Shown piece by piece: positions 1 through 39,641 of a DNA stretch of 39,641 nucleotides. The first letter of the stretch is position 1; each line of letters starts with the position of its first letter. The notes below the pieces were generated by a model. It was not told the DNA's origin. It did not search any database and worked only from the letters and a program-made list of their open reading frames with translations. The stretch covers positions 1-39,641 of IMG/VR virus record IMGVR_UViG_3300017767_000036. The stretch is one strand, 5' to 3'. The stretch is from a virus. Both the position numbers and the translations under genes were made by a program.

Positions 1-25
1 CACGGTGGCCTCTTGCTTTTGCCAT
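1..25 (-). CDS. 5' end of a leftward gene cut by the window edge
   Basis: An ATG on the minus strand at position 25 opens a frame reading MAKARGHR before the window ends. A GAGG ribosome binding site lies about 8 bases upstream of this ATG, so a real start is plausible. It would be the next gene after the 844-residue protein in the leftward late block. Too little is visible to assign a function. Confidence 0.45.
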
Positions 26-43
26 TGTATTTACCTCACTTGC

Positions 44-105
44 GGGGCCACATGGCTGTGGGTAGCCGCGTCGGTTGTGCTGGGGCCACGAACTCGTGGG
101 TAGCC
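44..105 (-). repeat. Two tandem hairpin repeats between late genes
   Basis: Two 24-bp units (44-67 and 82-105), 38 bp apart, share the same flanks (ggggccac and gtgggtagcc) around a variable 6-base core. On the minus strand each folds into a 5-bp stem with a 4-base loop: CCACA/TGTGG in one and CCACG/CGTGG in the other. The closing pair next to the loop changes from A-T to G-C while pairing is kept, so the structure seems conserved rather than the sequence. No T-run follows, so this is not a plain intrinsic terminator. It may be an mRNA processing or stabilising element between the 844-residue gene and the gene at the left edge. Confidence 0.6.
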
Positions 106-115
106 AGCGGATTCC

Positions 116-2650
116 TTACTTATCAGGAGTATACTGATAACTCATAAATGAGTCGTCATATCGTGTCCCTTTACCTAGCGAGGACGGGGTGAGCATCTCT
201 GCAGCCCCTGCTAGGAATGCTATAGGCGGGGTAGCTACTGTTGCTGCTTTAGCAATGGCTCGTCCCGCTAACTTTCCAGCAGATTTAGGGTCGTTCTTAA
301 ATGTTTCAATAAAATTAATCTTGGATTTGCCGTCGTGAAAAACTTGTTCTTGTAAAAACATTGCCATGTCTTCTAAAGAACGTTTACCCGTTGCGTAATC
401 TTTTCTTAAATTGTCTACAAATTTTAAGTTATCATTCAGGCTCTTTTTTGACATTTGTTTAAAGTAGCCTGTTTTCTTTTTTTGTTGTACTTTCCATGCT
501 TCTTCTACACCATCAAAAAGTTCGTCAACTGTAACCTTACGACTACGAATTACTTGGTTTCCTTTTCCTGCACCTGCAGCAAATCTACCTGCTCGTTTAA
601 CATCAGGAGTGTGAAATTTACCAACATCATCCCCGCCGTAGCCGTAGTCAGTAGCAACTACTTTTGAAGAATCTATCGGTTCGCCTCTATATACGGTGAC
701 CTTCTCACCCTCTGCGAACTTTTTTCTAGAGATAAAGCCACCCCCTGCGGCTTGTCTTGTTTCTTGTTGGCGGCGTGTAATTTCTTTTTTGCCGCGATTG
801 TTTATCTTTTTCAGTCTATCGTAGCCAATGATTTTAGCTATGTGTGGTGGGATTGTTACTTCGCCTCGTGACACGGCAATCGCAATTTCTTGGGACATGC
901 CCTGTTGCCCTGCTCCCATGCCACTTTCCCCTGCCTTCTGGTAAGCTTCGCGGATCATCTTCTCTACGTCGTCGCGTCCCATCTCATCAGCGGCTGCAGA
1001 GTTGATTACAAAGGTGCCTTCCTGTACTTCACGGGGTTGATCGTCGGCTATGCTTTGCTGGTCAGTTGGTCGTTGATTGCCACCAACAAACTCTGGACGT
1101 TCGGCAAAACCAGCGGGACCGCCCATTTGCATACCGACTCGACCACCCTCATTAAAAGCGAAATCACCATCTTCTTCTGATTCAGTATCCCCTCTATCTT
1201 GAGATGTATCGTTGCCCATTCCAACATCACCTGCCTCATCGTCGGCTGCACCGCCGCTGTGGGCATCACCGCCATCGTTATCTCCATACTCATCGACATA
1301 CCTTGCTGCAGCGTCTGCTCTAGCCTGTGCTGCTGCTTGTCTATCTGCTTCTGCTTGTCTATCTGCTTCTGTTTTTGCTGCGTTTTCCGCTGCAGTTCTG
1401 GCTGTCATTTTAGCTACTAAGCCTGAAGTTTTTGTATCTTCTCTGGCTAAATCTTCCATATATTTTTCAAAAGATATTCCCTTCGCTCTAGCTGCAGAGC
1501 GACCCAGTGCAACAGATTTGTAACCTAAATTTGAACCAAACATGCTATTCAATCCTGCAACGTAAGATTGTGCAGCTTGTTTTGTACCCATTGCAGATAC
1601 ATTTCCAAAGCTGTCTACAAATCTTCCAGTGGCGGGGTCGTAAGCTCCCCCTACTGCAGACATTGCTTCAGAATCCATGTATGTACTTTTAACGCCGTCC
1701 TTTACGTAATTACCTACACGAGGATCAAATTTTTCTGTAAGTGTTCCGGGAATATAACCGTTTCTTTGAGCTTCAAGTCCAGCTATTTGATCGTGGGTAA
1801 GACCCATCAAGTTTCCGTCGTAAACAAACTTCATGCCGCCCATTGCATTTGTACTACCAAATCCCATGAATGTAGATTGTCCCGGCATACGACTAACCAT
1901 CATACCGTTTATATCCATCAAGGCACCCCCCATTCCATTTGTTGCTTGGAAGGCTGCAGCGTTACGAGCTTGCTGGGCTACGTTCATACCCCCAAACGCT
2001 TCTAGAAGACCCGGTGGAGTGGGGCTAAACGCTCCCGCAATTCCCGCACTAATAGCTGATGGCTTATCCCCAAAGGGTCTGCCCACTGTAGTTGCCCCAG
2101 CTAAAGCATCAATCTGATTTGTTACTGATTTTTCAAGATTAGAAAACGAACTAGCATCAAATTTACCACCTGAAGTCGCTTGCGATGACACTGCTTTTGC
2201 TGATGCTGCTGCACCAGCCTGATAGTCGTTAAACATGGAACTGAAGCTGTAGTTCATGTCTCCGGTCTTGGGGTCCATTGTCATGGCACTTGGAGAAGTA
2301 AAATCGTAAGTGTTTCTACTTACGTCTGTGTTTCCAAAGTTAATATCGTTTAAGTCATAGCTTGTTACATCAAAAGCTGACTTATATCCTGACGACTGAC
2401 CCGGAGTTTGACTGATTGTGTACTCCATGACGTTAGGTGATGCTGCATCACCCCCGCCTTCACTCGTGTCATCGTATATATCTGGCCTATCACGCTCATC
2501 ATCATCATCATCATCTCTGATTGGATTACTTACACTAATACCCGAAGAAGTATCAAGAGCTTGATTGTAGAAATCAACTGCACCCTTAGAGTATTGTTCG
2601 TAGCTGATTGGTTCAGGATTAAAGAATCTTACAGTTTGGTTAGTTGTCAT
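116..2650 (-). CDS. 844-residue virion-region protein with possible ADP-ribosyltransferase-like segment
   Basis: This is a low-complexity protein rich in Gly, Ala, Met and Asp. Residues about 47-53 are a run of Asp encoded by a GAT repeat. A coiled Ala/Asp/Arg/Gln-rich stretch lies near 425-455 and the motif EGGRVGMQMGG near 500; such glycine-rich motifs are common in marine phage structural-block proteins. Residues about 650-725 read VTVYRGE, then GKFHTPDVKRAGRFA, then an Asp/Glu-containing stretch. This order resembles the R, S/T-T and E motifs of ADP-ribosyltransferase folds, but it is my inference from short motifs. The C-terminus (about 800-820) has a short hydrophobic segment, AKAATVATPPIAFLAG. 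The start at 2650 has a GAGGT site 8 bases upstream and overlaps the end of the small nested gene by 11 bp. A virion or head-associated role is inferred from position after the portal. Confidence 0.75.
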   Translation of the reverse strand: MTTNQTVRFFNPEPISYEQYSKGAVDFYNQALDTSSGISVSNPIRDDDDDDERDRPDIYDDTSEGGGDAASPNVMEYTISQTPGQSSGYKSAFDVTSYDLNDINFGNTDVSRNTYDFTSPSAMTMDPKTGDMNYSFSSMFNDYQAGAAASAKAVSSQATSGGKFDASSFSNLEKSVTNQIDALAGATTVGRPFGDKPSAISAGIAGAFSPTPPGLLEAFGGMNVAQQARNAAAFQATNGMGGALMDINGMMVSRMPGQSTFMGFGSTNAMGGMKFVYDGNLMGLTHDQIAGLEAQRNGYIPGTLTEKFDPRVGNYVKDGVKSTYMDSEAMSAVGGAYDPATGRFVDSFGNVSAMGTKQAAQSYVAGLNSMFGSNLGYKSVALGRSAARAKGISFEKYMEDLAREDTKTSGLVAKMTARTAAENAAKTEADRQAEADRQAAAQARADAAARYVDEYGDNDGGDAHSGGAADDEAGDVGMGNDTSQDRGDTESEEDGDFAFNEGGRVGMQMGGPAGFAERPEFVGGNQRPTDQQSIADDQPREVQEGTFVINSAAADEMGRDDVEKMIREAYQKAGESGMGAGQQGMSQEIAIAVSRGEVTIPPHIAKIIGYDRLKKINNRGKKEITRRQQETRQAAGGGFISRKKFAEGEKVTVYRGEPIDSSKVVATDYGYGGDDVGKFHTPDVKRAGRFAAGAGKGNQVIRSRKVTVDELFDGVEEAWKVQQKKKTGYFKQMSKKSLNDNLKFVDNLRKDYATGKRSLEDMAMFLQEQVFHDGKSKINFIETFKNDPKSAGKLAGRAIAKAATVATPPIAFLAGAAEMLTPSSLGKGTRYDDSFMSYQYTPDK

Positions 2651-2864
2651 TTTTTATGACCTCGACATGATTATTCTTCAATTGAAGGAGTGTTTCCAGT
2701 AAAGCCAGCTTCCCCTGCAGTTGGCGCAGTTCCGACTCCGATTGTGCCGTTACCACTGCCCGAATTGTCCACTCCCGGACTTCCGCTAGGTACTCCTCCA
2801 GCCGCTCCCATTCCTTGTTGTTGATCAGGGGGGCCAGATTCTTGGCTTGCTTGTTGTTGAGCAT
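2640..2864 (-). CDS. 74-residue gene overlapping the portal 3' end
   Basis: Most of this frame lies inside the portal gene in another frame, yet it looks real. The ATG at 2864 has an AAGGA site 10 bases upstream. The product begins MLNNKQAKNLAPLINNKEWE and continues with regular amphipathic helix (SELRQLQGKLALLETLLQLK). Its composition is normal for a protein, although it overlaps the Gln/Gly/Ser-rich portal tail. The frame runs 31 bp past the portal stop and overlaps the next start by 11 bp, so it bridges the two genes and could couple their translation. From memory, small proteins of this look (Asn-Lys-Gln-Ala then ...LAPLIN) follow portal genes in other phages. The function is unknown, possibly a portal or scaffold accessory. 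Confidence 0.7.
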   Translation of the reverse strand: MLNNKQAKNLAPLINNKEWERLEEYLAEVREWTIRAVVTAQSESELRQLQGKLALLETLLQLKNNHVEVIKNDN

Positions 2865-4794
2865 TTTGCATCATTCCTTGTAACATCTGAGCGTAGACTT
2901 GTGCTTCGTTAGTATTGTTTACCAAGCTGTCAGGATCAATGTCCTGTGAGATAGCCAGTTCACGCATCAGGTTAGGTATTTTGATGAATGGAGCCAGCAT
3001 GGGGTTGGCTACGGTCTGTAACAGGGAAGTGAGACGTTGGGTACGTACTTCTTTCTGCATTACGGCTGCAACGCCGCGTGGTTTAATCTCCAAGTCACCA
3101 CTTACTTCTTCGATACGCTCGTTAAATTGCATATTCCACTGAAAATACGCTTCACCAAGTGGTTTAAGGAGATGATCGTCAATATTCTTGATCACAGTCT
3201 TCATAGAAAGCCCAGCAGACCCCATCAACATCGACAGTCCGGCTGCAGTACGTCCGGTGCCACTAACGCCCGTCTGACCGTGCATTATGGACGGTATACC
3301 CGTCTCCTCGTCTGCAAGCTGCCTACTGATCTGGTACATTTGGATGTTTTCGCCAGCAGTGTTAGGAAACTTAAGTCCGTTGATAGCTGTTCCGGTTACT
3401 CCTGACTGACGACGGAATATCTTTCCGGGAAATATGTCCATGTTCTGTCCGGGAACCAAGCTTGCTTCATCTACGTCAAAGACAAGGTTGCCAGCTAGGG
3501 CTAGGTTGTCGATTGCCATACGAACGTGACCGTTCATAAGCATCTGTGCGTCTTCCATGTTCTCTGCTACACCAACACCCCAAATCTGGTAGGGATTGAT
3601 CTCGAATGGAAAGGCTTGAAACGGAATACGTGCCGGAGTGAAAGGGTTGACAACACATCGAAGGATCATATTACCACAAACCCACACGTTAACCTGCATT
3701 TGGTCAAACTCTGACAGTTCTTCGGTGCCTTCCATGCCTACTTCTTTGGCAAACTTGGCATCAATTACCCCCCAGTATTCAAGTACCTCAAATCTGTTCT
3801 CTTGGTAATTAGCTTCGGTTTCATCCTCACGAATGGTGTCTTCGTAATACTTGTCTTCGTAGTTTGGCCCCTTGCCAAGACACTCTTCAATTGCTTCTGC
3901 GTAAAAATGAGGACGCATAATTAAACTACGTAGTTGTTGTCGATTCATGCGGTGACGTTGTATTACGTATTCACAGTCTTCAAGATTAGTCGCGGCAGGA
4001 TCAGGATGAAAGTCCCAAATGGAAACGTGTTCGATGCGAGGGACAGTTTTTTCATAGGGATCGTATACCCGACCCTGTTGTTCGTCGTTCTTCCAATTGT
4101 GGACACGTTTGTAAAAGTTAAACGGTCCCTTTATTACTCCTGTACCCAACAGGCAAGATTCAAAAATAGCCTTACGCATTACGTTTACTGCGTTGGTATC
4201 AAGAAGCTGGTCGTGGATACATTTTTCCATCTTACGGGCCATTTCTTTAGCTGGCTCGAATTGGGGTTCACCTACTTTAGCTTTTCCGGGAAGGATTGCT
4301 TCTCCAAACTCCTTGCCGTAAGAACCTAACTTGTGTGCAGGTCCAGATGCAGCAAGACCCCCCGGCGGTACTTCTCGACCATCACCCTCAAACCCATAAG
4401 GGTCAGCTTGTTCTGGTTGAAGATCATCCGCTGGTGTCTTCATGTGAGCAAACTCTTCAATACCTTCCGGCATTGGGGTAGACTCAACAACTAAAGGAAA
4501 TTTTTTGTTTGCAAATAAGATGTCAACAATTTGTCCGTATGCTGCAAGCACTTTAGTTTTGGTAATCTTGATAAACACCTTTGACTTTTCAGAGTCACGG
4601 TATTGTGTAGTTGAATCGTAGATTCCCCTAAAGTTTTTGTACGCCTGAATCCAACGCTGCTCGTAGGCAAATCGTCCGTTTTCAGAGTCTTCAAATTTAG
4701 AACGAATGTGTCCTGCCAATCCCGGCATCTGCTCACTAGGAGCAACCAGAGGGATTGACGTATCGTCATCCGGTTCTAGGAAATTGTCAGCCAT
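2671..4794 (-). CDS. Portal protein (P22/T7-like head-tail connector)
   Basis: This 707-residue product fits the podovirus portal family, the dodecameric ring at the capsid vertex through which DNA is packaged and released. The N-terminal half has the usual helical stem region. Near residue 513 the segment GRTAAGLSMLMG, followed by KTVIKNIDDHLLKPL, matches the conserved helix of P22-type portals. The last 80 residues or so are Gln/Gly/Ser/Pro-rich, probably disordered, and encode a second gene in another frame. The start at 4794 has an AAAGGT site that overlaps the stop of the upstream gene. Position after both terminase genes supports the call. Confidence 0.9.
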   Translation of the reverse strand: MADNFLEPDDDTSIPLVAPSEQMPGLAGHIRSKFEDSENGRFAYEQRWIQAYKNFRGIYDSTTQYRDSEKSKVFIKITKTKVLAAYGQIVDILFANKKFPLVVESTPMPEGIEEFAHMKTPADDLQPEQADPYGFEGDGREVPPGGLAASGPAHKLGSYGKEFGEAILPGKAKVGEPQFEPAKEMARKMEKCIHDQLLDTNAVNVMRKAIFESCLLGTGVIKGPFNFYKRVHNWKNDEQQGRVYDPYEKTVPRIEHVSIWDFHPDPAATNLEDCEYVIQRHRMNRQQLRSLIMRPHFYAEAIEECLGKGPNYEDKYYEDTIREDETEANYQENRFEVLEYWGVIDAKFAKEVGMEGTEELSEFDQMQVNVWVCGNMILRCVVNPFTPARIPFQAFPFEINPYQIWGVGVAENMEDAQMLMNGHVRMAIDNLALAGNLVFDVDEASLVPGQNMDIFPGKIFRRQSGVTGTAINGLKFPNTAGENIQMYQISRQLADEETGIPSIMHGQTGVSGTGRTAAGLSMLMGSAGLSMKTVIKNIDDHLLKPLGEAYFQWNMQFNERIEEVSGDLEIKPRGVAAVMQKEVRTQRLTSLLQTVANPMLAPFIKIPNLMRELAISQDIDPDSLVNNTNEAQVYAQMLQGMMQNAQQQASQESGPPDQQQGMGAAGGVPSGSPGVDNSGSGNGTIGVGTAPTAGEAGFTGNTPSIEE

Positions 4795-4804
4795 CTATTT
4801 ACCT

Positions 4805-5032
4805 TTAGTTGTTGCCTTGAGGTCTGTCATCAGCCATCTTGAACAAAGATGCTTCTACTGTAGGCTTAGTCTGCTTCTTTGGCATGTCTTCTGTAATCGG
4901 ACCTGTCTTCACACGAGTTGGGAACTCAAGACCTTCACGATATAGCTTGTTTACACCCGGCTGATCATCAACAGACTCCTTGTCGGAGTTCATTACATAT
5001 GATGCACCATAGTTGTAGTTATTGTCTGGCAT
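4805..5032 (-). CDS. Small hypothetical protein upstream of portal
   Basis: This 75-residue hydrophilic product begins MPDNNYNYGASYVMNSDKES and is rich in Asn, Lys, Asp and Pro, with no membrane segment and no cysteines. The start has a strong GGGGAG site 8 bases upstream. It sits between the recombinase-like gene and the portal with 10-18 bp gaps, in the same direction, so it belongs to the late operon. I do not recognise a family. A small head-assembly or decoration role is possible from position only. Confidence 0.7.
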   Translation of the reverse strand: MPDNNYNYGASYVMNSDKESVDDQPGVNKLYREGLEFPTRVKTGPITEDMPKKQTKPTVEASLFKMADDRPQGNN

Positions 5033-5050
5033 AGGTTTATCTCCCCTATG

Positions 5051-7063
5051 TTAAGGTTGCATTGTTAAAAAGTTGTCTTCTTCACTTTTTGTAGAGTTAA
5101 ATAGTTCCGGTTGATCTGCCATTATTCGTTCAATAGGGCGTGCTGAACCGGGATCAGCTACAGGAGAAGCCATAGACTGTCCTGCCGCCACTACGTCGCT
5201 AGGGGCTATTGGTAAATACTCTGTGGCCCCCGCTATTGAACCACCCACATCAGATACTGAGTCGGGTAATCCTAATTTTTTGAGTTTTTCAGTAACATTT
5301 GCTTTGGTTTCTGTTGCAGCCAGTGTAGCCACCCCGAAACCAATAGGTGGTGCTACAACTTTTATTACAGGTTTAGAGGCTTTAGCTAACTTAAACCAGT
5401 CGATTTTGAATCCAGCCTTAGTCATTGCATCTTTGGTATCTTGCTGCAAATCATTTAAAGTCATTGGGCCAGTTTCAGGCTCTGGTATTGCAGGGGCTGG
5501 CATCTTTGCTGTTTCAACTGGTGCTTCAAAAAAGGACTCGTATCCCGGCGTTGCTCTGCCAACTCTTTGAGATGGTGGCGGCACGGCATCAGTTACGTTA
5601 AATCCTGCTTCAGAAGCTGCCTCTGCAAAATAGGTAGACACAACGTTGGCATTACGTGCATCCGGTCCCTTTGGGTCTAAATCCCCCGGATACTCTTGTG
5701 CGTACCCTGTTACTTCTCCTGTAGAACCTTCAGCAGCAGCCTTTAAGCTTCTACCCTGTAGATAGGCAATTCGTTCAAAGGATATACCACTGCGTTGTGC
5801 AACTTTAGTATGCAGGTTTCTAAGAAGTGAAGCCCCCCTTTTTCCGGGGACTTCTCCAGATTTACCCTCTGGTGCTAAACTATCAAATGTCTTATTTGTT
5901 GCAGAGTCAAATATAAGTCCGGGTATTTTTACCTGCTTAAGAATATTAGTCATATCCGTAGAAGAAACAGGCTTACCGTTTGGCTTTACAAAGAAGTAGC
6001 CATCAGATACTTTACCATCCTGAAGTCTAGCCTGAAGAATTGCATCCCCAATGTCATTCAGTGGAACGTTAACTCTACGTCCCTTTGCTCCCTTTGTTTC
6101 TGCTGAGATGTAAATAGCGCGGGTATCAGGGTAGTATGAGTTAGTTTTTAATTGTGCTACTGCGTTGGGTCGCAAACCATTCTGCATGTTAAAAAGCACA
6201 GCCATAGCTGCAGCTTCTTGTTTTGGGTCTTTTGATATTTCTGCAACTTGCCTAAAAAAGTTTTGCATAGTTGCGGCATCTGTCTTGATAGATACTTCTG
6301 ATACAGCCTTTGCTGGTTCTTTGATACCAAATATTTTTACATTTTTTGGTGTATCAGGTGTTTCCTCTGGTAGAAATGCTAGTATATTGCTGTTAGCTGG
6401 AAGTTCTCTAGCTATACGCAAACCTACTTGACGCAGGGCTTGCATCGACTGTTTCGGATTGTCAACTTCTAAGTCTAAATTTTTAAATGTTTTGGAGAGA
6501 GTTGTTTCCCCAGTTTCATCAGGAGTGAATATACTTATGGCTGATCCGGGCTGGTCAGCAACATCGCCCAGATACTTTGCAACCATGTTACCATACGCTT
6601 TTGCGCCTACCTTTAGTTTCTGCTCAGTCGCATACAGTTCTGCAACTTCACGGGCGGTAGCTGTTTCAGGATTTAATTTTGCCATGCTTTTTGGATCGTT
6701 TGCGGGGGGTTCAACCATATATCCTTGCGCTTGCAAGTCGAGTGTTGTTCCCAGTTTTTTATTTACTTTATCAAAATCTGTTTTATCAATTAGTCCGGGG
6801 TACTTTTCTTCTATAACTTGTGACAACGTAAAAGCGTTGTTTTCAGTGTCAGCAAGAGGAGACATATCTTTGATAAGCTCTCTCATATGTGCAAAAGTAA
6901 ATTTACGAGGTATTTTTCGCCCATTAAATATTTCAATAAGTCGTTTGTTCTCTGTACCTACAGTTTTATACTTTTGCATCTCCTTTAATTCTTGCCCAAT
7001 TAGATCAGCCATTTGAGAAATTTGACTACGCTGTTCTGGAAACTTAATAGGTTCATCTGCCAT
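5051..7063 (-). CDS. 670-residue protein with a divergent tyrosine-recombinase-like domain
   Basis: Residues about 285-460 follow the layout of a tyrosine recombinase catalytic domain. NGLRPNAVAQLK holds the first Arg (R298) and is followed by a beta hairpin with ETKGAKGRRVNVPL (Lys and VPL). Next come SLLRNLHTKVAQRSGISFERIAYL with the second Arg (R415), then LQGRS (R438) where LGHS is usual, and TGYAQ (Y454). The His of the HxxR box is Ser and the third-box His is Arg, so activity is uncertain. A long N-terminal part (about 280 residues) and a C-terminal part with a hydrophobic segment near 575-600 are not seen in ordinary integrases. The C-terminus ends EEDNFLTMQP, a motif shared with the protein at 32686-33249. 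The gene lies between large terminase and portal, not in a lysogeny module, so a virion-associated role is as likely as integration. Confidence 0.6.
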   Translation of the reverse strand: MADEPIKFPEQRSQISQMADLIGQELKEMQKYKTVGTENKRLIEIFNGRKIPRKFTFAHMRELIKDMSPLADTENNAFTLSQVIEEKYPGLIDKTDFDKVNKKLGTTLDLQAQGYMVEPPANDPKSMAKLNPETATAREVAELYATEQKLKVGAKAYGNMVAKYLGDVADQPGSAISIFTPDETGETTLSKTFKNLDLEVDNPKQSMQALRQVGLRIARELPANSNILAFLPEETPDTPKNVKIFGIKEPAKAVSEVSIKTDAATMQNFFRQVAEISKDPKQEAAAMAVLFNMQNGLRPNAVAQLKTNSYYPDTRAIYISAETKGAKGRRVNVPLNDIGDAILQARLQDGKVSDGYFFVKPNGKPVSSTDMTNILKQVKIPGLIFDSATNKTFDSLAPEGKSGEVPGKRGASLLRNLHTKVAQRSGISFERIAYLQGRSLKAAAEGSTGEVTGYAQEYPGDLDPKGPDARNANVVSTYFAEAASEAGFNVTDAVPPPSQRVGRATPGYESFFEAPVETAKMPAPAIPEPETGPMTLNDLQQDTKDAMTKAGFKIDWFKLAKASKPVIKVVAPPIGFGVATLAATETKANVTEKLKKLGLPDSVSDVGGSIAGATEYLPIAPSDVVAAGQSMASPVADPGSARPIERIMADQPELFNSTKSEEDNFLTMQP

Positions 7064-7066
7064 GTG

Positions 7067-8722
7067 TTAGTATCCAAATACTTCGTCTTGAACCTTGTGA
7101 ACGTGGTTCTTGATTGCGCCTAGTTGTTTGTGTATTGAAGCGTAGCCGCTCATTCGTGTCATCATCATGTATCGTAAAGCGTCGTATGCGTGATCTTCAG
7201 CTTTGGTATCTACGTCTTCGCTGTTTGTTTTGGAAAGAGGTATACCAGCCACTTGTTTCACGATGTTCTGGCAAGTCGAAAAGAAACGAACTCGTGGTTC
7301 CTTTGTGTATGGATCATCTGCCAGACGACGATGTATCTCCATCTTGCCCTGAATACGATTACGATCAGAAGGAGTCCAACGCACTCCCTGTCTCATCATA
7401 ACTTCCGCAATAGACGGGCCAAAGCCTGTCTTATTCCAGCAGGAAGAATCGAGTACGGTATAGTGAGGTAACGGGTCAAGTTGTTCTGCTTCTAGTATTC
7501 TATCAGCTAATTGCTCTGCTGTCAAGTGTTTTGCGTATAGTTCTCTGTATACCCAAATATTATTGTCCCAGTCGATTGCACCCCAGAGGACACAGGATGG
7601 TGCGGAGTACCCGTAGTCTGCTGCTCGTATGCGGGGCCAGTTGGTCGGCAACTCAAACGGTTCGACTACGTGCTTCACTCGTGAGAACTCAGGAAAGGCC
7701 GCTCCCTCTGCCACATCCCAATCCCCTTCGAGAAGTCTCTTCCGTTCGACATCTGGGAGCGAACGCAACATAGCCTCGTATTGACCGTCAGCCATGAGGT
7801 GGGGATTATCTGTCAACCGCGCTGGAACAAACTTTCGGAAGAAGAGCGGCTGACCTGCCTTTTCGTGACCGCTAGGCCAAACAAACGTTTTACGTGTGTC
7901 TATATCAAAAGCAGGGAATGCTTTGTTTTCGGGAGTACCTTCTATGTACATCTTTTTGACCCACCAGCCACCTACGCCTCCGGGGTTGGCTGTGCATCGC
8001 ATGTACAGGTTTTCTTGAAGTTCAGGATCAGTGGCACGAAGCCTAGAACGCAAATAGTCCCACACATACGGCGTGGGGTACTGGGTAATCTCATCTATGC
8101 CTATCCAGTTAAATGCCTGTCCCTGAAATCGGGTAACGTCTTTGTCTCTGTCTAGGTAGGTGAACCAGATGGTTGCACCTGACGGGAAGTGCCACGTTGA
8201 TTTTGATTCGCGGAACTTTGCTCCGGGAAACGCCTTTGTGTAAAGCTGGCGGGACTTGTCAATTAGTTCTGTTAGTTCGTCAAGGGTGCGCCTGAGAAGA
8301 AGACCCCTATGATTGGGGTTATGGCAATACCGTAAGGGATCAGCAAGTAAAGCAAACGATTTACCGCCACCAGCCGCTCCACCGTAAAGAACGTCTCTTT
8401 CACCCGCCGAAAGAAACTCCTCTTGAGGTCCCGGATTAGCTTGGAATACAACTTCGGAATCTCCCACAAGATCGGATACGGACGCGGGTAGAACGGAGAT
8501 ATCTCCCATGTCAATGACTGCTGTGTCCGTTCCTTTGATAGCTTTCTCAACTCGTCCAATAGTGCTTTCAAGATCACGGGCTTTCTTTCGTTTTGTCTCA
8601 GCCTTCTTTGTGGCTTGTTGTGCTTTCTTCTTTGCGTCGCGTAAACGCTTTTGGGCTGCTCTTCGCGCACGTTCAGCGGTGGATAGATTGTAGGTGCGTT
8701 TAATAGGTTTCGGCTGAACCAT
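7067..8722 (-). CDS. terL: Terminase large subunit
   Basis: This is the ATPase and nuclease that cuts concatemeric phage DNA and drives it into the prohead. Counting from ATG 8722 (551 residues), the Walker A motif LYGGAAGGGKS lies near residue 112 and the Walker B NWIGIDE near 203. The RNase H-like nuclease carries Asp in AADYGY (about 368), VLDSS (about 423) and AEDHAYDALRY (about 510). The first 70 residues are a Lys/Arg/Ala-rich predicted coiled coil, longer than usual. A GTG at 8752 would add 10 residues but has no ribosome site. ATG 8722 has a weak GGTAG upstream and still overlaps the previous gene by 23 bp. Confidence 0.93.
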   Translation of the reverse strand: MVQPKPIKRTYNLSTAERARRAAQKRLRDAKKKAQQATKKAETKRKKARDLESTIGRVEKAIKGTDTAVIDMGDISVLPASVSDLVGDSEVVFQANPGPQEEFLSAGERDVLYGGAAGGGKSFALLADPLRYCHNPNHRGLLLRRTLDELTELIDKSRQLYTKAFPGAKFRESKSTWHFPSGATIWFTYLDRDKDVTRFQGQAFNWIGIDEITQYPTPYVWDYLRSRLRATDPELQENLYMRCTANPGGVGGWWVKKMYIEGTPENKAFPAFDIDTRKTFVWPSGHEKAGQPLFFRKFVPARLTDNPHLMADGQYEAMLRSLPDVERKRLLEGDWDVAEGAAFPEFSRVKHVVEPFELPTNWPRIRAADYGYSAPSCVLWGAIDWDNNIWVYRELYAKHLTAEQLADRILEAEQLDPLPHYTVLDSSCWNKTGFGPSIAEVMMRQGVRWTPSDRNRIQGKMEIHRRLADDPYTKEPRVRFFSTCQNIVKQVAGIPLSKTNSEDVDTKAEDHAYDALRYMMMTRMSGYASIHKQLGAIKNHVHKVQDEVFGY

Positions 8723-8888
8723 TTGCTTTTCTACCACGAGATGCTTTTCCACCGTAAGCCATCTTATTACTGCCGTATCTTTCCTTGACAGGCATTTCTC
8801 TCAGTACTTGATACCTGTCAAATTCATCGTTAGTAAGTCTGGCTATATCTTCGTTAGCTATTTTAAGTATCTCCCGATCACTACGCAT
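8700..8888 (-). CDS. Small hypothetical protein between terminase genes
   Basis: This 62-residue product begins MRSDREILKIANEDIARLTN. A helical N-terminal half is followed by a Gly/Lys/Arg-rich tail (MAYGGKASRGRKANGSAETY) of the kind seen in several small proteins of this genome. ATG 8888 has AAGGA 8 bases upstream. A GTG at 8891 is a one-codon longer alternative. It starts 4 bases after the upstream stop and overlaps the large terminase start, so it is co-translated with packaging genes. No family recognised. Confidence 0.65.
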   Translation of the reverse strand: MRSDREILKIANEDIARLTNDEFDRYQVLREMPVKERYGSNKMAYGGKASRGRKANGSAETY

Positions 8889-8892
8889 CACG

Positions 8893-9327
8893 CTAATCCT
8901 TGTTTCCTACAGCCTTGCGACCACGAGTTTCTTTCGGTGCAATTCCGGGTTTTGATTTTGGAATACGCATCCCCAACTCTGTGCTGTATCCCTTACTTGC
9001 ACCGGGGAAGTCTAGGTTGGTTTTGTATTGGTTTGCTTTGGCCCTACGCTTTGCCATCGTCTCATCCCTTTTCTTTCTGCTTGTAGAAATTAAAGGACGT
9101 TTAACTTTTATATACGTTTCTGAATCAAACTCTCTTAGTCGAACATTCTTATTAAGAAGAGTGTTTCGTGACTTACCTTTTGGCACAGCAGCAATATTCT
9201 GATTCTCTTTTATCTTAGCATAAACCTTTTTTTGTTTGTCGTTAAGAGCCTTTACTTCAGCAGCAGTTATCTTGCGAAACTCTTTGTTAAACTTGCCCCT
9301 GTTTTTATCGTATTCATCAAGTGCCAT
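8893..9327 (-). CDS. Hypothetical basic protein between small and large terminase
   Basis: This 144-residue, strongly basic product begins MALDEYDKNRGKFNKEFRKI and ends with an Arg/Lys/Gly-rich tail. No cysteines or membrane segments are present. The start has AGAGGT 9 bases upstream and overlaps the end of the small terminase gene by 11 bp. The basic character suggests nucleic-acid contact, and the position suggests a packaging or head role, but no family is recognised. Confidence 0.7.
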   Translation of the reverse strand: MALDEYDKNRGKFNKEFRKITAAEVKALNDKQKKVYAKIKENQNIAAVPKGKSRNTLLNKNVRLREFDSETYIKVKRPLISTSRKKRDETMAKRRAKANQYKTNLDFPGASKGYSTELGMRIPKSKPGIAPKETRGRKAVGNKD

Positions 9328-9724
9328 CGATCACGACCTCTTTCTTGGGGGGTAGCAGGACTACCCCGTGTATTGCGGTTACATTGTGGTTGATTTGTTC
9401 TTGTTTTGCTACACCGACACGATTGAGGAGTGATTCGGCTGCTTTGAGGCGCAAATCGTCACCTCGTTCTGGGGCGGGGTTGTCTATCGTTGAGATCACG
9501 CGGTTAGCTGCCTTCATTGCGTTGGTAGCTAAGATGGTTTTTGTGCGTTCAATGATCTCATCAGCAAGGGTGGACTTCAGCCATGCGGCTGAACCACGTG
9601 AATACCCTGCATCCACCGCTGCTGCGGTGACCTGACCGCCATTTTCAAAGAGAAGTTCTAAGAAATGGTTCTGTTGTGGGGTAAGCTGTCGGTCTTTTTG
9701 TTTTTGTTGAGGTAGAAGGTTCAT
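9317..9724 (-). CDS. terS: Putative terminase small subunit
   Basis: This 135-residue product has an N-terminal helix-turn-helix: LTPQQNHFLELLFENGG, then TAAAVDAGYSRGSAAWL. This is the usual pattern of small terminase DNA-recognition domains, in which the turn precedes 'AGYS'. A central helical region (residues about 50-105) would form the oligomer. The protein would bind the packaging start site and recruit the large subunit. It lies directly upstream of two small genes and the large terminase. The start at 9724 has only a short AGG near it and overlaps the preceding gene by about 80 bp, which suggests translational coupling. Confidence 0.75.
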   Translation of the reverse strand: MNLLPQQKQKDRQLTPQQNHFLELLFENGGQVTAAAVDAGYSRGSAAWLKSTLADEIIERTKTILATNAMKAANRVISTIDNPAPERGDDLRLKAAESLLNRVGVAKQEQINHNVTAIHGVVLLPPKKEVVIDGT

Positions 9725-9947
9725 AAAACCTGACTTTCAGTCCGTCCAGTCCGTCACATTTCCACTTTATGTCCAATTCAAACAGATTAGCTGCTGTGGC
9801 AAACTCTGCCATTTCGTCTACACGGGCTTTGCACTCGTTTTCTGTAGGGTATGGACCTTCTGTGTCGCTTAATTGTCTGCAAGTTTCGGGAGAAACGGCT
9901 AAACAAACGAGTAGGGATGCTTCAAACATGGATTTTGTTCTTTTCAT
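9645..9947 (-). CDS. Small four-cysteine protein, first gene of the late operon
   Basis: This 100-residue product begins MKRTKSMFEASLLVCLAVSP. Its short hydrophobic N-terminus, with two positive residues, could be a weak signal or membrane anchor. Four Cys follow in the pattern LVCLAV, ETCRQL, ENECKA and KWKCDG, compatible with two disulfides if exported. The last 27 or so codons overlap the small terminase in another frame. It is the first ORF downstream of the strong leftward promoter at 10048-10076. No good ribosome site is seen at ATG 9947 or at the alternative ATG 9928. No family is recognised with certainty. Confidence 0.6.
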   Translation of the reverse strand: MKRTKSMFEASLLVCLAVSPETCRQLSDTEGPYPTENECKARVDEMAEFATAANLFELDIKWKCDGLDGLKVRFYEPSTSTKTKRPTAYPTTEPFLRTSL

Positions 9948-10020
9948 AAGAGTTGTGGGACCGATTGATTAGCCTACATCGCCCTGTTGGTACAAGTCAA
10001 GAGGAAAATTGTCGGGATGT

Positions 10021-10036
10021 GCTAGATTTATCTAGC
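10021..10036. promoter_or_regulatory. Perfect inverted repeat at the start of the late transcript
   Basis: GCTAGATTTATCTAGC is a perfect palindrome with 7-bp arms. It begins about 5 bases downstream of the expected start site of the leftward promoter at 10048-10076. It could be a repressor operator or a stem-loop at the 5' end of the late mRNA that protects it from decay. Confidence 0.6.
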
Positions 10037-10047
10037 CCCACAACCCA

Positions 10048-10076
10048 AGTATACCGATTATATACTTGCAAGTCAA
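10048..10076 (-). promoter_or_regulatory. Strong sigma70-type leftward promoter of the late block
   Basis: On the minus strand TTGACT (10071-10076) and TATACT (10048-10053) are separated by exactly 17 bases. An A/T-rich stretch just upstream of the -35 box could act as an UP element. The expected start is near 10041, giving a leader of about 95 bases before ATG 9947. It is placed to drive the packaging and portal genes. Confidence 0.75.
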
Positions 10077-10114
10077 CAATAAAAATAAAAATGAGGCAGT
10101 CGGGGGCTTTTTTC

Positions 10115-10143
10115 TTGACAAAACCGCATATCGACTGTACAAT
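10115..10143 (+). promoter_or_regulatory. Strong sigma70-type rightward promoter with no gene behind it
   Basis: TTGACA (10115-10120) and TACAAT (10138-10143) are separated by exactly 17 bases on the plus strand. The promoter is back to back with the leftward late promoter, with 38 bp between the -35 boxes. No rightward gene lies before 15191, and two terminator-like hairpins follow within about 110 bases. Confidence 0.7.
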
Positions 10144-10149
10144 GGGACT

Positions 10150-10211
10150 AAGTCCTGCCGGGAAATACACCCCCACCACCCCCCTTCGCCTGTGCGTAGG
10201 GGGTTTCTTTT
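10150..10211 (+). ncRNA. Candidate small RNA of about 60 bases
   Basis: The transcript expected from the rightward promoter would start near 10150 and reach a strong intrinsic terminator. That terminator is CCCCCT (10180-10185) paired with AGGGGG (10198-10203), a T-T mismatch, three more inner pairs CGC/GCG and a CTGT loop, followed by TTTCTTTT. Near the 5' end, GGAC-TAA-GTCC could form a small hairpin. No convincing ORF with a ribosome site lies in it. The call is a prediction from promoter, structure and terminator only. Confidence 0.5.
10180..10211 (+). terminator. Rightward intrinsic terminator 1
   Basis: A GC-rich stem of 6+3 bp with one T-T mismatch and a 4-base loop spans 10180-10203, then TTTCTTTT. 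The T-run is on the plus strand only, so it acts on transcripts from the 10115-10143 promoter. Confidence 0.65.
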
Positions 10212-10226
10212 GGGGAACCCCGCTAT

Positions 10227-10262
10227 ACTCCCATAGGGGTACCCCCAAAGGAGTTGTTTTTT
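10227..10262 (+). terminator. Rightward terminator-like hairpin 2, tandem to the first
   Basis: ACTCC (10227-10231) pairs with GGAGT (10250-10254) around an inner GGGGTACCCC palindrome, and the plus strand then reads TGTTTTTT. Part of the sequence can instead form an alternative 8-bp stem (10217-10240). It looks like a back-up terminator behind the first. Confidence 0.45.
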
Positions 10263-10600
10263 AGTCATATCGATAACCTACACGCCATAAAATCTGTCGG
10301 GCCATTGCTAGCATATGCCGGGGGGGTGGGGTGGCCCTCGCGTACGCCCGACGGCAATATTTTTATTATTTGTCCCATATCACCGATCCCAAGGCACCCG
10401 CCGGACAACACCCAAAAACAACCCCGCCATATATTCCAACGGGATAACACGCCCGCACACCCGCCCGCGTTGCTTAATTTGTCATCCCTTTAACTATTTA
10501 GTTGACACATGGCTATCAGATTTGCGCTGTAATCACCCGCATATCACCCCGCGATTTATCCCGCCAATTCAACCCGCTTGGATACATTCAGAGGATAGGC
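10263..10600. other. Gene-free, C-rich control region
   Basis: I see no supportable gene in this stretch; ORFs here lack ribosome sites and read as low-complexity Pro/Gly/Arg. The plus strand is rich in CCCGCC-like words. A long-range perfect 7-bp inverted repeat GTCGGGC/GCCCGAC (10296-10302 and 10346-10352) encloses a G-run, followed by an AT-rich tract (aatatttttattattt, about 10356-10371). With the flanking promoters it could hold a packaging or replication start site, but nothing in the sequence proves this. Confidence 0.4.
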
Positions 10601-10634
10601 AAAAAAGAACCCCGCCAGACTAGCAAAGCGGGGT
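10601..10634 (-). terminator. Leftward intrinsic terminator of the early block
   Basis: On the minus strand ACCCCGC (10628-10634 read in complement) pairs perfectly with GCGGGGT over 7 bp around a 12-base loop, followed by TCTTTTTT. It lies 25 bp after the stop of the last leftward early gene at 10659 and separates that unit from the late promoter. Confidence 0.85.
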
Positions 10635-10658
10635 CAAGTTGGGAGGAATTGGTTGGGT

Positions 10659-10907
10659 TTATTCGTCGCTTGTTTCCGGCTTGTAGGCTAACTGGAGCCG
10701 CGCCACAGTGCGCGGGGAATCAGTGCAGAACGTATAATGATCGAAGCCATAACCGCGCAATAATTCCTTTAAGCCTTTAATCTGATATTCAAGGGCTTCA
10801 ACCTGCCCCAATATAATAGCCTGTTCGCTGCTGGTCATAACAACAAGCTTCTTTGCCTCGTCATCGTTAAAGGTTTCGGTGTTGATGTTAAGTGTTGATT
10901 TAATCAT
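10659..10907 (-). CDS. Hypothetical protein, last gene of the leftward early block
   Basis: This 82-residue product begins MIKSTLNINTETFNDDEAKK. It has an acidic N-terminal part, a long central helix (EQAIILGQVEALEYQIKGLK) and one Cys. The start has AAGGA 9 bases upstream in the leader AGGAAACAAACCA, which recurs before other genes of this block. A perfect 7-bp hairpin (10932-10955) precedes it, and a terminator follows at 10601-10634. No family recognised. Confidence 0.65.
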   Translation of the reverse strand: MIKSTLNINTETFNDDEAKKLVVMTSSEQAIILGQVEALEYQIKGLKELLRGYGFDHYTFCTDSPRTVARLQLAYKPETSDE

Positions 10908-10931
10908 TGGTTTGTTTCCTTCTATTGGTTA

Positions 10932-10955
10932 AGGGGACAAGCTGCCCCGTCCCCT
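10932..10955. other. Hairpin in the leader between two early genes
   Basis: AGGGGAC (10932-10938) and GTCCCCT (10949-10955) form a perfect 7-bp stem with a 10-base loop. No T-run follows on the minus strand, so it is more likely an mRNA stabilising or processing hairpin than a terminator. Confidence 0.55.
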
Positions 10956-10979
10956 AGATTGTTACACTATGCTTTCCGA

Positions 10980-11363
10980 CTACGCAACCAGTTTATAAGC
11001 TGATTTGGCACCCTTACGAAATACGGTCTCAACATTATAACCCTTTTCTCTCAGGGTAGATATCCCCTGATAGACTGATCCTTTGGTCATACCAGTTTCA
11101 CGGATAAGCGTGTTTTTGGTCACGGCATACGTGCGACGGGCAAGGCACCGATAGAGCTTGCCAAGCTTACTATTGGCATGAAAGCCCCGCCGCTGCCGGA
11201 CAGATTTTGCCGCATGGCGTGTATTTTCCCCGTTCTTATCGGCAAACAGTTCCTTTGATAACTGGGTCAATACTTTCTGCCGTTCGTCCTGCCGGTAGTA
11301 TTCTTCAAACTTATCAGCAAGGCTCATTAGTTCACTTACAAGATTTTGTGGAATATTGGTCAT
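10980..11363 (-). CDS. Putative winged-helix DNA-binding protein
   Basis: This is a 127-residue basic product. The C-terminal half has a helix-turn-helix with wing: TKNTLIRETGMTKGSVYQGI, then STLREKGYNVETVFRKGAKS ending in AYKLVA. That arrangement is typical of HTH_11/MarR-like winged helices. The N-terminal half is helical and charged and could dimerise. A role as phage transcription regulator is inferred. The leader AGAAACAAACCA before ATG 11363 resembles those of the neighbouring early genes. Confidence 0.65.
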   Translation of the reverse strand: MTNIPQNLVSELMSLADKFEEYYRQDERQKVLTQLSKELFADKNGENTRHAAKSVRQRRGFHANSKLGKLYRCLARRTYAVTKNTLIRETGMTKGSVYQGISTLREKGYNVETVFRKGAKSAYKLVA

Positions 11364-11477
11364 TGGTTTGTTTCTTTCTGGGCAATGCCCGTTGATTAAA
11401 ATTGTAAGAATGCGGATATTAAAAGAATTAAGAATATCAGCACCGCAGACCGATATAATAAAAGTATTGCTTCCATG

Positions 11478-12503
11478 CTATGCTGCTGCCCGTTGTTCTG
11501 CCCATGTCCAACAAGGGCTTTCCAGCACAGTTCGCACCATGTCGTTGCGGGTACGCTGGACATTGGCAACATTTTGGCTTGTTCGTCCAGACTGATAACC
11601 CTTGCCCGTTTTTGGGTCTGTCCACTCTTCGTTAGTATGGGTCGCCCAATGGGTCAAAGCATTATATGCCGCCCACATGGTTTGACCTAGTTCTTGCTTT
11701 TCCTTGTCGAACAAATAAAGCAAGTTGTTCATTAGCCGTTCATTCACGGGTTTACCCTGCCCCGCCTCGACTGCTCGACTGGATTTGTAACAAATGGATT
11801 TCGCCAACAATTCGGCAAAAGCTTCATCTGTAAACTTGGCACCCGCCCAAAGATTCATCTTGTCGCGCTGCCCCGTCCACATTTCCAGACTGCCCCCCGC
11901 CTTGCTAATCAATGCATCTGGGGACAAGTTCTTAGTATGCTTTGCCTTTTGGTGGTAGGCCTTTTCCCCGCCAAAAACTAGCGTATTGCGGCAAAGGTCA
12001 CGATATGCCCCGCTGAACACTTGAAAAGACCATGACATATCGACAGAGTTAAAAACGTCCATTCGGCAATTGACCGAATCTGACGAATCCCCAACCGTTG
12101 TTTGTAGGTCGTTAAAGTGGATTGTTCGATGCGCTCGAAGCCCGTCGTTATACACCCGATCAATTACCTTTACATTCGACAAAGGCAAATCTGTTTCATT
12201 CAGCAATTCAGCCTGACGACGGAAAAGCTTATCATGCGGAACCAGATTGTAAGTTTTGCCGATTGGCCTTGTGTTTAGGATTGCCCCGGATGCTGTATTT
12301 TGTAGGGCTGAATAATCCGGCATGGGTACAGCCTTTTCTATTATCTCAACATCGGACATATCAGCCGATTTATAGTTTTGGCTTGTAACGGCCTCGATTG
12401 GCACCCGTCGGACAGAGCCGCGACGGGTAAACAATTCAATGTTTGATGGGTCGTTATGTTCAATAACGTTTAGGTCGGTATTTACTTCTATTAGGTCGAA
12501 CAT
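11478..12503 (-). CDS. DUF932 family protein
   Basis: This 341-residue product is chosen from ATG 12503, which has AAAGGA 7 bases upstream; the longer frame to 12578 runs through the promoter and leader. The segment WSFQVFSGAYRDLCRNTLVF is the hallmark of the DUF932 phage/plasmid family, whose biochemical role is unknown and whose members often sit in early or accessory regions. The C-terminal part is rich in Trp, Asn and Thr (MWAAYNALTHWATH). It has its own candidate promoter and 5' hairpin at 12529-12578, so expression may be separate from the genes upstream. Confidence 0.8.
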   Translation of the reverse strand: MFDLIEVNTDLNVIEHNDPSNIELFTRRGSVRRVPIEAVTSQNYKSADMSDVEIIEKAVPMPDYSALQNTASGAILNTRPIGKTYNLVPHDKLFRRQAELLNETDLPLSNVKVIDRVYNDGLRAHRTIHFNDLQTTVGDSSDSVNCRMDVFNSVDMSWSFQVFSGAYRDLCRNTLVFGGEKAYHQKAKHTKNLSPDALISKAGGSLEMWTGQRDKMNLWAGAKFTDEAFAELLAKSICYKSSRAVEAGQGKPVNERLMNNLLYLFDKEKQELGQTMWAAYNALTHWATHTNEEWTDPKTGKGYQSGRTSQNVANVQRTRNDMVRTVLESPCWTWAEQRAAA

Positions 12504-12528
12504 ATCAATGTTCCTTTCGTTGTGGTTA

Positions 12529-12543
12529 GCGGGACAACCCCGC
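12529..12543. other. Hairpin at the 5' end of the DUF932 transcript
   Basis: GCGGG (12529-12533) pairs with CCCGC (12539-12543) around a 5-base loop. It lies at the expected start of the transcript from the 12550-12578 promoter. The late transcript also starts with a hairpin (10021-10036). Confidence 0.5.
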
Positions 12544-12549
12544 CAGATA

Positions 12550-12578
12550 GTTATTGCACCCCCCGACGAATCGGTCAA
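12550..12578 (-). promoter_or_regulatory. Candidate leftward promoter for the DUF932 gene
   Basis: On the minus strand TTGACC (12573-12578) and AATAAC (12550-12555) are separated by 17 bases. It follows directly after the terminator at 12583-12615, the same terminator-then-promoter order as at 14392-14458. The -10 matches only 4 of 6 consensus bases. Confidence 0.5.
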
Positions 12579-12582
12579 GGGG

Positions 12583-12615
12583 ATAAAAACGGAGCGGGAA
12601 ATCTGATCCCGCCCC
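12583..12615 (-). terminator. Leftward intrinsic terminator
   Basis: On the minus strand a stem of 8-9 bp (GGGGCGGGA with TCCCGCTCC, one G-T wobble) and a 7-base loop is followed by GTTTTTATCC. It lies between the gene at 12729-13343 and the DUF932 gene and would end the transcript of the small-gene cluster. Confidence 0.8.
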
Positions 12616-12728
12616 GCCCCATTTTGAGCAAGCCCCGCGTCTCAACTTGCCCGATACTGCCCCCGCCGGTGGTAAAACCAACAAACCAATCCGGCATGAC
12701 AGCCCAATTTTTAGTGTCGGATTGTTTG

Positions 12729-13343
12729 TCACGTTATCCCGTAACGGTCGCGCCAAACCCGCCAAGTAATAGCCTGTAATTGGTAGGGCATTATTCCCGC
12801 ATCGTTCGCAGCTTCCTTGTAAGCTTCCTGCAATGCCTTGTATTCACGCACCCCAATATTTGTTCTATCGTCGGTCAACCCGATACGCTCATTGTAAGCA
12901 ATGTTTCTTGCGTGACCGTCAATAGTAACGTTGAATTCGCCCATAATGTCACAAAAGAATGACGTTATTTTTTGTCCCTTTAACATAGCCTTTGCACCGT
13001 TATAGTTTGGTCGTTCTGCCAATATGCCCCAAGCCTTCTTTTTCATAGCGTGGTAGGTTGACACTTTTACGGAGTCAATACCGTCACCCTTTAAAAAGGC
13101 ACCTATTAAAGCATCGGCATTTTTAACGTTTCGTTCCCATTTGTTATTCGGCGACAACGCAGAAATAACAGCCACCACAAGGTAAACACCTATCCCGTAT
13201 TTATTGCCGATATCATACGCAGCATCATATGCCGCAGCATACCATGCCATCCCGCCCTGAATCTGTACTGGGTCGGCATCGAGATAGCAGTGGGTAATAT
13301 TAGAGACTAGTTTTTTGTGAGCTAGTTTAGTTGGTCGTTTCAT
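12729..13343 (-). CDS. Conserved phage protein, possibly related to helix-hairpin-helix DNA glycosylases
   Basis: This 204-residue product is mostly helical. It contains VVAVISALSPNNKWERNVKN near residue 60 and ITSFFCDIMGEFNVTIDGHA near residue 130. The order of an 'ALSP-N-W' helix, a 'K-I-F-NI-G' turn and a 'VT-D-HA' motif recalls small phage proteins (DUF7178-like, from memory) and loosely the endonuclease III fold; this is inference. The start has AAGGA 9 bases upstream in the leader AGGAACCGAACCG. A role in DNA repair or modification is possible but not shown. Confidence 0.65.
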   Translation of the reverse strand: MKRPTKLAHKKLVSNITHCYLDADPVQIQGGMAWYAAAYDAAYDIGNKYGIGVYLVVAVISALSPNNKWERNVKNADALIGAFLKGDGIDSVKVSTYHAMKKKAWGILAERPNYNGAKAMLKGQKITSFFCDIMGEFNVTIDGHARNIAYNERIGLTDDRTNIGVREYKALQEAYKEAANDAGIMPYQLQAITWRVWRDRYGIT

Positions 13344-13381
13344 CGGTTCGGTTCCTTTAGTTGGTTTAGGTTAGGTTTCTT

Positions 13382-13591
13382 TTAATGGTAGTTTCCGGCG
13401 TGGTCAAGCCCTTTTAATTTATCGCGCAATCTTTCTATATAACATTCTGGACAAGAATAAAACCTATCCATCTCAACAACCATCGCGGGTTCGCCGCAAG
13501 TATCACACTTATACTTGGAGTTTAGTGTGGTTGGTTTGTCTCGTTTTGGCGTGGGCGATTTGTCAAGGTTTTGGCGTGGGGGATTTGTCAT
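13382..13591 (-). CDS. Small zinc-ribbon protein
   Basis: This is a 69-residue product. A charged Pro/Lys/Arg-rich N-terminus of about 25 residues is followed by YKCDTCGEPAM and FYSCPECYIERL, two CxxC pairs that would bind one zinc. The start has GGAG 9 bases upstream and overlaps the previous gene by 4 bp (ATGA). Such small zinc ribbons are common in phage early regions and may bind host polymerase or nucleic acid; the target is unknown. Confidence 0.7.
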   Translation of the reverse strand: MTNPPRQNLDKSPTPKRDKPTTLNSKYKCDTCGEPAMVVEMDRFYSCPECYIERLRDKLKGLDHAGNYH

Positions 13592-13791
13592 CGTTTGTCA
13601 CTCCAATAGTTGTCCCACGCCTCCCGTAACATTTCGGCGTATTCGGCATTGTCGTGTGTGCCTAGCCAGTCACGGTGGGGTTCCATCTCTTGCATAAACT
13701 GCCCCAAGTATTCACACCCACCAATGACCTTGTTTGCGGTGTCCCAAAAGTCTTCCTCTAGCTGGATTGACCAGTCGCTCATTTTACCCAT
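13588..13791 (-). CDS. Small acidic hypothetical protein
   Basis: This 67-residue product begins MGKMSDWSIQLEEDFWDTAN. It is acidic and rich in Trp, Glu and Met. ATG 13791 is chosen because GGAG lies 7 bases upstream; a TTG at 13797 is a weaker alternative. It overlaps the gene before it by 8 bp and the zinc-ribbon gene after it by 4 bp. No family recognised; acidic small early proteins are often inhibitors of host enzymes, which is only a possibility here. Confidence 0.6.
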   Translation of the reverse strand: MGKMSDWSIQLEEDFWDTANKVIGGCEYLGQFMQEMEPHRDWLGTHDNAEYAEMLREAWDNYWSDKR

Positions 13792-13960
13792 CGCCAAACT
13801 CCGTAATCAAATCATCTATATGGCTGATGGGGCGTGACCTGTCCATATACTCCCTATGTAGCATCTCAGTTGAATACATTAAAAGTGTGTCCATGTCCCA
13901 GCTTTCCACACATCTAGTTACTGCGTTGGCAATCTGTTCTTCTGTGTACTTTTTAATCAC
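13784..13960 (-). CDS. 58-residue hypothetical protein with GTG start
   Basis: A complete short frame opens at GTG 13960 with GGAG 7 bases upstream (in AAGGAGAAGAATA). It reads MIKKYTEEQIANAVTRCVES and ends ...DDLITEFGDG. It fills the gap between its neighbours exactly: it overlaps the upstream stop by 8 bp and the downstream start by 8 bp. The sequence is a normal amphipathic helical protein, which supports a real gene. No function recognised. Confidence 0.65.
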   Translation of the reverse strand: MIKKYTEEQIANAVTRCVESWDMDTLLMYSTEMLHREYMDRSRPISHIDDLITEFGDG

Positions 13961-14132
13961 TATTCTTCTCCTTCAAACACTCTATTGTGATTTCATCGTC
14001 GTAGTCACCCTCGTATTCTTTCCAGTGACCTTCCCAACCTAAAGCCTTAACTCTGGCCTCATTGGGATTTTTGGCTTCGAGAGTGGCAGTGCTTACTACT
14101 CTATAGCTTCGGGTTACTTCATACTTTGGCAT
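13953..14132 (-). CDS. Small hypothetical protein, DpnD/PcfM-like
   Basis: This 59-residue product begins MPKYEVTRSYRVVSTATLEA. A beta-strand-rich N-terminus is followed by NPNEARVKALG, as in small DpnD/PcfM-type proteins where a strand leads into 'A-N-.EA...A'. The C-terminal part is acidic. The start overlaps the previous stop (TGATG) and has GAGG 7 bases upstream. The resemblance is from memory of short motifs only; function unknown. Confidence 0.6.
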   Translation of the reverse strand: MPKYEVTRSYRVVSTATLEAKNPNEARVKALGWEGHWKEYEGDYDDEITIECLKEKNSD

Positions 14133-14359
14133 CACTTGCCCTCTTCAAACAAAACACGGTAAATTTTATGACAGGCATCATCCATCTTTACAAGGTCACC
14201 ATAGTTGGGGTGACAAAACTCAGCGTAACTCCACTGTAATTCTCTCCACGCATCCCGCAAACCTTTTAGGGCTTCCTTTTGTTCGGGAGACAAATGCTTC
14301 CAAGTCTTAGCACGATTCTCGTTAGTGATTTCCCACTCAGTCTTTTTTTTCTTCGCCAT
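14132..14359 (-). CDS. Small hypothetical protein, first gene of an early sub-operon
   Basis: This 75-residue product begins MAKKKKTEWEITNENRAKTW. It is helical and rich in Lys, Glu and Trp, with two Cys. ATG 14359 has GAGGAG upstream in the leader GAGGAGAAACCAA; the longer frame to 14407 has no site and crosses the promoter. It is the first gene behind the candidate promoter at 14392-14420, with a leader of about 26 bases. Confidence 0.65.
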   Translation of the reverse strand: MAKKKKTEWEITNENRAKTWKHLSPEQKEALKGLRDAWRELQWSYAEFCHPNYGDLVKMDDACHKIYRVLFEEGK

Positions 14360-14391
14360 TTGGTTTCTCCTCTCTGGCAGTTGATAAGTAA

Positions 14392-14420
14392 CCGATATAG
14401 GAAACAAACTACCCTGTCAA
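14392..14420 (-). promoter_or_regulatory. Candidate leftward promoter for the 14359-12729 gene cluster
   Basis: On the minus strand TTGACA (14415-14420) and TATCGG (14392-14397) are 17 bases apart. The -35 is followed by GGGT, as at the divergent promoters near 15130. The terminator at 14421-14458 ends right at its -35 box. The -10 keeps only the leading TAT of the consensus, so strength is uncertain. Confidence 0.6.
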
Positions 14421-14458
14421 CACAAAAAGAAACGGGACTAGAAATTAATCCAGCCCCG
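14421..14458 (-). terminator. Leftward intrinsic terminator
   Basis: On the minus strand CGGGGCT pairs with AGTCCCG (7 bp with one G-T wobble, arms at 14433-14439 and 14452-14458). A 12-base loop closes the stem and TTTCTTTTTGTG follows. It would end the three-gene transcript that starts near 15101. Confidence 0.75.
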
Positions 14459-14517
14459 CTCTTCAACCAACCAACGAAAGTACAAGGGGTAACCACTCCC
14501 CCTGTTCAACCTTACTA

Positions 14518-14775
14518 CTAAGCTACTTCGTAAGGTGTCCCCAGTTTTACCAATGTTTGTTTGTTCCTGTCAACCCACAAACGACATTCATTTTCACTTT
14601 TTCCGATAAAGATTGTAACGAGCCGCAAGTAATCTACACAGTCTTTTTTCTTCACTGTGTCTCTGTTTGTCTCACCAATACGGACAGATGATACTGGTGT
14701 GTTCACAGTCCACCTGTCATCCCATCCCCGTCTGACAATTTCCAATTCAAGTTTTCGGGTTTTCAATGATTCCAT
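14518..14775 (-). CDS. Small hypothetical protein
   Basis: This 85-residue product is chosen from ATG 14775, which has GAGGA 5 bases upstream; ATG 14799 has no site. It begins MESLKTRKLELEIVRRGWDD and continues with beta-rich sequence and two Cys (DCVDYL, ECRLWV). It overlaps the ribbon-helix-helix gene by 29 bp and is followed by a terminator. No family recognised. Confidence 0.6.
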   Translation of the reverse strand: MESLKTRKLELEIVRRGWDDRWTVNTPVSSVRIGETNRDTVKKKDCVDYLRLVTIFIGKSENECRLWVDRNKQTLVKLGTPYEVA

Positions 14776-14959
14776 GTTCTTCCTCGTAAGCTTCCACATA
14801 TATGTCCAGTGCTTCCCTGATTAGATCAGCGACTGCAACCTGTTCGAGTGCTTTCTTTTGCATTTGGTGTGCAACGTAAGCAAGTTTGTCAAACTGCTCT
14901 TCTTTCATTAACAGATTGTAAGTCTTAGTGGGTTCAAGTATCTTGTTTGGTCTTGGCAT
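14747..14959 (-). CDS. Putative ribbon-helix-helix DNA-binding protein
   Basis: This 70-residue product begins MPRPNKILEPTKTYNLLMKE. A strand (KTYNLLM) is followed by two helices (FDKLAYVAHQMQ and VAVADLIREALDIYVEAY), the layout of CopG/Arc-type dimers that bind operators. ATG 14959 has AAGGA 8 bases upstream and is preferred over ATG 14968. It could be the repressor for the inverted repeats at 15129-15167, since it is the second gene of the transcript that starts there; this is inference. Confidence 0.6.
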   Translation of the reverse strand: MPRPNKILEPTKTYNLLMKEEQFDKLAYVAHQMQKKALEQVAVADLIREALDIYVEAYEEEHGIIENPKT

Positions 14960-15083
14960 CCCGTGCATCCTTCTTTGATAGTTTATCTAAGTTATCTTTC
15001 TTTCTATTAGGGATAACTTGTTTTTGGTATTTCTTATCCCTTAGTATCTTTGCTATGGGGTTGATTTTATTATATACTTTCAT
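14934..15083 (-). CDS. Short basic phage protein
   Basis: This 49-residue, very basic product begins MKVYNKINPIAKILRDKKYQ, followed by KQVIPNRKKDN. The 'YN.INP.AK.L...K....V..N.K' pattern is familiar from small proteins found in many T7-like and marine phages, of unknown function. ATG 15083 has AAGGG about 10 bases upstream. It is the first gene behind the leftward promoter at 15108-15136 and overlaps the next gene by 26 bp. Confidence 0.65.
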   Translation of the reverse strand: MKVYNKINPIAKILRDKKYQKQVIPNRKKDNLDKLSKKDARDAKTKQDT

Positions 15084-15107
15084 AGTGGGGTTTCCCTTAA
15101 GGGTTAG

Positions 15108-15136
15108 GTTATGTAATAGGTAGCACACCCTGTCAA
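15108..15136 (-). promoter_or_regulatory. Leftward early promoter
   Basis: On the minus strand TTGACA (15131-15136) and CATAAC (15108-15113) are 17 bases apart. The start would be near 15101, giving a leader of about 18 bases before ATG 15083. The -35 lies in the sequence TTGACAGGGT, repeated at the 14415 promoter. Confidence 0.6.
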
Positions 15137-15167
15137 TAGCCGTCAACTAAAAAACGTGGTTGACAGG
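15129..15167. promoter_or_regulatory. Nested inverted repeats between divergent early promoters
   Basis: CCTGTCAA (15129-15136) and TTGACAGG (15160-15167) are a perfect 8-bp inverted repeat covering both -35 boxes. Inside it, GTCAAC (15142-15147) and GTTGAC (15159-15164) form a second one. A dimeric regulator bound here could control both directions at once. Confidence 0.55.
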
Positions 15168-15189
15168 ATTTTATCTGGTGTGTTATCGA
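15160..15189 (+). promoter_or_regulatory. Candidate rightward promoter of the replication operon
   Basis: TTGACA (15160-15165) is followed at 18 bases by TATCGA (15184-15189), with the same TATCG as the leftward promoter at 14392. The start would fall at about 15196, just at the primase start codons, so the first gene would be read from an almost leaderless mRNA. The -10 match is weak. Confidence 0.45.
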
Positions 15190-15190
15190 T

Positions 15191-16003
15191 ATGGACATGA
15201 AATCACCATCTTGGTTACAAGGCTACGTAGAGTCACTGGACATTCAGCCGTTGGGTCGTTACCGATCCGACTGTCCTGTATGTGCCAGAAAGAATACGTT
15301 TAGCGTAAGTGATGACGGACTGCAACGACTGTGGTATTGTTTCCACGCTGATTGCAATGTGTCGGGCCGCACGGGCGTTACCCTAACTAAAGACTTTGCG
15401 AAACACGCCCTCTCTAGGTCACAGGCTAATGCGCCTGTTCCCCGTACTAATAACACTTACGAATTGCCGGATACTTTTGTTAGTCTTTCCCGTAACTTAG
15501 ATGCAGAGCTTTATGTTCGATCTGTATATGCGTATGATGCGTACTTGTCAGGTCGTGCAGACATTCGTTATGATTTCAAAAGAAACCGTGTCGTCTTTAT
15601 TGTCAAGGATGGCAAAAAGGTTGTTGATGCGGTAGGTAGGTCAATGGATGGAAGGAGTCCAAAATGGTATCGATATGGAAATAGTAAATGCCCTTTTGTT
15701 TCTGGCAATGGAGAACGTGGTGCCTGTGTTGTGGAAGATGCTGCTAGTGCTTGCAGTGTTAGCGGTGTTGTCGCGGGGGTGGCCATCTTAGGTACAAATC
15801 TGCTAGATGATCACATACAACATTTATCCAAATACCCCAGAGTATTTGTTGCACTCGACAAAGACGCAACTGACAAGGCGGTTGACATGGTAAAAACCCT
15901 GTGTAGAATAGTTCCAACCAAACTCATGGTATTATCCCGTGACTTTAAGAACATGACAAAGGACGAAAGAGATGACTACCTACGAAACTACATCGATAGA
16001 TAA
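15191..16003 (+). CDS. DNA primase (zinc finger and Toprim)
   Basis: This 270-residue primase makes RNA primers at the replication fork. An N-terminal zinc finger has CPVC near residues 28-31 and YCFHADC near 53-59, followed by Gly-rich sequence. The Toprim fold is shown by CVVEDAASA (Glu near 182) and VALDKDAT (DxD near 223). In T7 the primase and helicase are one protein; here the helicase is a separate overlapping gene. No ribosome site precedes ATG 15191, and the promoter start is expected near ATG 15197, so ATG 15197 may be the true start. It heads the rightward operon. Confidence 0.88.
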   Translation: MDMKSPSWLQGYVESLDIQPLGRYRSDCPVCARKNTFSVSDDGLQRLWYCFHADCNVSGRTGVTLTKDFAKHALSRSQANAPVPRTNNTYELPDTFVSLSRNLDAELYVRSVYAYDAYLSGRADIRYDFKRNRVVFIVKDGKKVVDAVGRSMDGRSPKWYRYGNSKCPFVSGNGERGACVVEDAASACSVSGVVAGVAILGTNLLDDHIQHLSKYPRVFVALDKDATDKAVDMVKTLCRIVPTKLMVLSRDFKNMTKDERDDYLRNYIDR

Positions 16004-17201
16004 GCAGATATTAGGCTTCTGTCTTAACGCCGACTTCTTTGGTCGCGTAAAGAACATTATTGACAGGTCTATGTTTGATAGAGAGATGCGTGACATATTT
16101 GACACACTGACATTCTCTCACACTAAGTACGCAAAGGACTTAACCAAGTCTGAACTAAGCAGTTTGTTTAATGATCGCAACCCTGCTATGCCAGAAGCAA
16201 CCCGTAGTAAGGTGCATGAGACTATAGCTGGTTTGGATATGGGTAACGCTGACAATTTTGAGTTGCATTTGGATTTGGTACACAACTTTTGGTTGCGTGA
16301 TCGCGCTCGTCTCATTGGTGAGAAAGCAATTGACATCTTCACGGGTGACAGTGAGGAATTTGGTGAGTTACGTAGACTGATTGATACCGTAGAAGATGGA
16401 CGCATCAGTGACAAAACTACTTACACTAAGGTAGAAGATGACTTAGAGTCCCTGTTAGACAACGAGGCTGGTGATCCCGACTTCCCTTTCGACTATGACC
16501 TGATTGCGGATAACGTGTCAGGTCTGGACAGGGGTAATTTAGGTATATTGTTTGCTAGACCAGAATCCGGTAAGACAACCTTTTGTTGCTTCCTTGCAGC
16601 ATCATACATAAAGCAGGGTTTTAAGGTTGTGTACTGGGCAAACGAAGAACCCGCACCAAAGATTAAGCTTCGTTTGATACAGTCGTATTTTGGTTTGACA
16701 CGACAAGAGATGGAACGTGATCGTGTTGCTTTATGTGCAAAATATGCAGATGAGATTGAACCTTTGCTTACAATCATGGACTCTGTCGGTACCTCTGTCG
16801 AAGAGGTAGATGAATACGCCAAGCTAAATAAACCAGACATTATGTTCTGTGATCAGCTTGACAAGTTTCGTATATCCGGTGAGTTTAATCGTGGTGATGA
16901 GCGTTTGAAAGAAACCTATGTGTATGCTCGTGAGATAGCAAAACGAAACAAAGTGTTAGTGTGGGCTGTCAGTCAGGCAAACTATGAGGCACACGATAGA
17001 CAATGGATTGATTACTCAATGATGGACAACTCACGTACTGGTAAGGCTGGCGAGGCTGACATCATTATTGGTATAGGTAAAACAGGCTCAAGTGAAACGG
17101 AAAACACTGTGCGTCATATTTGTATATCCAAAAACAAACTTAACGGGTATCATGGTATGATACATGGACAGATTGATATTGAACGTGGAGTGTACTACTG
17201 A
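15972..17201 (+). CDS. Replicative DNA helicase (DnaB-like)
   Basis: This 409-residue hexameric helicase would unwind the fork ahead of the polymerase. The RecA-like core has Walker A ARPESGKTT (about 195-203), a Glu in WANEEPAP, Walker B DIMFCDQ (about 288-294) and a later region VWAVSQANYE typical of DnaB motif H4 (sensor Gln). The first 150 residues are a DnaB-like helical N-terminal domain that would contact primase. The start overlaps the primase end by 32 bp and has AAAGGA 8 bases upstream. Confidence 0.88.
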   Translation: MTTYETTSIDKQILGFCLNADFFGRVKNIIDRSMFDREMRDIFDTLTFSHTKYAKDLTKSELSSLFNDRNPAMPEATRSKVHETIAGLDMGNADNFELHLDLVHNFWLRDRARLIGEKAIDIFTGDSEEFGELRRLIDTVEDGRISDKTTYTKVEDDLESLLDNEAGDPDFPFDYDLIADNVSGLDRGNLGILFARPESGKTTFCCFLAASYIKQGFKVVYWANEEPAPKIKLRLIQSYFGLTRQEMERDRVALCAKYADEIEPLLTIMDSVGTSVEEVDEYAKLNKPDIMFCDQLDKFRISGEFNRGDERLKETYVYAREIAKRNKVLVWAVSQANYEAHDRQWIDYSMMDNSRTGKAGEADIIIGIGKTGSSETENTVRHICISKNKLNGYHGMIHGQIDIERGVYY

Positions 17202-17569
17202 TGGCAAAGCACGGTTATGTCAGAGAAGATGGGATGGTCTTTTGGGGCATGTCTGGTAAGCATGAGGACTGGAGAAGCCCAGATAAATTCTATGCTGCCA
17301 AGAAAAGAAATCACGACAACAAAACACGTCTGAAAAAAATACGACGACGTTGGCTCAATAACTACAAGGTGAGTAAGGGGTGTAGTCTGTGCGGTTACAA
17401 CGAGAATGCTGCTGCTCTTCAGTTTGATCACTTAGACCCGTCACTGAAAGTTCGAGATGTATCCAATATGATAACCTTGAAATTAAAACGTTTGATGGAT
17501 GAGGTCAGGAAGTGTAGAGTTCTCTGTGCCAACTGCCACATGATACACACATTTGGAGAAAACAAATGA
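17201..17569 (+). CDS. HNH endonuclease
   Basis: This 122-residue basic protein has an HNH core: CSLCGYNENAAALQFDHLDP (zinc Cys pair and DH), then VRKCRVLCANCHMIHT (second Cys pair, N and H). The family includes free-standing homing endonucleases and packaging-associated nucleases. It lies between helicase and exonuclease, with 1-bp and 4-bp overlaps on either side (TGATG and ATGA), so it is integrated in the operon and is not an obvious recent insertion. A homing role next to the polymerase gene is possible. Confidence 0.85.
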   Translation: MAKHGYVREDGMVFWGMSGKHEDWRSPDKFYAAKKRNHDNKTRLKKIRRRWLNNYKVSKGCSLCGYNENAAALQFDHLDPSLKVRDVSNMITLKLKRLMDEVRKCRVLCANCHMIHTFGENK

Positions 17570-18150
17570 ACGTACTGACCTTCGATGTAGAAACAACCCA
17601 CATACAAAAAGAAACGGGTGGGACAACAGCACTGCCATACTTTGGTAATCGTCTTGTGTCTATTGGGTACAAGCGTTTGTCGTCGCCTCACGTACACTAC
17701 CACTGCTACTATCATGCAGACAGGGAACCCCACGACTTTGCACCGGAGTTGTTTCAAGAAGCACTCAACGAGGCTGATACAATTGTGGGACACAACATAA
17801 AGTTTGATCTATCATGGATCAGGGAGTGTGGTTTCTTTTTTAACGGAGAAGTATATGATACGATGGTTGCGGAGTATATTCTGGCGAAAGCCCAGCGTTG
17901 GCCTCTGGGACTTGCTGCTGTTGCAGAAAAGTATGACGTTACCCAAAAGGAGAAAGACCTTGTTTCGCCGTACCTCAAGGACGGCAAGACCTTCTACGAC
18001 ATACCGTGGGAGATAGTAGAAGAGTACGGAAAAGCTGACGTACTCGCCACAGAAGAGGTGGCCTTGAAACAGCTTGATGCCTTTGGCACTACATTTAAGG
18101 AGTTATGTTTTGGAACGGACTTTGTTACCGACGTTGAGGCTGTCGCTTGA
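17566..18150 (+). CDS. DNA polymerase 3'-5' exonuclease domain, separate frame
   Basis: This 194-residue product is the DnaQ-like proofreading domain that in family A phage polymerases is the N-terminal part of one protein. Exo I is FDVETT (D7, E9), Exo II is VGHNIKFD (N76, D80) and Exo III is YGKADV (Y154, D158). The frame ends at TGA 18148-18150, while the polymerase continues in the +1 frame. ATG 17566 overlaps the HNH stop and has GGAG 7 bases upstream. The last 17 or so residues look unrelated to the family and are probably read past the point where the frames should join. Confidence 0.85.
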   Translation: MNVLTFDVETTHIQKETGGTTALPYFGNRLVSIGYKRLSSPHVHYHCYYHADREPHDFAPELFQEALNEADTIVGHNIKFDLSWIRECGFFFNGEVYDTMVAEYILAKAQRWPLGLAAVAEKYDVTQKEKDLVSPYLKDGKTFYDIPWEIVEEYGKADVLATEEVALKQLDAFGTTFKELCFGTDFVTDVEAVA

Positions 18151-18151
18151 G

Positions 18152-19651
18152 ATGACAGAAACGCTCACTGAGATAGAGCGTAATGGATTAAAGATAAACT
18201 TAGACACACTAAACCAGATTGAGACAGAGTTTCAGACAGAACTGGATGAACTAGAGATACGTCTGAATGAGATGGCGCGGGAAGCAATGGGGGATACTCC
18301 CATCAATCTTGCCAGCCCAGATGATCGCAGTGTCCTTCTTTACTCACGCAAGGTCATAGATAAAAAGGAGTGGTCACGCATATTTAATTTGGGTCACGAG
18401 ATGCGTGGTGCCACCATGAAACCAAAGCAGCGTGTTCGTATGAAAAGAAGCGTGTTCACTTCAACAGTACGCCGTATGACAGAAGTGGTACGTAAAACTG
18501 TAGGTAGCAGGTGTGCAGGATGTGTTGGGTTTGGTAAGGTACGTCCTGTCAATAAGAATGGACAACCCAGTAAAGTTTTGCGTGTGTGTAAGCCTTGCAA
18601 GGGTGCGGGAGTGATTTATACGCCCACACGAGAGGTTGCCGGATTCAAGCTGGTACCTCGTGATACTTACGATACTGCTGCTGCGGGATTCAAGACGGAC
18701 AAGACTACACTAGAAAATAGGTCAATAGAATTGTCAGGTGATGCAAAGGAATTTGCTACCGCTTACGTCAGGTACAACGCTCTACGAACCTACCTCAATA
18801 CTTTTGTAGAAGGGATGAAAAACAATGTTGATGCGAATGGTATCATCCATCCAGAGTTCATGCAGTGTGTTACGGCGACGGGTCGCCTTTCGAGCCGCAA
18901 TCCTAACTTTCAAAATATGCCACGTGGAAATACCTTCGCTATACGCAAGGTTGTCGAGAGCCGCTTTCCGGGTGGGTTTATACTTGAAGGGGATTACTCG
19001 CAACTAGAGTTTAGAGTGGCTGGCTTTCTTGCAAAGGATAGCCAAGCGTACGTGGATGTAAGTGAGGGTACAGATGTTCACCAATATACTGCAGATATTA
19101 TCGGATGCAGCAGACAAGAAGCAAAGGCACATACCTTCAAGCCTCTATACGGCGGCACCACCGGAACAGACGCCCAACAACGCTACTACAGAGCCTTTAA
19201 GGATAAATACGAAGGGGTTACCCTCTGGCACGACAAACTCCAGCGAGAGGCCGTTAAAACGAAGCAGATCACCCTTCCAAGTGGTAGGCAGTATGCTTTT
19301 CCCTCTGCGCGGTGGACAGAGTGGGGTACAGCCACAAATCGTACAGCGATATGCAACTATCCTGTACAGGGTTTTGCTACTGCTGATCTTCTTCCTACTG
19401 CTCTTGTTCGTTTGAGCAAGATGATGAGGATTAGGGAACTCAAGTCAGTTATCTGTAATACTGTACACGATTCGATTGTGCTTGACGTACACCCTGATGA
19501 GAAAGACGCTTGTATCAAGCTGTTAGAGTACGCAATGTTGTCGTTACCTACAGAGAGCGTGAACCGATACAGAGTTGAATACGACATGCCTGTTGAAATT
19601 GAATTAAAGATAGGCAAGAATTGGCTTGACACTGAAGTGGTAAGTCTGTAA
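18152..19651 (+). CDS. Family A DNA polymerase with DnaJ-like zinc insert
   Basis: From ATG 18152 (499 residues) motif A is EGDYSQLEF (D near 281), motif B is RQEAKAHTFKPLYGG (R321, K325, F329, Y333) and motif C is VHDS (near 440). Between the start and motif A an insert carries CAGCVGFG (C121, C124) and CKPCKGAG (C146, C149), two CxxCxGxG repeats like the DnaJ zinc domain. This is the signature reported for HMO-2011. F329 matches E. coli Phe762. The frame is open from 18068, and upstream codons encode ERTLLPTLRLSLEMTE, which fits the family just before ERNG, so a joined exonuclease-polymerase is likely. ATG 18152, one base after the exonuclease stop, would allow coupled separate translation. 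Confidence 0.9.
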   Translation: MTETLTEIERNGLKINLDTLNQIETEFQTELDELEIRLNEMAREAMGDTPINLASPDDRSVLLYSRKVIDKKEWSRIFNLGHEMRGATMKPKQRVRMKRSVFTSTVRRMTEVVRKTVGSRCAGCVGFGKVRPVNKNGQPSKVLRVCKPCKGAGVIYTPTREVAGFKLVPRDTYDTAAAGFKTDKTTLENRSIELSGDAKEFATAYVRYNALRTYLNTFVEGMKNNVDANGIIHPEFMQCVTATGRLSSRNPNFQNMPRGNTFAIRKVVESRFPGGFILEGDYSQLEFRVAGFLAKDSQAYVDVSEGTDVHQYTADIIGCSRQEAKAHTFKPLYGGTTGTDAQQRYYRAFKDKYEGVTLWHDKLQREAVKTKQITLPSGRQYAFPSARWTEWGTATNRTAICNYPVQGFATADLLPTALVRLSKMMRIRELKSVICNTVHDSIVLDVHPDEKDACIKLLEYAMLSLPTESVNRYRVEYDMPVEIELKIGKNWLDTEVVSL

Positions 19652-19690
19652 GATCATTCTACACCCCTGATTAAAGGAGCATGAAAAATC

Positions 19691-20551
19691 ATGGAAACAG
19701 GAACAGAAGTAATGGAAATTGATAATATCGACGCAATTGTTGCAGCATTCAACGACGATAACGTTGAGGCTCTAATGGAAGCAAGTGGGCAGGGCGGTAA
19801 TAACAATCGTCAGGTAGGCTTGCCTCGTATAAATATAAATTACGATGCAGAGACAGAAGATGGTGTGTCCCTTACTCGTGGAGCGTGGAAGATGTACCTA
19901 GACGGTAGGTTCATCTACGCAGACAAAGTAAACATCCGTCCCATTTTGCGTACCTTTGAGTACAGCGTGTGGGATCAGGAGAGTGGTACCTTCTCATCTA
20001 AGTCAGTGCAGAAAACAAACCTGTCTGGCATGTTCCCCGATACTACTGGTGGCAACAAGTGTGGCAGACTCACACGGGATGAAGAGGATCGTTTGTCAAA
20101 GGATGATCTAGCGTATTTGCACTCTCGTTCAGTCGTGTGTAACCAAGTTATTTACGCTAAGATAAGTGGTAGCTTTACTACTGCTGAAGGCACTGAGGTT
20201 GAGGTTACAGATCAGCCGGTGGTTGCATACTTCAAGCGGTCTGGGTTCAAGCCTATCTCAGACTTCATTGATAGCTTGTCCAAGCAAAAGAAACTGATGC
20301 AGAAGTGTGTCGTTTCTTTGACTACCCACAAGCACAAAAAGGGTAGTGTAACTTACTGGACTCCGGTTCCTGCCCTTGTCGGTGAGGCAAACATTACAGA
20401 TGAGGATAAGCAACTCATGTCTATGTTTGCTGAGACTGTAAAGGGTCATAACGATAATGTTATGAACCAACACCGTGAAGCGGCAAAGCTCGTTGCTGAC
20501 GATGACGATATCGATTTAGCAGCAGACTTTGACAATGCTAACGCTGCTTAA
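19691..20551 (+). CDS. Putative single-stranded DNA-binding protein
   Basis: This 286-residue product has an acidic low-complexity N-terminus (GQGGNNNRQ) and a beta-rich central region (residues about 45-220) with Lys/Arg and aromatic residues. It ends with a very acidic tail (VADDDDIDLAADFDNANAA). A basic beta-rich core plus acidic tail is the layout of phage SSBs such as T7 gp2.5, which use the tail to contact polymerase and helicase. No clear family motif is seen, so the call rests on architecture and position after the polymerase. AAAGGAG lies 11 bases upstream of ATG 19691. Confidence 0.5.
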   Translation: METGTEVMEIDNIDAIVAAFNDDNVEALMEASGQGGNNNRQVGLPRININYDAETEDGVSLTRGAWKMYLDGRFIYADKVNIRPILRTFEYSVWDQESGTFSSKSVQKTNLSGMFPDTTGGNKCGRLTRDEEDRLSKDDLAYLHSRSVVCNQVIYAKISGSFTTAEGTEVEVTDQPVVAYFKRSGFKPISDFIDSLSKQKKLMQKCVVSLTTHKHKKGSVTYWTPVPALVGEANITDEDKQLMSMFAETVKGHNDNVMNQHREAAKLVADDDDIDLAADFDNANAA

Positions 20552-21431
20552 AATACAAGACCACATGGTCAATGCTTTGCGGGGGGAAACTACTGTCTCC
20601 CCGCAAGCAGTTAAAGACTTCTCTAAAGAATGCAGTGAAGCAGCGGAGCGACAACTTGTCCGTCAACGTGGTGAGTTTCGTATTCGTATGTCAGGACTTG
20701 GTCGTCCCCTTTGTCAACAAGTGTTGGAGAAGAAGGGCATTAAAGAGGACATGGAGTACAACACTCTGTTCCGATTTATGTTTGGTGACCTGACAGAATC
20801 AATCCTTATGCTTATAATGAAAGAGGCTGGGATAGATATTGTTGACTACCAAAGAGCCGTTGAGTTACAGATAGGAGACACACTTGTCAACGGTACTCTC
20901 GACGTTATTATACGTGATGAGTTGGGAGTAGAAAAGGTGTGGGATGTTAAGTCAGCCAGTGACTGGGCTTTCAACTACAAGTTTACTGGTATGAACGGAG
21001 GGTACGACAAACTAAAAGAGGATGACCCCTTTGGCTATGTCATGCAGGGGTTTCTTTATGCGGAAGCTACAGGCTTACCGTTTGGGGGGTGGATCGTTGT
21101 TAACAAGTCTAGTGGTATGGTGGCTATTGTTGAAGTGCCGGATTGGGCGCAGGATGACAAAGAAGCCTATTTAAAAGATGCAGAGAAGCGGGTCAAGTTT
21201 CTTACAGACCCTGATGTAGAACCATTTGTTCCGTTCAAATCAGAACCGGAAACCTACCGTAAGGATGGTGAGGTTATTAAGACAGGTAACAAAGTACTAC
21301 CTAGACAATGTAACCTGTGTGGCTACAGATCACACTGTTGGCCTAAAGCTGTGCTTCACGGCAAGGTTACTTCTAGAGCAAAGAACCCGCCGCTGGTGTG
21401 GTACGACAAACTTAAAAAGAAAGAAATGTAA
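20535..21431 (+). CDS. Cas4/RecB-like PD-(D/E)XK exonuclease with probable Fe-S cluster
   Basis: This 298-residue nuclease has the core VNGTLDVI (Asp near 122) and VWDVKSAS (D-x-K near 137-139), which would cut DNA with two metal ions. A lone Cys in GRPLC (about 59) and three at the C-terminus (CNLCGYRSHC, about 259, 262 and 268) match the one-plus-three Cys pattern of Cas4 and AddB, which hold a 4Fe-4S cluster. The role would be 5'-end resection for recombination or host DNA degradation, as for T7 gp6 in a similar place. The start is uncertain: ATG 20535 overlaps the previous gene by 17 bp, and TTG 20529 and ATG 20565 are alternatives. No CRISPR genes are nearby. Confidence 0.82.
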   Translation: MLTLLKIQDHMVNALRGETTVSPQAVKDFSKECSEAAERQLVRQRGEFRIRMSGLGRPLCQQVLEKKGIKEDMEYNTLFRFMFGDLTESILMLIMKEAGIDIVDYQRAVELQIGDTLVNGTLDVIIRDELGVEKVWDVKSASDWAFNYKFTGMNGGYDKLKEDDPFGYVMQGFLYAEATGLPFGGWIVVNKSSGMVAIVEVPDWAQDDKEAYLKDAEKRVKFLTDPDVEPFVPFKSEPETYRKDGEVIKTGNKVLPRQCNLCGYRSHCWPKAVLHGKVTSRAKNPPLVWYDKLKKKEM

Positions 21432-21433
21432 AG

Positions 21434-21814
21434 ATGCCGTACCTATTTGTAAAAGATTATGAGGTAGAACTCATGGAATTAAACAGTGACCTTAGTCATA
21501 TGTACATAGAGTCCAGCACTGGCACAGGGGGAGAACGTAGGGTCACTAGGTTGAGGCTACATGAGAAGGGATTACCCTTGACGCTTATCAACCACTACGG
21601 TAAAGATGGCCACCTGCTATCTGACACAGAAGCACGAGACATTAAAAAGGTTGAAACTGAGTTACAACAGATCAGTAGACGGTCATTTTCAGGAGCTTAT
21701 GTATGTGTGCCGATGCACCCTTTGACAAAAGAACTTACCAACATAGAAAAGTATTCCCCCAAACTGGCAGGGTACCTAGAAAAAAGACTAATATCGATAG
21801 GGATAACCTTTTGA
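21434..21814 (+). CDS. Hypothetical protein
   Basis: This 126-residue product begins MPYLFVKDYEVELMELNSDL. It has mixed alpha/beta character, no cysteine cluster and a C-terminal helix (YSPKLAGYLEKRLISIGITF). It lies between the Cas4-like nuclease (2-bp gap) and the endonuclease I gene (4-bp overlap), so it is part of the recombination set. No family recognised. Confidence 0.7.
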   Translation: MPYLFVKDYEVELMELNSDLSHMYIESSTGTGGERRVTRLRLHEKGLPLTLINHYGKDGHLLSDTEARDIKKVETELQQISRRSFSGAYVCVPMHPLTKELTNIEKYSPKLAGYLEKRLISIGITF

Positions 21815-22182
21815 ATAACAAAATAAAATACAGGTCCAAGTTCGAGCTTAGTTTAGCAAAGACTCTGACTGCAAACAACATTGAGTTCCAATACGAAGAG
21901 GAAAGGTTTGAATACATACCTGCCCCTCGACACTACACCCCCGACTTTTACTTCCCTGAGACAAACATTTACGTGGAAGCAAAAGGTCACCTAGATAAAG
22001 GTGATAGGGTGAAGATGGTGCTTATGAAGAAACAACATCCTGAGTTGGATATTCGTTTTGTTTTTATGAACGCTAAGAATAAGATTTACAAGGGAAGCAA
22101 AACGACGTACGCTGCGTGGTGTGTGCGATACAACTTTGAATGGGCCGAAGGGTCTATCCCTATGGAGTGGGTAAAAAAATGA
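21811..22182 (+). CDS. T7-like endonuclease I (Holliday junction resolvase)
   Basis: This 123-residue enzyme resolves branched DNA before packaging and helps degrade host DNA. It aligns along its length with T7 gp3: YRSKFELSLAKTL, then YTPDFYFP, VEAKG (PD...ExK catalytic residues), QHPELDIRFVF, KIYKGSKTTYAAWC and IPMEWVKK. TTG 21811 is chosen because it overlaps the previous stop and has GGGA 7 bases upstream; the frame is open back to ATG 21703, but that extra part is unlike the family. Confidence 0.88.
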   Translation: MNNKIKYRSKFELSLAKTLTANNIEFQYEEERFEYIPAPRHYTPDFYFPETNIYVEAKGHLDKGDRVKMVLMKKQHPELDIRFVFMNAKNKIYKGSKTTYAAWCVRYNFEWAEGSIPMEWVKK

Positions 22183-22523
22183 CCAACGATGACGAAATAC
22201 AAAGACAGGTAGAGATAATGTCCCTTTTACCAGACAGATATTACATCATACTCAAGCCTCTTGATGGAGAGAACTTTACCTTGACTGCCTACGATACAAC
22301 AGATAAAACTTACGAGGATGATTCTGACTACAATCCTGCTATGGTTATACAAGAGGGCGTTATGGAAACCATAAGAGAGAACCTTGATGATGTATATGAT
22401 AGGGGTGCAGCATCAATAAAATTCAAAATTGCTGCAGAAAATATGATTGAAGAAGTAGAAGAAGATTTAAAAGGGCAGTTCGATAATAACGTAATTAAAG
22501 TTGATTTTGGAAAGAAACAATGA
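22179..22523 (+). CDS. Hypothetical acidic protein
   Basis: This 114-residue acidic product begins MTNDDEIQRQVEIMSLLPDR. It has a beta-rich middle (YYIILKPLDGENFTLTAYDT) and a helical C-terminus (ENMIEEVEEDLKGQF). ATG 22179 overlaps the endonuclease stop (ATGA) with GGAG 11 bases upstream. The frame upstream to 22140 lies inside the endonuclease gene and is not used. No family recognised. Confidence 0.7.
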   Translation: MTNDDEIQRQVEIMSLLPDRYYIILKPLDGENFTLTAYDTTDKTYEDDSDYNPAMVIQEGVMETIRENLDDVYDRGAASIKFKIAAENMIEEVEEDLKGQFDNNVIKVDFGKKQ

Positions 22524-22771
22524 AACACGAAGAATACATGGTAAAAAGAATGAGGGAAGAGGATGTCGTTAACAAGCCGCCACACTATAATCAAGCAGGT
22601 GTCGAGTGCATTGACGCAATCCAAGCGGCGACAGACGATGGGTTTGAATACTATCTGCAAGGAAACATCATCAAGTACCTCTGGAGATACCGTTACAAAA
22701 ACGAAGTTGAAGACCTTAAAAAAGCACAGTGGTACCTAACCAAACTAATTAAAGTAAAAGAGGAACAATAG
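22520..22771 (+). CDS. DUF3310 protein
   Basis: This 83-residue product contains VVNKPPHYNQAGVECIDAIQ, then FEYYLQGNIIKYLWRYRYKN and DLKKAQWYLTKLI. This is the full DUF3310 pattern (HY...G.E.id.i, GN.iKYLwRy..K, DL.Ka.wYl..l). The family is widespread in phages and often annotated as nucleotide-kinase-like, but its activity is not established. It lies directly before the ribonucleotide reductase (2-bp gap) and overlaps the previous gene by 4 bp, consistent with a nucleotide-metabolism role. Confidence 0.85.
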   Translation: MKHEEYMVKRMREEDVVNKPPHYNQAGVECIDAIQAATDDGFEYYLQGNIIKYLWRYRYKNEVEDLKKAQWYLTKLIKVKEEQ

Positions 22772-22773
22772 AT

Positions 22774-24702
22774 ATGAACAACATGTTGCCCACACCATAC
22801 CAACAATTTATTCACAAATCACGTTATGCTCGTTGGATTGATGATGAAGAAAGGCGAGAAGATTGGGATGAAACTGTATCCAGATATATTGGCTTTATGG
22901 ATAATTATGTGCGTGATAAACACAATTATATCATACCAAGTAAACTAAGGTCTGAAATTGAGGACGCTATTATAAGTCTGAAAGTTATGCCATCAATGAG
23001 AGCAATGATGACTGCAGGTCCGGCTCTTAGTCGTGACAACGTGTGTGGGTACAATTGTAGTTACATTCCTGTTGATAGTCCTCGTTCGTTTGACGAGTGC
23101 ATGTACATATTGATGTGTGGAACTGGTGTTGGGTTTAGTGTGGAGAGAGAAAATGTTGACAAGTTACCTGTCGTATCTGATAATTTTAATAGTTCTAGCA
23201 CCTGTATTACAGTAGCAGATAGTAAACCGGGATGGGCTAAAGCTTACCGTGAGTTAATTGCACTACTGTATGCAGGACAAGTTCCCTCTTGGGATACGTC
23301 TGGTATTCGCCCTGCAGGTGCGCGGCTGAAAGTCATGGGAGGTAGAGCAAGTGGACCACAGCCTCTAGTTGACTTGTTTAACTTTACAGTAGAGATATTC
23401 AAGAAGGCTGCTGGACGTAGGTTGTTTCCTATTGAGTGTCACGACCTTATGTGTAAGGTGGGCGAGGTAGTGGTTGTAGGTGGCGTTCGCAGATCAGCCT
23501 TGATTAGTCTGTCTAATCTTAACGATGATCAGATGCGTCACGCCAAAGCCGGATCGTGGTGGGAGACAGAGGGCCAACGTGCGTTGGCAAACAACTCTGT
23601 TGCGTACAAATCTAAACCGGAGATGGGTACGTTCATGCGTGAGTGGCTTGCTCTTTATGATAGTAAGTCGGGTGAACGTGGCATGTTTAACAGGGAGTCT
23701 GCCGACAAGCAGGTTGCTCGTAACGGTAGACGTGAGACAGGACACATGTGGGGTACGAACCCCTGCAGTGAGATCATCTTACGCCCATACAGTTTTTGTA
23801 ATTTGTCAGAGGTTGTAGTCCGTGAAAATGACACGTTAGAGTCTTTGAAAGAAAAGGTACGGATAGCAACTATCTTAGGTACCTTACAATCAACCCTTGT
23901 AGACTTTAAGTATTTGAGGAAAGCATGGAAAGACAACGCAGAAGAAGAACGCTTGTTAGGTGTATCCTTGACTGGTATCATGGATCATCCCGTTTTATCA
24001 AAGAATGTAGACAGCAAGCGTTGGCTAGACGAAATGCGGGAACACGCGATAGAGGTCAACAAGAACTTTGCCCAGATGCTTGGAATCCCACAAAGTACTG
24101 CAATCACCTGTGTCAAACCGTCGGGTACTGTGTCTCAACTGGTGGACGCAGCAAGCGGGATACATGCACGACACAACGACCACTTTATAAGGACAGTACG
24201 TGGGGATAACAAAGACCCACTCACTCAGTTCCTTATTGATAGTGGTGTACCTGCAGAACGAGATGTGATGAAGCCCGACAACGTTACAGTGTTTAGTTTC
24301 CCCATGCAGTCTCCTAAAGGGGCCGTGACCCGCACACAAACCACAGCCATAGAGCAGTTAGAGTTATGGAAGACTTACGCTATACACTGGTGTGAACACA
24401 AGCCATCCATCACTGTCACTGTAAAGGAACATGAGTGGATGGAAGTAGGTGCGTGGGTGTATAAAAACTTTGATGTGGCATCAGGAGTTTCTTTTCTTCC
24501 CCACAGTGATCATACCTATCAACAGGCTCCGTACCAAGATATAGAACCTGATGATTACCTTGAATGGGAAAAGCGTATGGAAGTGGTTCACATCGATTGG
24601 GGTAAACTCACAGACTTTGAGAAGGAAGATAACACCAGTGGCTCTCGTGAACTTGCCTGTACTGCAGGGGTCTGTGAAGTGGTGGACTTGACAGCAGCAT
24701 GA
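22774..24702 (+). CDS. nrdJ: Class II (B12-dependent) ribonucleotide reductase
   Basis: This 642-residue enzyme makes deoxynucleotides from ribonucleotides using adenosylcobalamin. It resembles the monomeric RTPR type: NPCSEI (about 329-334, radical Cys and catalytic Glu), VKPSGTVSQLVDAASGIHAR, and a redox Cys pair near the C-terminus (C629 and C634 in CTAGVC). SALISLSNL and CGYNCSYIPV are further family segments. Class II enzymes work with or without oxygen but need host or environmental B12. GAGG lies 10 bases upstream of ATG 22774. No thioredoxin gene is seen in the window, so reduction would rely on the host. Confidence 0.93.
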   Translation: MNNMLPTPYQQFIHKSRYARWIDDEERREDWDETVSRYIGFMDNYVRDKHNYIIPSKLRSEIEDAIISLKVMPSMRAMMTAGPALSRDNVCGYNCSYIPVDSPRSFDECMYILMCGTGVGFSVERENVDKLPVVSDNFNSSSTCITVADSKPGWAKAYRELIALLYAGQVPSWDTSGIRPAGARLKVMGGRASGPQPLVDLFNFTVEIFKKAAGRRLFPIECHDLMCKVGEVVVVGGVRRSALISLSNLNDDQMRHAKAGSWWETEGQRALANNSVAYKSKPEMGTFMREWLALYDSKSGERGMFNRESADKQVARNGRRETGHMWGTNPCSEIILRPYSFCNLSEVVVRENDTLESLKEKVRIATILGTLQSTLVDFKYLRKAWKDNAEEERLLGVSLTGIMDHPVLSKNVDSKRWLDEMREHAIEVNKNFAQMLGIPQSTAITCVKPSGTVSQLVDAASGIHARHNDHFIRTVRGDNKDPLTQFLIDSGVPAERDVMKPDNVTVFSFPMQSPKGAVTRTQTTAIEQLELWKTYAIHWCEHKPSITVTVKEHEWMEVGAWVYKNFDVASGVSFLPHSDHTYQQAPYQDIEPDDYLEWEKRMEVVHIDWGKLTDFEKEDNTSGSRELACTAGVCEVVDLTAA

Positions 24703-24875
24703 ATTGCTGGCACTGTAACACAAAACTAAGATGGGTTGGTGACCACGATGTGGATGAACTGACAGAGGACAGGTACAGTATACTCAGTTGTCTTGAATGC
24801 CCTGAGTGTAAATCTTGGGTTGAAGTGTACTACCCAAAGGATGGTAATGATGATACAGATAAAGATAACCTCTGA
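24699..24875 (+). CDS. 58-residue zinc-ribbon protein
   Basis: This short complete frame overlaps the reductase stop by 4 bp (ATGA). It begins MNCWHCNTKLRWVGDHDVDE and has a second cluster CLECPECKSWVEV, so CxxC plus CxxCxxC would form a zinc ribbon. The C-terminus is acidic (DGNDDTDKDNL) and overlaps the next gene. Zinc ribbons of this CWHC...CPEC type occur as small phage proteins of unknown target. Confidence 0.7.
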   Translation: MNCWHCNTKLRWVGDHDVDELTEDRYSILSCLECPECKSWVEVYYPKDGNDDTDKDNL

Positions 24876-25326
24876 CATTATTAAACGTGCCAAAAAGAAA
24901 GCTGCCTCTGTAGGTAATTTACAGGGCAGCATAACTGGTAGTCTTAGTAATGTGGTAGGGGCTATAGGTGAGGTGATTGTAAAGGACTACGTTGGGGGTA
25001 CTGATGCCAACAACAAGGACTATGACTTGATCGTCGGAAACAAACGGGTGGACGTAAAGACCAAGCGTTGTAACACCACCCCGTCACCTAACTACGATTG
25101 TTCTGTGTCTGCACACGGAAGCAAGCAGGACTGTGATAGTTACGTCTTTGTCCGTATTCTTACAGATCACAGTAAGGCGTGGATTCTTGGTGAGATATCA
25201 AAACAAACCTTCTATACAAAAGCAACCCGTTACAAGGTGGGTGACGTAGACCCAAGCAACGGGTTTGTATTCAAGGCTGATTGTTACAATTTAGCAATAC
25301 AGGAATTAGAACAAGTAAATGGCTAA
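24850..25326 (+). CDS. Putative PD-(D/E)XK nuclease
   Basis: This 158-residue product has VVGAIGEVIVKDY (Glu), then DYDLIVGNKRVDVKTKR, which gives D-x(9-10)-D-V-K, the catalytic pattern of restriction-endonuclease-like folds. A basic N-terminal helix (IIKRAKKKAAS) could bind DNA. ATG 24850 has AAGGA 8 bases upstream; ATG 24841 and 24847 are alternatives. It overlaps the zinc-ribbon gene before it and the small gene after it. The role could be host DNA breakdown or junction cleavage. Confidence 0.68.
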   Translation: MIQIKITSDIIKRAKKKAASVGNLQGSITGSLSNVVGAIGEVIVKDYVGGTDANNKDYDLIVGNKRVDVKTKRCNTTPSPNYDCSVSAHGSKQDCDSYVFVRILTDHSKAWILGEISKQTFYTKATRYKVGDVDPSNGFVFKADCYNLAIQELEQVNG

Positions 25327-25543
25327 CAAGACTGAAGAGGCTAACCTGTTTACATTTCAGGCTAATCTAAAACAGAATGGTACTATAGAGTTGACTTGGG
25401 AAGGAGTGAAGCCAGAGCAGTTTGAATCTGTGATGGCAACGGGATTGCCCGAATGGGATGGGTCACATGCAACCGCATCCCTTCTACGGTACCTTCGGTC
25501 TATGGCAGATGAAATGATGGAAAAGTCCAGAAACTACATCTAG
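25319..25543 (+). CDS. Small hypothetical protein, last gene of the rightward operon
   Basis: This 74-residue product begins MANKTEEANLFTFQANLKQN, with a beta hairpin then a C-terminal helix (LLRYLRSMADEMMEKSRNYI). ATG 25319 overlaps the preceding gene by 8 bp. Its TAG stop lies within the CTAG that also ends the converging leftward operon. No family recognised. Confidence 0.7.
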   Translation: MANKTEEANLFTFQANLKQNGTIELTWEGVKPEQFESVMATGLPEWDGSHATASLLRYLRSMADEMMEKSRNYI

Positions 25544-25551
25544 GCTTTTTT
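25521..25551 (+). terminator. Weak terminator-like hairpin at the convergent junction
   Basis: AAAAG-T-CC (25521-25528) can pair with GG-CTTTT (25543-25549) around a 14-base loop, followed by TTACTTTTC. It would end the rightward operon inside the first codons of the opposite gene. The stem is A-T rich with one bulge, so support is weak. Confidence 0.3.
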
Positions 25552-25890
25552 ACTTTTCTTCATGTTACTTTGTATTGCTGCTTGGCGTTTAGTTTCGTAA
25601 GGTGACATCTTGCCGTCTTTATCAAGGTCACCAATCATAGCCTTACCACCTACTGCCATCTTCATCTTCGGAGTCTGCATCATCTGATTCTGCATCTGAC
25701 TTGTGTTACCGGATGTCATTGGATTTTTCTGCATCATGTTTTGTTGTGGCTGTGTTGCCGACATCATGCCCCCCGCTTGAGCTTTCTTGCGGGGTTGTTT
25801 CATGGCTGTACCGCCATACATCATGGGTTTGCGGCGGGACATACCGCCATACATCATTCCCTTGCGGGGGCCGTTGTTGTAGGTTTTCAT
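25540..25890 (-). CDS. Met/Gly/Gln-rich protein with an EF-hand loop
   Basis: This 116-residue basic product has about 20 Met and repeated RRKPMMYGG-like segments in its first 40 residues. Near the C-terminus DLDKDGKMSPYE (residues 88-99) matches a complete calcium-binding EF-hand loop (Asp at 1, 3 and 5, Gly at 6, Glu at 12). The start overlaps the stop of the giant upstream gene (TAATG). It is the last gene of the leftward virion block, so a minor virion or assembly protein is likely. The calcium link is inferred from the loop only. Confidence 0.7.
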   Translation of the reverse strand: MKTYNNGPRKGMMYGGMSRRKPMMYGGTAMKQPRKKAQAGGMMSATQPQQNMMQKNPMTSGNTSQMQNQMMQTPKMKMAVGGKAMIGDLDKDGKMSPYETKRQAAIQSNMKKSKKA

Positions 25891-28800
25891 TAGTCTAAAT
25901 CCCCTTCTGGTGGAGTTGTAATATCTACTATCATTTTACGACCTTCTTCACCAAGTTGTCCTAGCTCACTGATTACAAAATCTGTAACTAGGTTGTCAAA
26001 GGTATCTAGGTCTGCTTTAGTCATTTGTTTTGGAAATTTCATAATACGAAGCATTAAGTCTGCAGCCTCTTTATTTCCTGCTGCAAGTTTCATCATGTCT
26101 AATCCTGCTTGTTGTGCTAAAGAAACACCAAATTCAGCAGCGACGTATTGTGGACTAACCATGCCACGAGCAAGGTTAAAGGAACGAGAGATCAATTGAT
26201 TTGTACCCATAGGACTGACGATGTTGTCAATATTAACCATAACGTCTAAGGCACCCCTGTCATTAGCTGCTTGAATACTTATGTAATCAGCTATTTCAGA
26301 TATGTAATCCTGATGGTCAGAGTCTATGTATCGCCCTAATATCGCTTTGACGTTGTCTCTTTCCAACGCTTCTTGTATGTTAGAGGGTTTGTGCAAAGCA
26401 ACTCTAGTGTACTCTTGACCGTTACCCCCGATAACCTTTCTACCTTCAACCGGAGCCAAGCCACCATGCTTGAGCATTCCGTTTACAATCATGTTACTAA
26501 CGCCCTTATCAAAGGCTTCTTCTGTACTGTAAGTTTTGTTTCCAACTGTAAAGGTATCACCTAGTTTAGCTAGTGTGGCTCTTCTTAAGTTTTCGATACC
26601 ATCAGCATCACCCTCTAACACCATTTTTTGAAAGAAACTGTTTGAATCGTCAAGCCCTGTAGCTTTACTTATTATCCTGAATCCTTCATCCATGATGCGT
26701 ACATCAGAATTTAATTTATCTTGAACAGCGTCTAAGTCACTGATAATTCTTGTCTGATACTTTTTTATACTTGCGGCAATTTCGTTGTTCTTCTGTATCA
26801 ACGCCTCAATGCTGCGTTCTTGTTCAACCATGTTGTCTAAGTCCACAAGTTTGACTCTGCGAACCTTACCATCTTGTCCCTTTACAGCTACTGTTAGTAA
26901 GCCTTGTACTTCGTCCACGTTATTTATTCTAGAGAAATTGTAGCCACCATTTTTAATAGCATCAATGTCTAAACCCGCACGTTCCCCAAGTTGTTTTTCA
27001 AGGTTTTTACCCCACTTAGCGTAGACTATTTCAGTGAAGTTTGCTCGTAATATGTTAAAGTCTGCTAATCCCTTCTCAGTAGTTAGATCAAACACATCTT
27101 GAGTTCCCTCACCAAACCCTTGAATGAGAGTATCACGACTTCTTGTAAGTTCTCTTATAGCGTTAGCATCACCACGCAAAGCAGCGTCAATATTTTTTGT
27201 TATAGGATCAAACATAGTGAGAGGGTCATCTCCCTTGTAAGCAATCCTAAACAAACGATCACTTTTTACGTCTTGGGAAATTTCTTCTCCAATTCCAACA
27301 TCATCAAAGAAGAAAGACTCACCGCCCTTATCTATTTTTTCTGCTGCTTTAATAGGTCCATTCTGGGACTTGTGTAGTTTACCCAAAGGACCGCCCACTC
27401 TTATTCTATCAAACCATTCCATCTGATAGATTGCACGAGCTTGTTTCCATTCTTGAAATAACTCAGGTGCTTGATTTTTTATTAACCCCTCAACGTTTTC
27501 AGCATAATCTTCGTAACGAGAAGCAAGGTTTTCATCTCCTAGTCTAATGGCATAATCACGAAAAGCTGAGTACACATCCATGACTTCACCCGGAGTGGCT
27601 TTGAACTCAGGAGCCTCCCCCCGCTGCATGTAAAACAACATGATATCTAACGGGCGAGGATTGTCTCCTAAGAATAAAGATGTGCCATCTTCTAACTTTG
27701 CACCGGGAGTTGTGTGCAACTTATATAAATCATCAAACTGTTTTCCTTCTAAAGAATCTAAAGAACGCTTCGCCATCTTGTTAGCAACAGTATAAACTCG
27801 TTTACCTAACGGACCAACAAAGAAACGCGAACCCTTTGAAAAGAAACTGGCTAGGTTATCCCCCTGTGGCTGGTCTTTAACAAGGTCAAGTATCATACTG
27901 TTGATGTTAATACTTGCACCCATTTCCGCTGCCTTTTTATCAACAGAAATAAACCCCCTCTTTGCCAACTTTCTCATACGGGCAAATCTGTTTTGGGTCA
28001 TCATCTCAAGATTACGAGCAGTTTGCTTTATATGAGCAGCGTCATCGTTTCTTAGTAAGGCAGTATTTTCTGCACGTACTGCTAATGCAGCCATGTTTTC
28101 TGCATATTGTTTTTCTAAGAAAGCTACCTTATCTAAGTCAGGATTTAGACTTATATTAAGTTGTAGCTCCATATCATCCAGAGATTCTAATACAGATGGT
28201 GGAAGGTCTGCGGTGGGATCAGCTAGAACAACAGAACGATAGTCCCTAATATCTTTGTTTAGTCTGGCTTTATCTGTATTTATGTTCCTAAGAGTCTGAT
28301 TGTTTGCTTCTTCTAGTGAAGCTATGTACCTTGTTATCTCCCCCGGATCATCTAAATCTGTTCTATTTGCAACTTTATCCTTGAGTCGTTTTATTAAACG
28401 GGTAGTTGCACCTGCCTGTTGTTCCATCAACCTTTGAGTCTGCATTACTTCTGATAGATTACCCAAAGATGCTGCTTCTCTAGCATCAACAGAAAAACGT
28501 GCCAAACGATTAGCAGACTGTAACCATCCTATACTTGTTATAGTGGCTACATTCTCCTGCAGTATTTCCCGTATTTCGTCTTGTTCTTCTGCAGGAAAAC
28601 TGCTGACAATGCTGTTAAGGCGAGTCGAATGAGACTCCATAGCAGTGATAACCTGATCCATACCCTCATCGTCAAGCTTACCTGCAATGCGTCCTATGTA
28701 GTCTAATGCTATTCTAGTTTCTGGTGCGAGTTTTGTACCTAGTGCTTTTTCGTAGTTTTGAATATTGCCATCTCTAAGGTATCCCTTAAACAAACTTCTG

Positions 28801-30665
28801 TTAAGTAAAAGTTGAGGGGGTATGTCTGCTATAGATTCCACGAGTCCCAGAGCTTTTCCGGCAATGTCTCCCCCCTGCTGATTAATCCAGTACGCTGATT
28901 TTCCAACCCCTGTAACTATTGGCTTTCCAATAACTATGTATCCTAAAGCTGCCATTCCCTCGCCAGCTAAACGGTCCCCCTTAAACCAGCTATCCTCGCC
29001 ACCGTCTGCAGTATACTTGCCCCCGTAGTACATCGCAAGTGACATAGGGACCGCTTCAACAAAATTCTCTTTTACATTAGGAACTATTCTTCCAGTAAGA
29101 AACGCCTTTACCTGTAAGCCTGTCAACTGTTTTTTCTCTGCTTCAAGAAGCCTGTACTCTTGAGCTAAAATACTTTTACCTGAGTCACGGTAGTCTTTCA
29201 TATTTTTAGAGACAACGTCTTTTTGTTGAGTTATCTTTTTAAGATTGCCAGATACTCGCTCCACACCTGTAGCGTACAGAACGGCACCCTCGTTAAACTT
29301 TGAAATTTCACCCTCAAGTTTAAGGAACCTACCCGCTTGAATAACATTCATTCTACCTAGCTTGGCAGCACGTTGAATATCTGCAGTAGACGCATCAGGT
29401 TTTGCTGCACGTTCAGTTATTTCAGCTATCTTACGACTGATGCTTAGTTTTTGTGCGTTTCCTGCTGCCTCTTTTGCCTTACCTACTCCCGCCATAGTAA
29501 GGACAGCTTCAGTAAGAACAACCCCATACTGTGCGGAATTAGAAAGCTTATCGATAGACTCGTTAAGTAAAGCTTGAGCCATCTCTTCGTTTACAAACTT
29601 ATTGTTAACAGTTACGTTATCTCCCCCCGGAGTTGTAACGGTAGAGGTGGTAAGTCTATCAAATGTTTCTTGGTCTATATCCCCGGCAGCAAGCTGACGG
29701 TTTAAGTCTGTTACAACCATTTCATTCATCACCTGAGACAGTTCTTTAATTCCTAAATCATCCGCTGCAACACTTCTCCACCATGCACTTGCTCGTTCCC
29801 GATCAACGCTTCCCTTTTCCCACGCTTCAACAAATGTTGTACTATCTGTTATACCAAAAGCAGCGGGTATATTTGTAGCGATTGCTGCAGCTTTTGCAGC
29901 GTCCCAGCCAAAGTTAACAACGATGTCAGGCAGGTATATTCCTGTTCCTCTCAGGGTTCCTTCTTTGACTTTTTCAGTTAGCACATCCCAGAAGTCGCCC
30001 GTAGAAATGTTACGGATAAATATGTTTTCAATTCTTTTTTGGTCTTCTTCAGGTAAGTTGAGAGAAGCAAAAGTTCCAGAAACAACTTGTGCTATTGCCT
30101 TCTTGCCTTCAAAGACATTTGACTGCACAGACTTTAATTTAGGATCACGCTTTGCTTCAGGGGTAGGAGCAAAAACAAACTCGCCGGGAGCAGTCTCTTG
30201 TCCAAACGGAATTTCTGTTAGGGGTTTTTCTTGTTGTGCAGAGTGAAACTCGTAAGCGTTAGCGAGTCGGTCATCAATCTTTGCTTTAAGTTCGGGGCTA
30301 ATATCTGGCGATCTCTGTAACTCAACCATATTTTTTAACTGGTCATTTGTTACCTTGCCAACGCCAACAATTTCACCAGTGTTAATTTGATTATAAAATT
30401 CGTCTCTGGATAGTGGCTGTCTTTGCTTACGGATGCTTTGTTCAGCCATATCTCCTGTAGTCTTAGTTTTTAGGGTATTATCCTGTATGCTACCTGTAAC
30501 GCCGTAGACTACGTCTTCACCAGCAGGTTTATCCTTTACTATGCCCCCACCCGTAATTACATCTAAACCCTTTGATATAGCTTCAACAGGGTTAGGAATT
30601 ACATTGGGTATAGTTTGTTGTTCTTCGTTTTCAGAAGGAACCGATTGAGTTGCAGGTGTAGCCAT
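25890..30665 (-). CDS. Very large putative internal virion protein
   Basis: This 1591-residue, largely helical product is the longest gene of the window. The N-terminus (1-100) is Pro/Glu/Thr-rich. Hydrophobic segments lie near 385-400 (VVLTEAVLTMAGVG) and 555-590 (GMAALGYIVIGKPIVTGVG). Long coiled-coil stretches rich in Glu, Arg, Asn and Leu lie in the middle third. No lysozyme or transglycosylase motif is evident. Its size and its place in the virion block before the operon end fit the ejection proteins of podoviruses (T7 gp16-like position), which leave the capsid to form a DNA conduit; this is inferred from architecture, not homology. The start overlaps the upstream stop (TAATG). Confidence 0.75.
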   Translation of the reverse strand: MATPATQSVPSENEEQQTIPNVIPNPVEAISKGLDVITGGGIVKDKPAGEDVVYGVTGSIQDNTLKTKTTGDMAEQSIRKQRQPLSRDEFYNQINTGEIVGVGKVTNDQLKNMVELQRSPDISPELKAKIDDRLANAYEFHSAQQEKPLTEIPFGQETAPGEFVFAPTPEAKRDPKLKSVQSNVFEGKKAIAQVVSGTFASLNLPEEDQKRIENIFIRNISTGDFWDVLTEKVKEGTLRGTGIYLPDIVVNFGWDAAKAAAIATNIPAAFGITDSTTFVEAWEKGSVDRERASAWWRSVAADDLGIKELSQVMNEMVVTDLNRQLAAGDIDQETFDRLTTSTVTTPGGDNVTVNNKFVNEEMAQALLNESIDKLSNSAQYGVVLTEAVLTMAGVGKAKEAAGNAQKLSISRKIAEITERAAKPDASTADIQRAAKLGRMNVIQAGRFLKLEGEISKFNEGAVLYATGVERVSGNLKKITQQKDVVSKNMKDYRDSGKSILAQEYRLLEAEKKQLTGLQVKAFLTGRIVPNVKENFVEAVPMSLAMYYGGKYTADGGEDSWFKGDRLAGEGMAALGYIVIGKPIVTGVGKSAYWINQQGGDIAGKALGLVESIADIPPQLLLNRSLFKGYLRDGNIQNYEKALGTKLAPETRIALDYIGRIAGKLDDEGMDQVITAMESHSTRLNSIVSSFPAEEQDEIREILQENVATITSIGWLQSANRLARFSVDAREAASLGNLSEVMQTQRLMEQQAGATTRLIKRLKDKVANRTDLDDPGEITRYIASLEEANNQTLRNINTDKARLNKDIRDYRSVVLADPTADLPPSVLESLDDMELQLNISLNPDLDKVAFLEKQYAENMAALAVRAENTALLRNDDAAHIKQTARNLEMMTQNRFARMRKLAKRGFISVDKKAAEMGASININSMILDLVKDQPQGDNLASFFSKGSRFFVGPLGKRVYTVANKMAKRSLDSLEGKQFDDLYKLHTTPGAKLEDGTSLFLGDNPRPLDIMLFYMQRGEAPEFKATPGEVMDVYSAFRDYAIRLGDENLASRYEDYAENVEGLIKNQAPELFQEWKQARAIYQMEWFDRIRVGGPLGKLHKSQNGPIKAAEKIDKGGESFFFDDVGIGEEISQDVKSDRLFRIAYKGDDPLTMFDPITKNIDAALRGDANAIRELTRSRDTLIQGFGEGTQDVFDLTTEKGLADFNILRANFTEIVYAKWGKNLEKQLGERAGLDIDAIKNGGYNFSRINNVDEVQGLLTVAVKGQDGKVRRVKLVDLDNMVEQERSIEALIQKNNEIAASIKKYQTRIISDLDAVQDKLNSDVRIMDEGFRIISKATGLDDSNSFFQKMVLEGDADGIENLRRATLAKLGDTFTVGNKTYSTEEAFDKGVSNMIVNGMLKHGGLAPVEGRKVIGGNGQEYTRVALHKPSNIQEALERDNVKAILGRYIDSDHQDYISEIADYISIQAANDRGALDVMVNIDNIVSPMGTNQLISRSFNLARGMVSPQYVAAEFGVSLAQQAGLDMMKLAAGNKEAADLMLRIMKFPKQMTKADLDTFDNLVTDFVISELGQLGEEGRKMIVDITTPPEGDLD

Positions 30666-32683
30666 TAAGCATTTTCCCCTTTAGACGCTTGTATTGCCTT
30701 TTTAATTAAATCAATAGTAGCAGGGTCTACTATAGTGTTTAATTCTTGATCTAATATTTTTCCTTTGGGGTTTTGTTCAGACGGAGGAACTATGATATAA
30801 TCATCTAAGTTTATAGATTGATCACCCTCTTGCCTTGCGTTTGTAGAAGTTTGTTTAATTGCAGAGGCTTTATTTTGAATGTAGTCTACCGCTAATGCCG
30901 CATCAATAATACGTGCATCGTTGTCAGTAAGAAGAGAATCGCCCTTACCATAGGAAACAAACACGTTTAATTTCTTTATGTCTCTATCTAGTTCGTCAAT
31001 AACAACCTGTATTTTAGCAAGAGCTTCTTCCTTGCTCACAAATCCTGAACCCAACCTGTCAAGCTGTTGTTGAATGTCTTGGTTAGATAATCGACCAGAT
31101 GGGTCTGCTGCACGAGCAAGTTGAAAGGCTAAAGATATACGCATTGCTTCTAATTCAGCTAACTCTACATTTTCTGCATCAGCTACCCGTTGATCTAAGC
31201 TCTTTACAAAGTCATCAGTAAGGTCCGTAGTTTGTTCTTCTACAACGCCAAGTCCCAACAAGTCCTTTTGAATAGCTGCCCTAACACTTTGTTTACCTAC
31301 AAAAGCAACTTTCAAAGTTCTTTTTAATTGTTCGTAAGTTTCAACATCACCCACTTCTGCACGTTTAGCTTGCAAATTTCTAAGAGAAGTAGCGGCAGTT
31401 TGCTTTTTTTGCAACTCTTCAGAAAGTGTTGCCATTGTGAATTTTCCACTTTGTTCTGCTTGACTGCCATATCTTTTTCGTAGCACGTAGACGGAGCGAG
31501 TCATACCCGCGTCAACAGAGTCAAAAAATGGAACCTTTACGGACTTTGCAACCGCATTCCTTTTCATGTAAGGGGCTAACGCCATCACCTGCTGATCAAA
31601 CGATTTGGCTGGACTTCCGTTTAGTTTATTAGAAAAATCAACTGTTGTATCATTGGACACTCTGTACAAAGAAGAATCAGGATCAAATCCCCCTACGTCA
31701 GGATAGCTTGCTATTTGGATACTTGCCGTAAGAGCATCTTTTTTCATGGTAGTTGTCATTCCCGGCATCACAAAAAATTGGTCCCTTAAAGGCTGACCGT
31801 TTGGTCCTTGTCCTATCCAGTAATTGTAAAGAGGTATTTGACCTATTTTTACAGCAACAGAGGGTTTACCTAACATACCAGAAAGAGCTTCGTAAGTTGG
31901 CATCTGATCGTCGGGTATATTAACTGTCCCAATTGCTAACCCGTCTCCTACTGGCTCTACCGTCGTACCTACAGCAGTATGATTAGGAAGTTTTTCAGGA
32001 AGAGTCTCATCAGATATTGATATATCTCCTGCACCAGAAACAGCAATTTTTAGTTCGTTTCCTATCTTTTTGTGAACTTCAAGTCCCGGAAACATACTTC
32101 CTTCGCCCCCGAAAATTTTAGGAATTTGAAACCTTTTGTTTGTGTTGGTGTCAGCGTTAAAGCTTTTTCTATAATCGCCCATTATTCTAGCTTGTGCCGC
32201 TGATATGATCGGGTTTACGGCTTCAAACAAACGTCTATCGTTTCTTAATCTTTCTTGTATTTTAGGATCAGTTAACATAGAGGCATACTCTGACAAAATA
32301 ACGTAAGCATTATCTAAACTACCGTCGTCCTTTGCGCGGGTAAAACCTATGTAACCCTTTTCACCCTGTATCTTAAAGTTGTAGTCACTGGCACTTTTCA
32401 TTGCTGACTGAACTTTTGCCATGTCAATGTTGACATCCCTACCCCTAGCACCAAACGGACCGATAGGTTCCAAGCTATCTACTTCTTGGTTTGCTTTTTT
32501 TACAAGATCACGAATGGCATTGAGGCCACCTGTTGTAGCATCACCCTTCAACACCGCATCAACAGCCATTGTTTCGTAGCCATTAAAACGATCCCTCATT
32601 GCCTGACGACGTTCGCCCTCTTTATCCATATTTTCATTGAAGCCTTTAAAAAGACCTATAGCAAATGAAGCACCCACACCCAT
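30665..32683 (-). CDS. Large putative internal virion or tail protein
   Basis: This 672-residue product begins MGVGASFAIGLFKGFNENMD, a short hydrophobic stretch that could touch a membrane. A beta-rich middle (about 200-350) is followed by a helical, coiled-coil-rich second half (QLKRTLKVAFVGKQSVRAAI, AENVELAELEAMRISLAFQL). It overlaps the giant protein gene by 1 bp and lies 2 bp after the 187-residue gene. A partner of the 1591-residue protein in an internal core or tail tube is plausible. No family recognised. Confidence 0.72.
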   Translation of the reverse strand: MGVGASFAIGLFKGFNENMDKEGERRQAMRDRFNGYETMAVDAVLKGDATTGGLNAIRDLVKKANQEVDSLEPIGPFGARGRDVNIDMAKVQSAMKSASDYNFKIQGEKGYIGFTRAKDDGSLDNAYVILSEYASMLTDPKIQERLRNDRRLFEAVNPIISAAQARIMGDYRKSFNADTNTNKRFQIPKIFGGEGSMFPGLEVHKKIGNELKIAVSGAGDISISDETLPEKLPNHTAVGTTVEPVGDGLAIGTVNIPDDQMPTYEALSGMLGKPSVAVKIGQIPLYNYWIGQGPNGQPLRDQFFVMPGMTTTMKKDALTASIQIASYPDVGGFDPDSSLYRVSNDTTVDFSNKLNGSPAKSFDQQVMALAPYMKRNAVAKSVKVPFFDSVDAGMTRSVYVLRKRYGSQAEQSGKFTMATLSEELQKKQTAATSLRNLQAKRAEVGDVETYEQLKRTLKVAFVGKQSVRAAIQKDLLGLGVVEEQTTDLTDDFVKSLDQRVADAENVELAELEAMRISLAFQLARAADPSGRLSNQDIQQQLDRLGSGFVSKEEALAKIQVVIDELDRDIKKLNVFVSYGKGDSLLTDNDARIIDAALAVDYIQNKASAIKQTSTNARQEGDQSINLDDYIIVPPSEQNPKGKILDQELNTIVDPATIDLIKKAIQASKGENA

Positions 32684-32685
32684 CT

Positions 32686-33249
32686 TTAATTAGCCCCTTC
32701 TGTTTGTTTCTTCATTGTCATAAAGTTTTCTTCTTCTGGTTCCTGTGGGTTGTACCCTTGACGGATGCCACCGTTGATTTGTTCGTTTACGTAAGAGAAC
32801 ATCTGGGGGTTATTTTGTTTCATCATCCTGAAAAAGGTTTCGTCGTCCATCTCGTTAGCCTCTAGCTCATTGTCATTTTCAAAGAAGCGATACGGAATAC
32901 CCTCTTGGTCTGCCATCCCAGCGATAGCTATACCAAGTGGCCCCTTGATTAACAAACCAACATCAGGGCTAAATTTACCTTCAGAAAAACCTTGAAAGAT
33001 GTAGCCTTCAACAAGAACCTGCACAGACACGCCCACTATCAGAAGCTTGAACATCTCTCGCTTTGCAGCTTTTTTTGAAACAGCAGCAATGGCTTTGTCC
33101 AACACTACGCTTGGATCAACGTCCTGTGGGGGCTGGCCCCACGGCCACCTTTGATTGTCTTGTGTTAAGACGTATCCCGGTGGTGCCGGAGCAAATTCGT
33201 CCTTTGCTGCCACAGAACCACGAGGAGCCATACTAGCATCTAGTTTCAT
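32686..33249 (-). CDS. Hypothetical structural protein with a hydrophobic segment
   Basis: This is a 187-residue product. A Pro-rich N-terminus (FAPAPPGYVLTQDNQRWPWG) is followed by a hydrophobic segment (FKLLIVGVSVQVLVEGYIF, about 67-85) and GKFSPDVGLLIKGPLGIAIA. The C-terminus contains EEENFMTMKK, nearly the same as EEDNFLTM at the end of the recombinase-like protein (5051-7063). It overlaps the downstream-coded neighbour by 4 bp. The shared tail motif suggests a common partner. No family recognised. Confidence 0.7.
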   Translation of the reverse strand: MKLDASMAPRGSVAAKDEFAPAPPGYVLTQDNQRWPWGQPPQDVDPSVVLDKAIAAVSKKAAKREMFKLLIVGVSVQVLVEGYIFQGFSEGKFSPDVGLLIKGPLGIAIAGMADQEGIPYRFFENDNELEANEMDDETFFRMMKQNNPQMFSYVNEQINGGIRQGYNPQEPEEENFMTMKKQTEGAN

Positions 33250-33716
33250 CCTACGTTAATCTCCGATTTTAAGTCAGGGCTTCTAGTAGCTAAAGTTGTT
33301 TTTCCTTGTCGGCTAGTGGGGCTAACAATACCTACTTCGTTTAACAAGGACTGCATAGTTACGTCCCGTGACCCGTTTTGCTGGTAGTGGTTAAGAGCTT
33401 GCATAACAGCGGGATTTTGATACAGTCTTTCTAAAGACGGAGACAAACCCCCTGACGCTGCCTGACCTCTTGTAAGTTCTTGAACTGATCGGGGTCTTTC
33501 TCTAAACATGCTGGTATCTGCTTGTTGAAAAGTTTGATCATCTTTAGTTAAACTTGTATAAGCTTTAGCCCCGCCCCTTATAAAGTCAAGAAACCCACTT
33601 CCTGTTTGTGCAGAACCGCCACCGCCACCTTCAAAGTTGGGGTCTTCGCCGTAACCTTTTCTGTTAGTGCCAGCAAACCAACCAACTACATTTGTTATTG
33701 CGTTTAACCAATCCAT
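33246..33716 (-). CDS. Hypothetical structural protein
   Basis: This 156-residue product begins MDWLNAITNVVGWFAGTNRK, an amphipathic N-terminal helix, followed by a flexible Gly-rich linker (FEGGGGGSAQTGSG). A helical, Gln/Arg-rich C-terminal half follows. It overlaps the 187-residue gene by 4 bp and lies 12 bp after the hendecad protein gene. An amphipathic helix before a long linker could insert into membrane during DNA ejection; this is speculative. Confidence 0.68.
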   Translation of the reverse strand: MDWLNAITNVVGWFAGTNRKGYGEDPNFEGGGGGSAQTGSGFLDFIRGGAKAYTSLTKDDQTFQQADTSMFRERPRSVQELTRGQAASGGLSPSLERLYQNPAVMQALNHYQQNGSRDVTMQSLLNEVGIVSPTSRQGKTTLATRSPDLKSEINVG

Positions 33717-33728
33717 TCCTAACTTCTC

Positions 33729-35102
33729 CTACTGTGCAATCCACTTGGCAAGCCAGTTACCCACTCCTGCAGCAAGGTTATCCTTCTGGGTCTGGTCGTA
33801 GATTTTTTCACTGTTTGCAAACTCCATAGCCATGATGCCTATTTCGTGCTGACGTTGTAACGCTGACTCGCCTTTTTGAAAGTTCCAAGCAGCATTGTCG
33901 CGGTACTTTTGCCACAGATTGTTCAGTGCATTTTGAGAGGCGTTAAAATTGTTTTGTACGTCCTGCCGATTTGCTTCGTTCTGTGTGGCAGTGTTTGCAG
34001 TGTTAATCTGCCTACGCCAGTTCACGTTTGACTGATCAACAGCAAACTGCATGTTGGCGTTAAACTTGTCTCGTGCATCTCTCATGCTGGCGTTAAACTG
34101 TGTCATGGCGTTTGTTTCGCCAGCGTTAAACTGCTCCATAGCAGCAATACGGTTAGCATTAGCTGTTTCAACTTGGGAGCCTAGTTCTGCAAAGAACTCT
34201 TCAACCTGCAACTCGTTCTTGGCGTTGAACTGTTTACGTGCGTTGTCTTCTGCAGCATCCTTAAACAAACCCTGTGTCAAAGCGTTGTAGCTAAGAGTAT
34301 TAGCCTGTTGTCGCGCATCAAGGTTCTTTGTTTCAGTGGCAAGAAGCGACTGAGCATTAGTCACTGCAGAAGTAAGTCTGGCATTTAAGTTTGCTTTGTC
34401 CATTGCAGCGTAAGTTGCAGCGTTAGACAACGCCATCTGTTGTTCGTTACTTAGATTTGCAAGCTGAATGGTTGCATACTTCTTTGCATCATCAGCCGCA
34501 ATAACCACACCAGATTCCATGACTGCTTGTGTCATAGCAGCAGCAGCCATACTAGAACCACCCAAACCCCTAGCTTGCATTATGCCGCTTATTTTACGAA
34601 CAGCCGGAGCAGCCCACGGGGGAAGAGGTTGACCTTGTTGAATGCTTTGCATCAACTGTCCAAGTTGATATTGTGTTGTTGCTTGTGGATCAAGCTGTTG
34701 AGTAGCAGCCGTTCCAATTGCACCTGCAGATGGACCCGATTGAACTCCTGTCATGTCAACTTGTACGGGCTGAGTAATTTGAGCAGCAGTCGCTGTGCCT
34801 ATCTGGGGAGCTACTTGTGTTGTACTTGCTACTTGTCCTACTCCGGGAGCAGGTTTGGTAGGAACAGAGGGTGCCATTGGATTACCACCAATAGGTGGCG
34901 GGATTCCCGGAAGTGACGGACCCGGTATGGGTGCTAATGTAACACCGGGAGTAGTTGCAGGAGTAGGTATTTGAGTACCCGTAGTAGTCTGTAATTCTCC
35001 TGCTTGCACTGTTTGAAGAACAGGAGTTGCAGTCGGAACACCCGCACCTGCAAGTTTTCCTACTTCAGCATCTAGTTCTGCATCTGTGGTTATTGTTGCC
35101 AT
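33729..35102 (-). CDS. Virion protein with 11-residue coiled-coil repeats
   Basis: This is a 457-residue product. The first 130 residues are rich in Pro, Thr, Gln and Ala (PGPSLPGIPPPIGG) and probably extended. Residues about 150-430 are nearly all helical with many Asn, Ala and Gln. From about 315 to 358, four 11-residue units share a xxxFNA pattern: MEQFNAGETNA, MTQFNASMRDA, RDKFNANMQFA, VDQSNVNWRRQ. Hendecads make long straight coiled coils, as in needles, fibres or core proteins. It precedes the internal-virion genes and follows the holin-like gene. Confidence 0.72.
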   Translation of the reverse strand: MATITTDAELDAEVGKLAGAGVPTATPVLQTVQAGELQTTTGTQIPTPATTPGVTLAPIPGPSLPGIPPPIGGNPMAPSVPTKPAPGVGQVASTTQVAPQIGTATAAQITQPVQVDMTGVQSGPSAGAIGTAATQQLDPQATTQYQLGQLMQSIQQGQPLPPWAAPAVRKISGIMQARGLGGSSMAAAAMTQAVMESGVVIAADDAKKYATIQLANLSNEQQMALSNAATYAAMDKANLNARLTSAVTNAQSLLATETKNLDARQQANTLSYNALTQGLFKDAAEDNARKQFNAKNELQVEEFFAELGSQVETANANRIAAMEQFNAGETNAMTQFNASMRDARDKFNANMQFAVDQSNVNWRRQINTANTATQNEANRQDVQNNFNASQNALNNLWQKYRDNAAWNFQKGESALQRQHEIGIMAMEFANSEKIYDQTQKDNLAAGVGNWLAKWIAQ

Positions 35103-35105
35103 AGA

Positions 35106-35330
35106 TTAGTCTTTCTGTAATACACGGTCTAGCTTGTCTTCTACACGGTGTAGTGCTTCCATAACACGGCTCATGTCTTCACGAACCTCGCTACGGGTGA
35201 CGTATTCTTCACGGGTACGATTGAGTAATATTTCTATGCGCTTTTGTTCCCGTACCATCCCGGAAAGAAACCACGCACCACCCATTACGACTATACCGAT
35301 TAAGGTATCTATGATGTGTACTAAATCCAT
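35106..35330 (-). CDS. Putative holin-like or small membrane protein
   Basis: This 74-residue product begins MDLVHIIDTLIGIVVMGGAW. One transmembrane segment (about 5-24) is followed by a charged coiled-coil tail (REDMSRVMEALHRVEDKLDR) that would lie in the cytoplasm or periplasm. Single-span proteins with this tail occur as holins or spanin-like lysis partners, but no lysozyme gene is visible in the window. ATG 35330 overlaps the previous stop (TGATG); a TTG one codon upstream is also possible. Confidence 0.6.
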   Translation of the reverse strand: MDLVHIIDTLIGIVVMGGAWFLSGMVREQKRIEILLNRTREEYVTRSEVREDMSRVMEALHRVEDKLDRVLQKD

Positions 35331-35518
35331 CAATCAGCATCTGCTATGGTTAGAGTGCCAGCCGCTACTTGGCGTAGTATTTCTGCATAGTCTTTATTGG
35401 CTTCATCCATTGGTATACAAATATTCTCAACACCATTAACAGTAGCCTCAATAGTATTAATAACTTCTCCACCAATAGGTGTTGTCATTTTTATGTATTT
35501 TGCTGATGCAATATTCAT
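35330..35518 (-). CDS. Small tail-fibre-associated protein
   Basis: This 62-residue product begins MNIASAKYIKMTTPIGGEVI. The segment VENICIPMDEANKDYAEILR followed by QVAAGTLTIADAD matches a common pattern of small proteins beside phage tail-fibre genes (XkdW-like: 'vP.d..N.dYae......G...AD'). These may be fibre chaperones or adaptors; the role is not established. It lies 2 bp downstream of the fibre gene at 35521-36624. Confidence 0.65.
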   Translation of the reverse strand: MNIASAKYIKMTTPIGGEVINTIEATVNGVENICIPMDEANKDYAEILRQVAAGTLTIADAD

Positions 35519-35520
35519 AT

Positions 35521-36624
35521 TTATAACTCCGCATCTATTGTAAAAGTGTTTATGCCATTTGAATAAAGGAATGAAGCATCACCATTTGCATTAAAAACAT
35601 TATAGCCGTCTCCGAATAACTTACACGAGTCGACACCAATACTCTGAGCAGTTATGGTTCCGTCAGAAGTTGCCACAAAGCCAGCATTAGCGTTTAAATA
35701 ATTTATATTACCACTGCTTCTTCCTACTGTTGGAACTCCTATAGTTGGTGCTGCTCGTTTTTCAACCTTATAACGCAAATCACCGGCTACATCAGTAGCA
35801 CTGGAATAAACTACGCCTATAGTTATCGCGCTTTGGTCTTGAAATGTAAGATTTTCAAAGTACCGCTGACACTTAGCTAACGTAGTTCCAAAATCCTCAT
35901 GCTCAAAAGCGGTGGCTACTTCTCCAACCTCAAGCTGTACACCTGTAAGAAAAAAGTTACCTGTTTGTCCAGCAAGGTTAACTTGGTCACTGAACATAAA
36001 ATCGTCTGTTTCAGTATAAGCACCCCAACCAGTGTGAGGAGTGCCATGATAATTTGACCCACCAGCTAAAGGCCAGAACAAAATTATTTCAGCAGTGGTA
36101 TCATTTGCTATATTGCCAGACGTATCTCCGTCAATAGTAATTGTCTTGTATTCCCATGTGTTTGCAGATGAAACTGTATAACTTTGCAAGTTACTGCGAA
36201 CAGGTGTTGATTGATAAAAATTTACTGAGTGTTTTCCAGCTAAAGGTGATTTAACCCAAAAAGATAAAGTAAGACTTTTTGCAGACGATGTACCGTAGCA
36301 TAAATGTTGAATATTTTGACCTTCAAATCTGGTGTCGAGATACAACAATTCGTCTGCTGCAATTGCGCTTTCTGCTGTTGTAACTGCAAGTTTTAAAGAG
36401 TGTGCAAATCCATTGCCAGAAGGGTTATCTGTGTCCTGTGTTATAGCTATAACCAGTTCGTCAAAATTACTTTTTGCAACACTAAATCTATCTACTGTAT
36501 AACCCGTTGCAGTGGTCGTTTGGTTTCTCTGGTCAACAGTCATCGCACCGTTGATAACAAGATTTTTATTACCCTGCGCCTGACCTGAACCTACCAGTGC
36601 GGCTAATTCTGCTGCTTTACTCAT
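35521..36624 (-). CDS. Tail fibre or receptor-binding protein
   Basis: This 367-residue product starts MSKAAELAALVGSGQAQGNK, then NLVINGAMTVDQRN and TVDRFS, an N-terminus frequent in marine phage tail fibres. Near the middle FFLTGVQLEVGEVATAFEHE and LAKCQRYFE follow the same family, which has a carbohydrate-binding-like beta sandwich. The C-terminal 100 residues are beta-rich and Gly/Asn-rich and probably vary between phages. GGAG lies 7 bases upstream of ATG 36624. Confidence 0.8.
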   Translation of the reverse strand: MSKAAELAALVGSGQAQGNKNLVINGAMTVDQRNQTTTATGYTVDRFSVAKSNFDELVIAITQDTDNPSGNGFAHSLKLAVTTAESAIAADELLYLDTRFEGQNIQHLCYGTSSAKSLTLSFWVKSPLAGKHSVNFYQSTPVRSNLQSYTVSSANTWEYKTITIDGDTSGNIANDTTAEIILFWPLAGGSNYHGTPHTGWGAYTETDDFMFSDQVNLAGQTGNFFLTGVQLEVGEVATAFEHEDFGTTLAKCQRYFENLTFQDQSAITIGVVYSSATDVAGDLRYKVEKRAAPTIGVPTVGRSSGNINYLNANAGFVATSDGTITAQSIGVDSCKLFGDGYNVFNANGDASFLYSNGINTFTIDAEL

Positions 36625-36636
36625 ATTAGGTCTCCA

Positions 36637-37041
36637 TTAGCGGTGAATTACCACATTGACTTCTATGCTATCATAAAAATTACTGTCATTAGCTAGATTT
36701 TTATACACAAGACGAATAGCAGATGTCGTCTTTGTAGTTGCACCAGTTGATGCATCTCCGTAAATAGCACCATATGTTGTGAAGTTTGTAGTCGTATATG
36801 GTGTAAAACCAGTTGTAACTGCATAATTTCCATCAGTTAGTGCAGATGTAAAGTTTGCTGTGTAATCACCAGTACCATTATCCGTAATACTTGCTACGTT
36901 ATTGCTTGCACGAATTGCAACAGTGCTAGTTCCATTAAAGTTTACCCACGCCTTTGCACTACCATTCGCCACAACGCTAGTAGCAATGCTGTTATTACCG
37001 CTGGCATCCTTTAATGTGTTAACTCTAAGTTCGCTTGCCAT
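36637..37041 (-). CDS. Short tail-fibre-like protein, copy 1 of 3
   Basis: This 134-residue, all-beta product begins MASELRVNTLKDASGNNSIA. The N-terminal 'MaS.L.VdtL' pattern is shared with the next two genes and is typical of marine phage fibre proteins. The body repeats the theme 'F-N/D-GT-T-AI-.N-AS-TD-.TG-YT' found in copy 2. It overlaps the upstream gene by 1 bp in the sequence GGAGACCTAGCATAATGG. It probably forms small trimeric fibres or decorations. Confidence 0.75.
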   Translation of the reverse strand: MASELRVNTLKDASGNNSIATSVVANGSAKAWVNFNGTSTVAIRASNNVASITDNGTGDYTANFTSALTDGNYAVTTGFTPYTTTNFTTYGAIYGDASTGATTKTTSAIRLVYKNLANDSNFYDSIEVNVVIHR

Positions 37042-37454
37042 TATGCTAGGTCTCCGTGTGATACTAAATCTACTGTGTCTGTATCAAGCACACTGCCATC
37101 GTATTGAAAAAGTTTTACATTAACAGTGCTTGATGTTTTTTCATAACCACCACCGCCAGTTGCACAATAATTAAACGCTTCGTTGTTTCCTAGAGTAGCA
37201 CCTGTAACAGCATAATGTATGGATGAAAAAGCATTTGTAACAGCTACTGTATATTGTCCAGTCGCTACATCAGTCAGAGATGCGTTATTAAATGAATTAT
37301 CAACAGCAATAGTGCCTGTCCCATCAAAAATACAAAAGTGCTTCGCCAACCCCTGCTGAAGATTAGTCGTGGTTGAGTTGCCCTCGCCAGTAACGCTAAT
37401 AGAGCCAGCGGTGGTTACACCTGTTAGTGAATCTACTTTAAGTAAACTAGCCAT
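37041..37454 (-). CDS. Short tail-fibre-like protein, copy 2 of 3
   Basis: This 137-residue product begins MASLLKVDSLTGVTTAGSIS. The body (FDGTGTIAVDNSFNNASLTD, then YTVAVTNAF) aligns by eye with copy 1 (FNGTSTVAIRASNNVASITD, then YTANFTSAL), so the two are paralogues. The C-terminal GDLA and stop are encoded by the same junction sequence that supplies the ribosome site and ATG of copy 1. Confidence 0.75.
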   Translation of the reverse strand: MASLLKVDSLTGVTTAGSISVTGEGNSTTTNLQQGLAKHFCIFDGTGTIAVDNSFNNASLTDVATGQYTVAVTNAFSSIHYAVTGATLGNNEAFNYCATGGGGYEKTSSTVNVKLFQYDGSVLDTDTVDLVSHGDLA

Positions 37455-37876
37455 TATGCAAGGTCTCCCAATACTGCCAGATAAGTCGCATCACAATCAT
37501 CACCATATCCATTAGCATTACTTATAGAGCCTCTTCCTGTGAATGTTCTCACTGTGGTTGTTGCATTATTGCTATGATATTGATAAGCATTAAAACCTCT
37601 TGCATTTGTAGCTATTTCATTGCTACCACCATCAGCGGTGTTCCAAGCACTAACCATTACTTGTCGGGCTGTTGCACTAGAAAAAGCACTAGAAAAAGTA
37701 TGCGTTACTTCTCCATCTGTATTATCCGTTGCGCTTGATATATTTAATGAATCCACACTAGTAGCCGCTGGTTGGTCATAGGTGTGAAGAGATTTTACAG
37801 CTTCTTGCTTAGTCAACCCAACAGGACCAGTGCCAGCCTTATCTGCAATAGTATCTACATTCAATACACTGGTCAT
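37454..37876 (-). CDS. Short tail-fibre-like protein, copy 3 of 3
   Basis: This 140-residue product begins MTSVLNVDTIADKAGTGPVG, the clearest 'L.VDTI' fibre start of the three. The body is different from copies 1 and 2 (TFSSAFSSATARQVMVSAWN), but it ends in the same GDLA. ATG 37876 has GGAG 6 bases upstream and overlaps the previous stop; the four extra codons to 37888 have no site. Confidence 0.75.
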   Translation of the reverse strand: MTSVLNVDTIADKAGTGPVGLTKQEAVKSLHTYDQPAATSVDSLNISSATDNTDGEVTHTFSSAFSSATARQVMVSAWNTADGGSNEIATNARGFNAYQYHSNNATTTVRTFTGRGSISNANGYGDDCDATYLAVLGDLA

Positions 37877-38331
37877 ACGATACTCCAATATCCGTTAACA
37901 GTGACGGTGGCAGACTGTGTTATAGGCCCAGCACTTACACCATTCTCATCGCTGTCAATCGTAATGTCCGCGCTGATGGTCTGACCATTCAAGCGGATGA
38001 TGCTGTTGTTGCCCTTAAATGGGTAGCGTGTGTCAGCCTCTGCCTTAGTGTACGAGTTTGCTACAGAGAAGGTATCATATATAATCATCTCAACTACGTC
38101 ATTGAGGCTTGCCCCTGTGACCAGCACGACTGTTGTACCTGTGGTGGCTGTGTAGTCTGTACCGGGTTTGAGTAGGACACCGTTTTGATATACGTCTAAG
38201 TACAAGCTATCCTGATAGGTTAGCACCTTACTGTCGGCATCACTGCCACTAAAGCTAGTCTGTCCTGCTGTCGCCTGATATACAAAACGATTGCGGAAAC
38301 CTACTGCTGGGGATTTACCTATGTATGGCAT
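37873..38331 (-). CDS. Tail-fibre-like protein with MPYIGKSP start
   Basis: This is a 152-residue product. MPYIGKSPAVGFRNRFVYQA, then TAGQTSFSGSDADSKVLTYQ and VYQNGVLLKPGTDYTATTGT, is a very common N-terminal virion-binding or shaft domain of marine phage fibres. The C-terminal 40 residues are beta-rich. It is much shorter than usual fibres with this start, so it may act as an adaptor to which the other fibre proteins bind. It overlaps copy 3 by 4 bp. Confidence 0.8.
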   Translation of the reverse strand: MPYIGKSPAVGFRNRFVYQATAGQTSFSGSDADSKVLTYQDSLYLDVYQNGVLLKPGTDYTATTGTTVVLVTGASLNDVVEMIIYDTFSVANSYTKAEADTRYPFKGNNSIIRLNGQTISADITIDSDENGVSAGPITQSATVTVNGYWSIV

Positions 38332-39239
38332 TATGCGTTCTCCAATGCCGTGATACGGGCTTCTAATTCTAAGATGGTCTTACAAAGCAATGGTACGAGT
38401 TTAGCTTGGTCTATTGCTTGCATCACAGGGATAGTGTTGCCATCTTTATCAAGCTTGTTATCACCAACAGAGACTCCGTCAGGCAATTCCTCTCCATTTT
38501 TCCAAACCTCAACTTCGTCCTTAGTGCCAGTAACGCTTTCGGGGCAAACAGTAGCGGCCTCATGCGCTAAAAACCCGTCCACCTCAACAGCGTCATCACC
38601 ATCAACAATCCATTTAAATCTTGCGGGTTTTAGTTGTTTAAGGCGTGTGGTTGCATCCCAGTCATAGGTGACTGCGGTTTTAAGGCGATAGTCTGAGGAT
38701 GTGACGTAAGAAGTAGCTGAACCGTTGACATTTACACCACCGATTTGACCATTGGGGTTACTAAAAACAACAGCATATTGACTACCTGTTGTTGAAGCAC
38801 CGAAATTAGCTCCAAATCGGACACCATTATTAAATGAAGTTAGTGCTGCTGCTGCGCCAATCGAATTGTAAGTTGAATCAGTAGTGCCAATCATCAGATT
38901 GCCGCTGGTGTCAAGGCGCATACGTTCTGCGCCAGAAGTTCTTACAAGTAGACTGTTATCACTGTGGTTATAAGAAAAACCACCTATATATGGAGCAGTA
39001 CTACTCGTCCCATCAGAAAAATATAAGTTAGTTCTTTGGTCTGAACCTGTACTTGCAATCGTTACGCCAGTATGCCCAGAGGATGCAATAACTAAATTGT
39101 CAGCCTCACCATCGTATGATGCTGGCGTAGCAGTACCAATGCCCACGTTTTCTGACGAATCAATAGTAATAGCAGTGGCATTACTAGAATTGGAAATGCC
39201 AGTGATACCCTCTTTACCAACCTTAGTTAACGCCACCAT
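38331..39239 (-). CDS. Tail fibre or spike with S74 self-cleaving chaperone
   Basis: This is a 302-residue product. The N-terminal half repeats 'SSENVGIGTATP' and 'DTSGNLMIGTTDS', beta-roll units typical of fibre shafts. From about residue 180, SSDYRLKTAVTYDW begins the intramolecular chaperone (Peptidase_S74). The Ser of SDYRLK would attack the chain and the Lys assists, releasing the C-terminal 120 residues after trimer folding. The end (VPLLCKTILELEARITALEN) is the expected trimeric coiled coil. The start has GGAG close to ATG 39239. Confidence 0.88.
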   Translation of the reverse strand: MVALTKVGKEGITGISNSSNATAITIDSSENVGIGTATPASYDGEADNLVIASSGHTGVTIASTGSDQRTNLYFSDGTSSTAPYIGGFSYNHSDNSLLVRTSGAERMRLDTSGNLMIGTTDSTYNSIGAAAALTSFNNGVRFGANFGASTTGSQYAVVFSNPNGQIGGVNVNGSATSYVTSSDYRLKTAVTYDWDATTRLKQLKPARFKWIVDGDDAVEVDGFLAHEAATVCPESVTGTKDEVEVWKNGEELPDGVSVGDNKLDKDGNTIPVMQAIDQAKLVPLLCKTILELEARITALENA

Positions 39240-39247
39240 CTATCTCC

Positions 39248-39619
39248 TTATGCGTAAGGGCTGTCACCCAACACAGATGTATCCCAAGCTGCTTTTAGCT
39301 TTGCGATTGTGTCTGCGCTAGTAATTGCAGAAGCAGCAGGTGCATCACGCAGTGCTTTCTTCTTATTTACAGAAGCAGTCTTTGCATCTGCATCGTCAGC
39401 CTCTAGTGCTTTCATGTATACTACGTCTTCTGCATCAAGCAGTGGCGCACGTACTTCACGAATTTTATCCTTAAAGATAACTTTGGCTGCAGTCATATCC
39501 TCTGATATAACCTTGCCGTCCAATGACCATGCACCTCTAAAGTGACGGTCAGAAGGGACAGTTGCAGTTGAAGCATCAATCTGATTCCCGTCCTTGTCTA
39601 CGATGTATGTTGTTGCCAT
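39248..39619 (-). CDS. Tail-fibre assembly-like protein
   Basis: This is a 123-residue product. PSDRHFRGAWSLDGKVISED, then DKIREVRAPLLDAEDVVYMK and KKALRDAP, matches small proteins encoded beside marine phage fibre genes (DUF4376-like 'R..R.p.L...D'), thought to help fibre assembly. AAGGAGA lies upstream of ATG 39619, in the same GCATAAGGAGA junction seen before 39239. Confidence 0.7.
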   Translation of the reverse strand: MATTYIVDKDGNQIDASTATVPSDRHFRGAWSLDGKVISEDMTAAKVIFKDKIREVRAPLLDAEDVVYMKALEADDADAKTASVNKKKALRDAPAASAITSADTIAKLKAAWDTSVLGDSPYA

Positions 39620-39630
39620 TAGGTTTCTCC

Positions 39631-39641
39631 TTATGCGGCTA
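39631..39641 (-). CDS. 3' end of a leftward gene cut by the right edge
   Basis: The minus strand reads GCC GCA TAA just before GGAGAAACCTAATG. The same arrangement (TAC GCA TAA GGAGA) ends the gene at 39248, so this is probably the stop codon of another gene in the fibre cassette. Only the last two residues are visible. Confidence 0.4.

Follow-up and report, generated by a model that had tools for sequence, protein, structure and literature searches.

Why does a near-consensus promoter persist in a phage genome at a place where its strand carries no operon for 5 kb? The question is raised by a rightward promoter, hereafter P+, in the record of an HMO-2011-type podovirus (the whole 39.6-kb stretch analysed, hereafter the window). 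HMO-2011-type phages have been described as dominant among marine viruses and distributed worldwide (PMC9038755), and the words promoter, terminator and RNA polymerase are absent from the text of that paper. The genes for TerL, the portal and TerS lie on the minus strand of the window, and from 15191 onwards the plus strand encodes a primase, a DnaB-type helicase, a DNA polymerase and a ribonucleotide reductase. A stretch of about 700 bases that has no conserved gene separates the first leftward late genes (9947) from the end of the leftward early block (10659), where a conserved terminator-like site is located on the minus strand (10609‒10629). The orphan setting claimed for P+ in the initial annotation holds, as all genes at 10659‒15146 are leftward and the nearest rightward gene beyond P+ is at 15191.

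A 670-aa protein with a weak integrase match is encoded at 5051‒7063, within the late operon between TerL and the portal, unlike the integrase of HMO-2011 and CRP-2, which is located in the early region. The window DNA polymerase is encoded in two overlapping ORFs (exonuclease, 17566‒18150; polymerase, 18074‒19651), representing either a split gene or a frameshift, whereas HMO-2011 has one gene.

P+ is conserved in position among relatives

P+ (10115‒10143, plus strand) consists of the -35 element TTGACA (10115‒10120), a 17-bp spacer and the -10 element TACAAT (10138‒10143). Its sequence, TTGACA AAACCGCATATCGACTG TACAAT, matches the consensus at 11 of 12 positions and has its sole exact copy here in the window. 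By count, P+ is unexceptional, with 27 promoter-like sites found in the window versus 29.7 expected. We take P+ as real because its position is conserved in relatives, not because of these counts. The loci of relatives were retrieved by terminase homology only (TerL protein similarity), and P+ played no part in their selection.

Among close relatives, anchored on TerS, 41 of 42 distinct loci have a promoter matching at least 10 of 12 consensus positions within one shared 100-bp zone, 326‒428 nt from the TerS start, compared with 3.4 in shuffles. The -35 and -10 elements and the spacer length are retained in these 41 loci, while the spacer sequence is mostly variable. Two TerL-anchored sets of distant relatives gave a near-consensus promoter in 86 of 87 distinct loci, mostly a perfect TTGACA-16/17-TATAAT; a few of the 86 lie elsewhere and probably do not represent P+. 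Among isolates, the SAR11 phages HTVC115P, HTVC103P and HTVC033P carry P+ (with TAGACA as the -35 element in HTVC033P), and a pattern search did not find it in the Roseobacter/SAR116 isolates HMO-2011, CRP-2, CRP-3 and CRP-207. With its -35 and -10 hexamers, a spacing within 16‒18 bp and a conserved position, P+ has the features of a sigma70 promoter, and its conservation in close and distant loci confirms the near-consensus promoter reported earlier (TTGACA-17-TACAAT in the window).

A divergent late promoter pairs with P+

A leftward late promoter, TTGACT-17-TATACT, is located at 10048‒10076 on the minus strand, with 38 bp between its -35 element and that of P+. Within 120 bp upstream of P+, an opposite-strand promoter of at least 10/12 was found in 49 of 51 window-clade loci, 50 of 51 distant loci and all 10 HTVC115P-type loci (null, 0.5‒3). 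The gap between the two -35 elements is 7‒73 bp in the distant set, 13‒16 bp in the HTVC115P-type loci and 9‒84 bp in the window clade. Pure steric exclusion between the two promoters is disfavored by the gaps of more than 60 bp found in some window-clade loci. P+ and the late promoter thus form a conserved back-to-back sigma70 pair where the early and late regions of HMO-2011-type marine phages meet.

P+ is probably an orphaned early promoter

The wider family offers an explanation for the position of P+. The first ORF downstream of P+ is rightward in 44 of 53 distant loci, and in most distant loci no other promoter above 10/12 intervenes; HTVC115P and the locus L102 have additional promoter-like sites ahead of the early genes. 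These early promoters share with the P+ of the window their position, the -35 and -10 elements, the leader core and the divergent late promoter. They differ in what follows, since rightward early genes are found in most distant relatives, usually after about 450‒1000 nt, whereas no rightward gene follows P+ in the window clade. The early gene DUF932 is opposite to TerL in all eight distant records in which it was found, and is co-oriented with TerL in the window and two clade members (TerL strand read from contig ranges).

Most simply, the early block as a whole, or at a minimum its DUF932 part, would have been inverted in the ancestor of the window's clade, the presumed direction of the change. 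Rightward early genes in the wider family, together with the inverted DUF932 part in the window clade, would make P+ an orphaned early promoter. That P+ is a homologue of the wider family's early promoter is the best explanation and rather probable, mainly as regards what the element is. The early promoters of HMO-2011-type phages, previously undescribed, are inferred here from sequence comparison. The orphan state is specific to the window's clade, a point missed in the initial annotation. The intact state of P+ in over 40 distinct sequences suggests that it retains a function other than driving early genes. The orphaned P+ represents a natural experiment, an operon lost and its promoter retained, and allows a direct test for a function independent of early gene expression.

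Terminators and the predicted RNA

P+ is followed by two plus-strand intrinsic terminators. Terminator 1 (10180‒10211) has its stem at 10180‒10203 and its T-run at 10204‒10211, as originally described. The second hairpin, previously assigned to 10227‒10262, required revision: terminator 2 (10205‒10262) folds best with a stem at 10205‒10253 and a T-run at 10254‒10262, and overlaps terminator 1 because its hairpin starts at 10205 and takes in the first T-run. A simple scanner reported neither hairpin; with one mismatch permitted, hairpin 1 scored 22.8.

A strong intrinsic terminator (score of at least 14) is present in 35 of 61 distinct pooled units, compared with 2.2 in shuffles, where the pool comprises the window-clade units and twelve pattern-found or isolate distant units. 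Most of these terminators end at about +54 to +110, and four (L014, L021, L025 and L065) end at +165 to +196; close lineages without a good terminator include L022, L030 and L069. Across the wider family, a terminator was found in 14 of 61 TerL-anchored units (1.4 expected), including nearly all HTVC115P-type phages, in which it lies between P+ and the early genes, near +82 in HTVC115P itself; most other units are without one. The predicted terminator is common but lineage-dependent, unlike the promoter.

With a promoter, a G+C-rich hairpin followed by a T-run and no conserved ORF, the locus has the sequence characteristics of a terminated small non-coding RNA, predicted on the plus strand at 10150‒10211 with its start placed from promoter spacing. 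The product of P+ in the window is probably a terminated non-coding RNA of about 55‒62 nt, or of about 105‒113 nt via terminator 2, and we infer that this RNA is actually made. No conserved peptide starting within the RNA was found in relatives. An antisense gene was rejected, since the 78-aa minus-strand ORF at 10032‒10268 over the P+ site is broken in relatives. Searching Rfam 15 gave no covariance-model match at the gathering score, only sub-threshold ones with E >1. At the sequence level, the conserved promoter, the terminators in 35 of 61 units and the structured start lend good support to the earlier proposal that an orphan promoter here yields a short structured RNA.

A predicted leader structure, with covarying hairpin arms in the wider family

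The +1 position was set at 10150, the canonical distance from the -10 element. Around it, a dyad, GGGAC-TAA-GTCCT (10144‒10156), spans -6 to +7. Its arms covary strongly, within the window clade only, giving variants such as AGGTC-CAA-GACCT, GGGC-ATAG-GCCC and GGGT-ATA-ACCC, among others. Since its 5' arm precedes the canonical start, the dyad may be a DNA element, e.g., an operator, rather than RNA.

Immediately downstream lies the conserved leader core CCGGGAAATA (10158‒10167, plus strand). In most of the wider family, a counterpart of its CCGGG segment makes up the 3' arm of a 5' hairpin, and a C[CA]GG core is present in the leader of 64 of 87 distant loci versus 5.6 expected from coding sequence. 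The wider-family hairpin begins at about +1, as in AUGUA-G-CCC-ACC-GGG-UACAU, GACCCC-ACC-GGGGUC and UAUAUGGCCC-AGC-GGGUCAUAUA.

Folding from +1, the summed energy of 50 distinct distant leaders is -313, compared with -148 ± 13 in shuffles, and that of the window-clade RNA is -241 versus -142 ± 13; identical rows were removed from these shuffles, and both nulls ignore the kinship among the remaining sequences. The arms of the distant hairpins covary, with an energy of -212 with their own 3' arms and -148 ± 10 when the 3' arms were permuted between sequences. No consensus structure emerged when the wide leaders were aligned with MAFFT and folded with RNAalifold, probably owing to register shifts, and the alignment-free and arm-permutation tests were therefore used in its place; this negative result is a caveat on the structural evidence. 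The leader contains one covarying hairpin in the wider family and a weak second pairing in the window clade. Conservation of the promoter and hairpins in relatives, chosen beforehand as the point on which the initial annotation could fail, was found, as was covariation of the leader arms.

Conserved DNA and repeats downstream of P+

A block of conserved DNA at the early/late junction, hereafter block C (CATATCGATAAC ... ATTGC ... GGGGGGGTGGGGTGGCCC), spans 10266‒10350. It carries a G- or C-rich tract, and its central part comes in two alternative forms that can differ even among close relatives (L012/L013 and L031/L055). A packaging site tied to terS was rejected, since the block C counterparts in HMO-2011 (~53550‒53640) and CRP-2 (reverse complement of L083; ~570‒630) are at the junction, with terS kilobases away. 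Contig ends, judged by eye, showed no pile-up at block C. Pairing of the C-rich part of the RNA with a G-rich block C was also rejected, as block C switches type within the pairs L012/L013, L031/L055 and L036/L038 while their leaders hardly differ.

CATATCGATAAC (10266‒10277) and its reverse complement GTTATCGATATG (~15183‒15194) flank the leftward early block. An invertible block bounded by CATATCGATAAC was rejected: the exact pair is absent in six relatives, one of which has two imperfect, oppositely oriented copies. Direct repeats of about 15‒18 bp that are lineage-specific (e.g., CTACACGTCGGTTTCATA and GGTTCGCAAA) surround the terminator between P+ and block C, at window-clade loci that include L055, L051, L019, L164 and L138. 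The repeats are possible binding sites of a protein, and a comparison of repeat type with TerS and with the HTH protein favors neither decisively.

Possible roles of P+

We propose that host RNA polymerase would start near 10150 from P+ and that the transcript would end near 10211, at the first intrinsic terminator, or near 10262, at the second. In most distant relatives, P+ faces the early genes to its right, and in the window clade that block appears inverted at least in part. P+, whose -35 element is often 7‒41 bp from the late -35 element, may compete with or couple to the late promoter early in infection, while the terminators would prevent its transcription from running antisense into the inverted early block. 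Such a local role beside the late promoter is the preferred explanation for the retention of P+, suggested tentatively. The explanation as a whole, namely an orphaned early promoter in a back-to-back pair that makes a short RNA, seems a reasonably good bet, a judgment that applies mainly to what the element is. The promoter pair, the leader and block C provide concrete targets for the early/late transcription layout, and perhaps replication, in HMO-2011-type phages.

The RNA could instead act in trans, its structured 5' end and CCGGG-AAAYA core binding a host or phage RNA or protein and the terminator making it stand-alone. Consistent with this role, the promoter, the leader core and the terminator are all conserved while no gene follows them. 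However, the RNA body varies freely between close relatives, no Rfam family matches, and complementary sites in the window are not in excess (6 versus 7.8 expected). Pairing with the late leader (TCCCG/CGGGA) was rejected, since relatives with CAGGG as the core show no compensating change. The freely varying body and the lack of a pairing partner among those sought speak against base-pairing in trans, and we regard a trans-acting RNA as somewhat unlikely. Similarly, a new conserved phage RNA family, in which early-gene inversion turned an early leader into a short terminated RNA that regulates in trans or at a nearby origin, is conceivable and somewhat unlikely.

Transcription from P+ might activate or prime a candidate origin at block C, as lambda pR/pO do by ori-lambda. 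Block C lies 100‒200 bp downstream of P+ and is conserved in P+-bearing phages, its HMO-2011 and CRP-2 counterparts are far from terS, and the direct repeats flank the terminator. This origin-linked role is nonetheless improbable, because in most close relatives the terminator halts P+ transcription ahead of block C, and block C also occurs in HMO-2011 and CRP-2, which lack a consensus P+. GC skew, which tracks gene direction, was rejected as evidence for an origin.

The initial annotation had also likened the locus to the lambda pR' arrangement. In an antitermination switch like lambda pR' or HK022 put, the leader would be released by a phage factor or by the RNA itself, which would fit a promoter-proximal structured leader followed by terminators and the HTVC115P-type terminator between P+ and the early genes. 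This reading fared poorly and is very improbable: no antiterminator gene was found (the best match, PF03589 with an E value of 0.044, is under its cut-off), and the Q-like PHROG matches at 18074‒19651 map to the zinc-finger portion of the DNA polymerase. Moreover, read-through in the window would enter genes on the opposite strand, many relatives keep P+ without a terminator, and HTVC115P and L102 have the further promoter-like sites noted above. Finally, P+ can hardly be a non-functional relic of a former early promoter, despite having no gene after it in the window clade, given the retained hexamers and spacer length amid a mostly variable spacer and the covarying start-site dyad.

Comparison with known systems

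The lambda pO promoter makes the 77-nt OOP RNA (PMC3985674, PMC12197685). Like P+, pO is a strong promoter that lies in a control region and faces against the neighboring genes, and it makes a short terminated RNA, as predicted for P+; by analogy it appears to be the closest architecture to the P+ element. OOP is antisense to cII and adjoins a proven origin, whereas the predicted P+ RNA has no conserved gene opposite and block C is only a candidate origin.

Lambda pR' leads into the late operon, needs Q and gives the 6S leader RNA. It resembles P+ in its promoter, short leader and intrinsic terminator, and differs in having an operon, since P+ has none on its strand within 5 kb, and the window yielded no Q-like gene. 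HK022 putL forms two stem-loops in about 70 nt (PMC9378689). Like putL, the P+ leader is predicted to be structured, at or close to the 5' end of an early transcript, but the window RNA has only a weak pairing between its start and the terminator. Our literature search, limited to openly available papers, found no description of the P+ element, in agreement with the earlier claim that none is described in HMO-2011-type phages; nor did Rfam contain one.

The pattern scan also recovered promoters of T4-like cyanophages with a similar leader, which were set apart (L088, L093, L116, L143, L168, L181, L184 and L204). The cyanophage promoter, TTGACA-17-TAGA[CA]T with the leader ..TTGTCC.GG..A.A., faces against its flanking genes, and its neighbors in L116 resemble gp47, gp55 and a UvsW-like helicase.
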